Below, one piece after another: positions 1-64,000 of a stretch of DNA of 64,000 nt. Below the pieces are notes generated by a model. It was not told where the DNA came from and made no database searches. It was given only the letters and a program-made list of their open reading frames with translations. The translations under genes were made by a program, and so were the position numbers. Each line of letters starts with the position of its first letter. Within the stretch, counting starts at the first letter, position 1. This DNA comes from Puniceicoccales bacterium Verruco_02 (lineage in GTDB: Bacteria; Verrucomicrobiota; Verrucomicrobiia; Opitutales; Oceanipulchritudinaceae): assembly GCA_001604585.1 (NCBI GenBank), contig LVBW01000009.1:1-64000 (forward strand), read 5' to 3'.

Positions 1-2
1 TC

Positions 3-1220
3 ATCCAGTTTGACGAAGCACAGCTTCGGGCGCATCTGGATGCGAAAGTTACCCAAAGCGTTGAAGATACGCTTAATGCGCTTCTAGACGCCGAGGCGGA
101 CGCGCTCTGCAAGGCGGGCCGCTACGAACGCAGCGCCGAACGCGTGTACCGGCGCGCGGGGCACTACGAGCGGCAGTTGCACACGAAGGCGGGCGAAGTG
201 ACGCTCAAGGTGCCCATGCTGCGCACGCTGGCTTTCGAGACGCAGATCATCGAACGCTACCGCCGCCGCGAATCAAGCGTTGAAGAAGCGCTTATCGAGA
301 CGTATCTTGCGGACGTTAGCATAAGGCGAGTCGAAGACATAACGGAAGCGCTGTGGGGCACGAAAGTGAGCGCCTCGGCGGTCAGCGAACTTAACCAGAA
401 AATCTACGCGCAGATCGAGGCGTGGCGGATGAAACCGATCGCGGGTAAACACGCCTACATTTACCTTGATGGGATCTGGCTCAAACGCAGCTGGGGCGGG
501 TCGGTCGAGAACGTGAGCGTGCTCGTGGCGATCGGCGTCAACGAGGACGGCTACCGGGAAATCCTCGGCGTTGCGGAGGGGACGAAAGAGGACAAGGCAA
601 GCTGGCGACAGTTTCTTAGGTATCTGAAGGACAGAGGCTTGCAAGGCGTGCGGCTCGTGGTGAGCGACAAGTGCCTGGGCCTAGTCGAGGCGCTTGGCGA
701 GTTCTTCCCCGAGGCGGCCTGGCAGCGCTGCGTAGTGCATTTCTACCGCAACGTATGGACGGCGGTGCCGAGCGGAAAGATGGCGGATGTGACGGCGATG
801 TTGAAGGCAATTCACGCGAGCGAGGACCTCGAAGCGGCGCGCAAGAAGGCGGCTGACGTTGTGGCGAAACTGAAGGCGATGAAGCTCGGCAAAGCGGCGG
901 CTATCGTGGAAAGCGGAATCGAGGAGACGCTCAGCTACATGGCCTTCCCGCGAGAGCACTGGAAGCTATTGCGCACGAACAACATGCTTGAGCGTCTGAA
1001 TAAGGAGATTAGCCGCCGCACGCGTGTCGTGGGGGCCTTCCCCGACGGGAGCAGTGCCCTGATGCGGGTCGGGGCGCGCCTGCGCTACGTGGCGGGTAGC
1101 AAATGGGGCCAGAAGCGATACATGAACATGGCCCTGCTGACGGCGGCTGCGATGCCGAATGGCAGCGAAGCATCCGCAAGCGAGCAAGGCAGCGGAGCAA
1201 CGAAGGAGCAAACGGCCTGA
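3..1220 (+). CDS. IS256-family (mutator type) transposase, 5' end outside window
   Basis: This is a DDE transposase that would mobilise its own insertion sequence. The reading frame is open from base 3, so the N-terminus lies outside the window; the first internal GTG at 144 is not the real start. Visible family features are the LDAEA...RYER N-terminal segment, VSIRRVEDITEALWG, the catalytic D in YLDGIWLKRSWGG, the second D in VSDKCLG, WQRCVVHFYRN, and the E in NNMLERLNKEI, followed by RRTRVVGAFPDG. The seen part is uninterrupted and all three catalytic residues are present, so the element may be active. It sits beside an iron-uptake island. The left inverted repeat is outside the window and the right one could not be fixed. 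Confidence 0.93.
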   Translation: MQFDEAQLRAHLDAKVTQSVEDTLNALLDAEADALCKAGRYERSAERVYRRAGHYERQLHTKAGEVTLKVPMLRTLAFETQIIERYRRRESSVEEALIETYLADVSIRRVEDITEALWGTKVSASAVSELNQKIYAQIEAWRMKPIAGKHAYIYLDGIWLKRSWGGSVENVSVLVAIGVNEDGYREILGVAEGTKEDKASWRQFLRYLKDRGLQGVRLVVSDKCLGLVEALGEFFPEAAWQRCVVHFYRNVWTAVPSGKMADVTAMLKAIHASEDLEAARKKAADVVAKLKAMKLGKAAAIVESGIEETLSYMAFPREHWKLLRTNNMLERLNKEISRRTRVVGAFPDGSSALMRVGARLRYVAGSKWGQKRYMNMALLTAAAMPNGSEASASEQGSGATKEQTA

Positions 1221-1459
1221 CTCTTTCCGAAGGCCCCAGAGCTACGGTCGAGTTCCTCAATAATCCACGCGCGCGTGGTAGCACAAACGCGGCTACGCCC
1301 TCGCGATGGAGTTGGGAGCGAGAAGTTGTTAGTTTCCGAGTCGGAGCTACTCACGCAACCACTATACCAGATAACAGATTTTCCGAAAAGGGGTTCCAGA
1401 CCGTACGCTTACGATTTGCATGCAAGGGCTCATCTCGGTTACCCGTCAGGCTTTACGGA

Positions 1460-1492
1460 CAGGCCGTGCAATCATTACAATTGCACGGCCTG
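1460..1492. terminator. Perfect 13-bp hairpin between the transposase and the TonB receptor
   Basis: Bases 1460-1472 and 1480-1492 are exact reverse complements around a 7-base loop. It is the only notable structure in the 328-base stretch 1221-1548 that separates the plus-strand transposase from the 3' end of the minus-strand receptor gene. Neither side carries a proper T-tract (the plus side reads CGGTTGTTC). It may end transcription from one or both sides or be a transcript-stabilising stem. The rest of 1221-1548 shows no gene. Confidence 0.5.
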
Positions 1493-1548
1493 CGGTTGTT
1501 CGATTCGCTGCAAGCAGTGAATGGCTTACGTGAGAACCAACGCTGGAA

Positions 1549-4077
1549 TTAGTATTTGTATGTCACGCCAATCCAAGCGCTTGTGCCTTCTTGATACGGA
1601 TTGGTCGTAGATGTTTCAGTATGTGGGAACCTATTGAGCAGATTATCAATCTGTGCGTTGATCAGGAAGTCGCCTTTGGCTCCTGAATACACAAGATAGT
1701 TAAGATCTAGATTGACGACAAACTGTCCTGACTTACGGACATCTTCGTACAGATTATACTTAACACCATCGACAGTTATGCTACCCGTGTATTCCGTGTA
1801 ATTATATGCTCCGCTCCAGCGTCCGACCATTGTTGTAGATAGACGCTTATTAAACCACTGTGTCTGCCATATGAAGTTTACATAGAACGGGACGGAGTAG
1901 TTCTCTCGTACCAATGCTATCTCATGCCTTGTCATTACCCTGCCGTTGTAGTACACGCTCTCCTCATAGTAATCATGATCGTACTCCTCGAAGTAGTCCA
2001 CGTTACCGGACTTAGTATTAGACTTGGTTAGATTGATCGTCAACTTGTGATCGTTGATAACCTTTGTCCATTCAAGAGATAAGGACTTGTAGTCTGTCCA
2101 TCCATCATTGGTAATTGTATGAGTTCTATGTGTCTTGGTGGTTCCAGTAAACGGATCGTATATCGACTTCTGCTCACCGGGAGACACGGCAAACTCATCA
2201 CGTATCAACTTGTAGACATGCTTGAAGGCAAAACTGCCAAGAACCCCCGCATCAACTGTCGCACCAGCAGAGTATTCGTCGGCATGAGGCGTATTTACGT
2301 CAGCCTGTGAGTATTTGGCTGTAGCCGAATCAAGATATAGATACCAGTCAGCCGAGGAATACACATGCTGCCCGGCCGTATTTGTCGTATAGTTCCTATA
2401 ATACACATACGAGTTAGGACTTTGTTCCTTAAGAGCGTAAGCTACCATATTCTGATTATAGTAGCGATTGGCACCAGCAAACACGGTCAGCCAATCGATA
2501 GGTTTGAGCTGCGCTGTTAGGCGAGGGGCCAGATTATGATTATCGAGGAAATCGTCAGTTTCGTAACGAAGACCTGCGCGATAATTCCACTTCATGCCTG
2601 CCAGTTTACCTTCGTGCAGCCATTCTATCCATGCATCCGCACTGTTGAGCTTAACTTCGGCATCGAAAGCGCGGTAATAGTTGTAACGATCCAGTCCCTG
2701 CTCTCCCTCTATCACAGTTGGATCATCAGGGCCATCGGCCGACACAGCAAGCGGATCAATAGCCTTGGATGAACTACGATTTCCGTAGGAGAAGTTATCC
2801 TCTTCTCGAGTATTCCATGCCTTCGTAAACTTGTAATCAGCACCGAAGTTCAGCCTAGCGGTATCGCTTACCTGCCATCTGGCAGAGAACCCGACAGGAA
2901 TATCCAACTGACCTGACTCACGATCTCCACTTCCACCAGTCGAAGCTGTGTTGGAGCTTGAGGCAACCCAGTTGGTAGCTTCTGTTCCGAAGTTTCGATA
3001 GAGATATCTCAGCGGCTCGTCCTCGCGCATATTGTCATTATACTGAAACCCAGCATAGGAATTGACAATAAGCGTATCCCATTCTTTCTGGAATTCTAGT
3101 TTACTTAAGAAACCATCGTTATGCTGCGTCTTCTCGCTCTGAGCGAATTCTTCAAAGTAGTATTGCGTGTACTTTGTCGTCAGCTTGACGTAGGCGCTGT
3201 CTGAGAAATCATGTTTAACTTTCGCAAGGAAGATCTGCTCCTGACTTTCAGTCTGCTTAGTATCTTTACCAAAGGAAGCATTGTAAGGCCTGCTATTGGC
3301 TATACTTGCCGTTGTAAGGCTGTATCCCAGCAGTATGGATGTCGAATCCTTGTAGATAGGAGCAGTCGAATTGAAGTCGTATATGTACTTCGTAAAGCGC
3401 GCCTTTTCCGGCATCGAAGCAGCTTTGTCGTCTGGAGCAACCTTGTAAACGGCCAAGGAATCCGAGGTATATGAAACATTTATCTCCGCATGATACTCCG
3501 GCACGGGATCCTTCAAAGTCGCCTCCACGACACCACCAGTAAAGCCGCCATATTGTGCAGATATATTACTATCCATTATCGTCACGGATTCGATCAACGA
3601 AGGGCTTACGAACGTAGTCTGAGGATGGTTGACGATGTCCTCGTAGTGATAATAATTCGTGTTCGTCGTATCTAGGACGCTGCTGGTAGAAAGGCCGTCG
3701 ATAATGAAGTTATTCGAGTATGTCCTGCCGCCAGATATGCTGATGCGAGCAGGGCTTATGTCTTGTATCGAATAGCCGCTCATCAAGCCTTCGCCATTGG
3801 TGAACTGCACGTTCGGCCTTGTGCGGGCTATTTCATTTATATCGCCGCTAGACGATGACAACGCGCTGACGCTGTCGCCACTGACGGTGCTTGTACCAAT
3901 GCTCTCGATGGGGCGTATAGCCGTTCCAAGCACCGTCACTGATACATCCGCCTTGCCTTCATTCGGCCCTTCGCCTGTGTCAACAGGCTCGGTCTGTGCG
4001 GATGCCGCAACTGAACCTAGGCCTGCGAGAAGCAAGACACTGAATTTCTTCAGATAGTTTTGTGAGTATGTTTTCAT
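1549..4077 (-). CDS. TonB-dependent outer-membrane receptor
   Basis: An outer-membrane gated channel that imports a large ligand, plausibly iron chelate, haem or cobalamin, using TonB energy. The start at 4077 gives a clear signal peptide (MKTYSQNYLKK, then a hydrophobic stretch ending ASAQ); the longer frame to 4164 would bury it. A TonB-box-like VSVTVLG lies near residue 45, then a plug domain with SISGGRTYSNNFIIDG and SPSLIESVTIMD, then a long aromatic-rich beta-barrel ending in IGVTYKY, the C-terminal aromatic expected for barrel insertion. About 842 residues, normal for the family. The DNA is visibly richer in A+T than its neighbours, a hint of separate acquisition. The adjacent tonB-exbD-exbB genes point to a dedicated energiser. 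The ligand cannot be read from sequence. Confidence 0.92.
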   Translation of the reverse strand: MKTYSQNYLKKFSVLLLAGLGSVAASAQTEPVDTGEGPNEGKADVSVTVLGTAIRPIESIGTSTVSGDSVSALSSSSGDINEIARTRPNVQFTNGEGLMSGYSIQDISPARISISGGRTYSNNFIIDGLSTSSVLDTTNTNYYHYEDIVNHPQTTFVSPSLIESVTIMDSNISAQYGGFTGGVVEATLKDPVPEYHAEINVSYTSDSLAVYKVAPDDKAASMPEKARFTKYIYDFNSTAPIYKDSTSILLGYSLTTASIANSRPYNASFGKDTKQTESQEQIFLAKVKHDFSDSAYVKLTTKYTQYYFEEFAQSEKTQHNDGFLSKLEFQKEWDTLIVNSYAGFQYNDNMREDEPLRYLYRNFGTEATNWVASSSNTASTGGSGDRESGQLDIPVGFSARWQVSDTARLNFGADYKFTKAWNTREEDNFSYGNRSSSKAIDPLAVSADGPDDPTVIEGEQGLDRYNYYRAFDAEVKLNSADAWIEWLHEGKLAGMKWNYRAGLRYETDDFLDNHNLAPRLTAQLKPIDWLTVFAGANRYYNQNMVAYALKEQSPNSYVYYRNYTTNTAGQHVYSSADWYLYLDSATAKYSQADVNTPHADEYSAGATVDAGVLGSFAFKHVYKLIRDEFAVSPGEQKSIYDPFTGTTKTHRTHTITNDGWTDYKSLSLEWTKVINDHKLTINLTKSNTKSGNVDYFEEYDHDYYEESVYYNGRVMTRHEIALVRENYSVPFYVNFIWQTQWFNKRLSTTMVGRWSGAYNYTEYTGSITVDGVKYNLYEDVRKSGQFVVNLDLNYLVYSGAKGDFLINAQIDNLLNRFPHTETSTTNPYQEGTSAWIGVTYKY

Positions 4078-4172
4078 CTTGGGAAAGAGTAAACACGCGA
4101 TTATTCCATATAATGCGTATTGATACCGGGACTCATGAACACTCCAAACGCAGTAGTTTTTCAAGCTATATT

Positions 4173-4186
4173 TTAGGCTGCCCTAA
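4173..4186. promoter_or_regulatory. Short palindrome upstream of the receptor gene (possible operator)
   Basis: TTAGG-CTGC-CCTAA lies in the gap between the 3' end of tonB and the receptor start, about 100 bases before the receptor ATG. The half-site resembles metalloregulator boxes of the DtxR/IdeR type, but the spacing is not the textbook one. The regulatory role is a guess. Confidence 0.25.
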
Positions 4187-4206
4187 GTTTCTCTTCGTAA
4201 TGGCAA

Positions 4207-4956
4207 CTAGTTCCCAATCCTAAACGTCACTTCGACGGTAAGGCTCGCACGAATGCCGCTCTGGCCACGCCTTGCAGGCTTGAAATGCCAGCGCGTCCGT
4301 ATGGTTTTCTGGGCGCTTTTATCCAGATCTCTATGGCCGGAGCTTCGCAGCACCTCTGTAGCTATTACGCCCCCATGCTCGTCAATATCGACATTCAAGA
4401 GCACGCTGCCAGTACGACTATCGCGCAGAGCGTTGTGCGGATAAAGTGGCGGAGGGCAGCGACTTGCATCTATTGTAGGCGGACTGTACGCACCCTCATC
4501 CCCGCTGGCTTCAGAATTACTGGCCAGCGCCCCAGCCATATTATCCGGCCCTGGATCAGCCTCATCGCTTCGCGCAGGTCGAATCTCAAGCTCCTGCTCC
4601 GCCGACTCGTTGGTCGTCTCGCGAACAGGCACTTCGATGGAGCTTCTCTCAACTGTCAGCTCGGGAAGCGGCTCCAGTGGGCGAACCACTTCAAGCGTTC
4701 TCTCGGACTCTTCCGCCAATAGTGGTTTTGTTGCCGAAGCCTCCTGCGCCTGACTGCGTTCAAGGGGCCTTGCTGAAGCAGGAGGCAAGCTTGTAAAATT
4801 CACCGCAACACTCGCTAAGCCTTCCTCAAGCGAAATTTGACTGTTCAAGGCCGTGGCGCTGCTACCAAAGCCAAGTGCGACCATATGAATTACCGCGCTG
4901 GCTCCGATGAACAGCGGCAAGGCGTAGCGTGACTGTGATATCAGCGCCGCGTTCAT
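4207..4956 (-). CDS. tonB: TonB energy transducer
   Basis: It couples the inner-membrane ExbB/ExbD motor to the outer-membrane receptor. There is one N-terminal membrane anchor (about residues 14-32), then a long acidic, Pro/Glu/Ser-rich periplasmic linker to about residue 150, and a C-terminal TonB domain with CPPPLYPHNALRDSRTGSVLLNVDIDEHG and the W-x-F-x-P element (TRWHFKPARR). 249 residues, normal length. Its start codon overlaps the end of exbD by 4 bases (4953-4956), so the two are translationally coupled in an exbB-exbD-tonB operon pointing at the receptor gene. Confidence 0.9.
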   Translation of the reverse strand: MNAALISQSRYALPLFIGASAVIHMVALGFGSSATALNSQISLEEGLASVAVNFTSLPPASARPLERSQAQEASATKPLLAEESERTLEVVRPLEPLPELTVERSSIEVPVRETTNESAEQELEIRPARSDEADPGPDNMAGALASNSEASGDEGAYSPPTIDASRCPPPLYPHNALRDSRTGSVLLNVDIDEHGGVIATEVLRSSGHRDLDKSAQKTIRTRWHFKPARRGQSGIRASLTVEVTFRIGN

Positions 4957-5354
4957 TTTTCGTACATCAGTTCAATGTTCGTCAGCCCGGCTTCGCGTGC
5001 TAGCACGATGCTGCTTAGAATACGCTCGTAGGGCAGGTTTTTGTCGGCATGCAGGAATACTGACCGCCCCGGCTTTATGTTTGCAGCATCGCGCAGCAGC
5101 AAACGCGCCCCGTTTTCATCGCAAGGCTGTCCATTGACATACAGCGCGCCCTTGTCGTCTATGCTCAAAACCAGCTTGGGACTGTCGTCGCTTACAATCT
5201 TAGCTTCCGCCTTTGGAAGGATCAGATTAATGTGCGGGACGATGAAAGTTGAAGTCAGCATGAAGAACACCAACAGTTGAAAAATCACGTCAATTAACGG
5301 CGTCCAGTCGGCAATGGCGTTGCGCGAGTCGGGTGCCTCGATATCTAGCTGCAT
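4953..5354 (-). CDS. exbD: ExbD/TolR biopolymer transport protein
   Basis: Proton-channel partner of ExbB in the TonB motor. A short cytoplasmic head is followed by one membrane helix containing the proton-carrying Asp in WTPLIDVIFQLLVFFML (around residue 22), then a small periplasmic domain with the family's late FLHADKNLPYERI motif. 133 residues, normal. It overlaps exbB by 10 bases and tonB by 4 bases. Confidence 0.93.
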   Translation of the reverse strand: MQLDIEAPDSRNAIADWTPLIDVIFQLLVFFMLTSTFIVPHINLILPKAEAKIVSDDSPKLVLSIDDKGALYVNGQPCDENGARLLLRDAANIKPGRSVFLHADKNLPYERILSSIVLAREAGLTNIELMYEK

Positions 5355-6031
5355 GTAAGGCTCTCCTCCCTGCGTGTGTTGCCGGCATGGGACAACGAAG
5401 ATTCCCTCCCCTGCCCCAAGGCCTGCTTATGCGGAACATGCGTACGCACCAGTTCGTCCAGTTCGCCAATCAAGAACTTCAGATTTCGGGCCATCGATTC
5501 TGTACCAGCCTGAAAATAATGATGAGCCATAGTGCAGGGAATGGCGACCAACATGCCTGCCACCGTCGAAAGCAGAGCTGCCCAAATGCCCCCGGCAAGG
5601 CTACCGGGGTTAACCTGTCCACCAGCCGCCTCGATGGCGCGAAAGGCGTCGACAAGCCCGAGCACCGTTCCACCAAGCCCGATAAGCGGGGAAAGAGCTG
5701 CGACAAGAGCAAGGAAACGCACGTTCGCGTTCCATGCTGCGAGTCCACGCTCTGCCTCGCGTTTAAGGATGCTTGAGCGCAGATCTTCGTCGAGGTCGCT
5801 AGTGCGGAAATACTCTCTTGCCAGCTTTCCCGGAAGCCCTCCGCCCTCCGGCGGCAATACAGGCATTCCCTCTTCGAGGCTGGACCGCACCTGTCCAAGT
5901 AAAGCACTGGAGCTTCCTCGCATGGACCACCGGTAAGCCATGCGCTCTATGACAATACCAAGTGCTATGACCGACAATATCAGTATCGGCCATACCGTTG
6001 GACCCCCCTTTTCGATTATTTCCAGTATCAT
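5345..6031 (-). CDS. exbB: ExbB/TolQ/MotA-family proton channel
   Basis: Inner-membrane proton channel of the TonB motor. An N-terminal helix (about 10-30), a cytoplasmic region, then two helices around ALVAALSPLIGLGGTVLGLVDAF and GSLAGGIWAALLSTVAGMLVAIPC; the GLGGTVLG turn and the Ser/Thr-lined last helix are typical. First gene of the minus-strand exbB-exbD-tonB operon. Its start lies 7 bases from the palindrome at 6038-6058, shared with the divergent operon. Confidence 0.93.
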   Translation of the reverse strand: MILEIIEKGGPTVWPILILSVIALGIVIERMAYRWSMRGSSSALLGQVRSSLEEGMPVLPPEGGGLPGKLAREYFRTSDLDEDLRSSILKREAERGLAAWNANVRFLALVAALSPLIGLGGTVLGLVDAFRAIEAAGGQVNPGSLAGGIWAALLSTVAGMLVAIPCTMAHHYFQAGTESMARNLKFLIGELDELVRTHVPHKQALGQGRESSLSHAGNTRREESLTCS

Positions 6032-6037
6032 CTCGTT

Positions 6038-6058
6038 TGAGATTGACTCCCAATCTCA
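6038..6058. promoter_or_regulatory. Fur-box-like palindrome between divergent iron operons
   Basis: An exact 8-bp inverted repeat, TGAGATTG-N5-CAATCTCA, fills most of the 49-base gap between exbB (minus) and the OB-fold gene (plus). It can be read as two overlapping 7-1-7 units offset by 6 bases, the known layout of Fur-family sites, with outer halves TGAGATT and AATCTCA. A related 15-bp palindrome precedes feoA at 29588. A single site here could control both operons. Binding is inferred. Confidence 0.6.
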
Positions 6059-6080
6059 CGCTGTGGCAATCATTAACATC

Positions 6081-6710
6081 ATGCTCAGAAACAAATCCAC
6101 AGTACCCGGAAGCGGGGTAGTCTTCGGAACGGCGTTATTTGCGCTGGCAGCTTTAGGCTTGCCTAACATTTGCGCTGCGTCGGAACACGCTGCAAGCAAA
6201 AATTACGATCATGCACCAAGTTCTTGCACACCAACGTGCAGCGTCTTGTCTGCCGTCGAGCTTCTCGAACGAGGTGACGAGTATGCAGGGAAGGAGGTCA
6301 GCTTCGACGGCCTGCTAATAGGTGCCTGCCTGCACGGAGGGCGCAAGGGCTTCATCAAGGACTCCGATGGCGAGATGGACGGCTTCCTTCGCGTGGATAT
6401 TGGCGGCAAGGCAAAGCCATTCACTCAGGATAACGTCGGAGAAATCATACGCGTCAGCGGCACACTCGTCGAAAAGCGCATAGATGCCGCCTATCTTGAC
6501 CGATGGGAAGCCAAAGCCATAGAGCAGGCCAAGCAGCACAAGAAAGAAGAAGAATGCAAGCACGCATGCCCGGAGGGTGAAGAAGAGGCCAAGGTGCTGG
6601 AGCGCATCAAGGAATACCGCGCAGCTCTGGCAGCTAGCAGCAAGGGCTACCTCTCCAGCTTCAGCTTTGCTGCGGACGGATGGACGATAGTTACGGAGCA
6701 GGTCGAATGA
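6081..6710 (+). CDS. Secreted OB-fold-like protein of the iron island, unknown function
   Basis: First gene of the plus-strand operon. The ATG at 6081 begins a signal peptide (basic MLRNKS, hydrophobic core to about residue 25, cleavage near CAASEH); the longer frame from 5940 runs into exbB and the palindrome. After two Cys (SSCTPTC) comes a small beta-rich domain, YAGKEVSFDGLLIGAC...GFIKDSDGEMDGFLRVD..GEIIRVSGTLVEKRID, with the spacing of OB-fold proteins, then a charged helix with CKHACPEGEEE and an IKEYR segment. The CxxxC-like and His/Cys elements might bind metal; this is a guess. It overlaps the next gene by 4 bases (ATGA). Confidence 0.75.
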   Translation: MLRNKSTVPGSGVVFGTALFALAALGLPNICAASEHAASKNYDHAPSSCTPTCSVLSAVELLERGDEYAGKEVSFDGLLIGACLHGGRKGFIKDSDGEMDGFLRVDIGGKAKPFTQDNVGEIIRVSGTLVEKRIDAAYLDRWEAKAIEQAKQHKKEEECKHACPEGEEEAKVLERIKEYRAALAASSKGYLSSFSFAADGWTIVTEQVE

Positions 6711-7258
6711 ATTGGCGCAGATTCGCGCGCATCATCCACAGGGATCTAGGCTATCTGATCGTGGGGACGACCATCGTGTACGCAATCTCTGGTCTTGCGA
6801 TGAACCATGCGCGAGACTGGAACCCTGACTACGCAGTAATCAAGCGCATCGAAAGGGTGGATGCCTCTGCATTGCCGGAAAAGCCAAAACGCGAAGAGGC
6901 CAAGGCCTTTCTGCAAAGCATAGGGATAGATGCGCGCTTCAAGACAGCCTATCCAGAAAGCCAAAGCACCATAAAACTCTTCTACGAAGGCGGCAGCGCA
7001 ATTATCGACAGAAGTAGCGGCGAGGTGCAAATCGAGGAACTGCGTCGCAGGCCGGTTCTACACCTGTTCAACCGGCTTCATCGCAACCCTGGGCGCTGGT
7101 GGACCTGGTTTTCTGACATCTTCTGCATCGGACTGCTGATTGTGTCCATATCCGGCATCATTCTTCTACCAGGCAAGAACGGCATCACAAGGCGTGGCGG
7201 CATACTAACGGCGGCAGGCATACTGTTACCGACACTGCTTGTCATAATAAACCTATAA
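6707..7258 (+). CDS. PepSY-associated TM-helix membrane protein
   Basis: An inner-membrane protein of the PepSY_TM kind, a family often found next to TonB receptors for iron chelates and in several cases acting as ferric-chelate reductases. An N-terminal helix (about 15-38) is followed by a periplasmic region (about 40-120), the HLFNRLHRNPGRWWTWFSDIF motif, and two closely spaced helices to the C-terminus. His residues at the membrane edges (IIHRDLG, MNHARD, LHLFNRLHR) could carry haem, as in relatives. The ATG at 6707 overlaps the previous stop; the earlier in-frame start at 6680 has no membrane logic. Confidence 0.8.
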   Translation: MNWRRFARIIHRDLGYLIVGTTIVYAISGLAMNHARDWNPDYAVIKRIERVDASALPEKPKREEAKAFLQSIGIDARFKTAYPESQSTIKLFYEGGSAIIDRSSGEVQIEELRRRPVLHLFNRLHRNPGRWWTWFSDIFCIGLLIVSISGIILLPGKNGITRRGGILTAAGILLPTLLVIINL

Positions 7259-7269
7259 GCAATATATTC

Positions 7270-8169
7270 ATGGATTCTGTAATAGAATGCAGGCAGCTCT
7301 GTCACAGCTACGGGAATAAACCCGCGCTGAAGGGGGTATCATGGAGCCTAAGACCGGGCCGAATATGCGGCCTACTCGGGCGCAATGGAGCAGGCAAGAC
7401 CACTACCATCAACATATTAAACTCATTCTTGTCGCCCGACAGCGGCTCTTGCCTCCTGCTCGGTGAAGACTCGCGAATGCTCAGCCCTTCGACCAAGGCC
7501 CGTATCGGCTATCTTATCGAAGGGCATGTTCAGTACGGCTTCTTCAACGTATCCCAAATCGAGCGTTTCTATTCGAGTTTCTACGACAAATGGGACGCTT
7601 CCATCTACCACCACCTCATATCGAGGCTGGACATCGACCCGCGCCAGAAAATATCGACCATGTCCTGCGGTCAACGTTCGCAGGTTGCTCTTGGGCTTAT
7701 ACTTGCACAGTCGCCAGACCTGATCGTATTCGACGACTACTCGATGGGACTGGACCCAGGCTACAGGCGCCTGTTCATAGACGTTATACGCGACTACGCC
7801 GCCAACGGCAAGCGAAGCATCCTGATGACATCACACATCATTCAGGATCTGGAGGGCCTCATTGACGACTGCATCATCTACCACAGGGGAGAAGTGCTCG
7901 TTGACTGCCCGGCCAAAGAACTGGAGACAAGTTACAAAAGCTATTCATTTGTCCCCAATGGACCAGTGGAAGGCTTTCGCGGCGAAGGGCCGGAGCACCT
8001 GCGGATAGAGCAGCACAACAAGCGCTCCGCAATCAGCGGCTTTATAAGTTCCAGCGTAGCGGAAGAGCGCCTCTTGGCCCGAGGCGTAGAGCACTCCAAC
8101 CTGCGGGAAGAGCCTGCGTCGTTGGAGGACATATTTATCGCACTCACCGGCAAATATCAGACCCGATGA
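7270..8169 (+). CDS. ABC transporter ATP-binding protein
   Basis: Nucleotide-binding half of a CcmA/ABC-2 type exporter. Walker A is GRNGAGKTT (about residue 37), the signature appears as SCGQRSQVALG, the D-loop as GLDP and the H-switch as TSHI. The residue after the Walker B Asp, normally Glu and catalytic, is Asp here (VFDDYSMGLD), as in some CcmA-like subfamilies. The last about 90 residues form an extra domain common in this class. It overlaps the permease gene by 4 bases (8166-8169), so the two form one transporter. Confidence 0.88.
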   Translation: MDSVIECRQLCHSYGNKPALKGVSWSLRPGRICGLLGRNGAGKTTTINILNSFLSPDSGSCLLLGEDSRMLSPSTKARIGYLIEGHVQYGFFNVSQIERFYSSFYDKWDASIYHHLISRLDIDPRQKISTMSCGQRSQVALGLILAQSPDLIVFDDYSMGLDPGYRRLFIDVIRDYAANGKRSILMTSHIIQDLEGLIDDCIIYHRGEVLVDCPAKELETSYKSYSFVPNGPVEGFRGEGPEHLRIEQHNKRSAISGFISSSVAEERLLARGVEHSNLREEPASLEDIFIALTGKYQTR

Positions 8170-8828
8170 AAGCAATCTTTTATAAAGAATGGATCAAGAC
8201 GCGTAGCTACATTGCGCTAATCACGGTGGCGCATTTCGCAATGGCCCTGTACGCGGTGCTCAAACTGCGCTACATCAGCGGGCAATACGACGCCGTAAGC
8301 GTATGGAGCGCATGGATATACAAAGGATACTCCTTCTACTCGCTCTACCAGTATCTGCCGCTATTCGGGGGCCTCCTTCTCGGCTGCGCCCAGTTCATGC
8401 CCGAATTGCGAGACAGGCGCCTCCGCCTTGTCTTGCACCTGCCTATAGGCGAACGTCGTGCGGTGACCATGCATCTGGCATTCGGCCTTGCGACACTGCT
8501 GTCAGTTGCCTTTCCAGCCCTTTTGCTGATGTATTCCGCTGCCAGAGTCTGGTTTCCGCCAGAGTTTGCAGTCGGGATGCTGCTGACGCTTGCACCGTGG
8601 ATACTTTCTGGGTTTGGGGCCTACTTTTTCAGCGCTGCGGTCCTCTTGGAGGGACGCTGGACACGACGCATCCTGCTCGTCCTCGTGGCGGCTGGTGTGC
8701 TGCGCCTATTCTTTCAGGAGCTATCCATCGGCTCCTATGAACGGGTGCTCGCGTATTTCATCCTCTGGACAGCGGCAGCATTCTGCCTGCCCATCATGTC
8801 CAGCGAACGTTTCCGCAAGGGCTGCTGA
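8166..8828 (+). CDS. ABC-2 type transporter permease
   Basis: Membrane half paired with the preceding ATPase. About six hydrophobic segments are visible (around 18-33, 60-75, 97-122, 135-157, 166-184, 193-210), with an early cytoplasmic EWIKTRSY start typical of ABC-2 permeases. 220 residues. What it moves is not evident; the neighbouring PepSY and TonB genes suggest a part in iron or haem handling or in assembling the island's envelope proteins. Confidence 0.8.
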   Translation: MKAIFYKEWIKTRSYIALITVAHFAMALYAVLKLRYISGQYDAVSVWSAWIYKGYSFYSLYQYLPLFGGLLLGCAQFMPELRDRRLRLVLHLPIGERRAVTMHLAFGLATLLSVAFPALLLMYSAARVWFPPEFAVGMLLTLAPWILSGFGAYFFSAAVLLEGRWTRRILLVLVAAGVLRLFFQELSIGSYERVLAYFILWTAAAFCLPIMSSERFRKGC

Positions 8829-8842
8829 ACAATCTGCATTTC

Positions 8843-9931
8843 ATGAAGACTTTCTCACGCATATTTCTAGTATTCACGGCACTGGTACTGTTGGCGCACT
8901 ACCTGCCCAGCGCCTACTGGATGCTATTCTCTGGCCGATACCGGGCGCCTTATGTTGCATATAGCTGCGTTGCAGGCGGCTTTGTCTCGATGCGTCACGG
9001 CGGAGAATCCACCGACTACCGCAATGTTGCGGGGGAGCGCATAAACCGCGACGCCTTCGAGCAGCTTCTGCCGTTCCAGTATGCCGGGCAGCTAATCACA
9101 GACGGGCGTATGCCCGCCGAAATCTGCGGCATTGTGCCCGACTACAACAAAATCAGCATGGAGAGATCCTTCGTCAAGGTGGAGCCAAGCATGTTGGACA
9201 TGCCTACGCCAAACTTCCGCCCTCTCTTCGAGGCTCAAAGCGGCAGGCTGGAACTGGAGGCACCGAAGGATTTCCTGCGCCTGGGCAAGGATCTGGAGTT
9301 CTTTGTAGCAGCGAGCAACAGCGTCGATGAGGCAAAGAGCGCCTTGTTCAGGCAGGCCCTTGAGGACATAAAGTTCCGCATGCCCGCCAAACTTGTGGCA
9401 GGCAACCCCGATACTCGCAAGGCTTACGACGAGGGCCTGTATGCTCTGGATGCCGACGGAAATCTCTTTCTCATTATGCAAAAACGCGGCCAGCCATTTG
9501 TCGAAAATATAGCCGCTTCCATGAGTGCCGAGGACGCAGCACAACTGGCGACGCTGAACATTCGCCACATTGTTGTGCAAGAGCAGAAGAACCGAGATAT
9601 TCGGGCATTGCTCATTGAAGCAGATTCCACGGTATGGATTCTCCACGGGGCCGGGTTCGTCCTATCTCGGATAGAATTGCAAGGATACGACTACGCGCGG
9701 GACGAGCTGATGTTGCGCGGTGATATGCTCAATTACGTTGCTACGGTGCGTAACGAGGACCGTATCGAGGTGCTGGCAATGGATAGAAACTTCGAGCCTC
9801 TGGCGCGCTATGGGGAGGAGCTGATGAATCGAAGCAAGAGCAGGGCTGGCAGAGTCGCGGCGTATCTCTTGCCGCTGGCGCTGGAATTCGACAACGGTAA
9901 ATCCGGCTACCTAGGCATACACATCGACTAG
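8843..9931 (+). CDS. Membrane-anchored protein resembling DUF4857
   Basis: Last gene of the plus-strand operon, 14 bases after the permease. One N-terminal helix (about 5-23) anchors a large extracytoplasmic beta-rich domain of about 330 residues with no catalytic motif I recognise. The N-terminal YLPSAYWMLFSGRYRAPYVAYS segment and the position after an ABC-2 pair resemble proteins assigned to DUF4857 in Bacteroidota, where they also sit near TonB receptors and PepSY proteins; this link is from memory. It may act as the extracytoplasmic partner of the ABC pair. Confidence 0.6.
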   Translation: MKTFSRIFLVFTALVLLAHYLPSAYWMLFSGRYRAPYVAYSCVAGGFVSMRHGGESTDYRNVAGERINRDAFEQLLPFQYAGQLITDGRMPAEICGIVPDYNKISMERSFVKVEPSMLDMPTPNFRPLFEAQSGRLELEAPKDFLRLGKDLEFFVAASNSVDEAKSALFRQALEDIKFRMPAKLVAGNPDTRKAYDEGLYALDADGNLFLIMQKRGQPFVENIAASMSAEDAAQLATLNIRHIVVQEQKNRDIRALLIEADSTVWILHGAGFVLSRIELQGYDYARDELMLRGDMLNYVATVRNEDRIEVLAMDRNFEPLARYGEELMNRSKSRAGRVAAYLLPLALEFDNGKSGYLGIHID

Positions 9932-9949
9932 GGAGCGTGAATATCGCAC

Positions 9950-10273
9950 CTATTGACCGAGCTTGTCACCTTGATGCCCTTCCCAGCTCTTGCGCAAGGT
10001 AGCGAGTATCCGGCCAGCCTCGTGAAAGTCACCGGCTTCGCAGTGGTTTCGGCACACCTGGTATGCCTCGCGAAGGCTCATAGCCAATTCGGGCCACAAC
10101 GCGTAGTCCAGCTTGTCAATAAGAAGGTCGATGGCGGCGTTCAACGCGACGGGGTCTGCGGTAACGCAGGCTCCAAGTGCTTCGTCGTACATGCGCAAGA
10201 CCATGCGCTGCTGCTTGGCCATTTCGCCAGCAGGCCCCTTGCTGTATGCGCCCTCTATCCTCCCTTTCATCAT
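9950..10273 (-). CDS. fliS: FliS-like flagellin export chaperone
   Basis: A small helical protein of 107 residues with the FliS pattern: a YSKGPAGEMAKQQRMVLRMYDEALGAC start, then ALNAAIDLLIDKLDYAL and a LREAYQVCRNHCEAGDFHEAGRIL helix. FliS binds the C-terminal helix of flagellin in the cytoplasm and prevents premature polymerisation. The start ATG overlaps the flagellin stop by one base (TAATG at 10271-10275), so it is translationally coupled to its presumed client. Similarity is moderate, but the context makes the call firm. Confidence 0.75.
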   Translation of the reverse strand: MMKGRIEGAYSKGPAGEMAKQQRMVLRMYDEALGACVTADPVALNAAIDLLIDKLDYALWPELAMSLREAYQVCRNHCEAGDFHEAGRILATLRKSWEGHQGDKLGQ

Positions 10274-11943
10274 TAGCGCACTATACGAATATTTTGCGGC
10301 AAACTCAAAGGATCAAGCGTGTCGGTCGTTCCGTTGAGCAGGGACAGAATCGTCGTGCCGCCCGTCTGCACTCCCAAGGCCGTGCTTAAGTTGCTCTGGA
10401 TGAGGCTGCTTGTCCATGAGAGGCTGCTGCTGAGTGTGCTCGTGGATGATGTTCCCCAAAGCAGGTTGATAGCACTGGTGTAAGAAGTGCCGCTCCCGAG
10501 CAGGTTCTTGATGATGTCGTTGCTGGAGCTGTACGAATCCAAGGTACCGTTCATCGCGTTGTATATAGTCTCAACATGCGAATAGGCCTTGTCCACGAGG
10601 CTCTGCTGGGCCTTTACCATTGTAATGGCAGAATCTATGCTCTTGATGTAGGAATCGAAGTCAAAATCGTCGTAAAGATTCCCAGCCTGCTCGTAGCTGA
10701 CGTAAGCCTTTAGATCCGCCCTGCCATCAAAGTCCTTACCGTTGACATCGACGATCAAGCCATTACCAAAGTCCAAGGAAGCAAGCCCATCACTGTCGAA
10801 ACTGCTCGAAGTGGCACTGCCCTTAACCCTGCCGCTCTTATCGTACAAGATGGCACTCACACTATCGCCATACTTGGATATTTCCACGCGGTAATCTCCG
10901 CTTGCAAGCTCACTCTTGTTGCTAGAAACCTGCCCAAGACGCGCCTTGCTGACAGAAAAAGTATCCCCCTCGGCATCCTTGCGCACACCATTGGTATCGT
11001 TGAGCGTGGCGCTCCGGGCACTGGTCTGCGAGGAACCGGCCAAGTCGTACGTTGTTACACGGGCATAGTCCAGGTTCGCATAGAGAGTGGCCGCACCCTT
11101 GGTCTCGTAGTCGTATTTATCGTAAGTGGAGTAAGCGTTGCGGCTTTTTTCAATGTCGATTTCGATGCCGACGTCGAAGGCCACAGTCTCAATACCAGAG
11201 CCGCTGAGATCCACGTTGTCGGCACGGCTCAGTTCCTTTCCGGCCGTGTTTGTAATTATTACCGAGGAATCCTTTCCCTGATACACCACCTGAATGCGGT
11301 ACTGACCACTATCCAGCTCCTTGAAAGTCTCAACTCTGGTCTCTCGGCCAAGGATAGTGTCAATACTGTATGGATCGCTCTCCTTGGTCTGAGGCTTGTA
11401 ACCGGTGTAGCGTACTTCGGAAATGTCCAAGCCCTTTAGATCGTAACGGCCATTGTTCCACTCGCAATAATCGTCGTAAGAGAGGACCATCTCGGCCCCT
11501 TTGGACTGGGTGGCGAGGGCAAGCCCGCTACTGCCGGTCGTTGTAAGGTCGCTCATTACCATGCGGCTGTAAACGCCCGCGCTGTTTAGGCGCAGATTAC
11601 TGCCGTTGAGCAAGGTCTGCCCGTCGAAGGTTGTCTTGGAAACGATTGTGTCGATACCGGCGCCAAGGCTTCGCAGCTTGGCATACGCCTCCGCCCTTGC
11701 AGAGGAGCTGACATTGTTGCCGGTGGCAGCCTTGGCCACGCTACGCATCTCGTTGAGGTTGGCCAGTATAGTGTCGATGCGCTCGCTAGTACCCGAGAGC
11801 AGCTTCATCGTCCCTTTCATGTTACTGGTGCTCACCTTGCTCAAGAGGGAGCTGGCAGTCAGGGACGAGTTACCCGAAGCACGCACCGAGGCAAATGCGT
11901 TGCGGGACAAATACTCGTTAATCTGTGCCGATGTCAGTTCCAT
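10273..11943 (-). CDS. Flagellin-like protein
   Basis: A filament subunit candidate of 556 residues. The N-terminal 130 residues follow flagellin logic: helical, Ser/Asn-rich, SGTSERIDTILANLNEMRSVAKAA, then SLGAGIDTIVSKTTFDGQTLLNG, the counterpart of the FNG..LLNG region. The C-terminal part has a long helix (DSAITMVKAQQSLVDKAYSHVETIYNAM). Between them lie about 280 residues of Ser/Asp/Tyr-rich beta-like repeats (YDKYDYETKG, GDYRVEISKYGDS), the variable surface domain. It lacks the classic short flagellin start and ends in an unusual SLPQNIRIVR tail, so it is a divergent subunit. No other flagellar structural genes are nearby. Confidence 0.72.
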   Translation of the reverse strand: MELTSAQINEYLSRNAFASVRASGNSSLTASSLLSKVSTSNMKGTMKLLSGTSERIDTILANLNEMRSVAKAATGNNVSSSARAEAYAKLRSLGAGIDTIVSKTTFDGQTLLNGSNLRLNSAGVYSRMVMSDLTTTGSSGLALATQSKGAEMVLSYDDYCEWNNGRYDLKGLDISEVRYTGYKPQTKESDPYSIDTILGRETRVETFKELDSGQYRIQVVYQGKDSSVIITNTAGKELSRADNVDLSGSGIETVAFDVGIEIDIEKSRNAYSTYDKYDYETKGAATLYANLDYARVTTYDLAGSSQTSARSATLNDTNGVRKDAEGDTFSVSKARLGQVSSNKSELASGDYRVEISKYGDSVSAILYDKSGRVKGSATSSSFDSDGLASLDFGNGLIVDVNGKDFDGRADLKAYVSYEQAGNLYDDFDFDSYIKSIDSAITMVKAQQSLVDKAYSHVETIYNAMNGTLDSYSSSNDIIKNLLGSGTSYTSAINLLWGTSSTSTLSSSLSWTSSLIQSNLSTALGVQTGGTTILSLLNGTTDTLDPLSLPQNIRIVR

Positions 11944-12050
11944 TCATGCGCCCACACTGGGACAGGCATTTAACGGCACGATTGGCTACACTCTTAAAGA
12001 CGATTGTCCTTACAAGCTGAATGCAGGAAGCACTCAAGAGATTGCCCCTC

Positions 12051-12084
12051 AAAAAGAAACGGACGCCCTTTGCAGAGCGTCCGT
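12051..12084 (-). terminator. Intrinsic terminator after the DoxX gene
   Basis: An 8-bp stem (12059-12066 with 12077-12084, 10-base loop) is followed, in minus-strand direction, by a T-rich tract (TTTCTTTTT, 12059 down to 12051). It lies 30 bases past the DoxX stop and is a standard Rho-independent terminator. Confidence 0.8.
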
Positions 12085-12113
12085 CTTAGCTGAAAAAACT
12101 GGTCAGGCAGGCT

Positions 12114-12575
12114 TTACTTGGCAGGTTTCGGGGACTTTGGGGCCGAAGCCGCCCCGCCCTTCGCACCGATTGCGTAAGTCCCAGGCCCGGTGAAGAATAG
12201 GCCAAGAAACACCCACATCATTATCCAAGGATGTGCGAAGCCGCCGAACGCCGAGAGACTAAGCGTTGGATTGTGAAATAACAGCGCCGTCAGCATGACA
12301 AATGTCAAAAGGAAAGCAGCCGGACGGAATAGCAAGCCCAGCATGATGAGCAGGCCGCCGACAGTTTCTGTACTGGCCGCCAGAATGCCCCAGAAAAGAG
12401 GATTGAAGTCGAGGCCGTACATGGCCATCGCCTTGCCTACTCCGCTCAAGGCACTGGCCCCGCCGACAAACTTCGGGATGCCGTGCAGTAACATTGTAAG
12501 ACCCGCCGCGACGCGGATAACAAGAAGCCCAGTCTGCGGCTTGTTGAAGAAGTTGGATATGGATGATAGGCTCAT
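12114..12575 (-). CDS. DoxX-family membrane protein
   Basis: A small four-helix inner-membrane protein. The start at 12575 gives a usual DoxX N-terminus (SISNFFNKPQTGLLVIRVAAGLTMLLHGIPKF), then GVGKAMAMYGL, helices around 57-75, 78-95 and 108-127, and a disordered Ala/Lys/Pro tail. DoxX proteins are linked in some organisms to thiol or redox homeostasis, but the activity here is unknown. The longer frame to 12698 adds a non-membrane leader without support. Confidence 0.85.
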   Translation of the reverse strand: MSLSSISNFFNKPQTGLLVIRVAAGLTMLLHGIPKFVGGASALSGVGKAMAMYGLDFNPLFWGILAASTETVGGLLIMLGLLFRPAAFLLTFVMLTALLFHNPTLSLSAFGGFAHPWIMMWVFLGLFFTGPGTYAIGAKGGAASAPKSPKPAK

Positions 12576-12686
12576 GCGCGAGTGATTCCTGTCTGGTGGT
12601 GTGTGTGTTATTACGACAGACGCCCGAGGCAGTCCGTTCCACACAGGTGAATGATTATCCCTATTGCGGCATGCACACAAACATAG

Positions 12687-12721
12687 AATGCAAGACATGA
12701 CATAAGACCATGCCTTGCATT
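12687..12721. terminator. Hairpin downstream of the Fur-family gene
   Basis: AATGCAAG at 12687-12694 pairs exactly with CTTGCATT at 12714-12721 around a 19-base loop. It lies 25 bases beyond the 3' end of the minus-strand Fur-family gene, with a mildly T-rich sequence after it on that strand (CTATGTTTGTGTG). It may be that gene's terminator, but there is no strong T-tract. Confidence 0.35.
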
Positions 12722-12745
12722 ATATTCCACATCTGACAAAGGAGC

Positions 12746-13246
12746 TTAGTCCTCGGCGACTTCGCGCATTGGTTCGTCGTCCTGAACATACACGACGTTG
12801 TCCTCGCTCACGACCTCTTCGACACTCGGCCCGTAGAACTGTATCTCGTAGTAAGCCACGTCAAAGCCTGCCTGCTCGCGCACCTGGCGCAGCACGGCGG
12901 CCTCGTCCCATTTTGGCGTCACCACGCTGACCTGTCCGCTCTCGGTATTCACTGCATACATCCGGCTGTCGCGCCTGTCGTTAAGGACAAAGTGCGCGGA
13001 ACGGCGTGGCAGTCCGACGCGACGAATGATGCCCTTGGCCTCAAGCCGTGTCAGAAGTCTGTACACCGTTGCCGGATCGCAACGCCCCTTCAGCCCATCC
13101 TTCTTGAGAAGTTGTTGGACGCTGACGGGGACAATTTCGTTAACAAAGCACTTCAGAATGGCCCGAAGGCATTCTGTGCGTCGTAGGCCAGCCTCACGGC
13201 AAAGCCCTATCAAATGATTAATCCTATCCTCTGAAGCATTCACCAT
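12746..13246 (-). CDS. Fur-family regulator lacking the usual metal motifs
   Basis: A DNA-binding repressor-type protein. The N-terminal winged helix is clear (LIGLCREAGLRRTECLRAIL, then CDPATVYRLLTRLEAKGIIRRV, about residues 12-77, matching the Fur recognition-helix region). After it, where Fur, Zur and PerR carry HHDH and CxxC zinc motifs, this protein has RRSAHFVLNDRRDSRMY and no Cys pair, and it ends in an acidic tail. It is therefore unlikely to sense metal in the standard way. A weak 15-base 7-1-7 palindrome (TTGAGTA-G-GTTTCAA, 13266-13280) just before its start could be an autoregulatory site. Confidence 0.8.
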   Translation of the reverse strand: MVNASEDRINHLIGLCREAGLRRTECLRAILKCFVNEIVPVSVQQLLKKDGLKGRCDPATVYRLLTRLEAKGIIRRVGLPRRSAHFVLNDRRDSRMYAVNTESGQVSVVTPKWDEAAVLRQVREQAGFDVAYYEIQFYGPSVEEVVSEDNVVYVQDDEPMREVAED

Positions 13247-13344
13247 AGTTACCCGTTAACTAATTTTGAGTAGGTTTCAATGGAAATATCTCACTTCGAG
13301 GCAGTTTGACGAATTTTCACGAAAAAAGTCACCGGTTTTTCAAT

Positions 13345-17037
<3,693 letters not shown>

Positions 17038-17265
17038 ATCGTTGCACATATATGACGTATCAAAACATTCGGATGCATTGATGCAATTATAAAACGCACC
17101 GTTAATATGAACATTGTACGTGCAGAAATGCGACACATGCAAAAGTTTCCTTCATATTGTTCGCCAGCGGTTTATTGGCACAGGTAGGCCAACAACTGCG
17201 TGAGTATGTAGAATGTAATTGAAAAGGCGCTGGACCTCCGCGCACTGTCGTACACAGTTGCCATC
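17038..17265. other. Divergent intergenic region metH / aminopeptidase
   Basis: A 228-base A+T-richer gap carrying the promoters of two divergent genes. I examined it for cobalamin and SAM riboswitch cores because metH is a frequent target and saw none I could support. Confidence 0.4.
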
Positions 17266-18423
17266 ATGGACTCTCGCTACAACAAGCTCGCCGACGTTCT
17301 TACCGGATTCTCCACCCGCCTTTCCAAAGGCGACAAGGTGCTCATCGACGCCTTTGACGTGCCGACGGAGATCGTTGTCGCCCTTATACGCGCAGCCCGC
17401 GAGAGGGGCGCCCTACCCTTTGCACGCACGACAAACGCCCGCGTTAACCGCGAGATGCTCATGAACTTCGACGCCGAAATGGCGGAGGCAAACGCCGCGC
17501 TGGAGCTTGAGCGCATGAAGGGAATGCAGGCCTACATAGCACTTCGCGGCGCGGACAACATTTTTGAATCCAGCGACGTGCCTCCGGAAAACATGCGCGA
17601 CTACATGCGCGTCAACCGCCCCGTACTCAACTGGCGCGTGGGAAAGACGCGTTGGGTGGTCCTACGCTGGCCGACAAGCGCCATGGCCCAGCAGGCGCAA
17701 ATAAGCACCGAAGCCTTCGAGGACTTTTACTTCGATGTCTGCACGATGGACTACGCGCGTATGCGCCCCGGCATGGCCGCGCTAAAGAAGCGCATGGACG
17801 AGGCCAGCCGCGTGGAAATCATCGGCCCCGGCACGGAACTGCGCTTCTCCATCGAGGGCCTTAAAGGCATCCCCTGCGGCGGCAGGCGCAACATCCCCGA
17901 CGGCGAGGTGTACACTGCGCCGGTGAAGGACAGCGTGGAAGGCGTAATCACCTACAATGCGCCGACAGTGTATCAGGGCGAGGGCTTCGAAAAGGTGCGG
18001 CTTGAGTTCTCCAAGGGCCGCATCGTCAAGGCGACATGCTCCGGCAACGAAGAAAAGCTTAACCGCATCCTCGACTCCGACGAAGGCGCGCGCTACGTGG
18101 GCGAATTCGCCATCGGCTTCAACCCCTACATCCTGAAGCCCATGCGCGACATACTCTTCGACGAAAAAATCGCGGGCAGCTTTCACTTTACCCCCGGTCA
18201 GGCTTACGAAGGCCCTGCTGACAACGGCAATCGCTCGCAGGTGCACTGGGATCTAGTAAACATCCAGCGCCCTGACTGGGGCGGAGGCGAAATCCGCTTC
18301 GACGGGGAGACCATACGCAAGGACGGCAGCTTCATCGTGCCCGACCTCGAACGGCTCAACCCCGCCTTCCTGCTCTCGGACGAACCCTTCGAAGACGTAA
18401 AGGGCGACGATTCCGACTGGTAA
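17266..18423 (+). CDS. M29-family metallo-aminopeptidase
   Basis: A cytoplasmic exopeptidase of the thermophilic-aminopeptidase (AmpS/AmpT) family, 385 residues, slightly short of the usual 400-410. The N-terminal domain begins [23 protein letters not shown]. The metal-binding C-terminal half shows [11 protein letters not shown] (first Glu), GEFAIGFNP (second Glu), [15 protein letters not shown] (His) and SQVHWDLVN (His and Asp). These are the expected dinuclear metal ligands, so it should be active. Stand-alone gene, divergent from metH. Confidence 0.92.
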
Positions 18424-18489
18424 GATAATCCGTCGCCTTCCGTCGTAGCAACAACATGTCGCACACGGCCTTCAGCGCGGACTCGTCTC

Positions 18490-20079
18490 TTAGGGGAGGA
18501 CAGAGTATTTGAAATTGCGGAAACGCACCTCGCCTTTGCCCGCAGCGAGCAAGGCGGGGCGCAAGCTCAAGAAGCCGTCAGCAGTGTTGTGGTTGTAGCC
18601 GGATACCTCGATGTGCATCCAATGGCGCGCCCAGTTCACCCCGTCCTGGCTGTGCCAGATCGTCATGAAATTGTGATCATTGCGGATGCGCAAAAAGTAA
18701 TGTCGCCCGAGACCTTGCGGCTTGGGAAATGTCGTGATGTCGCCCTTGCGGTATTCGATCATCTGGCTTTCCGAGATGCCCATGCCAGCGAATAGTTTTT
18801 CGCTGTAAAAAAGCAGCAGTCCTCCTGTCGCCCCAGCGTCGGCATCGACCTCGACCTCAACCTCGTAGGCATGATCTCCGCAAACAAGTTCCAGTGGCGA
18901 GGCGTCACGCGGCGTCGAGCCTTGCGCCTTTAGAACAAGTGTACCGTCTTCGTAACGGTAGCGATCCCTGTAATTGCCTGGCTGCATGAAGAAGGTCCAC
19001 GCTGTGCCGATGCGGTCCGTAGAGAAATCGTCCGAAAGTGCGTAACCATGCTGCAACGGCTCGCCGCCAGAGGGCATCGGGATGGGCTTGGAAACATCGT
19101 ATCCCAGTGACTTAACCCAGCCGTCCGCCGTCCATTCGACAGGCTCCAGCAGCGTCTGGCGGCCAAGGTTGTAGTAGCCGTTCTCGTAGGCGTGATAGAC
19201 GAGATACCACTGCTTGCTGTCCGGTCCTTCAAGGAGCGTTGCATGGCCGCGCGACCACCACTTTTCCACCGCACTCTGTGTACGAACGACGGGGTTGTAG
19301 GGCGAGTTTTCCCAGGGGCCGTTCATGCTCTTGGAACGGGCCATGATGACCATGTGGCTTGTCGCCGGTCCTGCCGTGCCGCCCTCGGCGAGGACCATGT
19401 AGTAGTAATCACCGTGGCGAAGCAGCTTCGGCCCTTCCTGTGCGAAGGTCTCGATCTGCCAATGCTCCGGGATCGGCCAGCCGTCGTAAACGTGCTTCAC
19501 TTCTCCCGCCACGGTAAGCCCGTCGTCGGCGAGGGGCACCATGTTACCGCCGTTGAAAAAAAGGTAACCCTTGCCCTCGGAGTCCGTGGCGAAGCCTGGA
19601 TCGAAATTCGGCACTTTCAGGTCAACGGGGATCGTCCAAGGGCCCTTGATGTCCGCTGCGCTTACGACCATGTTCGTGAAGCCCCTGTCGTTCAGAACGG
19701 GGAAGTAGATGTAGAAGCGTCCGTTGCGGAAGCTGATATCCGGTGCCCACACGATGCCGACGTTCTGCGTCAGGGCGGGGCCGACTGGCTCCCAGCTCAC
19801 AAGGTCGCGCGAGTGCCACACAAGCAGGCCGGGCACACTTCCGAAGGAAGAATGCACCATGTAGTAATCGCTCCCGTGCTTGATGACCGACGGGTCGGGC
19901 CGGTCGCCAGCGAGGACGGGGTTCAGATACGTGCCGTCGCCAAGGTCAGCCTTGCGCTGGCCTTCGATGCCGCGGGCCCAGCCGGAGTTGAAAGCCGGGC
20001 TTTGCGCCCCGCAGATGCCGTTGCCGACGAATGCAGTCAGCGCGAGGGTAGGAATCAGGAACTTGCTAAGGAGTGTCAT
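18490..20079 (-). CDS. Secreted GH43 glycoside hydrolase (xylosidase/arabinosidase type)
   Basis: A five-bladed-propeller glycosidase acting on plant-type xylans or arabinans. The start at 20079 yields a signal peptide (MTLLSKFLIPTLALTAF, cleavage near CGAQ). Catalytic acids fit GH43: base Asp in GDRPDPSV, transition Asp in NFDPGF and acid Glu in AQEGPKLL. A C-terminal beta-sandwich (about residues 345-529) matches the accessory domain of this family. A divergent AraC-type regulator starts 46 bases away, so expression is probably substrate controlled. Exact substrate unknown. Confidence 0.92.
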   Translation of the reverse strand: MTLLSKFLIPTLALTAFVGNGICGAQSPAFNSGWARGIEGQRKADLGDGTYLNPVLAGDRPDPSVIKHGSDYYMVHSSFGSVPGLLVWHSRDLVSWEPVGPALTQNVGIVWAPDISFRNGRFYIYFPVLNDRGFTNMVVSAADIKGPWTIPVDLKVPNFDPGFATDSEGKGYLFFNGGNMVPLADDGLTVAGEVKHVYDGWPIPEHWQIETFAQEGPKLLRHGDYYYMVLAEGGTAGPATSHMVIMARSKSMNGPWENSPYNPVVRTQSAVEKWWSRGHATLLEGPDSKQWYLVYHAYENGYYNLGRQTLLEPVEWTADGWVKSLGYDVSKPIPMPSGGEPLQHGYALSDDFSTDRIGTAWTFFMQPGNYRDRYRYEDGTLVLKAQGSTPRDASPLELVCGDHAYEVEVEVDADAGATGGLLLFYSEKLFAGMGISESQMIEYRKGDITTFPKPQGLGRHYFLRIRNDHNFMTIWHSQDGVNWARHWMHIEVSGYNHNTADGFLSLRPALLAAGKGEVRFRNFKYSVLP

Positions 20080-20125
20080 GGTGCAGGGTGTGTGTTCGCG
20101 CCAAGTTAAGCACCAAATACGGCCC

Positions 20126-20989
20126 ATGCCTATGGACAATGGGAGCTATGTTGTGGATAATATCAACATGACCTCGCACATGAGTTCCGCCCGCTGGCTT
20201 ACCGCCCGAAGCCTGCATCAGGTGCAGATTCTTTCGTGCGATGTCAGCGACTTCGAGCAATGGGACTGCACGGACCATTGCTCGCCCTTCTGGCGCCTCT
20301 ACTGGCACGAAGATGAGGGTGCCGTCATTGTTATGGCCGGGCACAAGGTGCCGCTCTTGCCCCGGCACCTAGTCATCATTCCGCCAAATTCGCACTTTTC
20401 CTCACACCTCACGCAGCCCGTGCGGCAGTTCTTCCTGCACTACCTTGTCGAGCCGCAGTACCGGGGCCCGGCGGACACGGTGTTCCAGCTCCCAGCAAGC
20501 GCGTGGCAGGCGGATTTGTGCGCCGGGATCGTCGAGCGGCTCATCGCCGACACCTCGGACATCCGCGCCTCCTTCGAGGGGCAGATGCTCGTTGCCTCGG
20601 CGCTCCTGGCACTGCCTGTCGAGGGCTGGACACTCCGTTACGGGGACGCCCGCGTGAGCCGCGCTGTCGCACATCTAGCAGAGAGTTACCCCGCATGGCC
20701 GGGCAACGATGCGCTGGCCCGCGAAGCCGGGATGCACCCTACTGCCTTCATCCGGCTCTTCCGCCTAGCCACGGGGCACACTCCGCTCCAGCACCTTGTT
20801 AACCTGCGCCTAGAGGAGGCGTGCTCAATGCTGCACTTTGACGACGCAACGCTCGACGAAATAGCCGAACGCTGTGGCTTTGGCGAGCGTGCCTACTTCA
20901 CACGGGTCTTTTCCCGCAACATGAACTGTACCCCCGCCGCCTACCGCCGCATGGTCAACATAAGCAACCGCCTACGCCCGGGGATCTGA
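20126..20989 (+). CDS. AraC-family transcriptional regulator
   Basis: Likely regulator of the divergent GH43 gene. The N-terminal cupin-like sensor (about 30-110: FWRLYWHEDEGAVIVMAG, then LPRHLVIIPPNSHFSS) is followed by two helix-turn-helix motifs (NDALAREAGMHPTAFIRLFRLATG, then ATLDEIAERCGFGERAYFTRVFSR), the AraC signature. ATG starts at 20126, 20132 and 20168 are possible; none has a clear ribosome site. The extended frame back to 19880 overlaps GH43 and is not credible. Confidence 0.92.
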   Translation: MPMDNGSYVVDNINMTSHMSSARWLTARSLHQVQILSCDVSDFEQWDCTDHCSPFWRLYWHEDEGAVIVMAGHKVPLLPRHLVIIPPNSHFSSHLTQPVRQFFLHYLVEPQYRGPADTVFQLPASAWQADLCAGIVERLIADTSDIRASFEGQMLVASALLALPVEGWTLRYGDARVSRAVAHLAESYPAWPGNDALAREAGMHPTAFIRLFRLATGHTPLQHLVNLRLEEACSMLHFDDATLDEIAERCGFGERAYFTRVFSRNMNCTPAAYRRMVNISNRLRPGI

Positions 20990-21005
20990 GTAACAAGTTG
21001 TTGGC

Positions 21006-22013
21006 CTACTTCTGCAACTCGTTGAAGCCCACCTTGCGGTAAACCTTGCTCATCAGGCGGTTTGCACGCCTCTGTGCAGCCTCGGCACTGCGGGCCAGCA
21101 CCTTGTCGAGGTATGCCTTGTCGCCGGAGATTTCCTTGTAAGTCTTCTGGATAGGCTCCAGCTTCTTCACCACCTCGTCGGCAACGGCAGCCTTGAAGGC
21201 GCCATAGTTCTGCCCGGCAAACTCCGCCTCCAGCTCCGCAATCGTGCGCCCCGTGCAGGCGGACAGAATTGTGAGCAGGTTGGAAATGCCCGGCTTGTCC
21301 TCACGCGCAACGATTTCGCAACCCGAGTCGGTCACGGCGCTGCCGATCTTTTTTCGGATGACGGTCGGCTCGTCCAAAAGATACACGCAGCCGGACTGAT
21401 TGGCGTCGCTCTTGGACATTTTGCGCTCCGGATCCTGAAGGCTCTTGATGCGCGCGCCCGTCTGCGGGATGAAAAGATCTGGCACGCGGAAGGTATCCGA
21501 ATAGGTGTTGTTGAACTTGATGGCCAAGTCGCGCGTTAGCTCCACATGTTGGCGCTGGTCCTCGCCCACCGGGACTACGTCGGCATTGTAAATGAGTATG
21601 TCTGCGGCCATCAGGGCAGGGTAATACAGCAACCCGGCGCCAACGCTCTCGCCCTGCTTGGCGCTTTTCTGCTTGTACTGGGTCATGCGCTCGAGCTGGC
21701 CAAGTGGGCAAAGGCAGGCCAGTATCCAAGCCAGATCCGAATGCCCCTGCACATGGGACTGAAGGAAGATGTGGCACTTTTCCGGGTCCAGCCCGCAGGA
21801 AATGAATATTGCCACAAGGTCGTACACGCTCTTGCGCAAGTTGGCCGGGACGTAGGGCACGGTAATGGCGTGCATGTTCGCTATGCCAAAAAAGCACTCG
21901 TGGCTGTCCAGATATGAACACCAGTTGCGAATCGCGCCGAAGTAATTGCCAAGGTGCAAATTGCCCGATGGCTGCGCGCAAGTGAGGACGACTTTCTTCT
22001 GTTCTTCGCTCAT
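21006..22013 (-). CDS. trpS: Tryptophanyl-tRNA synthetase
   Basis: Charges tRNA-Trp. Class I features: the HIGH equivalent in PSGNLHLGNYFG (residues 15-26), MAADILIYNADVVPVGEDQRQH for Trp and adenylate binding, and KMSKS intact in ERKMSKSDANQ. 335 residues, normal for the bacterial form. It is the only synthetase gene in the window and ends just past the AraC gene. Confidence 0.97.
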   Translation of the reverse strand: MSEEQKKVVLTCAQPSGNLHLGNYFGAIRNWCSYLDSHECFFGIANMHAITVPYVPANLRKSVYDLVAIFISCGLDPEKCHIFLQSHVQGHSDLAWILACLCPLGQLERMTQYKQKSAKQGESVGAGLLYYPALMAADILIYNADVVPVGEDQRQHVELTRDLAIKFNNTYSDTFRVPDLFIPQTGARIKSLQDPERKMSKSDANQSGCVYLLDEPTVIRKKIGSAVTDSGCEIVAREDKPGISNLLTILSACTGRTIAELEAEFAGQNYGAFKAAVADEVVKKLEPIQKTYKEISGDKAYLDKVLARSAEAAQRRANRLMSKVYRKVGFNELQK

Positions 22014-22107
22014 GACTGGTGTGTATTTATGAAATGGAAAGCAATACGGCAGAGCGGCTGCATTGCCAGAAGATTTTGCCTTGTCTGGCCCGAATCGGAA
22101 CGCCCTC

Positions 22108-23070
22108 TTATATGTCGGCGCTGCTGCGTGAACCAGTCAGCGACTTGATAAGAGTGTAGAGCATACCAAGAAGCGGCATCGAAGCCCCCGCCGCCTTGCC
22201 CCGGCGCAACGGCTCTCCCCATATGGATTCCACTTCCACGGGGCGCCCGGCTGCAAAGTCCAGCAGGCTGGAAGGTCTGTAAGCTCCAAGCGGCCGGGTG
22301 TAATCCATCTGATTGTCGATGAATGCGTCGGGAATCATCATGCCAAGAGCCTTGGCACCTGCCTGCACCTCGCGCATCAGGCCGAGCGCCAGATTACGTA
22401 AGTCAGCACTGTCCACAATGATGTCGGTAGTGACGCCTCGGGCCGCTATCGAAAGACCGTTGAAGGGCACGTTCCATACGAGTTTGCGCCATATGGCAAG
22501 CTGGAGGTCGTCGCTGCTGCGGTCGATGATGTTGGCCCTGCGCATCAGATCACAGACCTTGCGCACACGCAGTCCGGCAGCGCCAACAGGCTCGCCAATA
22601 GTGACGCTGCCGCCGTTGGGGTTGTAATTCTCTATCCGGCCCGGTTCTGTCCTGTTAATTCCCATGAACACCAGGCCGCCAAGAACGCGCCCGACTCCAA
22701 AGTGCTGCTGGAGAAACTCTACATTCCCAAGCCCGTTTTGAAGGGTTAGCAGCACCGTGCCCTCGTGCAACAAGGGTGGAAGAAGGTGTGGCAAAAGGTG
22801 ATTGTCCGTCGTCTTGACTGCGATAATGACCAGATCGCAGGGGCCGATTTCTGCCGTGCTTGCAAAACACTGGACCGTACGCAGCGAAAACGATGGTGCA
22901 TGCTCGCGCTGGATATACATTCCGCGACTGCGAACATGCGCAAGGTCGGAACGCATCAGGAAACTCACGTCCATTCCAGCATCGGCCATGCAGGCACCAA
23001 AATATCCGCCAATGGCACCGCTGCCGACAATGGCCACTCGTGGATTATCCAGTTGCTCGCTGAAGTTCAT
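22108..23070 (-). CDS. panE: 2-dehydropantoate 2-reductase
   Basis: NADPH-dependent ketopantoate reductase of pantothenate synthesis. Rossmann motif GSGAIGGYFG near residue 17; LVIIAVKTTD and LLTLQNGLGN are typical; the C-terminal helical domain carries the catalytic Lys in LAIWRKLVWNVPFN and the SSLLDFAAGRPVEVE motif. Start 23070 puts the nucleotide motif at the usual place; the longer frame to 23112 adds unneeded residues. Together with the CoaC gene 1.2 kb away it belongs to the coenzyme A route. Confidence 0.92.
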   Translation of the reverse strand: MNFSEQLDNPRVAIVGSGAIGGYFGACMADAGMDVSFLMRSDLAHVRSRGMYIQREHAPSFSLRTVQCFASTAEIGPCDLVIIAVKTTDNHLLPHLLPPLLHEGTVLLTLQNGLGNVEFLQQHFGVGRVLGGLVFMGINRTEPGRIENYNPNGGSVTIGEPVGAAGLRVRKVCDLMRRANIIDRSSDDLQLAIWRKLVWNVPFNGLSIAARGVTTDIIVDSADLRNLALGLMREVQAGAKALGMMIPDAFIDNQMDYTRPLGAYRPSSLLDFAAGRPVEVESIWGEPLRRGKAAGASMPLLGMLYTLIKSLTGSRSSADI

Positions 23071-23211
23071 CTTTTGCAGGAAATTCAAAGCCCGGCTGGC
23101 GCCCACATGCAAAACAATTCAGCATGGCACCCGGATTGACAGAAGCTGTCCGCCTATGGCAACGTTTTCGTAACAGAACGCCACTCTGAAGCCATGCCCC
23201 ATAACCCGCAT

Positions 23212-23679
23212 ATGATGAAGACTCTCCCCCTCGCTGTCGCTGCTCTGGCTCTGTTCTTTGCCGCCTGCGCGGGCCCTGAATACCTTGGACGCCCCATGCA
23301 ACAGGAGCGTTACATGACAAGCGCGCCCGACAGCTCCCGCAAAATCACGCTGAGCAAGGCAATGTTCTTTTACGACAGCGACGTGGAGATTAGCCAGGGG
23401 CTATACCTGCCCGACGGTGACTACACAATGTGCGGATACGATACCGAGTATGAGTATTTTGAATCCACCTACATGCTTGAACGGCGCAAGATACACGACA
23501 TGCAGGTGCGCGATCAATGGCTGTTCAAGGGAGGCATAGCCTTTGCGAAGAACCCGGCTAACCCCGTGCAGGCCGCAGCCTATGTGAGCGGCTCCGAGCC
23601 GGGGCAAAAGGGCCTTACATGGGCGCTTGGCAGCTCCTTCTTCAAAAAGCAGAACAAGGAGTGGAAGAAGAATTTCTGA
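23212..23679 (+). CDS. Small lipoprotein, unknown function
   Basis: Basic MMKT start, hydrophobic core and a lipobox-like LFFAAC, so a lipid-modified Cys is probable. The mature part (about 135 residues) is rich in aromatic residues (MFFYDSDVEISQGLYLPDGDYTMCG) and resembles envelope or adhesion proteins only in a general way; I recognise no family. The original frame begins at 23194, but 23212 or 23215 gives the better signal peptide. Confidence 0.65.
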   Translation: MMKTLPLAVAALALFFAACAGPEYLGRPMQQERYMTSAPDSSRKITLSKAMFFYDSDVEISQGLYLPDGDYTMCGYDTEYEYFESTYMLERRKIHDMQVRDQWLFKGGIAFAKNPANPVQAAAYVSGSEPGQKGLTWALGSSFFKKQNKEWKKNF

Positions 23680-23715
23680 TTCGAGCCTAGCTATAACCCG
23701 AGGCGCTGGCCATTG

Positions 23716-24111
23716 TCAGGCTCCGGCGTGAACACCGCGCTCCTGCCTTATGCTGATGGAGCCTGAAAGGCCACTATTGCCCATAAGGAATGCCCTTGCA
23801 TTGCGCTTGGCCACCACCTGCGCGCTCATGTGCGCCCCAAGCATCTTTTGCAGCAAGGCCATCTCGCCAACTCGGCGCCCTTCGTCCATGAATAGCGAGA
23901 TAAGCCTGTGCCTCTTGGCGCTGCCGCTTAACGGGCTTTTACTGCTCCACTCGCTTATAAGCGGAGTCAGTTCGTCCCCGGCAAGAGTCATAGCCTCGTT
24001 CTCCATGCCCCTGTGATACAGGGCGCAGGCGCGGCGGAATGCGGCGGCAACCTGCTCCCAGGCCTCGTCATGCTCCGCGAAGGCTCTGGCGACTTCTTCC
24101 CTTGTTTTCAT
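23716..24111 (-). CDS. Hypothetical helical protein
   Basis: 131 residues, mostly charged amphipathic helix (EEVARAFAEHDEAWEQVAAAFRRACALYHRG), ending in a low-complexity SGLSGSISIRQ tail. No signal peptide, membrane helix or recognised domain. It is convergent with the lipoprotein gene. Composition looks like real coding sequence. A secretion-chaperone-like fold is possible but unproven. Confidence 0.6.
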   Translation of the reverse strand: MKTREEVARAFAEHDEAWEQVAAAFRRACALYHRGMENEAMTLAGDELTPLISEWSSKSPLSGSAKRHRLISLFMDEGRRVGEMALLQKMLGAHMSAQVVAKRNARAFLMGNSGLSGSISIRQERGVHAGA

Positions 24112-24258
24112 GGTGCATTATGCTAAGCACAATACGAGCCTGCATTCACAAGCAACTACGCATCAATATAATGTAAATACAAACATCCGCTGGGACATTC
24201 TGCGAGGAACAATTTTCCCCTCTTCCACATCTGACTTCTTCCGTGTATTATGTAGTGC

Positions 24259-24813
24259 ATGGACGCAGTATTGAAGGGAAAGGTCGTTGCACTGGGTGTC
24301 ACTGGCTCGATTGCGGCGTACAAGGCAGCGGATATTTGCAGCCAGCTCGTGAAGCTGGGCGCAGATGTTCATGTAATAATGACCCAGTCGGCAGCCCGCT
24401 TCATAAGCCCCCTAACAATGCGCACGATGAGCCGCAACCAAGTGGCGGCCGACATGTGGGACGATAGCAAGTGGAAACCCGGCCACATCGACATAGCCGA
24501 CGCTGCCGACCTCTTGCTGGTCGCCCCGGCCACTGCACACATCATCGCGGAGTTTGCCTGTGGACTGGCGCCGGACCTGCTCACCTGCGCATACCTTGCC
24601 ACACGCGCCCCAACCCTCATTGCCCCGGCAATGAACGGCAAGATGCTCGATCACCCCGCAACACAGGCAAATATCCGCACACTGCGCGAACGAGGCGTGC
24701 AGTTCGTGGATACTGCCGAAGGTATGCTGGCCTGCGGTTACGAGGGCAAGGGCCGGCTGGCCCCGGTGGAAATGATTGTCGAGCAGGCCGTCGGCCTACT
24801 CTGCCGCGCCTGA
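24259..24813 (+). CDS. coaC: Phosphopantothenoylcysteine decarboxylase, stand-alone CoaC
   Basis: An FMN enzyme that decarboxylates phosphopantothenoylcysteine to phosphopantetheine in coenzyme A synthesis. Family motifs: GVTGSIAAYKAAD for FMN, HIDIADAADLLLVAPATAHIIAE with the catalytic His, and PAMNGKMLDHPA. Only the decarboxylase half is present (184 residues); bacteria usually have a CoaBC fusion of about 400. CoaB must be encoded elsewhere. A TATTAT -10-like hexamer at 24246 is only 8 bases before the ATG, so the transcript might be nearly leaderless. The end overlaps the convergent esterase gene by 18 bases. Confidence 0.93.
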   Translation: MDAVLKGKVVALGVTGSIAAYKAADICSQLVKLGADVHVIMTQSAARFISPLTMRTMSRNQVAADMWDDSKWKPGHIDIADAADLLLVAPATAHIIAEFACGLAPDLLTCAYLATRAPTLIAPAMNGKMLDHPATQANIRTLRERGVQFVDTAEGMLACGYEGKGRLAPVEMIVEQAVGLLCRA

Positions 24814-25800
24814 TGCAGGCGAAAAGGCGGCCTGCACGAACGGCCCCATACCATTGCGGAATATCTCGGGGCTAAAGTCGTGTCCGTTGCGAGTTAATAT
24901 GAAGCTGTGAGAAATACCGCGTTCGAACATCTGACGGGACAGATACACGCAGCCCTGCGGTATCCACTCGTACCAGTCATTTGTCCCGACCTCTATGCAG
25001 ATATTATCCACGGCCAGCCCCCTTGCCAGATAGCCGTCAAGTAGTTGTGGCACTTCGCCAAAGCCGCTGTTCCAACGCGCCCTCGCGGCCATGTCCTCGG
25101 CACTGCCGTCCATTGTCGGAATGTCGGCGTGCGGAAATGGTTTTTCCGTATTCGGCGCAACGGCAGCCCCATAGGCGATGAGAAAAGTCCGGTCCCACTT
25201 CGGCCACGCCGTTTCAAGCCCCTTTTCGTCGAAAACACCGGGGGCAAGCGCATACAGGGCGTTGAACAGCTCTGGGTGTTCCAAGCCAAGACGAAGCGCG
25301 ATGTGTCCGCCCATTGAGACGCCGCCCACGGCTCTTGAGCCACGATCGGCAATTGTACGATAATTCGCGTCAATGAATGGTATCAGATCCTTGACGTAAA
25401 AATCCCTCCAGTTGCCAGTCACAGGCGAGTTCATCCCGAAAGATCCGTGCAGGGAGTTTACGCACTTGACGCTGACCAATATGAACTCGCGATCCTTGGC
25501 AAGCTCGGACATCACCTCGCCCAAGTAGCCGACTTCCTCATCACTATAATAGCCCGTGAAAAAGTAGAGCACCGGATACCGGGCCTGCGAACCCTCGTAC
25601 GATGGCGGAAGGAGTATGTGGACCTTCTGCGAATGGGCCTCGTCAATTAGGCTGACGCCTATCGAGGGAGCTGGAACATCGGCATGGATGTATGCGCAGG
25701 ATGCTGCCTCTGTGCCCGCAGGCAGAGAATGGACGGCCATCAGATTGACAAGAAAGGCACAGCAGGCTGCACCGGCGAGGAATATACGGTATGATTTCAT
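24796..25800 (-). CDS. Secreted esterase, alpha/beta hydrolase (esterase D / PF00756 type)
   Basis: A signal peptide follows the ATG at 25800 (25803 equally possible). The alpha/beta fold is clear: YPVLYFFTGYY, then the nucleophile elbow GGVSMGGHIAL with Ser, an acidic residue downstream, and the final catalytic His in NGHDFSPEIF. Members act as carboxylesterases, feruloyl or acetyl xylan esterases or mycolyl-type enzymes. Given the GH43 gene nearby, a polysaccharide de-esterase is plausible but unproven. Its 3' end overlaps coaC by 18 bases. Confidence 0.87.
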   Translation of the reverse strand: MKSYRIFLAGAACCAFLVNLMAVHSLPAGTEAASCAYIHADVPAPSIGVSLIDEAHSQKVHILLPPSYEGSQARYPVLYFFTGYYSDEEVGYLGEVMSELAKDREFILVSVKCVNSLHGSFGMNSPVTGNWRDFYVKDLIPFIDANYRTIADRGSRAVGGVSMGGHIALRLGLEHPELFNALYALAPGVFDEKGLETAWPKWDRTFLIAYGAAVAPNTEKPFPHADIPTMDGSAEDMAARARWNSGFGEVPQLLDGYLARGLAVDNICIEVGTNDWYEWIPQGCVYLSRQMFERGISHSFILTRNGHDFSPEIFRNGMGPFVQAAFSPASGAAE

Positions 25801-25927
25801 CATGCTAACGGATTGATACACCGCCGAGGAGAGAAATACTTCAAAAAGAGTCATGTTCATCAAATTCTCGTCCACCCAAGGCATCTGCTTGTAAGCTACG
25901 GAAACTGACTCTATTACATAAACACAT

Positions 25928-26752
25928 ATGATGAAGAGACGTTTTGTGATGTTGGCTGCCTCGGCAGCACTCGCGATTCAAACAGGCTGCTCCGGTAGCA
26001 AGGACAAGGAGGAAGCCGGGCAAAGTCCGTCAAGCCCCAGCCCTGCCGAGCAAACGCCGATTGCTCCTGCGCAAAGCGAATCCACCCCGCCTCCGGCAAA
26101 AGCTTCTGCCCCGCTATCCCCCAACAGCAACCCCGTATTGGAACACTTCCCAATGCCGGAGTACCCGGCCCTGCTTCAGGACAGGGCTGTGGAGGGCGAA
26201 GTAAAACTGAGACTCCGCGTGAACTCTTCGGGCAAGGTGGAGGACTGCACCGTAGTCGAGGCAACCGAGCAGGCCTTTGCCGACGCAATCCTAGCAACGG
26301 TGAACGACTGGCAGTTCAGTCCGGCACGCAAGGACGGCGTGGCCGTGGCGCGCAACGTCAGTATCGCCATCCCTTTTTATATCAACAACAGGGCTGCCAG
26401 CCTGCCAGTCATGGACAATGGCCAGCCGGAACTGCTGGGACTGGTTCGCCCCGCCCACCCCGGCAAAGGGGCCGCAAGCGCGACAGTCAAGATACGCGTT
26501 TCACCCAACGCGATGGTTGCCGATATATCATTGCTAAGCTCGGAAGGAGTGATAGAGGCCATCCAGATTGTTGATGCAGTGTCGCGCTGGTCTTTCGCTC
26601 CATCACGCAGCGAATATGGCCCCGGTCTGCCAGCTCTAGTTCTTGCAAAAATCACATTCACATCTTCCGGCAACGTACTAGTGCAGTATCCCTATCCCCC
26701 GCCGAAAGTCAGCCTCAGCGAAGACTCCCAGCCAGCAGCGCCTCAACAGTGA
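25928..26752 (+). CDS. Lipoprotein with TonB C-terminal domains
   Basis: A lipobox (AIQTGC) follows a short signal peptide, then a Pro/Ser/Ala-rich linker to about residue 70. A TonB-type C-terminal domain runs from about 73 to 155 (PEYPALLQDRAVEGEVKLRLRV, then ATVNDWQFSPARKDG), followed by a second, weaker copy (165-255: VKIRVSPNAMVADISLLSS, RWSFAPSRSEYG). Typical TonB proteins are held by a membrane helix; here a lipid anchor is predicted, so it cannot couple to ExbB/ExbD in the usual way. Its stop overlaps the next start by 4 bases (GTGA), tying it to the response regulator. Confidence 0.8.
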   Translation: MMKRRFVMLAASAALAIQTGCSGSKDKEEAGQSPSSPSPAEQTPIAPAQSESTPPPAKASAPLSPNSNPVLEHFPMPEYPALLQDRAVEGEVKLRLRVNSSGKVEDCTVVEATEQAFADAILATVNDWQFSPARKDGVAVARNVSIAIPFYINNRAASLPVMDNGQPELLGLVRPAHPGKGAASATVKIRVSPNAMVADISLLSSEGVIEAIQIVDAVSRWSFAPSRSEYGPGLPALVLAKITFTSSGNVLVQYPYPPPKVSLSEDSQPAAPQQ

Positions 26753-28017
26753 CACCAAGCTTTGACACAAGAGGAGTGAAGGTGCTCGTCGTTGACGACG
26801 ACGAGATAATACTCATTGCCCTTTCAGAAACCCTGCGCCACGAGGGGTATCAGGCAACAACGACACAGTCGCCCACAGAGGCCGTAGAGCTTATCAAGAA
26901 AAACCGCTACTCGGTCATAATATCCGACCAGCGCATGGCCGAGATGACGGGGCTGGAGTTTCTACAGGAGGCGGCGCGCATCCAGCCCAACGCCTCGCGC
27001 ATACTCATCACTGGGGTCCTGACACTCAAGACCATTATCGACGCCATCAACTCTGGCGAAATCTACCGCTTCATTGCAAAGCCTTGGCTGCGGGAGGAAC
27101 TGCTTGCCACCATCCGCAACGCCGCCCAGAGGCACGAGCTGTTAGAAACCAACCGCCGCCTTCAGGAAGGCACGCTGCGCCTGAACGAACAACTCGCAGA
27201 CGCCAATACCCAGCTTCAGCACAAGATCCGGGAACTTACCGAACAAAAGAAGGAGCTTGCTGGCACTCATGCGCAGATGCGCCTCAACTTCGAACACTCG
27301 CTGGACCTAGTCCAGAGGATAGTGAGCGTGTATCACCCAAGCCTTGGCGAAGAGACGCGGGAAGTCACCGAACTATGCGAACGCATGATAGACTTTGCAG
27401 GACTTAGCGAAGACGAATCCCACTTGCTACGCGTGGCGGCCCGCCTACACAATATAGGCCTAATCGGAATACCAAGAGACATTCTGGACCGGGCAAGACG
27501 TAAGCCCGCATCCCTGAGTCCGCAGGAAAAGGCCATCCTCGAAAGCGGTGCCGCCTACGGGCAGATGCTGGCTCACTACGTGGACCCTTCGGACGCATCG
27601 GGAGCAGTAATACGCGCCTGCCACGAACGCTGGGACGGAAGCGGCTACCCGGACAAGCTCATGGGGGATCGCATACCAAAGGCCGCGCGCCTGCTCGCAA
27701 TCGCTGTCTGGTATGTGGAGAGCCAGCTCTCTCGCGACGAACGCATCGATGAGATCCTGCATCAGAGTGGCTCCGCCTTTTCGCACGACGCTGTAAGAGT
27801 ATTCCTGAAAGCCGCCCGAACTCTGCCAAGTCAGAGGCGCACCCGGCAGATAGGCCTTGGAGAGCTTCGCCCCGGCATGGTGCTTGCAAGGGGTATATAC
27901 AGCCCGGCTGGGATGCTGATACTACCGGAGGGGCACCTCATTACCGAGGACTCGCTGGGAAAGATAAGACAGGAGAAAACCCATGAGAGCGGTAGCTCGC
28001 TAATGGTATATTCATAA
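26749..28017 (+). CDS. Response regulator with degenerate HD-GYP domain
   Basis: A receiver domain (VVDDDE, phospho-acceptor D60, switch Lys in FIAKPW near 111), a coiled coil (about 130-180) and an HD-GYP output domain (about 190-380). HD-GYP enzymes cleave cyclic di-GMP, but here the HD pair reads H234-N235 (ARLHNIGLIGIP) and the usual HHE is CHE (291-293), while the GYP motif (299-301) remains. Hydrolase activity is therefore doubtful and a sensory or adaptor role is likely. Starts at GTG 26749 inside the previous gene's stop. No partner histidine kinase is in the window. Confidence 0.9.
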   Translation: MTPSFDTRGVKVLVVDDDEIILIALSETLRHEGYQATTTQSPTEAVELIKKNRYSVIISDQRMAEMTGLEFLQEAARIQPNASRILITGVLTLKTIIDAINSGEIYRFIAKPWLREELLATIRNAAQRHELLETNRRLQEGTLRLNEQLADANTQLQHKIRELTEQKKELAGTHAQMRLNFEHSLDLVQRIVSVYHPSLGEETREVTELCERMIDFAGLSEDESHLLRVAARLHNIGLIGIPRDILDRARRKPASLSPQEKAILESGAAYGQMLAHYVDPSDASGAVIRACHERWDGSGYPDKLMGDRIPKAARLLAIAVWYVESQLSRDERIDEILHQSGSAFSHDAVRVFLKAARTLPSQRRTRQIGLGELRPGMVLARGIYSPAGMLILPEGHLITEDSLGKIRQEKTHESGSSLMVYS

Positions 28018-28047
28018 CCCTCCCCTCCGTCCAAGTCACAGCAACAC

Positions 28048-28063
28048 GGCACATGAGTGTGCC
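28048..28063. other. Six-bp hairpin after the response regulator gene
   Basis: GGCACA-TGAG-TGTGCC is a perfect 6-bp stem with a tetraloop, 31 bases beyond the response regulator stop and before the glycosylase pseudogene. No T-tract follows. Possibly a weak terminator or stabilising stem. Confidence 0.35.
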
Positions 28064-28078
28064 CACGAGTTTCACAGC

Positions 28079-28699
28079 ATGTCGCCGAACGCCCGCAAAG
28101 TCCTGTCCGCCAGCTTCTTTCAGCGCCCCACCCTAAGCGTGTGCCGGGAGCTCCTCGGCATGACACTCTGCCGCCAGCGAGGGAGCGAAATCATACGCCT
28201 CCCACTGATGGACCTAGAGGCCTACGACGGGCCTTAGGATCTCGCCAGCCATGCCTCGCGGGGTATGACAGCGCGCAACAAGGTTATGTTCGACCAAGGA
28301 GGCATCTGGTACGTTTACCTATGCTATGGGGTTCACTGGATGCTAAATATCGTGACTGGCGGTGCTGGATACCCCGGCGCTGTCCTTATCCGGGGCGCGG
28401 GGGAGATCAACGGTCCGGGCCGCCTAACAAAGGAGCTTGGAATCCGCATGGACCTGAATGGCCGCCATTGCAGCCCTGCCACTGGCCTTTGGGTAGAGGA
28501 CTCCGGCGCCAAGGTCGAAGAGCATCAGATAAAGACCGCAGCGCGAATAGGCGTCGGTTACGCAGGACCACAGTGGGCGGAAAAGCCCTACCGCTTCATC
28601 TATACGCCCGACGCAAAGCCTGCCTTCCCGAAGGGCCGCAGAATGCAGCAGAGAGAAATCCCAAGAACAGGGCATCAAAGCGATGCAGAGCTAGGATAA
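28079..28699 (+). pseudogene. DNA-3-methyladenine glycosylase (Mpg/Aag type) interrupted by one amber codon
   Basis: The family removes alkylated purines such as 3-methyladenine in base excision repair. One frame runs from ATG 28079 to TAA 28697-28699 with a single in-frame TAG at 28235-28237 (codon 53). Both sides match the family: MDLEAYDGP before it and DLASHASRGMTARNKVMF, WYVYLCYGVHWMLNIVTG, VLIRGAGE and NGPGRLTKELGI after it. Homologues have Glu at the stopped position, so GAG to TAG would explain it. No other damage is seen and TAG ends other genes here, so recoding is unlikely. It is a recent nonsense mutation or a sequencing error; ATG 28265 would only give an N-terminally truncated fragment. 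Confidence 0.9.
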
Positions 28700-28709
28700 T
28701 CGCCGTAAC

Positions 28710-29201
28710 TTATGGCCGCTCTTCCTCGATGTGGGCAAGTGGCGGACTCTCGCGACAGTCAATGCGGATGCTCGTGAAGCCATCGCGCTTCTCCAGCCAT
28801 ATTGGCCAGAGCCAGAGACGATCTGTTTCCGGGATGTCCAAGTTATGGAGAGCTTCCACCTTATGAAAGGCTAGGTGTCCTTCAGGCAAGTCCGGCGGAA
28901 GGTAAGCTATGGGCTTTAGGCAATCAAACAGGAACATCAGCCAATGGCAGGAGTTTTCATAACCCTTTTCTGCAACGATGCTGAACAGGTGAAGGTCACG
29001 CTCCTCGATTTCAAAGCCAGTTTCCTCCCTCACCTCGCGAATCGCAGTCTCGAAAGGGCTTTCGCCAATGGACATCTCCAGTTTGCCTCCGATACTGCTC
29101 CAAAGACCAAGATTGGGCGACTTTTTGCGCTGCAAGAGCAGCAGCTCGCCGGCATTGTTGCGGATATAGACAAGGGTGCTGATTTTGTAAGGAATGCTCA
29201 T
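28710..29201 (-). CDS. NUDIX hydrolase
   Basis: Cleaves nucleoside-diphosphate-linked or damaged nucleotide substrates. The Nudix helix is present (GESPFETAIREVREETGFEI) after WSSIGGKLE; the loop between GGKLE and GES is two residues longer than the consensus. The ATG at 29201 starts just ahead of the first strand (MSIPYKISTLVYIRNN); the frame up to 29300 is unsupported. About 163 residues. Substrate unknown. Convergent with the broken glycosylase. Confidence 0.9.
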   Translation of the reverse strand: MSIPYKISTLVYIRNNAGELLLLQRKKSPNLGLWSSIGGKLEMSIGESPFETAIREVREETGFEIEERDLHLFSIVAEKGYENSCHWLMFLFDCLKPIAYLPPDLPEGHLAFHKVEALHNLDIPETDRLWLWPIWLEKRDGFTSIRIDCRESPPLAHIEEERP

Positions 29202-29565
29202 GGAAGCTTGCGTAACGCTGACTGGCCACCCCGACAATTCAGGGCCTGTCCAAAGTTGCGTAGTCCTGCCACACTTTGCAAGCCACCCAACGCAAGGCAC
29301 CCTCTTTAGCGCAAATCCGCAACCCTGACAGGGCCGAATGGCAGCATTATCGGACAGACTTGCCCGAGTCGCTCCGCCTTGGTATGACGCTTGCTTTGCA
29401 GCAAGAACAGCCGCAGCCGCTCCTTCTCATGCACGCCCGCACAAGGCGAAACAAGAGAAAGACGCTTGCCAAGCCCACAAAGAGGCATACTACCAATTCT
29501 TCTTTGTTCATGTATTTGTGTCAGGAATTGCTACGCTTTGGCGCCGTTGTTCCGAATCATTACAT
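29202..29565. other. Intergenic region before feoA, no gene seen
   Basis: About 360 bases between the NUDIX start and the feoA promoter. Several short frames occur on both strands but none has homology or a convincing start that I can recognise. A promoter for the minus-strand NUDIX gene should lie here. Confidence 0.4.
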
Positions 29566-29571
29566 TTGACA
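29566..29571 (+). promoter_or_regulatory. Possible -35 element (TTGACA) of feoA
   Basis: An exact TTGACA lies 53 bases before the feoA ATG. No good -10 hexamer is at standard spacing; the expected place overlaps the palindrome at 29588-29602, as would be expected for a repressed promoter. Confidence 0.35.
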
Positions 29572-29587
29572 GCAGGTTGACTGAACC

Positions 29588-29602
29588 TGAGACTAGGTCT
29601 CA
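29588..29602. promoter_or_regulatory. Fur-box-like 15-bp palindrome upstream of feoA
   Basis: TGAGACT-A-GGTCTCA has exact outer 6-bp symmetry and the 7-1-7 length of Fur-family units (TGAnAAT-N-ATTnTCA class). It sits 22 bases before the feoA ATG, where a bound repressor would cover the promoter. The outer TGAGA/TCTCA halves match the palindrome at 6038-6058 in the iron island. Confidence 0.6.
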
Positions 29603-29623
29603 TCAGGTCGGAATTCAAGCATT

Positions 29624-29854
29624 ATGACAGGGGAACGCAGATTGGGCAGATTACAGATTGGTCAACGAGGGCGCATCAGCAGGATTGCGCTCCCCGAAGA
29701 CTACGAGCAGAGACTTGCCGAGCTTGGCATATTGCCCGGCGTGGACATCTCGCTCGTGCAAGTGGCCCCCTTGGGCGACCCGATAGCCATCGAATTTGAA
29801 GGCCGTCGCATGGGAATACGCCGCTGCGATGCCCTCGGCATAGTGCTCGAATAG
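29624..29854 (+). CDS. feoA: FeoA-domain protein (orphan)
   Basis: A 76-residue SH3-like domain of the ferrous-iron transport accessory protein: LQIGQRGRISRIALPEDYEQRLAELGILPGVDISLVQVAPLGDPIAIEFEGRRMGIRRCDA is split over the typical five strands, with LAELGILPG and PLGDPIAIE highly characteristic. FeoA assists the FeoB channel, but no feoB follows; the next gene is a kinase. FeoB must be elsewhere, or this is a stand-alone domain protein. The upstream palindrome suggests iron control. Confidence 0.88.
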   Translation: MTGERRLGRLQIGQRGRISRIALPEDYEQRLAELGILPGVDISLVQVAPLGDPIAIEFEGRRMGIRRCDALGIVLE

Positions 29855-29895
29855 CAGGTGCCAGTCTCGCACTGTGCGCAGTCTGCATATGTCGG

Positions 29896-29919
29896 CTTGC
29901 CAAGAAGTATATTGGCAAG
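29896..29919. terminator. Hairpin between feoA and the kinase gene
   Basis: CTTGCCAA (29896-29903) and TTGGCAAG (29912-29919) form a perfect 8-bp stem with an 8-base loop, 41 bases past the feoA stop. No T-tract follows. Probably separates feoA from the kinase transcription unit. Confidence 0.4.
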
Positions 29920-29942
29920 TAACGCTATCGTGCTAGCAGGGG

Positions 29943-32504
29943 ATGCGCGGAAAGAACAAGAACACAAGGGAAATAGACAGCAGCAAGGTTCCGGCGGGAA
30001 CGGCCCCGCACATGGACGGCTGCGTGGTGGGCGACTACCTGATTGAACGCTGTATCGGCTCCGGCAGCATGTCCCACGTCTATCTGGCCACGCATAGACA
30101 GCTCGGCAGACGCTGTGTGCTGAAGCTGGCCAAAGAGAGTGACAAGGTCAGAACGGCCATATACACGGAAGTGGAAGGGCGCACTCTGTCCCAGTTCGAC
30201 CACCCCGGCATCGTCAAGGTGCTCGACGCCTTCGTTCACAACGAGCGCAAGTACCTTGTGATGGAATATGCCGACGGCGGAGATCTTGCCGGATACATCA
30301 AAAAGGCTGGCGGACGCCTCGAAGAGGGCGACACGCGCGCAATCATGGCGCAACTGCTGAGAGGACTCGCACACGCGCACGAACTGGGCGTCATCCACCG
30401 GTACATCAAGCCGGGCAACGTACTGCTAAAAGGCGACAGTCGCTGGATGCTCAGCGACTTCGACACTTCCATCAACGGCTATGTCCCCACCGCACCGGTG
30501 CCTGTTGACTCAGAAGCAACGCTCCTATTGGACGAAGCGCCAGCGGCCAAGGTAGCCGGATGCTTCGATTACATGAGCCCCGAAGAGCGCCGTGGCCTGC
30601 CAGCCGACGCGAGAAGCGACATCTATGCACTGGGAACCATGTGCTACCGGATGCTGTGCGGGGAGCTGCCCGGAGTCATGTCGCAAGTGCCATCCGCAGC
30701 CAGACCCGGCCTTTCTAAGGCATGGGATGCATGGATTGCGCGCTGCCTAGAGACAGACCCGGCCAAACGCTTCCAGTCCGCATCAGAGGCTCTGTATGCC
30801 CTGACCCGGCCAAACTCCGCCAATAACAAGCAGCGCTGGTCACTCTGGCAAATAATCGCCGCAGTTATCACTGTGCTTGTCATGGCGTGGATTTTCGCCC
30901 CAGACGGCGAATCTGGAGCCAAGGCCCCGGCGCAAGATACTAGCACAGTATCTGTAGAAGCTCTGCCCGATCCTACCGAAATCCCGGATGATAAGCATTC
31001 GCAGCCTAGGCCGCCCGAGAAGCAGCTCTTCGTTGCCCCCACCCCACCCGCCATCAAGCCGAATCTTGTAAGCGCAAGCCTTGCGGACCGTCTGCCCAGA
31101 AGCGCGGCCATGATAGAAGGGCGCACGGGAGGCCTCGTGCTGAAAAGCATCCCGGATGGGGCCAAAGTGCTGATAGACAATACACTCGGTGCACGCAGCC
31201 CCGTGCTACTTGGCGAACTTGAGCCAGGAAAACACCAGGTAATAGTCAACGCTGATGGTTACCGGGAGGCAAGGGTCAGCTTCAACGTTGAAGCAGGCCG
31301 CTATACAGAATTGGCCGATGTGGTGCTCGAACGGCTGACCGGGGCATTGCGCATAGAGAGCGAACCTGACGGCCTTGAATGGGAGTTTACCACTTGCCCG
31401 CCGGAGCTTCCCCGCGATCTACGTCAGGGGCGAAGCCCCGCCCTACTTGATGGCCTGCCGACCGGGCGCTACATGGTGGAGTTTCGTCAAGCTGGATGGC
31501 CGCCGCTGCGCGAAAATGTGGATATTCCCGAAAGCGGGGCCACCATAGTTGGCAGGATGAGCGGCGGCTCTCTACTCGTAGTCAGCCGCCCTGAAGGTGC
31601 GCTCGTCCTCGATAGAACGGGAAAGGAGCTTGGCAGAACCCCACTTCACTTGCCCAGCCTCCCGGCCGGAGAGTGCGAACTTCGCCTGAGACTGAACGGC
31701 TATCGCGAGGCCAGAGTGTCTGGGGTCGTCGTCAAAGGCAAAGAGCTACGCCTTGCAAGCGATTTGCAAACGTCGAGCGGCCCTCGCGAGGGCGAAAACT
31801 GGGTGCTTACCCGTCTGAACATGGACATGGTCTGGGTGAAGCCCGGCAGCTTCGTAATGGGCAGCGGGGCTGAAATATCCGAAAGACTCGAACGCGAAAC
31901 GCCAGCGCACAAGGTTATCCTTGACCATGGTTACTGGATGGGCAGCCGCGAGGTGACGCTCGGCCAGTGGGAGGCAATAATGGGCACAACGCCCAATTTC
32001 TTCGGCCAGAATGACAAGGCACTGCCCGTGGAATCCGTCACTTGGGACGAAGCTATGGAGTTCTGCCGAATCCTGAGCGGTCTTGAGCAAACAAACGGCC
32101 AACTGCCCGTGGGATATGAATACTCGCTCCCCAGTGAAGCACAATGGGAGTACGCCTGCCGCCTCGGCTGGACAGGTCAAGAGCTTTCAGAACATGCATG
32201 GCACGATGCCAATTCCGGCGGAAGGACGCACCGCAGCGGCAGCCTGAGCGCAGACTCCATAGGCCAGTACGACATGCTGGGGAATGTGCTCGAATGGTGC
32301 TACGATGCATACGCGCCCTACACTGCCGAGGCGAAGAGCAACCCCGTACGCGAGGTTGGGACGGCCCCGCTCTGCGTCCTGCGCGGCGGAGCTTGGAACA
32401 ATTCCCCCACTGGCTGCCGCCCAGCATACCGCTACTACGCCAGCGCCGCCACAAGGAGCGAAAAGGTGGGCTTCAGACTGGCACTGGTGCCGCAAAGGAA
32501 GTAG
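29943..32504 (+). CDS. Ser/Thr kinase-like / PEGA / formylglycine-generating-enzyme fusion, altered HRD motif
   Basis: An 853-residue membrane protein. Domains: kinase-like (about 30-290) with Gly loop IGSGSM, K61, and an activation-segment start SDFD at 171-174; one membrane helix (300-318); a Pro-rich linker; three PEGA repeats (about 397-465, 467-538, 541-610); and a C-terminal FGE/sulfatase-modifying domain (about 625-853, WVKPGSFVMGSG, PSEAQWEYACR, VLRGGAWNN, VGFRLA). The catalytic loop reads H152-R-Y154-I-K-P-G-N rather than HRD. Losing the catalytic Asp should abolish phosphotransfer; TAC (30402-30404) is one G-to-T step from GAC. It may be a pseudokinase or a sequence error. The FGE domain probably faces the periplasm and may only bind ligand. 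Confidence 0.9.
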   Translation: MRGKNKNTREIDSSKVPAGTAPHMDGCVVGDYLIERCIGSGSMSHVYLATHRQLGRRCVLKLAKESDKVRTAIYTEVEGRTLSQFDHPGIVKVLDAFVHNERKYLVMEYADGGDLAGYIKKAGGRLEEGDTRAIMAQLLRGLAHAHELGVIHRYIKPGNVLLKGDSRWMLSDFDTSINGYVPTAPVPVDSEATLLLDEAPAAKVAGCFDYMSPEERRGLPADARSDIYALGTMCYRMLCGELPGVMSQVPSAARPGLSKAWDAWIARCLETDPAKRFQSASEALYALTRPNSANNKQRWSLWQIIAAVITVLVMAWIFAPDGESGAKAPAQDTSTVSVEALPDPTEIPDDKHSQPRPPEKQLFVAPTPPAIKPNLVSASLADRLPRSAAMIEGRTGGLVLKSIPDGAKVLIDNTLGARSPVLLGELEPGKHQVIVNADGYREARVSFNVEAGRYTELADVVLERLTGALRIESEPDGLEWEFTTCPPELPRDLRQGRSPALLDGLPTGRYMVEFRQAGWPPLRENVDIPESGATIVGRMSGGSLLVVSRPEGALVLDRTGKELGRTPLHLPSLPAGECELRLRLNGYREARVSGVVVKGKELRLASDLQTSSGPREGENWVLTRLNMDMVWVKPGSFVMGSGAEISERLERETPAHKVILDHGYWMGSREVTLGQWEAIMGTTPNFFGQNDKALPVESVTWDEAMEFCRILSGLEQTNGQLPVGYEYSLPSEAQWEYACRLGWTGQELSEHAWHDANSGGRTHRSGSLSADSIGQYDMLGNVLEWCYDAYAPYTAEAKSNPVREVGTAPLCVLRGGAWNNSPTGCRPAYRYYASAATRSEKVGFRLALVPQRK

Positions 32505-32599
32505 GTGAATGGCCTTTGGGGAGTGTTTGCATGTGTGGGGACCGAAAAGACGCCCGCTTTCCGACGAAAGACAGATTTGCAAACGCTTCCCTGTCCTCC

Positions 32600-33721
32600 C
32601 TACTGAAGAAGAACCAGCGAGTCCCTGTGCACGGCCTCGAAGTGCCTGCGCTCCGGATACTGGGCCTTGATCTCGGAACTGGCCTTGCCAAGGATGCCCA
32701 GTAGCTCGTCACTGGAAAAAGCACAGATTCCGCGCGCAAAGGTGTCTCCCTCACAGCGAATGTTGACGACAGCCCCTTCCTCAAAGCAGCCGTCAATACC
32801 CGTAAGCCCCTTGGGCAACAGGCTCGACCCGTCCGCTATAACTGCCTTGCGCGCCCCGGAATCGGCGATAAGCGTGCCCTTGGGCGACTCAAAGAACGCA
32901 ATCCAGCGTTTACGAGCATCTATGCCGCGTTCCTTGGCCGGGAAGTAAGTACCTCTCGCGCGCCCCTTTGTCATATCGGCGACAATCGCGGGGTCGAAAC
33001 CGCTTCCGATGAACACCGTGCATCCACTTGCCGTGGCGATGCGTGCTGCATCAAGCTTTGTCACCATGCCCCCGACACTGGTCGCCGTCTCGCTGCCCCC
33101 TGCCATTGCAAGTATTTCAGGTGTTATATCATGCACAACGGGCACTATCTCTCCCGTTCCCAGCCGGTCCACAAGGCCCGGAGCCGTGCTGAGGATGGCC
33201 AACAGATCCGCCTTTACGAGGCTGGCCACCAAGGCGCTCAAAATGTCGTTGTCGCCGAACTTGATCTCGTCGGCGCTCACGGTGTCGTTTTCGTTAATAA
33301 TGGGCACTACGCCCAGCGAGAGCAGCTTGTCCAGCGTGTCGTGAACGGCCAGATGTCGTTTGCGCCCGCGCACGTCCTCTCGCGTCAACAGCACCTGTGC
33401 CACAGTGATGCCGAAAGGCTCGAAGCTGCGCTGCCAGGTCTGCATCAGGATGGTTTGGCCTATGGCGGCGCAGGCTTGCAACTCGGTAAGGCGCGTCGGG
33501 CGCTTGCCCATGCCCAGCTTTCCCATGCCAAGGCCGATGGCACCGCTCGAAACGATGACTACTTCCATACCGGCACGACGCATATTATCCACTGCCTGCC
33601 CAACGGCAGTCATGCGCTGCTCGTTTACGCTGCCGCCCTCATGGCGCAGTATGTTGGTGCCGAGCTTGAGCACAACGCGGCGACAGCTTGATAGCGGGGA
33701 CTGTGAAAGGGCGTCCGTCAT
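32600..33721 (-). CDS. proB: Glutamate 5-kinase
   Basis: First step of proline synthesis, phosphorylating glutamate. Start at 33721 (MTDALSQS, then VVLKLGTNIL) gives 373 residues, the length of the two-domain form. Amino-acid kinase fold motifs: VSSGAIGLGMGKLG, PIINENDTVSADEIKFGDND, GGMVTKLDAARIA; a C-terminal PUA domain follows (ARKAVIADGSSLLPKG, then FARGICAFSSDELLGILG). The next step's gene proA is not in the window. Convergent with the kinase gene. Confidence 0.96.
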   Translation of the reverse strand: MTDALSQSPLSSCRRVVLKLGTNILRHEGGSVNEQRMTAVGQAVDNMRRAGMEVVIVSSGAIGLGMGKLGMGKRPTRLTELQACAAIGQTILMQTWQRSFEPFGITVAQVLLTREDVRGRKRHLAVHDTLDKLLSLGVVPIINENDTVSADEIKFGDNDILSALVASLVKADLLAILSTAPGLVDRLGTGEIVPVVHDITPEILAMAGGSETATSVGGMVTKLDAARIATASGCTVFIGSGFDPAIVADMTKGRARGTYFPAKERGIDARKRWIAFFESPKGTLIADSGARKAVIADGSSLLPKGLTGIDGCFEEGAVVNIRCEGDTFARGICAFSSDELLGILGKASSEIKAQYPERRHFEAVHRDSLVLLQ

Positions 33722-33890
33722 AAGCGTCACATGATGCGCGTGCTGCGGACGGAAGAAAGCCAAAAACAGCGGGATGCGAAAGCAAGGCATCCGTTTTCGA
33801 AGAAGCCCCCACCTTCAGACCGTTCTTTGGCTTGCCCGTGGACTATTGTCTGTTGCCCGGCGAAGCTTCAGGCGCTAGCATTCTTTCATC

Positions 33891-34064
33891 ATGCGAAGAA
33901 AGAAAGACCCCGTGCCTTGGGAGGCCCAGGCTATGACCACCGGGCAGAAACTGCGCACGCTCATCACAGGCACAATTCTCGTATTTGTCCTTATGCTTGG
34001 TGCATTCTACATCTCACGCCTTGTTGCGGTACTGATCGTCCGCTGGCGCGAAGGACAGTTCTGA
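33891..34064 (+). CDS. Small single-span membrane protein (57 residues)
   Basis: A short frame with a basic/Pro N-terminus (MRRKKDPVPWEAQA), a strongly hydrophobic segment (about residues 26-49, ITGTILVFVLMLGAFYI) and a basic C-terminal end. It fills part of the gap between proB and the CrtI-like gene and reads as coding. It has no recognised family. Start chosen at ATG 33891; ATG 33933 is also possible. Confidence 0.55.
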   Translation: MRRKKDPVPWEAQAMTTGQKLRTLITGTILVFVLMLGAFYISRLVAVLIVRWREGQF

Positions 34065-34182
34065 TAACCCACAGCGGCCAATCATCCTGAAACGCTCGAT
34101 TGAACAACGGCGGAGCAAAGCTGTTTGCCCAAGCTAGGCCAATCTGTATCATCCCTCGGCACCACAACCCCCGACATTTCGC

Positions 34183-35640
34183 ATGGCAAAAGACTGGCTT
34201 GAAGGAACAAAGGACTATTACGACGTCATCGTCATCGGCAGCGGCCTCGCGGGGCTGACCTCTGCCAATGTGCTGGTCCGCGCCGGACACAGCGTGCTAC
34301 TACTGGAGCACCACTACCAATTTGGCGGCCTTGCCACATGGTTCAAGCGCCCCCGCGGACACATATTCGACATCTCCTTGCACGGCTTCCCGCAGGGCAT
34401 GATAAAGAGCTGCCGCAAGTACTGGACAGCGCAGATAGCCGACTCCATCGTGCAGCTAAAGCGCATCCGCTTTGCAAACCCGCAGTTCGACATCGAGACC
34501 ACTTTCGACCGCAAAGACTTCACGCGCATCCTGATCGAGAAGTTCGGGCAGAGCGCCGAAAACGTCGAAGCCTTCTTCACGCGCCTGCGCTGCATGAACT
34601 TCTACGACGATGACAAGCTCACCACACGCGAGCTGTTCAACGAATTCTTCCCCAATCGCGAAGACATACACCGCCTGCTTCTCGAACCCATAGCCTACGC
34701 CAATGGCTCCAGCCTCGACGATCCTGCCATCACCTACGGCATCGTGTTCTCGAACTTCATGAGCAAGGGCGTTTACACCTTTCAGGGCGGGACGGACACC
34801 CTCATCAGCCACATGTGCGAGGAGCTGACGCATAGTGGCGTGGACATCCGCCGCAACGCCCTGGTCGAGCGCGTCCTTGTGGAGGATACGGCCGAAGGAC
34901 GCAAGGTATGCGGCATAGTCGCCAGTAGCATGAACACGGGCGAAAAGCTCCCCCCGCGCACAATCCGCTGCAAGGCCATCGTCAGCAACGCGAACATCAA
35001 AAACACCGTCCAGCGCCTCGTCGGCGAGGAACACTTTGCCCCGCAGTTCGCCGAAGAAGCGCGCAAAGTCCGCGTCAACTGGAGCAGTTGCCAAGTGTAC
35101 ATGGGCATACGCAAGGGCGAGAGCATCCCCAACGTTGGCGACCTGCTTTTTACAAGCGAAAGCCCGAAGCTCGACATGGCGGAGCTGACGGGCCTGCACA
35201 CAACGAGCCGCACCTTCAGCTTCTACTACCCCGAGACGCGCCCGCACCAGAAAGAGCCACGCTACAGCGTTGTCGCCTCGCTCAACGCCCGCTGGGAAGA
35301 CTGGGCGGACATGGACGAGGCCACTTACGAGGCGCACAAGAAGCGCCTTTGCGACGAAGCCGTTGCCTCGCTCGAACGCTGGATTCCGGGCGTATCGGAG
35401 AAAATCGATCACATCGAGGCGGCCACTCCGCGCACACTAAACCGCTACACGCGGCACATAGGCGGCACAAGCTTCGGCACCAAGTTCGAGGGGCTGAAGG
35501 TCTCGATGGACCTGCCCAAACAGCTTCACGGCATGTATCACGCGGGCAGCGTGGGCATAATAATGAGCGGCTGGCTAGGCACGATAAACTACGGCGTAAT
35601 CGTGGCTGACAAGGTGGATCGCGCTCTGAAAGGTCTATAA
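34183..35640 (+). CDS. FAD-dependent oxidoreductase of the phytoene desaturase (CrtI) family
   Basis: A 485-residue flavoprotein. The N-terminal dinucleotide motif is [28 protein letters not shown], then [10 protein letters not shown]. The long middle region and a C-terminal FAD-closing segment ([24 protein letters not shown]) fit carotenoid desaturase/isomerase or retinol saturase relatives. No carotenoid synthesis genes are beside it, so its substrate (carotenoid, polyprenoid or lipid) is unknown. Its stop overlaps the end of the convergent ABC gene by 6 bases. Confidence 0.87.
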
Positions 35641-37083
35641 TTTCCGGACTGAAGGCTGCGCAAGAAAGTCAACCGTAACCGTGGGCAGCGCATCCTGCTC
35701 CGGGCGGACACGAAAAAGAAGCGCGTCTAGGACCCGGCAGGCGTAGGACGGGCGCCCATCCAGCATCGCCTCCACCCCGGCGTTCATGCAATAGACGCCC
35801 TGCGTGAGGTTGCACTGAAAGCGAAACTCAACCCCGTGGCGGCTGCCTGCACCAACCATATCAACGGGCTTGTTGGCAGGCATGGTTCTGGCTCCGCCCA
35901 GCTCAACGCCCATCAAAGTCTTGATGAGCATGGCAAAGTTCACCCCCACGCAGTCCTCGGAAAACTCCACCTCGTAGCGATAGCAATACCATCCGCGCCC
36001 CTTGAGCTGATTAACGCGAAAGCCAGCGGAATCGACAAGACGAGGATTGATAATCCGCGCCCCCATGCTGTCATATACCTGCGTAGAGTCCGGCATCAGG
36101 CCAAGATCAAAATACTCCGGGTGCGGCGGCTCAAGCCCATCCGCCCCAGTCTCGGCTGAATGCAAGGCGACCTCTTCGCTGGCCTTTGACTCTCGCCCGG
36201 CATCGGCGCAAAGCTCAGCAAGCAGGCTCTCAGCCCGCTCCGTCGATGCATGATTGAAACGCTGATATATCGACGCCACAACCTTGGGCGATGCATCGAG
36301 CATCAGGCGTCCCTTGTGCAGCAAGATGGCGCGGTCGCAAAGATTTAGGATTGGCGACATGTCGTGCGAAACAAAGAGCACCGTCACCCCCTGCTCGCGC
36401 AGTCGCTCAAGCCGGGCAAAGCACTTGCGCTGAAACGGCTCATCGCCCACCGACAACGCCTCGTCAACGATGAGCAGGTCAGGATCCACAAGTATCTGCA
36501 CGGCAAAGGCAAGCCGCAGCATCATACCGCTGGAATAGGTCTTGACCGGCTGTTCGACAAAGTCGCCAATATCGGCAAACTCCACAATCTCGGCAAAGCG
36601 TGCCTTTACCTCATCCTGCGATAGGCCCAGTATCGAGGCGTTTAGAAACACATTCTCCCGCCCAGTGAACTCCGGGTTGAAGCCCGAGCCTAGCTCCAGA
36701 AGGGCGGCCACTCTGCCACGCACCCGCACGCTTCCCGCGCTGGGCCTGAGTATGCCGCATATTAGCTGAAGCAAGGTGCTTTTCCCTGAGCCGTTGCGCC
36801 CAACTATTCCAAGACACTGCCCGCGGGGAACTGTCAAATCCAGCGTCGATAGTGCTGCAAAGTCCCTCACCTGCGCTGCGGCCTCGCTGGCAAAGGCTCG
36901 CCTTAGCGCCGGGATTGGGGCCAGAGCGGAGGCTGCTCGGTACATAGGTGCGCGAATGCGTGCACGTTCATCCTTCCAGATTCGATAGTTCTTGGAAAGA
37001 CCCTGTGCCTCGATTGCGGGCAAATCCCCTGCTCTCGCGGCGGATTCGACTGCGTCAGACAAACTTGCACCATTGCGCATCAT
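35635..37083 (-). CDS. Polysaccharide ABC transporter ATP-binding protein (Wzt/TagH type)
   Basis: ATPase that drives export of a lipid-linked polysaccharide such as O-antigen. Walker [10 protein letters not shown], signature [12 protein letters not shown], Walker [14 protein letters not shown]-loop [20 protein letters not shown] is typical of this subfamily. After about residue 300 comes a Wzt-type C-terminal beta-sandwich ([37 protein letters not shown]) that can recognise the modified glycan end. Its likely partner permease is 26 kb away at 62996-63868. Starts at 37083 or 37080; the frame to 37248 overlaps the next gene. Confidence 0.9.
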
Positions 37084-37132
37084 CTTTGTCACCAAAGCAG
37101 TTGAACCCCTGTTAGTATGGAAAGTTGACACG

Positions 37133-39643
37133 ATGACACAGCTTGCCCAGTTCGCCCAAAGACGGCTCCGCGCCAGCACGCTCCGCGCGCGCATCGCCTG
37201 TGCCACATTCCTGCTCTGCCTGCTTCTGCTAAGCGTGCTCTGGCACATGCAGTATATGAACGCCAGTCACAAGCTGGAACTGGAATTTGACGCTGCGGGA
37301 GTGGCTGAGCTTGTCCTGTACAACAGCAATGGCAATTACACGCTTGGAGAGCCGCTCCAGATACCCTACCCGGATCTGACTCAGGACTGGGAGCTTGCAA
37401 TTGAGGCATCGGGCAGGAAGAACCCGAATGCATGGGATGCACAAGTATGGGTGCAGAAGATACTGGTCGATGGGCGGGAGCTGGACTTTGACAGCATCGA
37501 TGCCGATGCGGGCTGGCAACTGGTTGACTCGGTGCGCGGGACCAAAGGCAAGGCCTTGGTAAGCTACGGAGAGGGAGCTGCGCGCTGGCTCCGAGTAAAG
37601 GCGCAGGGGCACGAATTGACCGTGGAATATTCCCGTCACGAATGGTCGGGAATCCTGAACATAGTTTCAAACGGCAGGACGCGCAAAATCGACGCGTGGC
37701 GGAACGGCTACGCGCCGGACAGTATCACCCTCAGAGCCAGCCCCGGCCCTCGCGACAAGGCAGAAAACTGTCGCGCCTCATTCTTCATGAGAAGCGGCGA
37801 AATACCACGAAACGGAAAGCTGATGGCCGGACTGGAGCCGGGGCTGAAGATCAGGCGCGCCCTATTCGACGGTAAAGAAATCGACCCAGCCGAAGATCGC
37901 CTGCTGCCCCTGCCCTCGCGCTTTCGCCTTGTCACGCTGCCCGCTCTGGGGCTATCGCTCGCGATGACGCCGGGCCTAGTGCTCATTCTGCTGCTTATCT
38001 TCACCTTTTTCAAGAGGCACCCATTTGCGGCATTCACCACGCTTGTTGTCGGGCTAAAACTTTGGACCATCGGAGCGGACGAAATCCGCGCAAGTCCATA
38101 TGATGCGCACGGTTACATGCAGAGCGCCCTCAACAGCTTCTGGGGAAATCCATACTCCGCCCACGGCTACGACCGCCAGCCGGGTTACCCACTGCTGATT
38201 GCAGCCGGGCGCTCCTTTGGCCTGCCCCTGCGTCTCTGGATGGAGCTATTACACTGCGGAGCGGCATTGCTACTTGCCAGCGCCCTGCCGCGTCTGCACC
38301 TGCCACGCTGGAGTTCTGCCATCGCACTTACTCTGCTTGTGTTCAGCCCCCTTTCCCTTCCAGCCTACTCATTCGCATATCAGGATGCAGCCTACGCTCC
38401 CTATTTCATGGCGATGCTAGCCTGTATGATGCATTCTCTTGCTCCCGGAGCTGCCCGCCAGTACGCCTTTGCGGGAACGGGCATTTTTGCCGCCCTTGTG
38501 TGGAACACCCGGCCAGAGCATATTCTTGTGATCGGCCTGCTGGCAATATTCGGAGCCGCAATCTCTCTCTGCGAATGGAGCCGCCAACGCCGCCTCATTC
38601 CCGCTCTTGGCCAGGGCGCGCTGGCCCTTGCTCCATCTCTGGCCCTTGTCACGATGTTCACCCTACTGTTCAGCGGACTGGCGCGCAGCTCGCACATGGG
38701 GGCCTTTGCAGCATCCAGTTTTCAGCTACCGGGCTTCACCTCCCTGTACGACGAACTACTCGCCATCGAGCCGGAGAATCCTCGGCCCTATCAGCCAGCG
38801 CCAACGGATGCCCGTCAGAAAGCCTACGCCGCCAGCCCAAGCTTTGCCACGCTGCGCGACGCCCTCGAAGGCCCGACGCTGGACACATACAGGCCGATGG
38901 CCGAAGCCACAGGACAGGTGAAGGACGACTTTGGCGTGTTCTTTTTCTGGGGCCTGCGCATAGCGCCTTGGTATGGCAGGCAGTGGCACGACGCGGCGGA
39001 ACTCGACCGCTATTACGCCGATTGCGCGGCGGAACTGAAAGCTGCACGCCTGTCCGGGGCTTATCCCTCGCGCAAGGTGTATGCGCACTTCGTCGAACCA
39101 GACGCCTCGCTCTGGCTGCCGTACCTGGGCGAAGGCATGGCACGCTACCTTGGCATCTTGACAAGGAGAAGCTTCGAGGGACTGCCCCCGGAACCAGATT
39201 CTGTCGAAAGCGCGATATTCGACTCCGCGGCGCTTCGTCGCGCCTCGCTCGTCAAGAACAATCAGGCCCTTTGGACCAGTCCTGCCGATCCTGCCCGCCG
39301 CTGGCTCAAGAACGCATCCGCCCTTGCCGGAGCCGCAGCAACATGGCTCTGCCTGCCCATGCTTCTGACTGCGCTCGCCCTCATCTTGCACCGGAAAACC
39401 CGCAGCCCACTGCCTGAAACCATGTTGGCGCTTTCGCTGTTAACCCTGCTGAGCGCCGCCTTTGTCAGCCGCTTCCTGCTCCTTAGCCTGATGCACGCTG
39501 TGGCCTTTGGTGCGGAGTCACGATACATTCTGCCCGTAGCGTTCGTTCCCGCCCTTGTCTGTGCAATCTCTGCCGGACTAATATGGAAACGGATGGCGCT
39601 TCTGCGCAAGGGCATCACCAACACACATTCCGCAAATGCCTGA
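37133..39643 (+). CDS. Large polytopic membrane protein, probable lipid-linked glycosyltransferase
   Basis: 836 residues. One N-terminal helix (about 22-38) and a beta-rich extracytoplasmic segment (45-270) precede a GT-C-like core of about ten helices from 275 on, with acidic residues next to the first lumenal loop (GADEIRASPYDAHGYMQ, which could hold the catalytic Asp) and a large loop at about 500-700. It fits the GT-C class (ArnT/PMT-like) in a general way; no exact family named. Its stop overlaps the following GT2 start by 8 bases, so the two act together in glycan building. Confidence 0.7.
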   Translation: MTQLAQFAQRRLRASTLRARIACATFLLCLLLLSVLWHMQYMNASHKLELEFDAAGVAELVLYNSNGNYTLGEPLQIPYPDLTQDWELAIEASGRKNPNAWDAQVWVQKILVDGRELDFDSIDADAGWQLVDSVRGTKGKALVSYGEGAARWLRVKAQGHELTVEYSRHEWSGILNIVSNGRTRKIDAWRNGYAPDSITLRASPGPRDKAENCRASFFMRSGEIPRNGKLMAGLEPGLKIRRALFDGKEIDPAEDRLLPLPSRFRLVTLPALGLSLAMTPGLVLILLLIFTFFKRHPFAAFTTLVVGLKLWTIGADEIRASPYDAHGYMQSALNSFWGNPYSAHGYDRQPGYPLLIAAGRSFGLPLRLWMELLHCGAALLLASALPRLHLPRWSSAIALTLLVFSPLSLPAYSFAYQDAAYAPYFMAMLACMMHSLAPGAARQYAFAGTGIFAALVWNTRPEHILVIGLLAIFGAAISLCEWSRQRRLIPALGQGALALAPSLALVTMFTLLFSGLARSSHMGAFAASSFQLPGFTSLYDELLAIEPENPRPYQPAPTDARQKAYAASPSFATLRDALEGPTLDTYRPMAEATGQVKDDFGVFFFWGLRIAPWYGRQWHDAAELDRYYADCAAELKAARLSGAYPSRKVYAHFVEPDASLWLPYLGEGMARYLGILTRRSFEGLPPEPDSVESAIFDSAALRRASLVKNNQALWTSPADPARRWLKNASALAGAAATWLCLPMLLTALALILHRKTRSPLPETMLALSLLTLLSAAFVSRFLLLSLMHAVAFGAESRYILPVAFVPALVCAISAGLIWKRMALLRKGITNTHSANA

Positions 39644-40829
39644 ACCTGCCTCCAGTGCAAACTCCGTAGCCGATACGCTCGAACTCTCCGTTGTGATGCC
39701 CTGCCTGAACGAGGCAGATACCCTCGCTGTCTGCATAGGCAAGGCCCTGCGCGCCATGCGCGAGGCGGGCATCGAGGGCGAGGTGCTGGTGGCCGACAAT
39801 GGCTCAAAAGACGGCTCGATAGAGATTGCCGAGGCAAAGGGGGCAAGGGTTGTACATGTAAAGGAAAGGGGCTATGGCAATGCGCTTATGGGCGGCATCG
39901 AGGCGGCAAAAGGCCGCTTCATCATAATGGGAGATGCGGATGACAGTTACGACTTCCTAGAAATCCCTCGCTTTGTAACAGAGCTGCGGAAGGGTTATGA
40001 CCTTGCTCAAGGCTGCCGCTTGGAATCTGGCGGGGGCAAGGTATTGCCCGGAGCCATGCCCTTCCTGCACAGGCACTGGGGCAACCCGATGTTCACAGCC
40101 TTTGTGCGCAACTGGTTCTCGGCACCTATTCACGATGTTTACTGTGGACTTCGCGGCTTTACCAAAGAGGCTTACGCAAAAATTGCCCCGCGCTGCACTG
40201 GCATGGAGTTCGCTACAGAGATGATAATAAAGGCGGCCCTGCTGAAGCTAAGTATTGCCGAAGTGCCCATTACCCTGCACCCCGACGGACGAAAGGCGCA
40301 CAAGCCGCACCTACGCACCTTCCGCGACGGCTGGCGCACCCTGCGCTTCTTTCTTCTTTACTGCCCGCGGCGCCTGTATGTGATGCCCGGCCTAGTGCTC
40401 TGGGGTCTTGGAGCGCTGTTCTACACTGTTGTTCTTGCTGGAATACCCCTTTACGGCATCCGCACCGGGGCGCACACCCTGCTCGTTGCCAGCCTCTTCA
40501 TACTGATGGGCTACCAGTCTCTGCTCTTCGGGGCCTTGACCAAGGTGTTTGCTATCGGCGAAGGGATGTTGCCTCAGGATCGAAAGAGTCGCCTCATGTT
40601 TCGCTTGGCAAATCTTGAACGCGGCCTTGTCGCCGGAGGTCTTTCGATGTTCGTCGGGCTTGGTCTCATTGCCTATGCTGCCTCCCATTGGGCGGGCACT
40701 GGCTTCGGACCGCTGGACTACGGCTCCACGATGAAACTTGTTGTGCCGGGCATGACTTTGGCAGCGATCGGCTTCCAGACCATTCTGGCAAGCTTTTTCA
40801 TGAGTCTTCTTGGAATGAGGCGCAAATAG
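39636..40829 (+). CDS. GT2 glycosyltransferase, dolichol-/polyprenyl-phosphate sugar synthase type
   Basis: Transfers a sugar from a nucleotide donor to a polyprenyl phosphate, giving the donor a GT-C enzyme would use. GT-A catalytic domain (about 16-240) with VVMPCLNEADTL, ADNGSKDGS, MGDADDSYDF (metal-binding DxD region) and VYCGLRGFTKEAY, followed by two C-terminal helix pairs (about 250-395). 397 residues. Start overlaps the previous gene by 8 bases. Next gene begins 2 bases after its stop. Confidence 0.9.
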   Translation: MPEPASSANSVADTLELSVVMPCLNEADTLAVCIGKALRAMREAGIEGEVLVADNGSKDGSIEIAEAKGARVVHVKERGYGNALMGGIEAAKGRFIIMGDADDSYDFLEIPRFVTELRKGYDLAQGCRLESGGGKVLPGAMPFLHRHWGNPMFTAFVRNWFSAPIHDVYCGLRGFTKEAYAKIAPRCTGMEFATEMIIKAALLKLSIAEVPITLHPDGRKAHKPHLRTFRDGWRTLRFFLLYCPRRLYVMPGLVLWGLGALFYTVVLAGIPLYGIRTGAHTLLVASLFILMGYQSLLFGALTKVFAIGEGMLPQDRKSRLMFRLANLERGLVAGGLSMFVGLGLIAYAASHWAGTGFGPLDYGSTMKLVVPGMTLAAIGFQTILASFFMSLLGMRRK

Positions 40830-40830
40830 G

Positions 40831-41433
40831 ATGAATCCGGTCGAAATGCTACACGACAGGCATGTGAAAGGCCGCCGGGTGGGAGTGCTCGCTTCGCTCC
40901 TTGCCCCACTATTGCCTGACTCTGGCCGGGTGCTTGACATTGGCTCTGGCGACGGCGCATTGGCGGCCGAACTGATGAGCCGAAACCCGGGCCTTACCAT
41001 CGACGGGGTTGACACCCTGCTGCGCCCCGGGGCGGCTATCCCAACCAAACAGTTCGACGGCGTGCATATCGAGGCCGCCGACTCTTCCTACGACCTATGC
41101 ATGTTCGTGGACGTGATTCATCATGCGGACAAGCCTCTAGAATTGCTGCGCGAGGCCGCCAGAGTAAGCGGCGGAAAGCTGTTGATCAAAGACCACCTGC
41201 GCGAGGGTCTGTTTGCACAGGCTACGCTCAGTTTCATGGACAGGGTTCACAATTCGCGCTACGGGGTAAGCCTGCCATGCCGCTACTGGAGCGAGAGGGA
41301 ATGGCGCGATGTCTTTGCCCAGCTCGGACTGAACCCGGAGCAGTGGAAGGACCGCGTAATACTCTACCCCGCATGGGCAAACTGGCTCTTTGGCCGTCGC
41401 CTGCACATAATAACGAGCCTTCGCCGCATATGA
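40831..41433 (+). CDS. Class I SAM-dependent methyltransferase
   Basis: 200 residues. The SAM motif is VLDIGSGDGALAAEL (about 32-46), then DLCMFVDVIHHAD (motif II region) and GGKLLIKDHLREG. A small-molecule or lipid-linked-glycan methylase by context, substrate unknown. It sits two bases after the GT2 gene, and its stop is shared with the next start (ATGA). Confidence 0.88.
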   Translation: MNPVEMLHDRHVKGRRVGVLASLLAPLLPDSGRVLDIGSGDGALAAELMSRNPGLTIDGVDTLLRPGAAIPTKQFDGVHIEAADSSYDLCMFVDVIHHADKPLELLREAARVSGGKLLIKDHLREGLFAQATLSFMDRVHNSRYGVSLPCRYWSEREWRDVFAQLGLNPEQWKDRVILYPAWANWLFGRRLHIITSLRRI

Positions 41434-42128
41434 ACAGCGGGGATAGCGAAAGGCTGAGCTACTGGACCCAAGGGCAGGACTGTTGCGACCCGGTGTGGGA
41501 GGCCGCATACGAGCGTTTTGAGAGCCGGGACGAGGAACGGACAAAATTCCGCCGTCGCCTCAAATCCCTTGGGATTGCCGCACTGCCTCGCAATTCGCGT
41601 GTTGCGGACCTGTTCTGTGGCCGTGGCAGCAATCTGGACGTGCTGGCTGATATGGGGTTCGGCGACATTTGCGGGGTGGATCTTTCCCCCTCCCTGCTTC
41701 GTCAACACACAGGCCGGGCCAAGCTGTATGTGGGCGACTGCCGGGACATAAAACTACCCGATGCATGCAAGGACTTTGTCATTGTGCAAGGCGGGCTGCA
41801 TCACCTGCCAGAGCTACCCGATGACCTCGACAAGTGCCTTGGGGAGATTCGCCGCATACTGGCTCCCGGCGGCCTTGTGGCCTTTGTCGAACCTAGCCTT
41901 ACTCCCTTCCTGCGCCTTGTGCATTATGCCTGCGGCATCCGAGTTCTGCGCCGCCTGATGCCAAAGCTGGACGCCCTCGCCGTCATGATTGATCACGAAC
42001 GCGTCGGGTACTTCAACTGGCTATCCCGACAGGGCGAGATATGCACCCTGACATGCCGCCACTTCAACCCCTTGCTCAACAGGCGCAGTTTTGGCAAGTG
42101 GTACTTCGTTGGCCGCAAGGAGGGCTGA
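41430..42128 (+). CDS. Class I SAM-dependent methyltransferase, second copy type
   Basis: 232 residues. Motif I reads VADLFCGRGSNLDVLADMG, then GVDLSPSLL, VGDCRDIKLPD, VIVQGGLHHLPELP and a late APGGLVAFVEPSL. It is not a close paralogue of the preceding methylase but has the same class fold. ATG 41430 overlaps the previous stop by 4 bases, so it ends a four-gene run (membrane GT, GT2, two methylases) that probably makes and caps a surface glycan. Confidence 0.88.
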   Translation: MNSGDSERLSYWTQGQDCCDPVWEAAYERFESRDEERTKFRRRLKSLGIAALPRNSRVADLFCGRGSNLDVLADMGFGDICGVDLSPSLLRQHTGRAKLYVGDCRDIKLPDACKDFVIVQGGLHHLPELPDDLDKCLGEIRRILAPGGLVAFVEPSLTPFLRLVHYACGIRVLRRLMPKLDALAVMIDHERVGYFNWLSRQGEICTLTCRHFNPLLNRRSFGKWYFVGRKEG

Positions 42129-42132
42129 GACT

Positions 42133-42324
42133 TTAGGCGTAAAGGTTCAGCAAGGTGCCAGCTCCGCCGCTTGGCACGGGGACATTCTGCACGGACTGGG
42201 TAACCATGCTGATCATTTCCTGCTGCACCTGATGCTGCTGGCGAATCATGCCCACTTGCACCTGACTTTGAGTAAGTGCCATCTGTGCCGCTATCTGCGA
42301 TGCTGCCAATGCTGCGAGGTCCAT
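42133..42324 (-). CDS. YjfB-family putative motility protein
   Basis: 63 residues from ATG 42324: MDLAALAASQIAAQMALTQS, then VQQEMISMVTQSVQNVP and a GTLLNLYA tail. This is the layout of the YjfB/putative motility protein family (PF14070): short, Gln/Met-rich helices, with an N-terminal MD-A-L-A-S. Found in flagellated bacteria, exact role unknown. A stable hairpin lies just upstream of its start (42333-42361). It fits the other motility genes. Confidence 0.7.
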   Translation of the reverse strand: MDLAALAASQIAAQMALTQSQVQVGMIRQQHQVQQEMISMVTQSVQNVPVPSGGAGTLLNLYA

Positions 42325-42332
42325 GATGTACA

Positions 42333-42361
42333 TCAAGTCGCCACCTCGCAGTGCGACTTGA
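42333..42361 (-). promoter_or_regulatory. 9-bp hairpin in the YjfB leader
   Basis: TCAAGTCGC (42333-42341) and GCGACTTGA (42353-42361) are exact complements with an 11-base loop, 9-37 bases upstream of the YjfB ATG on the minus strand. It would occupy the ribosome-binding region of the mRNA, so it may control translation, or be an operator in DNA form. Confidence 0.45.
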
Positions 42362-42424
42362 GAAAATTACCCAAGAATATCTTTCTTTGATAACTGCCCT
42401 TGCGGTGCTATTCTGCTTGGCGTC

Positions 42425-42844
42425 ATGGTCAGCCATACATTCACTTTCCGCGTCCGCTATGCCGAAACGGACCAGATGGGCACTTTTTACAACGCGCGCG
42501 CTCTGGAGTGGTTCGAGGTAGGGCGCAGCGAACTGTCACGTTCCATGGGCCTTCCTTATACCGAGTGGGAAAAGCGCGGGGCCTTTCTTCCGCTTGTCGA
42601 GGCGGGAGTAAAATTCAAGGGAACGGCCCGCTACGACGACCTGCTGGAGATGCGCGTCTGGACCGTGGAGGCAGGCCGTGTGCGCCTGCGCTTTGAATAC
42701 GAAATCCGGCACGCTGGCGATAACGGCCGCCTTGTGGCAACGGGCTTCACGGTGCATCCCCTTGTTGACGCGCAAATGCGCCCGATGCGCCTGCCGGATT
42801 GGGTGCGTAGCAGCATGGGGCTGGATGGCGATGCAGAGGCATAA
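42425..42844 (+). CDS. Acyl-CoA thioesterase, YbgC/4-hydroxybenzoyl-CoA thioesterase type
   Basis: A hot-dog-fold thioesterase of 139 residues. VRYAETDQMGTFYNARALEWFEVGRSEL carries the catalytic Asp region of the family; the rest (GVKFKGTARYDDLLEMRVWTVE, RLRFEYEIRH) fits. YbgC proteins are often associated with the Tol-Pal system, not found here. Free-standing gene between YjfB and YmdB. Confidence 0.9.
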   Translation: MVSHTFTFRVRYAETDQMGTFYNARALEWFEVGRSELSRSMGLPYTEWEKRGAFLPLVEAGVKFKGTARYDDLLEMRVWTVEAGRVRLRFEYEIRHAGDNGRLVATGFTVHPLVDAQMRPMRLPDWVRSSMGLDGDAEA

Positions 42845-42900
42845 GGCCCGCCTTTCAAATTATTGCTTCCATGCGGGATGTATTTCACATTACATGACTT

Positions 42901-43680
42901 ATGCCCAGACTGCTTTTCATTGGTGACATAGTAGGCCGCCCAGGACGAGACCTGATACGCGAGCGTCTGCCAAAGCTTCGCGAAGAACTCGGCGCGGACT
43001 TCGTCGTAGCAAACGGCGAAAATGCCGCCGCAGGCGCTGGCATAACCGCGACCATTGCCCACGAATTGCTGGCTTCTGGTGTGGACGTTGTCACCCTTGG
43101 CGACCATGTCTGGGATCAGCGTGGCTTCGACAAGGAAATAGTCGGCCTCGATAAAGTTTGCCGCCCGGCAAACCTCCCATCCCAGTGTCCTGGCAGGACA
43201 TTCATCGTAGTGGAAAAGGACGGAGTGCGCCTTGGCATATGCACCCTGCTCGGCTCTGCGTTCATGAAGATCGAGGCCGACTCGGCCTTTCACATGATCG
43301 ACGCCTTCATAGAGAAGATAAAAGGCCAGTGCGACGCGCTGCTGGTTGAGCTTCATGCAGAGGCCACTTCGGAAAAAGTCGCGATGGGCTGGTATCTGGA
43401 CGGTCGGGCTACACTGGTGGCTGGTACACATACACACATTCCGACGGCGGACGAAATCGTACTCCCGCGTGGCACGGCCTACATCACGGACGTGGGCATG
43501 ACAGGCCCATACCAGTCTATACTCGGGCGGGAAGTGGCCGGGGTCCTAGGACGCTTTCTCGACGGAATGCCCCGCCGCTGGGAAATAGCCAGCGGGGATA
43601 TGCGCCTGTGTGGCTGCGTTGTCGATTTCACGCCAAAGGGTATGGCGACCTCTATCAAGCGTGTTGACCTGCGCGTGTAA
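42901..43680 (+). CDS. ymdB: YmdB-family metallophosphoesterase (TIGR00282)
   Basis: A dimetal phosphodiesterase. MPRLLFIGDIVGRPGRD starts at residue 1, then VVANGENAAAG, VVTLGDHVWDQ, VELHAEATSEK and LVAGTHTHIPTADE with the His ligands, ending YITDVGMTGP. In Bacillus the homologue YmdB hydrolyses cAMP and affects biofilm genes. 259 residues, complete. A separate class III c-di-AMP synthase is nearby at 45300, but a functional link is only a thought. Confidence 0.94.
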   Translation: MPRLLFIGDIVGRPGRDLIRERLPKLREELGADFVVANGENAAAGAGITATIAHELLASGVDVVTLGDHVWDQRGFDKEIVGLDKVCRPANLPSQCPGRTFIVVEKDGVRLGICTLLGSAFMKIEADSAFHMIDAFIEKIKGQCDALLVELHAEATSEKVAMGWYLDGRATLVAGTHTHIPTADEIVLPRGTAYITDVGMTGPYQSILGREVAGVLGRFLDGMPRRWEIASGDMRLCGCVVDFTPKGMATSIKRVDLRV

Positions 43681-43759
43681 GCTGAAGAGGCCTATTGCAT
43701 CCTACCTCCATCCATTCGGCTTGAGAAGCTCGCCCGCTGCCTGCAATCTGTCCTGCAAG

Positions 43760-44671
43760 TTGTTGCGACGCATATCCAGTCGAGTTCTCCAAGCCGTTCC
43801 GGTGCTCTTGGCCGTATTCACCCTAAGCTTTTTCATGGTTCGGGCAGCTCCCGGCGGTCCATTCAGCAGCGAAAAGGCTCTCCCCCCCGCCGTCCTCGAA
43901 AGGCTGAACGCACACTATGGGCTGGATAAAAGCCTGGCCCAGCAGTATGTCACCACTCTTAGCTGTGTGCTGAAGGGGGACCTTGGACCATCTCTTCGCT
44001 ACGAAGGGCGTAGCGTCAACGCAATGATAGCCGAGGCCCTGCCAGTGTCGCTTGAACTTGGCGCCTGGGCCATGCTCTTTGCCCTTGCAACAGGCATTCC
44101 TCTGGGCGTTATCGCTGCCCTGCGCAAAGATACTTGGCTGGACTGGCTGCCGATGGGCTGGGCTATGACTGGAATATGCCTGCCAAGCTTTGTAATTGGC
44201 CCGATGCTTGTAATGCTGTTTTCGATATGGCTCGGTTGGTTCAACCCAACGGGCTGGTTCACGGCGGCAGATCGCGTGCTTCCTGCCCTTACGCTGGGCC
44301 TTCCCTACTCTGCCATCGTTGCCCGCCTTACACGCGCAGGCATGGCCGGGGTGCTGGGTATGGCTTTCATCGACGCTGCAAGGGCCAGAGGCGTCTCTGG
44401 GATTCGCCTTGTATGTGTCCACAGCCTGCGCGGCGGTCTCCAGCCTCTTGTCGCGTATCTTGGCCCAGCTTTCGCCGGAGTACTCACAGGCTCATTCGTA
44501 GTTGAGACCATATTCAACATTCCTGGCCTAGGGCAGTTGTTCGTTCGCGGAGCACTGGGTAGGGACTTCACAATGGTACAGGGAACAGTGCTCCTATATG
44601 CTGGCATGGTGGTGCTTATGAACCTTGCGGCCGATATTCTCCAGTCGTGGATGGACCCCCGTTCGGCCTGA
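43760..44671 (+). CDS. ABC-type permease of the OppB/DppB family, unaccompanied
   Basis: An inner-membrane half of an oligopeptide-type importer: RRISSRVLQAVPVLLAVFTLSFFMVRAAPGGPF (the typical start), then APGGPF, about six helices and the EAA loop region (FIDAARARGVSG), ending GQLFVRGALGRDFTMVQGTVLLYA. The start is uncertain: TTG 43760/43763 gives the classic N-terminus LLRRISS; upstream GTG or TTG at 43610-43721 overlap the ymdB end. No OppC, ATPases or binding protein adjoin, so partners must lie elsewhere. Confidence 0.85.
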   Translation: MLRRISSRVLQAVPVLLAVFTLSFFMVRAAPGGPFSSEKALPPAVLERLNAHYGLDKSLAQQYVTTLSCVLKGDLGPSLRYEGRSVNAMIAEALPVSLELGAWAMLFALATGIPLGVIAALRKDTWLDWLPMGWAMTGICLPSFVIGPMLVMLFSIWLGWFNPTGWFTAADRVLPALTLGLPYSAIVARLTRAGMAGVLGMAFIDAARARGVSGIRLVCVHSLRGGLQPLVAYLGPAFAGVLTGSFVVETIFNIPGLGQLFVRGALGRDFTMVQGTVLLYAGMVVLMNLAADILQSWMDPRSA

Positions 44672-44687
44672 ATGGCTGGCTTACGAT

Positions 44688-44712
44688 GCCAGCGTGCATA
44701 TCATGCACTGGC
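44688..44712. terminator. Imperfect hairpin after the OppB gene
   Basis: GCCA-GC-GTGCAT / ATGCAC-TGGC, a 10-bp stem with a two-base bulge and a 3-base loop, starting 17 bases past the OppB stop. It overlaps a second small stem (44675-44693). No T-tract. Probably the transcript end. Confidence 0.35.
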
Positions 44713-44804
44713 GTGCGCCTCGTCGTAGCGGTCAAATAATTGTATGAAGCTCTTGCGAACGCGGCGGCGCGGATGCATCATTTGCGCTTGTAAAGGAGCC
44801 ATTC

Positions 44805-45221
44805 TTGGCCCTTTCTTTCATGAAAATGACGACCCTAGCTGTAAGCACCCCGGAATCCTTCGCCCCTGTGCTCGTCCAGATAGCACTGGCACTGGCAATT
44901 GCCGTTGGCCTCATTGTGGTAAGTCACATCTTCGGCCAGCGACTGCGCAAGAAAAACCCCTACAAGGACATGCCCTACGAGTGCGGCCTGCCCATGCAGG
45001 GAAGTGCGCACCCGCGCTTCAGCGTGAAGTTCTACACAGCGGCCATGTTGTTCATCATCTTTGACATAGAGGTGGTGTTCATGTTCCCGCTCGCCCTTGT
45101 TTATCGGAAGTTGCTCAGCATCGGCGTGCCTATACTTGTCCCTTCTCTCGTATTCATCGCCGTGTTAGTTGTTGGCCTTGTTTACGAGCTTCGCAAGGGC
45201 GCTCTTGAATGGGAACGATAG
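44805..45221 (+). CDS. nuoA: NADH-quinone oxidoreductase subunit A, alone
   Basis: Membrane subunit of complex I: three helices (about 21-41, 78-103, 110-131) with the diagnostic PYECGLPMQGSAHPRFSVKFYTAAMLFIIFDIEVVFMFPLALV. A good ribosome site (AAAGGAG, 44792-44798) is six bases before TTG 44805, so that start is preferred over ATG 44820. The rest of the nuo operon is not next to it; the following gene is unrelated. Terminator-like stem overlaps the stop codon. Confidence 0.93.
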   Translation: MALSFMKMTTLAVSTPESFAPVLVQIALALAIAVGLIVVSHIFGQRLRKKNPYKDMPYECGLPMQGSAHPRFSVKFYTAAMLFIIFDIEVVFMFPLALVYRKLLSIGVPILVPSLVFIAVLVVGLVYELRKGALEWER

Positions 45222-45237
45222 CTTCCCTTATTTTTTT
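45211..45237 (+). terminator. Intrinsic terminator overlapping the nuoA stop
   Basis: A 5-bp stem GGGAA/TTCCC (45211-45215 with 45223-45227) is followed by TTATTTTTTT. The stop codon TAG lies in the loop. The stem is short, but the T-tract is the best in this part of the window. It would isolate the single nuoA gene. Confidence 0.6.
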
Positions 45238-45299
45238 ACAAGGCTTTACCTGCGTTGCGTTTGACCCAGCCCGGCCCCCGGCCTAACCTCTTTGGCAAG

Positions 45300-46658
45300 A
45301 TGAGGCTTGATCGCTACCTCACCAAAACCCGCATAGTCAACATCGAGAGCAGGGACCTCAAGGGTGCCTTGGCCGAGCTGCTTGGGGCGGCTATGAAAAG
45401 CTCCAAACTGCCCTTGGATCGCGACGTGTTGCATGGCGAACTACTCCAGCGAGAGAGCACCATGACCACATACTTGGGCAACGGTGTGGCGATGCCCCAC
45501 ATCAGGGTCAAGATGGACAAACCCTACGTCTTTGCCGTGGGCCGTTGCATCGAAGGACTCTCCGCCGAGGATTCTCGCGAATACCGAGAGGTGCGTCTGT
45601 TGTTCCTGCTGCTCGCTGCCGACGGAGAGCCGAATTATCTAAATGTGCTCGCCTCTTTAGCCAGATTGTTCCGCGAGCAGGCGCTTGTTAACTACATTGT
45701 TGACTCTCCCGACCTCAAGACCCTTCGCGAACGTGCGTTCATGGGCTTTTCGGGCCTAATTGCCAAGCCGGAGAAAAAGCAGGATCGCTTCAACAGGGTG
45801 CTGCTGAAGGAGGGAGAGCGAATCGCGCGCGCTAGTCGCTGTGCAGCCATACTGCTTTTCAGCGACACTTTCACCAACCCGGCTTCGATCAAGGAAGACC
45901 TGCCCCGCTTCCGCACGATACGCATTGCTCGCTCATCGGCCGACAAGCCGCAGGCTGGCACTGTCAAGAGTGACGGGATAATTGAAGTGCGCTCGTATTC
46001 GCGGCAACGGCTGGCCCAGCTGCGCAGCGCAGTCCTTATCGGACTTACGCGAGGACTTTTTAATTATAACGACCGGCTATGTTGCGTGGGCGGAATCCCC
46101 GGCTCCAACCAGCTGGACACCGTATGCGTAATCGACGTGGAGCGGGAGTTTCAGAGCGTGATAACGCGCGAAGATTTGCTGCCGCGCAGTGTGAAAATCG
46201 AGGTAATTGAGCGAATCCTTGGCATTGCGGCAGAGTTGGCCGTTGAGGGGCGCGAAGGCAGACCCGTGGGCAGTCTCTTCGTCGTGGGGGATTCGCAGAA
46301 CGTTAACCAGATGGTTAAACCTCTGGTGTTGAACCCTTTCTACGGCTACCGCGAGGAGGACCGCAATATTCTGAATCCCTTCATGGATGAAACCATCAAG
46401 GAGTATTCCGTAATCGATGGTTGCTTCGTCATCCGTGGCGATGGAGTTGTGGAATCCGCCGGTAGCCTGATCCATGCGCCCAGCCAGTACTATCAGGACA
46501 TGCCAGGCGGCTTCGGTGCCAGGCACTCGGCCGCGGCTGCCATTTCTCGCGCCGCAGACTGCATAGCGATAGTGGTGTCCGCAAGCAACGGTCGCCTGAC
46601 ATTGTTCCGACACGGGGTAATGATGCCGCTTATCGAGAAGCCCATTGGCAGCTATTGA
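45300..46658 (+). CDS. EIIA / PK_C-like / DAC (diadenylate cyclase) fusion protein
   Basis: 452 residues in three parts. 1-150: a PTS EIIA type-2 (PtsN-like) domain with phosphoryl-accepting His in NGVAMPHIRV (H67). About 160-290: an alpha/beta region like the pyruvate-kinase C-terminal domain that precedes DAC in archaeal CdaZ (RVLLKEGERIARASRCAAILLFSDT, GLTRGLFNYNDRLCCVGGIPG). 295-452: a DAC domain of the CdaA/DisA class that makes cyclic di-AMP. The DGA motif reads IDG C (371-375) and RHR reads GARHSAA (406-412); later strands (CIAIVVSASNGRLTLFRHG) are intact. Activity is probable but the two changes matter. Start 45300 (MRLDRYLTKTR). Signal: sugar/nitrogen PTS status could control c-di-AMP. 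Confidence 0.88.
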   Translation: MRLDRYLTKTRIVNIESRDLKGALAELLGAAMKSSKLPLDRDVLHGELLQRESTMTTYLGNGVAMPHIRVKMDKPYVFAVGRCIEGLSAEDSREYREVRLLFLLLAADGEPNYLNVLASLARLFREQALVNYIVDSPDLKTLRERAFMGFSGLIAKPEKKQDRFNRVLLKEGERIARASRCAAILLFSDTFTNPASIKEDLPRFRTIRIARSSADKPQAGTVKSDGIIEVRSYSRQRLAQLRSAVLIGLTRGLFNYNDRLCCVGGIPGSNQLDTVCVIDVEREFQSVITREDLLPRSVKIEVIERILGIAAELAVEGREGRPVGSLFVVGDSQNVNQMVKPLVLNPFYGYREEDRNILNPFMDETIKEYSVIDGCFVIRGDGVVESAGSLIHAPSQYYQDMPGGFGARHSAAAAISRAADCIAIVVSASNGRLTLFRHGVMMPLIEKPIGSY

Positions 46659-46728
46659 GGCAGTAGGTGGCTGCTCGAATATGAACGAGCCGTTCTAGCA
46701 GCGAGGGCACACGCCATTGGGCGCTTCC

Positions 46729-47202
46729 CTACTTCACTAGATCGGCAGGAATCTTTACGCATACCTTGCGCGCCATGTCGCATTCCGGGCTGGCAAGGCC
46801 AGTCATGTGTGGCTCCTCGGGGAAAATAAGGGCAAACATACCGCTGGCGTTGCGAAGCAGGCACTGGGACTGCGGAGGATGAGCAAAATACTGGGCCTCG
46901 TTGGCAACGTTGTAGGGCGCGTTCTCACTCAATTCCGATAGCAGGCAATATTCGATGCCTTCAACTCCCTGAATGGTATAATGGATGTCGATGGTATGGT
47001 GATGGGTTTCGAGTATGGCTGCATCACGGGCCTTAAGCTTTCGATTCATTACGTTCGCATAAAAACCTTCTGAACCAAGATCATGAATGCCCTCGGAAAC
47101 GGTTGCCGCCTCGCGTTCGAGCCATGTGAGCGCCTTGGCAAGTGATTCATTGTCAGCGAGACCGGGAATGTCACGCCACTGGGATAGGAGTGCGAAGATC
47201 AT
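46729..47202 (-). CDS. YhcH/YjgK/YiaL-family protein
   Basis: A small beta-sandwich (DUF386) family often beside sialic-acid or sugar catabolism genes; some act as anomerase-like enzymes. 157 residues; motifs ETHHHTIDIHYTIQGVEGIEY and FALIFPEEPHMTGLA with metal-binding His/Glu, near-canonical KVCVKIPADLVK end. No sugar operon surrounds it, so the substrate is unknown. Convergent with the EIIA-DAC gene. Confidence 0.9.
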   Translation of the reverse strand: MIFALLSQWRDIPGLADNESLAKALTWLEREAATVSEGIHDLGSEGFYANVMNRKLKARDAAILETHHHTIDIHYTIQGVEGIEYCLLSELSENAPYNVANEAQYFAHPPQSQCLLRNASGMFALIFPEEPHMTGLASPECDMARKVCVKIPADLVK

Positions 47203-47304
47203 ACCGAATTGGTGTAGAGTGTGTTATGAGTAATTGCCACCACTAACTAAGCCGGTCTGAAAAAGTTGGACAGGGAAGAAGGGCTGCCGAAATTCGAGGC
47301 CTCG

Positions 47305-47635
47305 ATGAAAACGAGACGGAAATTCACGAGCGAGTTCATAAGCAAGGTGGCGCTTGAGGCGCCGCAGGAGCGCGAGCCGATCCACGAGATCGCGAAGCGC
47401 TACCCAGGTCCATCCGGCACAGGTGACCCAATGGAAGAAGGCGCTGCTGGGGGGCGCGGGCAGCGTGTTCGAGAAAGAGAAGGACAAGGGCGATGAGGAG
47501 CTGAAGCGACAGCAGAAGGAAGACTGCCTCTACAAACAGATCGGCCACATGCAGGTTCAGGTGGATATTTTAAAAGAGGTCCATCGCAAGTGTGGCGTCC
47601 CGGTGCAGGAGGACGAGCTTGATCGGCTCGGATAA
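47305..47635 (+). pseudogene. IS3 orfA with one-base insertion
   Basis: MKTRRKFTSEFISKVALEA, then IHEIAKRY in one frame and VHPAQVTQWKKALLGGAGSVFEKEKDK in the next: the expected helix-turn-helix and leucine-zipper regions of orfA. One extra C in the CCC run at 47403-47405 shifts the frame (Y-Q-V-H expected). The second part continues to LYKQIGHMQVQVDILKE. Confidence 0.85.
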
Positions 47636-47958
47636 GCACATGAGCCTCAAGGAGCAATGCGAACTGGTCGGGGTGCCCCGGTCGAGCCACTACTTTCGCC
47701 CGGAGAGCGATCCGAAGGCCGGGGACGAGATGCTGATGCGTGCGATCGACCGGGTGTACATGGAGGAGCCGACGTTCGGAACGCGACTGATGCGCGACGC
47801 GTTGTGCGAGCTGGGCCACCAGATCGGACGGGGCCGTGTGCGTCATATGATGCGTGGCATGGGGATCGAGCCGATCTACCCGACGCCGCGGCTGTGTGGA
47901 GGCGCTGAGGGAGGCCTTGCGCGATACGGGATCCCCGAAATCTTCAACACGGATCACC
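47617..47958 (+). pseudogene. IS3 orfB (integrase) remnant, internal deletion
   Basis: LIGSDKHMSLKEQCELVGVPRSSHYF and AIDRVYMEEPTFGTRLMRDAL, GRGRVRHMMRGMGIEPIYPTPRL match orfB's N-terminal part. The stretch that should hold most of the DDE core is gone; the frame jumps to GLARYGIPEIFNTDH, the region around the second catalytic Asp, and then ends in the palindrome. Not functional. Confidence 0.85.
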
Positions 47959-48007
47959 GAGGTTTCCGCTCCGCTACGGCCTGCGGCCTTCGTTGCGCGG
48001 AAACCTC
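47959..48007. repeat. Palindromic repeat (REP-like)
   Basis: GAGGTTTCCGC (47959-47969) pairs exactly with GCGGAAACCTC (47997-48007) around a 27-base GC-rich centre with further inner symmetry (CCGCTACGGCCTGCGG). It interrupts the IS3 orfB end. Structure and composition are those of REP/small palindromic elements. Only this copy was noticed in the window. Confidence 0.6.
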
Positions 48008-48070
48008 AAAATCATTCTGAACTGAACAAACACCAACAAATAACATCATCAAACAAGGGGAGCCCTCCTG

Positions 48071-48403
48071 TCCAATCCGTCAGACCAGCTCAAGCAGATG
48101 ATCAAGTTCCGCAAGCGAAAGATCATCCTGATCGCGGACAACCTGAAAGTGCATCACCGTACACCGGTTGCGACGTGGTGCGAGGCGAACAAGGAGCGAA
48201 TCGAGTTAGTATTCCTGCTCGCCCACAGCCCGCAGCTTAACCCCGACGAATACCTCAACATCGGGCTCAAACAATATCTCGCCAGCAAGCCGCCGCCGAA
48301 GAACAAGCCTCAGATCGACTCCATGGTAAATGTCTTCATGCTGTTGCTCTCAGCCGTGAAGAAGCACGTTCAGGCTTTCTTCCACTACCCGGACGTAGTC
48401 TAA
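48071..48403 (+). pseudogene. IS630-family transposase, 3' fragment
   Basis: KIILIADNLKVHHRTPVATWCEANKERIELVFLLAHSPQLNPDEYLNIGLKQYL is broken over two lines of the usual IS630 C-terminal half: the second catalytic Asp (IADN) and the last Glu (NPDEYLN) with the HSPQLNP motif. The N-terminal half is missing, starting where the IS3 right end stops. Length is about 110 residues against 340 for the family. Start ATG 48098 is not a real gene start. Confidence 0.85.
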
Positions 48404-48586
48404 GCCCGTTCAGGTGTTAGAATTTCGGAGTAATAATTCTGATTACCTGCATGGATTTCCCACTATGGGCACTCATTCGCCAAAAAACCGCTGCCGCGCT
48501 AAGATAACGGACACTCCTGGCGTAAAACCTACTCTTATACCCGAAGCGCAGGCTGAGTTTCCGCCCCCACAAGTTCGCACTCTCTA

Positions 48587-49597
48587 TCAAGGTTCAGAAA
48601 GCACCGGCACAATAGGTTCGTCATCTTCGTCAAGCATCAAGCCACCATCGCCTTCCGCACTGACGCTCGGTTTGTCTTCAGAATGGTCATCGTTCAGCTC
48701 GTCCGCCTGATCTTCGTTCGCCTCAAGCCGTGACTTCTCCCACTCGGCGGTCCGCGCCTCAATGGATTCTTCCACCTCTTGCATAAAACTGTCCCCATAT
48801 GCCGTGCTGGCACCAATGTTCTCTGGCCGCAGTGGCCAGAGGCCGAAGGCGCGCAGCTTTTCCTTCTGATAGGCTATATCGTAGTCATAGCTCAGGCTGC
48901 CGGTATCGAGGTATTTGCCACCCGAGCTATCCAGCCCCATCACCCAGGGCATCAGTTCTCTGATACGTTGAAACACTGCTGGCATAGTCGCATGATGGTA
49001 CACCATCATCGCACTGGAGCCGCGGTCCTCGTCCGAAGGAGGATTACTGAACATATACTGTTTATTGGCATAGTCCGCCCAAGCCTTCTGCGAGGCATCG
49101 AGTGCCTCCAGCATTTCGGGGCTGTCCGCGTTCAGAAGACGAATTTCCGCCAGCATGGCATCTAGCATCCATTTGAGCGACGCACTTGCCTGACTGGCAC
49201 TCACATTCATTTCGAACTGTGAATAGGCGCAGTTCTCAAGATAGTTGGCCTTCTGGTGGCGTCGCCAGAAGTATGCCGTGAGAGAATCGTCGTCTGGGAA
49301 AGCAGTGCCCCCTGAACTGTCAGTTACAGTCAATTGCCGCGCAAGCGCCTCTTTCATCCGGGCGTCTCGCCACAAGAAGCGTTCGTAATCATCCGTCGGA
49401 GCATCGGCCTCCCACGCCAGCGCGGAAGGGCTGTTCGGATTGGCAACTGGCGGGACGATCGGAACCTTGTAAGGGTCGTCCTCTTGCGCCTGCACCACAA
49501 CATCAGGCTCTGCGCCAGACAAGTGATTGATTCCCAGCGTCATGCAAATGACGAGCTGGGCACATACAAGGCGGACGGCGATGCGGGGCGTGATCAT
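48587..49597 (-). CDS. Secreted LprI/DUF1311-like protein
   Basis: 336 residues. The ATG at 49597 gives a hydrophobic leader (MITPRIAVRLVCAQLVICM) ending near SGAEP, so export is expected. A helical segment (about 145-200: NCAYSQFEMNVSASQASASLKWMLDAM, then EALDASQKAWADYANKQ) has the pattern of the LprI/DUF1311 lysozyme-inhibitor family, and the long C-terminal tail is acidic (EANEDQADELNDDHSED). Function beyond that is unknown. Frame to 49657 adds an unneeded leader. Confidence 0.7.
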   Translation of the reverse strand: MITPRIAVRLVCAQLVICMTLGINHLSGAEPDVVVQAQEDDPYKVPIVPPVANPNSPSALAWEADAPTDDYERFLWRDARMKEALARQLTVTDSSGGTAFPDDDSLTAYFWRRHQKANYLENCAYSQFEMNVSASQASASLKWMLDAMLAEIRLLNADSPEMLEALDASQKAWADYANKQYMFSNPPSDEDRGSSAMMVYHHATMPAVFQRIRELMPWVMGLDSSGGKYLDTGSLSYDYDIAYQKEKLRAFGLWPLRPENIGASTAYGDSFMQEVEESIEARTAEWEKSRLEANEDQADELNDDHSEDKPSVSAEGDGGLMLDEDDEPIVPVLSEP

Positions 49598-49866
49598 GAA
49601 TTGCGCTACATTTGAAGTAAGTGACTGATGCATATCACTGCAACCCAGCGCTGGCAACCAGCGTCATCCTCGAAACTGTCGCCCATACGCCGACGAGAGG
49701 TGGCGCATCGGAAATGCCTATCCGCGTTCAGGTATATTTCCCTACTCTCTGTTTTGGCTTTCTTTCAAGTGCTTGTCCGGCTAACTTGCTCCGCGTCAAC
49801 ATAGCAAGGCAGTGCTGGCTCATGATGCTCTGATAGGTATCAAACCCGGTGTGCCGACATGAACAC

Positions 49867-49956
49867 GGTGGGATGGCAGAGTGGCCGATTGCGGCGGTCT
49901 TGAAAACCGTTGAACCCGCAAGGGTTCCGGGGGTTCGAATCCCTCTCCCACCGCCA
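49867..49956 (+). tRNA. tRNA-Ser(UGA)
   Basis: Class II tRNA with a 7-bp acceptor (GGTGGGA/TCCCACC), anticodon loop CTTGAAA giving anticodon TGA, a long variable arm (GAACCCGCAAGGGTTC), GGTTCGAATCC T-arm, and encoded CCA (49954-49956). Confidence 0.95.
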
Positions 49957-50154
49957 TTAACATGAAGTCCCCTATGAAGTTGGGGAATCTGGGCAAAATG
50001 TAGAAGCTAAGCTTCACTGCGGAAGCAATGAACTGCGGCATTACACCATACGCTGAAGCTCCCCGCGCTTTCGATGTGCAAAAGCTTGGGTTCCACTAAT
50101 GAAGGAACGCTTGACCAGCGAAGACGCATCTTCTATGTTCCGCCCTTCTTCATT

Positions 50155-50244
50155 GGAGAGATGGCAGAGTGGCCGAATGCGCCTGACTCGAAATCAGGTG
50201 TACCCGCAAGGGTACCGGGGGTTCAAATCCCTCTCTCTCCGCCA
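50155..50244 (+). tRNA. tRNA-Ser(CGA)
   Basis: Acceptor GGAGAGA/TCTCTCC, anticodon loop CTCGAAA giving anticodon CGA, long variable arm (GTACCCGCAAGGGTAC), GGTTCAAATCC T-arm, encoded CCA. It shares the D-arm and T-arm design with the tRNA-Ser 200 bases upstream; together they read UCA-type and UCG codons. Confidence 0.95.
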
Positions 50245-50382
50245 CTTTCGACAGCGCCTTGTATTGGATGCACCCGCAGATTGTTGGGCATGGCAGCGCT
50301 GCTGACGCCTGTTTTCCGTTAAAATATGCACAATATTTCGCTGCATAGCCAACACATACCCGTTTAAGCCCGGTTTGGAATC

Positions 50383-51081
50383 ATGAGCATAATATGCAGG
50401 ATTAGCGCCTCCAAAGCCCTCAAGACACTCAGTTGCGAAACGCGGGCCATACTGCGCGAGGCTATCGGTGCATTCCGTCGCAATAGTACAAGATACATTC
50501 TGGCACTGCTACTGGCTGCGCCCATACTTGCGATGCTCATGCGCGTTGACCCAGCCCTTGCTGACCTAATACGCATCGAAGACAGCACAACGGCGGACTC
50601 CGCAGCGGGCACACTGAGTCGCATCGGCAAGACCGACGCCGCCACCCTCTGGCTATGCATCGGGCTATTTGCCAGCTCCGCCATCATGGCAAGGCCGAAG
50701 CTGCGCCGCCTTGGCCTCTGCATAATATTGGCAGTAATAGTATCCGGCATTGGGGTTAACCTGCTTCGCCCAGCCTTCGGACGCGCCCGCCCATACAGCG
50801 AAAATGCAGGCAGTTTCCACCCCATCACCCTCACGCACGAGTTCAACGGCTTCCCATCCGGCCACAGCTCCGAAGCATGGACGCTCGCCACCGTAATCAG
50901 TATCTCCTGCCCCCCGGCAGCCCTGCCAGCCTGCACCTATGCCCTGTCCATGCAATGGGCCAGAGTCCAGCGCAAGCAACACTTCCCCAGCGACGTAATC
51001 GGCGGAATGCTCTGGGGTGTCGCCTGCGCCCTACCCTTCGGCATTGCATACAGACGCCTTGGTAGCGCAGACAAGCTCTAG
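50383..51081 (+). CDS. PAP2-family membrane phosphatase
   Basis: A lipid phosphatase-type enzyme (undecaprenyl-diphosphate or phosphatidate class). The three PAP2 signatures are visible: RPAFGRARP, FPSGHSSEA and RVQRKQHFPSDVIGG. About five helices. 232 residues. Undecaprenyl pyrophosphate recycling is a reasonable role for envelope glycan making, but substrate is unknown. Confidence 0.9.
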   Translation: MSIICRISASKALKTLSCETRAILREAIGAFRRNSTRYILALLLAAPILAMLMRVDPALADLIRIEDSTTADSAAGTLSRIGKTDAATLWLCIGLFASSAIMARPKLRRLGLCIILAVIVSGIGVNLLRPAFGRARPYSENAGSFHPITLTHEFNGFPSGHSSEAWTLATVISISCPPAALPACTYALSMQWARVQRKQHFPSDVIGGMLWGVACALPFGIAYRRLGSADKL

Positions 51082-51085
51082 GCAC

Positions 51086-52192
51086 TCAAGCCTGTCTCAG
51101 CTCCTGTAACACGACAGAGTGCCAACCCGTGGAGTAAGTCTCGAAGCCCCTGGACTTTGCATACGCGGCAAGATAGGACTTGCCGTTCAACGACACCCGG
51201 CAGAACGCCTTCACCCCGGCCTGAATGAAGCGGGATAGTTCCGGGAAAGTCAGCTTATCCTGAATGATTCGCCCAGAGGTATCAGCCAATACAAGGCCCT
51301 GGGAGTCGATCACAAGGCAGCGCGTCGAAGATTTCTCCTCCTGAGAAATGGGCGTATTCTGGACAACCGTCTGCCCGAGAGAGTCCCACTTGAAAAGTAT
51401 TCCAAGAACACCAATCACGGCTCCATTCTGATCCCCGCCCTCGCGCACCGTGCAAGAATACACAAGCACGTGATGGCCTGGAATCTCCTCCATACGATGT
51501 ACACCCTGAAAGCCGTATTCCTCGCCCGAGGCGGTGTTCATCGCAGCCCTGAACCATTCCGTATGCCCCAGATTGCGCGTGAAACGGTGCTTTTCTGGAA
51601 AGCCGTTTGCCAGCACCCTGCCCTCCAAGTCGCATAGAACGATGTCCGCATAGACCGTATATGCCCCCAGAATCACACGCATTCGCTCGCTGGCATTGCG
51701 GTAGTCGCTAGTGCGGTCCGAAGAGGCAGCCTGCACTACGGAAATATCCGTCGCCCACCAGCGAACGTCACAGGAACGCTCGTATAGATTGCGGTCGATA
51801 AGGTCGATATTCACCGCTGCAAGCTCGGAAAGACGGGTGCCACGGATGCGCATGGCAGACTCCGCAAGCGAGGCTGAAATGTCCTGCAAACTTCGGATGG
51901 GGCCGAGCATCTCATCGCGCAAACGCCCGGATACCGAAGTAGTGGTGGTCGATAGGCGTATCATCTCCGAAGCCACGACGTTGAACGAAGCCCCCACCAT
52001 ACCGGCCTTGGCAGCCTCGATCTGCGCGTTGAAAGACAGTAGCTTGGTCTGCATGTTTATCGCCTGAATCTCCTTCAATGCCGTGTCCAGACGCGTTGTC
52101 AGCGTGCGGGCAAGCTCGTGTATGCGCTCTGGCGATGCGTCCTGAGAGGCTGCTGCCTTCGGCGCTTCGGCGTACTGTGCCAAGTAAGACAT
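51086..52192 (-). CDS. Soluble chemoreceptor-like protein with C-terminal Cache-type domain
   Basis: 368 residues with no membrane helix or signal peptide. The N-terminal 100 residues are a shortened MCP signalling hairpin (INMQTKLLSFNAQIEAAKAG, then FNVVASEMIRLSTTT). Residues about 130-368 form a Cache-like sensor (YADIVLCDLEGRVLANGFP, WFRAAMN, GVLGILFKWDSLG, VIDSQGLVLADTSG). Order is reversed from normal receptors, where a periplasmic sensor comes first. It is presumably cytoplasmic and may signal through CheA/CheW. A CRP-type palindrome lies upstream (52376-52393). Confidence 0.78.
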   Translation of the reverse strand: MSYLAQYAEAPKAAASQDASPERIHELARTLTTRLDTALKEIQAINMQTKLLSFNAQIEAAKAGMVGASFNVVASEMIRLSTTTTSVSGRLRDEMLGPIRSLQDISASLAESAMRIRGTRLSELAAVNIDLIDRNLYERSCDVRWWATDISVVQAASSDRTSDYRNASERMRVILGAYTVYADIVLCDLEGRVLANGFPEKHRFTRNLGHTEWFRAAMNTASGEEYGFQGVHRMEEIPGHHVLVYSCTVREGGDQNGAVIGVLGILFKWDSLGQTVVQNTPISQEEKSSTRCLVIDSQGLVLADTSGRIIQDKLTFPELSRFIQAGVKAFCRVSLNGKSYLAAYAKSRGFETYSTGWHSVVLQELRQA

Positions 52193-52375
52193 GGTGTAAT
52201 TGCGATGTGGATGTGTTCAGTAATCTGCAATACGGCCGGGCAAGCAGGCGCGGAGAATCGAAACCTGTCAAAGGAACGAAACCCTGCGTCACTTACCCCC
52301 GATGCCCATAAGCAGGATTTGTGTGCCAAGCGACGAACAGGTGAGATTTGTAAAAAAATGCACATCGCAACAGCG

Positions 52376-52393
52376 TTGTGAAACAGTTCACAA
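52376..52393. promoter_or_regulatory. CRP/FNR-type palindrome
   Basis: TTGTGAA-ACAG-TTCACAA is an exact 7-bp inverted repeat; its core TGTGA-N6-TCACA is the textbook CRP-family site. It lies in the 469-base gap between the chemoreceptor-like gene (184 bases upstream of its start) and mutS. The rest of the gap shows nothing else. No CRP gene is in the window. Confidence 0.6.
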
Positions 52394-52661
52394 AAACATC
52401 ATACAAACGTTATCTCGCGCATACGGCAGCCCTATCCCGACCACTTACTGACAGCCCCCTGCAAACTGCAATCGACCCCTCATCAGCAGCAACGCCTAGC
52501 GCGCGCGTTTTTGTACAGTCGAGAACATACGTAAGCCTAACATGCCGCCTTCAAGACACATCAGCCAGCAAAGCAGTGCCAAGGATGCATCAGCCGCGCA
52601 AAAGTCCTTCCCTGTGCGCAGCTTCGCCGCTATGCTGCCGCGAACAATTTCATCCCGGCAG

Positions 52662-55283
52662 ATGGCGGAACAGGACGACACAACAGAGGGCAGGCTCACG
52701 CCCATGATGCAGCAGTACATGGAAGTGCGCCGCTCGCTGCCACCCAACACCCTGCTCTTCTTTCGCCTTGGCGACTTTTACGAAATGTTCGGCGAGGAGG
52801 CGAAAAAAGCCTCGGAAATACTCGGCATCACCCTCACCCATCGCAACGGCCAGCTAATGGCGGGCTTCCCCCACCACGCATCGCAAGGCTACATACAGAA
52901 GGCCCTCGAAGCAGGCGTCAAAGTGGCCGTGGTTGACCAGATGGAAACACCCCGTCCCGGCAAGATGGTGCGGCGAGAGCTTACGCGCATCCTCACCCCC
53001 GGCACGGTGCTGGAAGAGCACCAGCTAGACGCCCGGCACGGCAGCTACATCCTCGCGCTGGACTTCACCCGCGCCCAGCGCACTAGCGAACCGGCCGTCT
53101 GCGCCGCATGGCTGGACCTAGGGACGGGCGACTTCCGCGTTGCCAGCGAAACGCGCCCAACGGACATACTGGCCGCCATTGCCGCGCTGGATCCGCGGGA
53201 AATACTCATCCCATCCAGCGGATCCGAACGCTGGGCCAAGGAGCCGGACATCGCCCCGCTGCTACGCCGCTTCAGCCAGTTTCTCGAACAACCCGCTTGC
53301 AACCGCCTGCCCGACTACCAGTTCGACCAGCGCGACGGTGCCCGGCGCATATGTACAGCCCTGCGCGTCGCGGGACTGGACGGCTTCGGTATAGATCGCT
53401 GGCACTCCGGCCTCGGCCCGGCGGGGGCAATCCTCCAGTATGTGGAGGAGAACCTGCGCGGACTGCCCGAAAACCTGCGCAGCATCCGCCCTTACGTGAG
53501 CGGACAGTCCATGCTCATGGACCCGGCAACCCTCCGCAGCCTCGAAGTAATGCGCGGGGCCGAAGGCGGACGAGAGGGCAGCCTGCTCTGGGTGCTCGAC
53601 CACAGCGTCACAGCCCCAGGCGCGCGCCTTGTCGAACGCTACCTAAGTACGCCCACGCTGGACCTACGCGAGATACGCCGCCGCCAGTCCTGCGTGGCGG
53701 AGCTGCTCGAAGCCCCCGGCACAGCCTCGGAACTGCACGAGAGCCTGCGCGGCATACGCGACATTCCCCGCGTGCTGGGCAGGCTGCAAAACCGCCTGCG
53801 AAAACCCCGCGAGCTGGGCGCGGTGCGCGACACCCTTTCCGCCCTGCCGCAGATAAAGAGCCTTCTATCGCACTTCGACGGCTGGTTCCTGCGCGAGCTT
53901 GCAGAGCGCATACGCGACCTGCCGGAGCTGCGCACCCTGCTGGAAAAGGCACTGGCCGAAGAGCTGCCTCAGGACCTTGACGAAGGGGGCTGCATACGCG
54001 GCGGCTACGACGCCAAACTGGACAATCTGCGCAGCTACGGGCGGGACTCCCGCCAGTGGATAGCGGATTTCGAGGCCGCCGAACAGGAACGAACCGGCAT
54101 AAAAAAGCTGCGCGTTCGCTACAACAACGCCTTTGGCTACTACATAGAGATTACCAAGGCCAACCTGCACCTGACCCCCGACGACTACACACGCAAGCAG
54201 ACCACGGTAAACGCCGAACGCTTCACTACGCCAGAACTGAAGGAAAAAGAACGCGAACTCTCTCACGTTCAGGAACGCACCCTGTTACGCGAGCAGGAGA
54301 TATTTGCGGAGCTTGTTGCTGCCACTCTGAAGGAGGCCGATACTCTGCGCGGCACTGCCGAGGCCCTAGCGGAACTGGACGTATTCCTTGGCTGGGCCTC
54401 TGCGGCAAGACAGTGGGACTACTGCCGCCCTGAGCTTGACGAAGGCCGCAGACTGGAAATCTCCGAAGGGCGGCACCCGGTCGTGGAGCGGATGCTGCGC
54501 GATAGTGGCCATGCAAGGCTGTCCGGGGGCGGCTTTGTGCCCAACGACGCCAATCTGGATGCCGAGAACGAGCAGATTGCGATAATTACCGGCCCCAACA
54601 TGGCGGGCAAGAGCACCTTCATCCGGCAGGTAGCCCTCATCGTCATAATGGCGCAGCTTGGGGCCTACGTGCCTGCCAGAGCCTGCCGCGTTGGCCTGGT
54701 GGACCGCATATTCTCCCGCGTTGGCGCAAGCGATGAGCTTTCAAAAGGTAACTCGACCTTCATGGTCGAGATGAACGAAACGGCCAACATCCTCAACAAC
54801 ACCACAGAGCGCAGCCTGATAATACTCGACGAAATCGGACGCGGCACCTCCACCTACGACGGCCTGTCCATTGCCTGGGCGGTGGTCGAGGACTTGCACG
54901 GAGCCATCACAATCCCCGACCCATCCGAGCAGGGGCACCGCTTCGCCGCACAGGGGCCGCGCACACTCTTTGCCACGCACTACCACGAGCTTACGCAGAT
55001 AGCGCGGCAGCTTTCGCGGGTGCGGAACTTCCGCGTATCGGTGAAGGAGTGGAACGACGAGATAATTTTCGTCCGCGAGGTGATACCCGGCGCGGCGGAC
55101 CGCAGCTACGGCATACAGGTGGCAAGGCTGGCGGGTCTTCCCCAGTGCGTCGTACAGAGGGCACGGGAGGTTCTCGACAAGCTTGAAGCGGACGACTCCA
55201 GCCACAACCTGCTTCGCCGCCGCATGAAGCGCATAAAGGAAGCCGAGGACACAGGCGAAGACCCACAGCTTGAGATGTTCTAG
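52662..55283 (+). CDS. mutS: DNA mismatch repair protein MutS
   Basis: Mismatch-recognising ATPase. The mismatch motif FRLGDFYEMF carries the Phe-x-Glu; GPNMAGKST is Walker A, VDRIFSRVGASDELSKGNSTFMVEM and IILDEIGRGTSTYDGLSIAWAVVE the following motifs, and FATHYHELTQ the last. ATG 52662 fits the usual N-terminus (TPMMQQYMEVRR soon after); the frame starts at 52542 and 52632 is possible too. About 873 residues. No mutL is present in the window. Confidence 0.96.
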   Translation: MAEQDDTTEGRLTPMMQQYMEVRRSLPPNTLLFFRLGDFYEMFGEEAKKASEILGITLTHRNGQLMAGFPHHASQGYIQKALEAGVKVAVVDQMETPRPGKMVRRELTRILTPGTVLEEHQLDARHGSYILALDFTRAQRTSEPAVCAAWLDLGTGDFRVASETRPTDILAAIAALDPREILIPSSGSERWAKEPDIAPLLRRFSQFLEQPACNRLPDYQFDQRDGARRICTALRVAGLDGFGIDRWHSGLGPAGAILQYVEENLRGLPENLRSIRPYVSGQSMLMDPATLRSLEVMRGAEGGREGSLLWVLDHSVTAPGARLVERYLSTPTLDLREIRRRQSCVAELLEAPGTASELHESLRGIRDIPRVLGRLQNRLRKPRELGAVRDTLSALPQIKSLLSHFDGWFLRELAERIRDLPELRTLLEKALAEELPQDLDEGGCIRGGYDAKLDNLRSYGRDSRQWIADFEAAEQERTGIKKLRVRYNNAFGYYIEITKANLHLTPDDYTRKQTTVNAERFTTPELKEKERELSHVQERTLLREQEIFAELVAATLKEADTLRGTAEALAELDVFLGWASAARQWDYCRPELDEGRRLEISEGRHPVVERMLRDSGHARLSGGGFVPNDANLDAENEQIAIITGPNMAGKSTFIRQVALIVIMAQLGAYVPARACRVGLVDRIFSRVGASDELSKGNSTFMVEMNETANILNNTTERSLIILDEIGRGTSTYDGLSIAWAVVEDLHGAITIPDPSEQGHRFAAQGPRTLFATHYHELTQIARQLSRVRNFRVSVKEWNDEIIFVREVIPGAADRSYGIQVARLAGLPQCVVQRAREVLDKLEADDSSHNLLRRRMKRIKEAEDTGEDPQLEMF

Positions 55284-55294
55284 GTAGCTTCTGT

Positions 55295-56173
55295 TCAGGC
55301 GATACCGAACACCCTCTGTGCGTTGCCGCGCATCACGGCCTCTATCGTGTCTTCAGGCAGCTTTGCCAAGGCTTCATCGCGCAACAGACGCATCTCCGCC
55401 ATTGACTGACGCGATGGATAGACGCGCAGGGGGTAGTCGCTGCCATAGAGTATGTGCTCCGCTCCGGCCATGTTCACCGCAGCCGCCCATACCCGCGAGT
55501 CATAAAGCAGGGGGCTGGCCGCGGTGTCGAAGTACACATTGCGCAAGGTCTTGGCAGTCCAGCGGTTCATCATGAAAAACGGCAGGCCTCCGCCCCAGTG
55601 CGCCAATACAATCTTTAGCTCCGGGAAGCGCCGGGCCAGCGCCACATAGTCCGCCAGCGGCGTCTCAGTCTTGCCCGCGTAGTCCGGCCCAACCGGCTCT
55701 GTCGCATGAAAGCAAACCGGCTGGCAGCGTTCCACGCAGATTGTGGCAATGCGCTCCCATACGGCGCTTTCTAGGCTCCAGCCCTGCACGGCGGGATGTA
55801 GCTCGCCAAGTCCAACGCAGCCATCGTCAAAGGCGCGGCAAACCTCGTCCACGGCCCTGTCCCCGGCTGCTGGCTGCACGCTGGCCAGTGCTGCAAAACG
55901 CCCAGGATGCGCCCTTGCGAGCGCCGCCCCCCAGCGGTTCATGGCCGCGCAGTTCTCCTGCCTCTGCCAGTACCAGCCCTGCACAATGCAACACGCCACG
56001 CCAGCGGCATCCATATCCGCAAGCATTCGCGCAGGCTCCGCCCAGTCTTGCAACTTCGACGCTGCAACCAGTCCGCCCCAGTACGGTTCGCCATTGGCCG
56101 CTGCCCAAGCGACGGGATCTACCGCCAACTCCGCCGGATAGGCGTGGATATGACTGTCGATTATGCCCTGCAT
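55295..56173 (-). CDS. Amidohydrolase (TIM-barrel, amidohydrolase-2 type)
   Basis: A metal-dependent hydrolase of 293 residues starting MQGIIDSHIHAYP (metal-binding HxH), then CFHATEPVGPDYAGKTETP, VLAHWGGGLPFF and HILYGSDYPLR (Asp ligand). This fits amidohydrolase-related or decarboxylase-like proteins. No substrate evident. Start 56173 puts the HxH at the usual place. Its 3' end is close to mutS. Confidence 0.87.
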   Translation of the reverse strand: MQGIIDSHIHAYPAELAVDPVAWAAANGEPYWGGLVAASKLQDWAEPARMLADMDAAGVACCIVQGWYWQRQENCAAMNRWGAALARAHPGRFAALASVQPAAGDRAVDEVCRAFDDGCVGLGELHPAVQGWSLESAVWERIATICVERCQPVCFHATEPVGPDYAGKTETPLADYVALARRFPELKIVLAHWGGGLPFFMMNRWTAKTLRNVYFDTAASPLLYDSRVWAAAVNMAGAEHILYGSDYPLRVYPSRQSMAEMRLLRDEALAKLPEDTIEAVMRGNAQRVFGIA

Positions 56174-56279
56174 TCTCTTTGCGCCCACAATGCTGCATCC
56201 TCTAGTGCCGGTCAAAGAACAACTCTTCGTACTTGCATAGGTCAGGGGCAACTTTCAGCGTTGGCCCGATTGCCACGCA

Positions 56280-57485
56280 ATGAACGAACCGAGCAAGGAA
56301 CTGACAAACCTCACCTACCGCTGCGACCTCGCACGAGGCGCCCTGTTCGGCGTTCTGGACATGATAGTGCAGAGCTTTGCCATACTGGTTGCGATACGCA
56401 TCTTCGAGACGCCCTACACCATCAAGCCCTACGTCCCGGCGGCCTACTTCCTCGGCTACATGGCTACACCCCTTCTACTCTGGGCAGCCCGGCGACGAGG
56501 TAGCCCCATGAGTCGCCTGCTCGCGCTCTGCTACCTAATAGGCGGCTGTATGCTCGGGGCTGCCAGCTTCAGCTCCGATCGCAACGGCTTTCTGCTGTTC
56601 ACCTCTCTGGCTCTGGCCATTTTCGCCCAGGTGCCCCCGCTTATGACGGGCATTTACACGAGCAACTACCCCAATAGCGTACGCGGACGCCTGCTTTCGA
56701 CAAACCTTGTCGTGACGGGCGTAGTAGGCTCTGTCAGCGCCTGGGCTGCCGGACTGCTCATGGACCTGCGCCCGGACAACTGGCGGGCAGTGTTCGCTGT
56801 CGGTGCCATCGCCTCGCTTGCTTCCGCACTCGCCATGCTGCGCATCCCCACAACAGGGCAAAGAATGAAGGTGCCCTTCCAGCCATTCGGAAAGCTGTCC
56901 CTTATGTGGCGCGACCGCGTGTTCGGTATGATGCTGCTCGGCTGGATGTTCATCGGGTTTGGCAACCTGATGATACTGCCCCTGCGCGTGGAATACGTGG
57001 CCAACCCCGCCTATGGCATACACGCCAGTAACGAAATCGTGGCCCTGTTGACCGTCACCCTGCCCCGCGTGTTCAACCTGCTCTCGGTCAGGTTCTGGGG
57101 CTGGACCTTCGACCGCTGGAACCTCATCACGGTGCGCCTTGTGGTCAACTGGTTCATCATCGGCTCCATAATGTGTTACTTCTTCTCGACGAACCTCGTG
57201 ATGCTCTGCCTCTCTTCGGCCCTGCTCGGGGTCTCGATTGGCGGTGCGGGCATAATATGGCCGCTCTGGGTGACAAGGGTGGCGCCAAGAGGACAGGTGG
57301 AGGATTACATGGGCATTCACACCCTGCTGACCGGCCTGCGCGGCATAAGCTCGCCCTTCCTAGGCTTTTTCCTCATTAGCGAGATCAGCCCCGGCATGGC
57401 GGCCTGGGTGGGCGCAGCACTGGTGTTCATTTCCTGTTTCATTTTCATGCCCCTGCGAAAAGACGTGTGCGTGGGGCAGAAATAG
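56280..57485 (+). CDS. Major facilitator superfamily transporter
   Basis: 401 residues, about twelve helices. The first half has RGALFGVLDMIVQSFAILVAIRIF and a loop at SNYPNSVRGRLLSTNLVVTG; the second half VWAVG-type helices with CYFFSTNLVMLCLSSALLGVSIGGAGIIWPLWV. Such MFS proteins often export drugs or sugars; substrate unknown. Convergent with the protease gene; a shared terminator lies between. Confidence 0.86.
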   Translation: MNEPSKELTNLTYRCDLARGALFGVLDMIVQSFAILVAIRIFETPYTIKPYVPAAYFLGYMATPLLLWAARRRGSPMSRLLALCYLIGGCMLGAASFSSDRNGFLLFTSLALAIFAQVPPLMTGIYTSNYPNSVRGRLLSTNLVVTGVVGSVSAWAAGLLMDLRPDNWRAVFAVGAIASLASALAMLRIPTTGQRMKVPFQPFGKLSLMWRDRVFGMMLLGWMFIGFGNLMILPLRVEYVANPAYGIHASNEIVALLTVTLPRVFNLLSVRFWGWTFDRWNLITVRLVVNWFIIGSIMCYFFSTNLVMLCLSSALLGVSIGGAGIIWPLWVTRVAPRGQVEDYMGIHTLLTGLRGISSPFLGFFLISEISPGMAAWVGAALVFISCFIFMPLRKDVCVGQK

Positions 57486-57517
57486 AGAAAACTCTATGGG
57501 CAGGCCCAAATAACAAG

Positions 57518-57548
57518 TGCGCCGCCCAAGGTATGCCAGGGCGGCGCA
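57518..57548. terminator. Bidirectional hairpin between MFS and HtrA genes
   Basis: TGCGCCGCCC (57518-57527) and GGGCGGCGCA (57539-57548) pair perfectly over 10 bp with an 11-base loop. Minus-strand side is followed by CTTGTTATTT, a modest T-tract, for the HtrA gene; plus side by ACGTAAGTCATTTT for the transporter. Likely ends both convergent transcripts. Confidence 0.7.
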
Positions 57549-57572
57549 ACGTAAGTCATTTTGAATTTCCTG

Positions 57573-59060
57573 CTAGGGAATCCTGACCGCAACGTAGCGG
57601 GCCTGACCACGGAAGGCTATCCACAGACGATTCACAGCACCCTTGCGCAGGAGTCTGGCCACATCGGCAACGCTTTCAACTGACTTGTCGTTCACCTCCA
57701 GAATCTGCATCCCGGGAGCCATCACCCTAGCGAAAGGCGAATCCGCAGCCACCTTGGTAACGACAACGCCCTTTGCGCTGCCAAGTCCGTATTCGCGCGC
57801 CAGTTCATCATTAAGATCGCGCAGGCTGACCCCTTCAAAGAGCTTGTCGCCGTCACTTGCCTGAGCCTCGCCTCCGAGGCTGCCCAGAGTAACGTCGAGG
57901 CTTTGCAGCGCCCCATCGCGCATGAAGCCCAGCCTTACGACGCTGCCGGGCCGCTTCTGCGAGACATGTATGCGAAGCTCCGCATCGTCGCTCACGGCCT
58001 TGCCGTCAACGCTGACGATGACATCTCCGCGCTTAATGCCAGCCTTTTCGGCAGGAGAGCCTTCCTGAACGCCCTCAACGAGCGAACCTTTGCCATTGGC
58101 AATGCCGAAAGACTCCGCCAGTGCAGCGTCCATACTGCGAATTGTCACCCCGAGAAAGCCACGCTCCACTCTTCCGCTGTCCACAAGGCTGCTCACAATG
58201 CTGCGGGCCATAGATGAAGGGATTGCAAAACCTATGCCGATGCTGCCCCCGCTGCGGGAGAGTATGGCCGTGTTGATGCCCACGAGCCGCCCCTGTGCAT
58301 CGACAAGGGCACCGCCGGAGTTACCGGGGTTGATGGATGCGTCCGTCTGAATAAAGTCCTCGTAACCTCGATCCCCCAGTATGCCAAGGCGGGAGCGCCC
58401 AAGTGCTGAGACAATGCCCATTGTCACGGTCTTGGAAAGCCCCATCGGGTTACCGACGGCAAAGACAATATCGCCCACCTTTAGCTGGTCGCTGTCGGCC
58501 ATTGGGATTATGGGCAGACCCTCGGCCTCGATCTTCAGTAGGGCAAGGTCCGTCTGAGGGTCGCGCCCGACCAGTTTGGCGGCAAACTCCCGCCCGTCAG
58601 CCAGTGTGATGCTGATTTCGTCAGCCGCGGCTCCGCTCTGGTCACTCACGACGTGATTGTTCGTCACGATATAGCCATTGGCAGAAATTATGACGCCAGA
58701 ACCAAGCCCGTTGGGCACCCTGCGCTCTTCCTCCGCTGGGGCCTTGCCGCCCTGCTGGCGCTGCTCGGGCATGGGCAGACCGTAAAAGCGGCGCAACAGC
58801 TCCTGCATAGGGTCGCTCTGGTTGCGCATCACGCGCACTACACTGGATGTGGCCACAGTCACCACGGCGGGGGTGACTCTTTCCAGCATAGGCGCGTAGC
58901 TCGTGAACTGGTGAGTCGCGCTGCGGTCAAGCGGGCTACTGTCCAGAGTGTAAGGAGTGGCAGGAGCCGCCGACGAGGCATCATTCACCGAATCCTGAGC
59001 GCAAACGGTGAGTCCTCCCGCAACGGCGGCGAACATTACGGCTAGAAGTGTCCTTTGCAT
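57573..59060 (-). CDS. Do-like periplasmic serine protease HtrA/DegP
   Basis: Protein quality-control protease of the periplasm. Signal peptide from ATG 59060 (MQRTLLAVMFAAVAGGLTVCAQ) with a GAGG ribosome site 6 bases ahead. Protease domain: His in IVTNNHVVS, Asp in QTDLALLKIE, Ser in INPGNSGGALVD; all triad residues are present. Two PDZ domains follow (VERGFLGVTIRSMD, AEKAGIKRGDVIVSVDG; then LFEGVSLRDLNDELAREYG and the last GMQILEVNDKSV). About 495 residues. The frame up to 59111 gives no signal peptide. Confidence 0.95.
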   Translation of the reverse strand: MQRTLLAVMFAAVAGGLTVCAQDSVNDASSAAPATPYTLDSSPLDRSATHQFTSYAPMLERVTPAVVTVATSSVVRVMRNQSDPMQELLRRFYGLPMPEQRQQGGKAPAEEERRVPNGLGSGVIISANGYIVTNNHVVSDQSGAAADEISITLADGREFAAKLVGRDPQTDLALLKIEAEGLPIIPMADSDQLKVGDIVFAVGNPMGLSKTVTMGIVSALGRSRLGILGDRGYEDFIQTDASINPGNSGGALVDAQGRLVGINTAILSRSGGSIGIGFAIPSSMARSIVSSLVDSGRVERGFLGVTIRSMDAALAESFGIANGKGSLVEGVQEGSPAEKAGIKRGDVIVSVDGKAVSDDAELRIHVSQKRPGSVVRLGFMRDGALQSLDVTLGSLGGEAQASDGDKLFEGVSLRDLNDELAREYGLGSAKGVVVTKVAADSPFARVMAPGMQILEVNDKSVESVADVARLLRKGAVNRLWIAFRGQARYVAVRIP

Positions 59061-59132
59061 GGTTTTCCTCCAGAAACGACACGCAGATGCCCTTTCCGTT
59101 CCGCAGTTCATGCCATTTGCACAAGTAAGCGC

Positions 59133-60083
59133 CTACCAGCCCTTTATCTGAAACAGACTCGTTACGGACTGATGGTTGCAGATACGCAGTATGGCCTCTG
59201 CCAGCAGTTCCGCCACGCTGAGGACGGTAATCGGCAGGCCCTGCGGGTCGATGGGCGTAGTGTCTGTTGTAATCAGTTCATCCAGAAAGCCGGTGCGAAG
59301 GCGCTCATAGCCCTTCTGATTGAGCACCGCGTGCGTCACACAGGCGCGAATCTCACGCGCACCGTTCTCGCGCAAAAGCTTTGCCGCTGCCTGAAGTGTG
59401 CCAGCGGATTCTGTGAGGTCGTCAACGAGCAGCACGGAGCGGTCCTTCACATCACCCACTAGGTTCATCGCCTCAACATTGATGGCGTCTGTGCGGCGCT
59501 TGGCGACAAAGCCGAAGCTCGTGCCGAGCATGTCCGCGTATGCAGCAGCCATTTTAAGGCCGCCAACGTCGGGGGAAATCACCACCATGTCCGGTATCTG
59601 AAGCTTGCGCAAGTAGCCGTAAAACACGCTCGAAGCGTAGAGGTGATCCACTGGAATGTCGAAAAAGCCCTGAATCTGTGGAGCGTGCAGATCCATCGTA
59701 AGGACGCGGTTGGCACCTGCGGTAACGAGCAGATTGGCGACTAGCTTTGCCGTTATGGGCACGCGGGGCTGGTCCTTGCGGTCCTGCCGGGCGTAGCCGT
59801 AAAAAGGCAAAACTGCCGTGATGCGCTGGGCCGAGGCGCGACGGGCTGCGTCGATCATGATCAGCATTTCAACCAGATTGTCATTTGCCGGAGGGCAGGT
59901 CGGGTTGATGATGAATACGTCGCTACCGCGCACATTCTCGTTGATCTTGACGAAAATCTCTCCGTCAGGGAATCGCTTGAGCGTTGTCTGGCACAGGTCC
60001 GTGCCAATGTAGTCGCAGATTCCCTTCGCGAGCGCGGGATTCGCGCTGCCGGAAATTATCTTCATTTCGCCTATTTGCGTCAT
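59133..60083 (-). CDS. prs: Ribose-phosphate pyrophosphokinase
   Basis: Makes PRPP for nucleotide, His and Trp synthesis. Motifs: PDGEIFVKI, the flexible-loop region PFYGYARQDRKDQPR, DLHAPQIQGFFDIPVD, and the PRPP loop VLLVDDLTESAGT. 316 residues, normal. ATG 60083 starts MTQIGEMKII; ATG at residue 7 is also possible. It lies between LpxD and HtrA, all minus strand. Confidence 0.96.
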   Translation of the reverse strand: MTQIGEMKIISGSANPALAKGICDYIGTDLCQTTLKRFPDGEIFVKINENVRGSDVFIINPTCPPANDNLVEMLIMIDAARRASAQRITAVLPFYGYARQDRKDQPRVPITAKLVANLLVTAGANRVLTMDLHAPQIQGFFDIPVDHLYASSVFYGYLRKLQIPDMVVISPDVGGLKMAAAYADMLGTSFGFVAKRRTDAINVEAMNLVGDVKDRSVLLVDDLTESAGTLQAAAKLLRENGAREIRACVTHAVLNQKGYERLRTGFLDELITTDTTPIDPQGLPITVLSVAELLAEAILRICNHQSVTSLFQIKGW

Positions 60084-60196
60084 TTTGTGTGAGATGTGCG
60101 TACGTTCTCTGAATCTTTTCAGAAAATGTAAAGAAGTCCCTTGCCGCAGCCGGTTAATACCTCATGCAGACTAGGCTGGCAAAGCGCGTTTTCAAC

Positions 60197-61243
60197 TCAG
60201 TCTTGAGTTCCTTTCGCAAGTCCGTCCACTTTGCGGAACAGCTCTGGCAGGCGAGAGGCTAAGACGTCGATGCGTCTTTGCTCCATAAATGGACGCGCTG
60301 GGGTTCCTGTCACTTTTGAACCAGGAGCAAGGTCGTTTGTTATCCCAGCCTGCGCGCCGATAAAGCATCCATCACCTATTTCGATGTGGCCGACAAGGCC
60401 AGCCTGCCCCCATATTACGACATAGTCGCCAATCGTGGTGCTGCCCGATATGCCAACTTGTGAACCTATGATGCTGTGACGACCGATGCGGACATTGTGG
60501 CCGACCTGCACGAGGTTGTCTATTTTCGTGCCCTCGCCAACCACTGTCTCCCCAAAACGGGCGCGGTCAATCGTCGATGATGCGCCCACTTCTACGTCGT
60601 CCCCCAGTACGACGATGCCTATCTGGGAAAGCTTGTGGTGTCGAAGGTCGGGCAGTTTGCCTAGCTGAATATAGCCATAGCCGTCTCCACCAATAATGGC
60701 TCCGGGCTGGAGTATGACCCTGTTACCTAGACGGCAGTAGTCGTGAACGACAGAGCGCGGGTGCAGGTGGCAATCCTCGCCAAGTGTGGCCCCTCTGCCT
60801 ACGTGCGCCCCTGCTTCAAGCCAGCAACCTTTACCGATTTCAGCGAAAGGCCCGACTGTGCATGTAGGGCCAACGATGGCCTCGGGATGAACCTTGGCCT
60901 GCGGATCTACATAAGCAAGGGGATGAATTCCGGGGGCCGGACGAGGGCGCAGGAGCCTCTCTATGTATGCGCTGATATTTGCTACGGCTAGCGATGGATC
61001 TTCGACAGCGAGAAAGGCTTGATCCTCTCGCGGCTGCACCGGGCAATTCTTCGGCACGATGACAAGGCCCGCGCGGCTCCCTTCCAACTGGGGGAAAAAC
61101 TTGGCTCCAGCCACAAAGGCCAGCTCCTCGGGGCCTGCATCCTCAAGCGAAGCTATGCCGCATACGCTCTGGCGGTGCGCACCTATGCTCTCGTACTGAC
61201 CAATGATGCGTTCAATCTCCTCGAAGCTGATTCTGATGTCCAT
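60197..61243 (-). CDS. lpxD: UDP-3-O-acylglucosamine N-acyltransferase
   Basis: Third acyl step of lipid A synthesis. An N-terminal uridine-binding domain (about 1-95) is followed by a left-handed beta helix of hexapeptide repeats (about 100-310) containing the catalytic His in [18 protein letters not shown], and GGDGYGY with [12 protein letters not shown]-terminal helix present. 348 residues from ATG 61243; start at 61303 has no family support. Shows that the cell makes lipid A. Confidence 0.95.
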
Positions 61244-61579
61244 GCCTTGAAAGCGGAATAATTGTATGACCATCCTGGCAGATGCGGCCAAGAACCTTGG
61301 CACCCCGGAGTGGCAGGGCCTTTTCTTAGCACAAGCACTGCGCCCAAGTCATGCGCATAATGCCTGAATCCGCCAATACGCCATGCATTTAGCGCGTACT
61401 CCAATAGTTTACCGAAATAGAGCTGTGCAATCCAGAGCGGGTGTCTCTGAGAGCAGTTCCAAAGTGTTCCTAACATGTTGACAGTATTGCGTGTAGGAGC
61501 GGAGGTCCCCAGCCGTCCGCGTTGCGCGATCATCTGTCAGGCGCGCGAGTTACGCTCGGGTTTCTTTTTGCGAATCGCT
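61244..61579. other. Intergenic region rho / lpxD
   Basis: 336 bases between the rho stop and the lpxD start, both minus strand. I see a short GC-rich stretch with the rho 3' end but no T-tract terminator and no gene; the lpxD promoter should be here. Confidence 0.35.
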
Positions 61580-62707
61580 CTATATGTCCAGCAGGGCGAA
61601 GAACTGCGCGTTGCTCTTGGTCTTTGCAAGGCGCTCAAGAGCAGTCTCGCAGGCATCCTCAATCTTCATCGAGGCAAGGGCGCGGCGGAAGAAGTGGCAC
61701 TTGGCCAAGGTCTTCTTTTCGATGAGCAGCTCCTCCTTGCGCGTACCAGAAGCACCGATGTTGATAGCCGGCCACAGGCGAAGCTCTGCCGCCTTGCGAT
61801 CCAGGACCATCTCCATGTTGCCCGTGCCTTTGAATTCCTGAAAAATCAAATCGTCCATGCGGCTGCCCGTCTCGATAAGGGCGCTCGCTATTATGGTAAG
61901 GCTGCCCCCGTCCTCGGTGTTGCGAGCGGCGGAAAATAGCTGGCGAGGCTTCTCCAGTGCGCGAATGTCCAAGCCGCCGCTCATCGTGCGCCCGCTGCCG
62001 CTCTTGGCGCTGTTGTAGGCACGCGCAAGACGGGTCAGCGAGTCCATGAGAATGACCACATCCCTGCCCGCCTCCACCTGACGCTTGGCATACTCGATAG
62101 TCAGCTCCGCAGTGCGAAGGTGCGAGGATACCTCCTCGTCGTTGGACGAAGCGAACACCTTGCAGGGCAGACTGCGGCGCAGGTCCGTCACCTCCTCGGG
62201 CCGTTCGTCAACGAGCAGCATCATAACCTCGCACTCCTTGTTGTTTTCAAGAATGCCAAGGGCTATGTCGCGCAGCAGCGTAGTCTTACCCGTGCGCGGA
62301 GGAGCCACGATAAGACCGCGCTGCCCCTTGCCGATCGGGCAGAAAATGTCCATGACGCGGGTGGTCATCGCGCCGTCCTTCTTCTCCACCTTCAGCCACT
62401 CGTCTGGCGTAATGGTGATAAGCTGCGTAAAGTCTGCCCGACGCTTGCGCTCCTCGACAGGGATTCCGTCTATTGTGTCGATGAACTTGATCTTCGGGTT
62501 CGGGTAACGCTCGTCCCTCTGCGCTTGGGCAACAACCCAGCTTCCGCGTCTGATTTTGAAGCGACGAATAAGCTCGCGCGGGACGAATGGGTCGCTCGGG
62601 TGACACTTGCCACCGCGAATCGGGTCGATTAGCGAACCAGTCTTATTGTCCTGAGGCTCGAAGATGCCCTGAACGGTGTAGTTGTTCTGCGTGCTGTTGT
62701 CGTCCAT
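61580..62707 (-). CDS. rho: Transcription termination factor Rho (short form)
   Basis: Hexameric RNA helicase ending transcription. RNA-binding and ATPase motifs: FVPRELIRRFKIRRGSWV, Walker A APPRTGKTTLLRDIA, Walker B VVILMDSLTRLARAYN, R-loop region LFSAARNTEDGGSLTI, ending FFALLDI. 375 residues, about 45 shorter than the E. coli protein because the N-terminal helix bundle is missing; the S1-like primary RNA site (GIFEPQDNKTGSL, DPFVPRELI) is present. Starts MDDNSTQNNYTVQGI. Confidence 0.96.
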   Translation of the reverse strand: MDDNSTQNNYTVQGIFEPQDNKTGSLIDPIRGGKCHPSDPFVPRELIRRFKIRRGSWVVAQAQRDERYPNPKIKFIDTIDGIPVEERKRRADFTQLITITPDEWLKVEKKDGAMTTRVMDIFCPIGKGQRGLIVAPPRTGKTTLLRDIALGILENNKECEVMMLLVDERPEEVTDLRRSLPCKVFASSNDEEVSSHLRTAELTIEYAKRQVEAGRDVVILMDSLTRLARAYNSAKSGSGRTMSGGLDIRALEKPRQLFSAARNTEDGGSLTIIASALIETGSRMDDLIFQEFKGTGNMEMVLDRKAAELRLWPAINIGASGTRKEELLIEKKTLAKCHFFRRALASMKIEDACETALERLAKTKSNAQFFALLDI

Positions 62708-62995
62708 GAAAAATGTGGAACGATGTGGTGGATGGTAAACAAGCCTGATGGTCCAAGATGCGATACGTCAGGCTACCCGACTGCGCGTAAGCCGATGTAA
62801 TGCGGGTACGACAAGCGGGGAGAAGGATGGCTCCGGATACAAACGCGCTTGCCCTGTTGTCGCTGCCAGACGCCGGAAAAACACCGGCCCGCATATGAAA
62901 ACGACCTAAGGAGAAAGGCTTGCTCCAGTTACAGAAATAGAAAGCCAGCAGCCACGCTATGTGTCAAGCAGGTAAACCGCGCCCCCGATGACTGT
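62708..62995. other. Intergenic region between permease and rho
   Basis: 288 bases, carrying the rho promoter and leader. I saw no open frame with homology and no clear hexamers. Confidence 0.3.
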
Positions 62996-63868
62996 TCAAA
63001 GAACATCTGCAAAGCCCGAACGCAGCCTGCGGAAAGTCAAAAAGCCCGCTGCGAACACTGTCGCACAGACCGCGTACAGGTAGCCCAGAAGGGGCAGATT
63101 CGGCTCGATTCCCCAGAGGCTGACATCGCGCGACATGTCTATTGCAAGAAACACCGGATTCCAGCGCAACACCTCCAGCGCAACCCTCGCCCTGCTGCCC
63201 TCCACCGCCGAATGCGTGGAGTAGAAAATGCCGCTCATGTAAAACAGCGCCGTCGTGATGAAGCCCATTGCGTTCTGCACATCGCGAAAATACACGCCCA
63301 GCGCCCCCAGCATCCAGCAAAGGCCCATGCTAAGTAGCAGCAGAGGGAAGAGTATAACTGGCAGCCAGAGCATCAGCCAGCTTGGCGGCGGCCCCGCGAC
63401 GGCAAAGCCTGCAACAAAGAGCAACATGCTGATGAGGAATGACCAGCAGACGCTAAGGGCCAGCGAGGCGGGCAGAATCTCCAATGGGAAGCGCACCTTT
63501 TTCACAAGGTTTGAGTTGTCAACAATGACATTCGTCGCGGCGCCCAGGCTGTCCGCCACAAGGCCATATAGCATGAAACCCATGAATATACCCAGCGCAT
63601 AGTCCGCCGCCGTCTCCGTGGGCACTGCGCCAAAGCGGCCCTTGAGCAGCACCCCGAAGGTGAAACTGTACAAGGCCAGCATGAGCAGCGGCGTAAGTAT
63701 CTGCCAAAGTATGCCCAGATAGCTGCCCTTGTGCCGCAAATGTATGTAGCGCAGGGTAAACTGCCATAAGAGCGAACGCTGCCTCCATAGCAGCAATGGG
63801 GACCCGTCCCCTCCGCCGCGCCCTGCCTCGTTGATCATTTCCTCCATCGGCAAGAGGCTCTTATTCAT
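62996..63868 (-). CDS. Polysaccharide ABC transporter permease (Wzm/TagG type)
   Basis: Membrane part of a lipid-linked polysaccharide exporter. [35 protein letters not shown] is the typical amphipathic start, then [14 protein letters not shown] and [26 protein letters not shown] in the family's conserved loops; about six helices. The ATG at 63868 lies inside the ftsK end (8-base overlap, 63861-63868). Probable partner of the ATPase at 35635-37083. The frame to 63973 overlaps ftsK and is not needed. Confidence 0.9.
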
Positions 63869-64000
63869 CGTCCAGATCCCGCAGAATTTCACGCGGCATA
63901 CTGCCGTTTTCCGGGCCGACATAGCCGCGTTCCTCCAATAGGTCCATAATGCGGGCGGCGCGGTTGTAACCAATGCGCAGACGACGCTGAAGCATACTGG
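63861..64000 (-). CDS. ftsK: FtsK DNA translocase, C-terminal end (partial)
   Basis: The minus frame from the window edge reads [29 protein letters not shown] to a stop at 63861-63863. This is the FtsK gamma winged-helix domain that reads KOPS sites and activates XerD. The rest of the gene lies outside the window. Its last bases overlap the permease start, so a polysaccharide exporter gene is coupled to ftsK. Confidence 0.93.

Follow-up and report, generated by a model that had tools for sequence, protein, structure and literature searches.

A conserved EIIA-DacZ_P-DAC fusion protein of Opitutales as a candidate link between the phosphotransferase system, c-di-AMP and potassium balance

The stretch of 64,000 nucleotides analysed here (the window; Puniceicoccales bacterium Verruco_02, GCA_001604585.1, contig LVBW01000009.1, positions 1-64,000, forward strand) carries a dacD-like gene whose product joins a PTS EIIA domain, a DacZ_P domain and a diadenylate cyclase (DAC) domain (Table 1). 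The gene is real and conserved and its class is already listed, the function being without study in the available literature. The best-supported reading, which we hold with moderate confidence, is that the protein, hereafter the synthase, makes c-di-AMP under the control of the PTS and feeds K+ balance, suggesting that the energy state of the cell could be wired directly to potassium balance. The class itself being known, what is new is the circuit around the synthase, comprising EI and HPr without PF02378, an EIIA-antiporter fusion, a riboswitch before a TrkH-family gene and a PgpH-type enzyme.

Table 1 Coordinates of the dacD-like gene, its domains and motifs, and associated features in the window and elsewhere in the same genome
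Feature	Position	Strand	Basis
nuoA (Oxidored_q4, PF00507), directly upstream of the dacD-like gene	44805..45221	+	Pfam
Weak terminator-like hairpin and T-run between nuoA and dacD	45211..45235	+	Sequence scan
dacD-like gene, EIIA-DacZ_P-DAC protein, 452 aa	45300..46658	+	ORF with three Pfam matches; ATG 45300 as start of the family
PTS EIIA domain (PF00359) with H67 (phospho-His position) and R51	45351..45716	+	Pfam, structure match, conservation
DacZ_P (PF21755), a probable sensor domain equivalent to the PK_C-like N-terminal region of CdaZ/DacZ	45801..46154	+	Pfam
DAC domain (PF02457), sole match in the genome	46239..46619	+	Pfam, structure match
D373-G374-C375, corresponding to the DGA motif of DACs	46416..46424	+	Position computed from ATG 45300
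R408-H409-S410, corresponding to the RHR motif of DACs; family-wide RH[AS]	46521..46529	+	Alignment
c-di-AMP riboswitch RF00379, window's genome	C53:115670-115836 (L180:3671-3837)	-	61.7 bits against a cut-off of 38
Antiporter-like protein, 738 aa, Na_H_Exchanger, TrkA_N and C-terminal EIIA	L147:3534-5750 (contig C60, window's genome)		

The Pfam search was performed on a longer ORF opening at an upstream TTG (45255) and, in that numbering, placed PTS_EIIA_2 at residues 36-153 (5.5e-16, 59.3 bits against a cut-off of 27), DacZ_P at residues 183-300 (3e-13, above the curated cut-off) and DAC at residues 329-455 (4.4e-18, 65.4 bits against a cut-off of 27); residue numbers such as H67, R51, D373 and R408 are counted from ATG 45300. 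The proteins of relatives start at the position matching this ATG (MRLDRY..), supporting the coordinates 45300-46658 given in the initial annotation, and its H67, DGC (373-375) and RHS (408-410) lie where it had described them. Its reading of the product as an EIIA / PK_C-like / DAC protein was likewise upheld, all three Pfam domains scoring above their cut-offs. Together with the profile score, the presence of H67 and of the active-site Arg R51 assigns the first domain to the fructose/mannitol/Ntr type of EIIA. An AlphaFold2 model of the synthase made from 37 relatives had a mean pLDDT of 81.5 and a pTM of 0.55, the latter leaving the mutual placement of the domains unsettled. In Foldseek comparisons the N-terminal part of the model resembled PtsN/EIIA-Ntr structures (TM to target about 0.82) and the C-terminal part, with E values of about 4e-7 to 1e-6, resembled CdaA and DisA, so that the DAC fold, whose absence would have spoken against the initial annotation, was found.

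The scheme of DAC classes is reportedly that of Corrigan and Grundling (2013), and a 2023 review by Galperin is said to treat DAC architectures. Among NCBIfam models, DacZ (NF041371) covers the last two thirds of the synthase with 108.6 bits (3.3e-31; below its cut-off of 430), while CdaA (TIGR00159) and DisA (NF010009) reach 23.8 bits against a cut-off of 188.8 and 14.7 bits against 201, respectively, the C-terminal part thus fitting the DacZ/CdaZ proteins of archaea (H. volcanii, M. jannaschii) far better than the CdaA and DisA models. PtsN (TIGR01419) scores 34.3 bits against a cut-off of 138.7, the EIIA being a fused and not a stand-alone domain. The proposed relationship of the middle domain to the CdaZ/DacZ proteins, in which a pyruvate-kinase-C-like fold sits at the N-terminus (PMC6741144), is also borne out. 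Archaeal DacZ differs from the synthase in being without EIIA and in having DACZ_N (PF19294), its N-terminal domain, in place of PF21755, as checked for the Haladaptatus protein; PF19294 was absent from the window protein in the Pfam search. CdaA/DacA proteins of Firmicutes and other Verrucomicrobiota have the DAC fold and the D and RH residues in common with the synthase but, unlike it, possess neither EIIA nor DacZ_P and keep RHR. In a small DAC tree, in which branch support was not considered, the EIIA-bearing proteins stand together, distant from CdaA but close to archaeal DacZ and to bacterial forms without EIIA, as would fit a DacZ-like protein of bacteria having acquired an EIIA domain.

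The claim of the initial annotation that the combination lies outside the known c-di-AMP synthase types had to be given up, as a class DacD with Lacunisphaera, Puniceicoccaceae, Coraliomargarita and Opitutae as example organisms is on record (PMC6741144, 2019) and DacZ_P is a Pfam entry; a new type of architecture is thereby ruled out, the listed Opitutae members belonging to Opitutales. That publication gives neither a description of EIIA nor a function for DacD. The dacD-like gene is present at loci of Lacunisphaera, Opitutus and Puniceicoccaceae, usually with one DAC per genome, in agreement with the lineages listed for DacD; the likeness to this class is one of lineage, the listed organisms being Opitutales. 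The synthase is probably a member of a bacterial DacZ branch (class DacD), a placement that shares the joint confidence of the whole favoured explanation.

In a scan of species genomes, at least 80 full-length relatives with 47-88% identity were found in other genomes; all 80 carry Verrucomicrobiota titles, and most are from Opitutales. DacZ_P was present in 35 of the 195 genomes of the phylum sample, 32 of these 35 being Opitutales. With few exceptions, the sampled Opitutales genomes have a single DAC, which shows the EIIA-DacZ_P-DAC architecture, and the window's genome also contains just one. A control genome of E. coli, which in its laboratory form is not known to make c-di-AMP, gave no DAC match. 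The DACs of other Verrucomicrobiota orders score like CdaA, the type that dominates there. Outside Opitutales, the EIIA form accompanies a CdaA-type DAC in two genomes (G035 and G160), and DacZ_P-DAC proteins without EIIA occur in G114 and as a second gene in G173. No DAC was detected by profile search in two nearly complete Opitutales genomes (G102 and G146).

The suggestion that PTS state could set c-di-AMP levels is sustained as a hypothesis by the phosphorelay genes. The window's genome encodes, besides the EIIA with R51 and H67, one HPr (IHARP, GKSIMGLM) and one complete EI of 600 aa (TIGR01417, 567 bits; GSRTSH at 200-205, Cys520), which has three PEP-utilising domains and, in the Pfam search, no N-terminal GAF part and is thus not of the EI-Ntr type. 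No PTS_EIIC sugar permease (PF02378) was found in this genome by profile search, and of 52 Opitutales genomes 5 have PF02378, against 41 with EI and 44 with HPr; the permease count covers PF02378, as distinct from other EIIC families, and the EIIA count covers EIIA_2, as distinct from the EIIA types PF00358, PF03610 and PF02255. The two EIIA_2 domains of the window's genome are those of the synthase and of the K+/H+-antiporter-like fusion, for which the best NCBIfam match is the K+/H+ antiporter PRK05326, below its cut-off. A similar antiporter-like protein with TrkA_N and EIIA is encoded in G001 (L166:2269-4509). By hand count, 19 other Opitutales genomes contain EI and HPr, no PF02378 that was seen, and the synthase, with H67 kept, as the sole EIIA_2 protein.

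On the output side, the riboswitch lies about 75 bases upstream of a gene for a 451-aa TrkH-family K+ transporter (PF02386, 5.8e-54), and the genome has one more TrkH gene. RF00379 was found in 2 of the 52 Opitutales genomes, the other being G209, where it precedes an APC-type permease; stricter filters were used in this search, so that weak cases may be missed among the 52 genomes. For breakdown, the window's genome encodes a PgpH-type phosphodiesterase with 7TMR-HDED, 7TM and HD domains, its gene being followed by a PhoH-like ORF (named by eye), and PF07698 occurs in 45 of the 52 genomes.

Directly 5' of the dacD-like gene lies nuoA in 71 of the 76 loci that extend far enough to judge, the gap between the genes having a median of 51 bases and often being 4, and one nuoA copy was found in the window's genome. 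The two genes (44805-46658) form a conserved pair across Opitutales, and a link of the synthase with respiratory energy state is possible from this arrangement. A terminator between the two genes was rejected, such sites not being above chance in number and the hairpin with T-run not being shared by the relatives inspected. YmdB, upstream in the window and about 3 kb downstream in 15 other loci, was also dismissed as a conserved partner because its position differs between loci. Further downstream in the window, 47354-48403 contains ORFs resembling pieces of two different transposases, judged by eye to be IS3-like and IS630-like and probably left over from insertion sequences, and two tRNA-Ser genes about 200 bases apart are located at 49867-49956 and 50155-50244 (anticodons tga and cga).

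The DGC and RHS motifs, regarded in the initial annotation as altered, raise the alternative that the DAC domain has lost c-di-AMP synthesis and binds nucleotide or c-di-AMP as a sensor. CdaA indeed has DGA and RHR, and the position following S427, which is acidic in CdaA (SEETG), is Ala or Ser here. However, D373, G374, R408 and H409 are unchanged in all 106 aligned sequences, while position 375 is occupied by A in 89, C in 9, G in 6 and S in 2 of them and position 410 by A in 89, S in 16 and V in one, making Ala or Ser at 410 the state in 105/106. The same freedom at the third position is seen in archaeal DacZ, the Haladaptatus protein having LDGA and RHH, a style close to that of the synthase, while the CdaA-type proteins of the phylum have HDG and RHR; DGC and RHS are thus normal for the DacZ branch. 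Moreover, one member of the DacZ branch, that of H. volcanii, is active (PMC6741144), and a dead cyclase is unlikely because this is the sole DAC in a genome that carries a c-di-AMP riboswitch and a PgpH-type protein. On these grounds a degenerate cyclase was ruled out as a working explanation, and we consider the sensor reading highly improbable. From the domains, motifs, gene inventory, riboswitch and conservation, all read from sequence, we infer catalysis; within the joint confidence of the favoured explanation, the synthase is likely to be an active diadenylate cyclase and the main, probably the only, source of c-di-AMP in the cell.

Whether PTS phosphorylation acts on such an active synthase is a separate matter, as the EIIA could be a structural or docking module on which phosphorylation has little or no effect, with DacZ_P ligands or partners in control. 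H67 is strongly but not absolutely conserved (121/123 aligned relatives), as is R51 (116/123), a degree of conservation that a mere scaffold would not be expected to show, and the genome retains EI and HPr although it has hardly any EIIA_2 besides this one. Yet the EIIA part varies more than DacZ_P and DAC in nearly all relatives, and among 42 Opitutales genomes with known sequence H67 is replaced by Tyr in G197, G218 and G229 (family f55) and by Ser in G149 (family f4), all four of which have EI, indicating that the synthase can dispense with the His. Such replacements despite EI are located at L188, L194 and L201 (G197, G218, G229) and at L164 and L172 (G149, G176). Conversely, H67 is kept in all five genomes without detected EI. 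Retention of the EIIA His thus does not strictly follow the presence of EI, and R51 alone shows a weak trend, being lost in 3 of the 5 genomes without detected EI, those three of 0.9-1.1 Mb, vs 4 of the 37 with EI (Fisher p 0.026, with kinship ignored and one draft only 82% complete). Since H67 is kept in most relatives and lost in two families with EI, its phosphorylation by HPr is plausible, not proven. A structural or docking EIIA, with control lying elsewhere, seems to us rather unlikely. Least probable of all is a reverse flow, in which c-di-AMP or ATP on the DAC domain would control phosphate through EIIA as a phosphate sink or PTS feedback: an EIIA-DAC fusion is symmetric in principle and the PTS of this genome has few other outlets, but no EIIC partner to receive the phosphate was seen (PF02378 absent). 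We know of no precedent for DAC-controlled phosphate flow through EIIA.

In the favoured reading of a PTS-controlled synthase, EI would pass phosphate from PEP via HPr to H67 of the N-terminal EIIA, and the phosphorylation state, relayed via DacZ_P, would set cyclase activity. The c-di-AMP formed would then act on K+ uptake, at least via the riboswitch before the TrkH-family transporter, and would be degraded by the PgpH-type enzyme, while the second EIIA, fused to the antiporter-like protein, would answer to the same relay. From the sequences we infer not only catalysis but also phosphorylation by HPr, EIIA-DAC coupling and its direction. For the direction, our guess, which we think more apt to be wrong than right, is that, as long as EIIA is unphosphorylated, it holds down the cyclase as well as the antiporter and K+ would be taken up and retained, and that phosphorylation releases both. 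A precedent is PTS-Ntr, in which unphosphorylated PtsN binds TrkA and KdpD, and binds and inhibits the K+/H+ antiporter YcgO (PMC13104625); if the two fused EIIA domains followed the PtsN rule, a shortage of PEP would reduce c-di-AMP as well as K+ export, favouring K+ retention. The proposed circuit resembles the PTS-Ntr of Proteobacteria (EI-Ntr, NPr, PtsN) in being a PTS without transport, with a PtsN-type EIIA and K+ transport as output, but differs in its ordinary EI of 600 aa without GAF, in the fusion of EIIA to its targets and in c-di-AMP, which would be inserted as a messenger. More tentatively, the PTS of Opitutales may be mainly a non-transporting relay from PEP via c-di-AMP to K+, with the synthase as the chief EIIA output and a second, EIIA-antiporter output in some species.

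Little is known of the signals by which c-di-AMP synthases are controlled. If true, the proposed circuit would, as far as the available literature goes, be the first in which the PTS is directly and covalently linked to c-di-AMP synthesis, and since the chemistry of its sensor, phosphorylation of a His by HPr, is well understood, the input is testable with standard tools. It would also be a counterpart, arrived at through gene fusion, to the control that PtsN exerts on K+ transport, would explain why EI and HPr are retained across an order with almost no sugar PTS, and would tie carbon and energy status to potassium balance in one protein.
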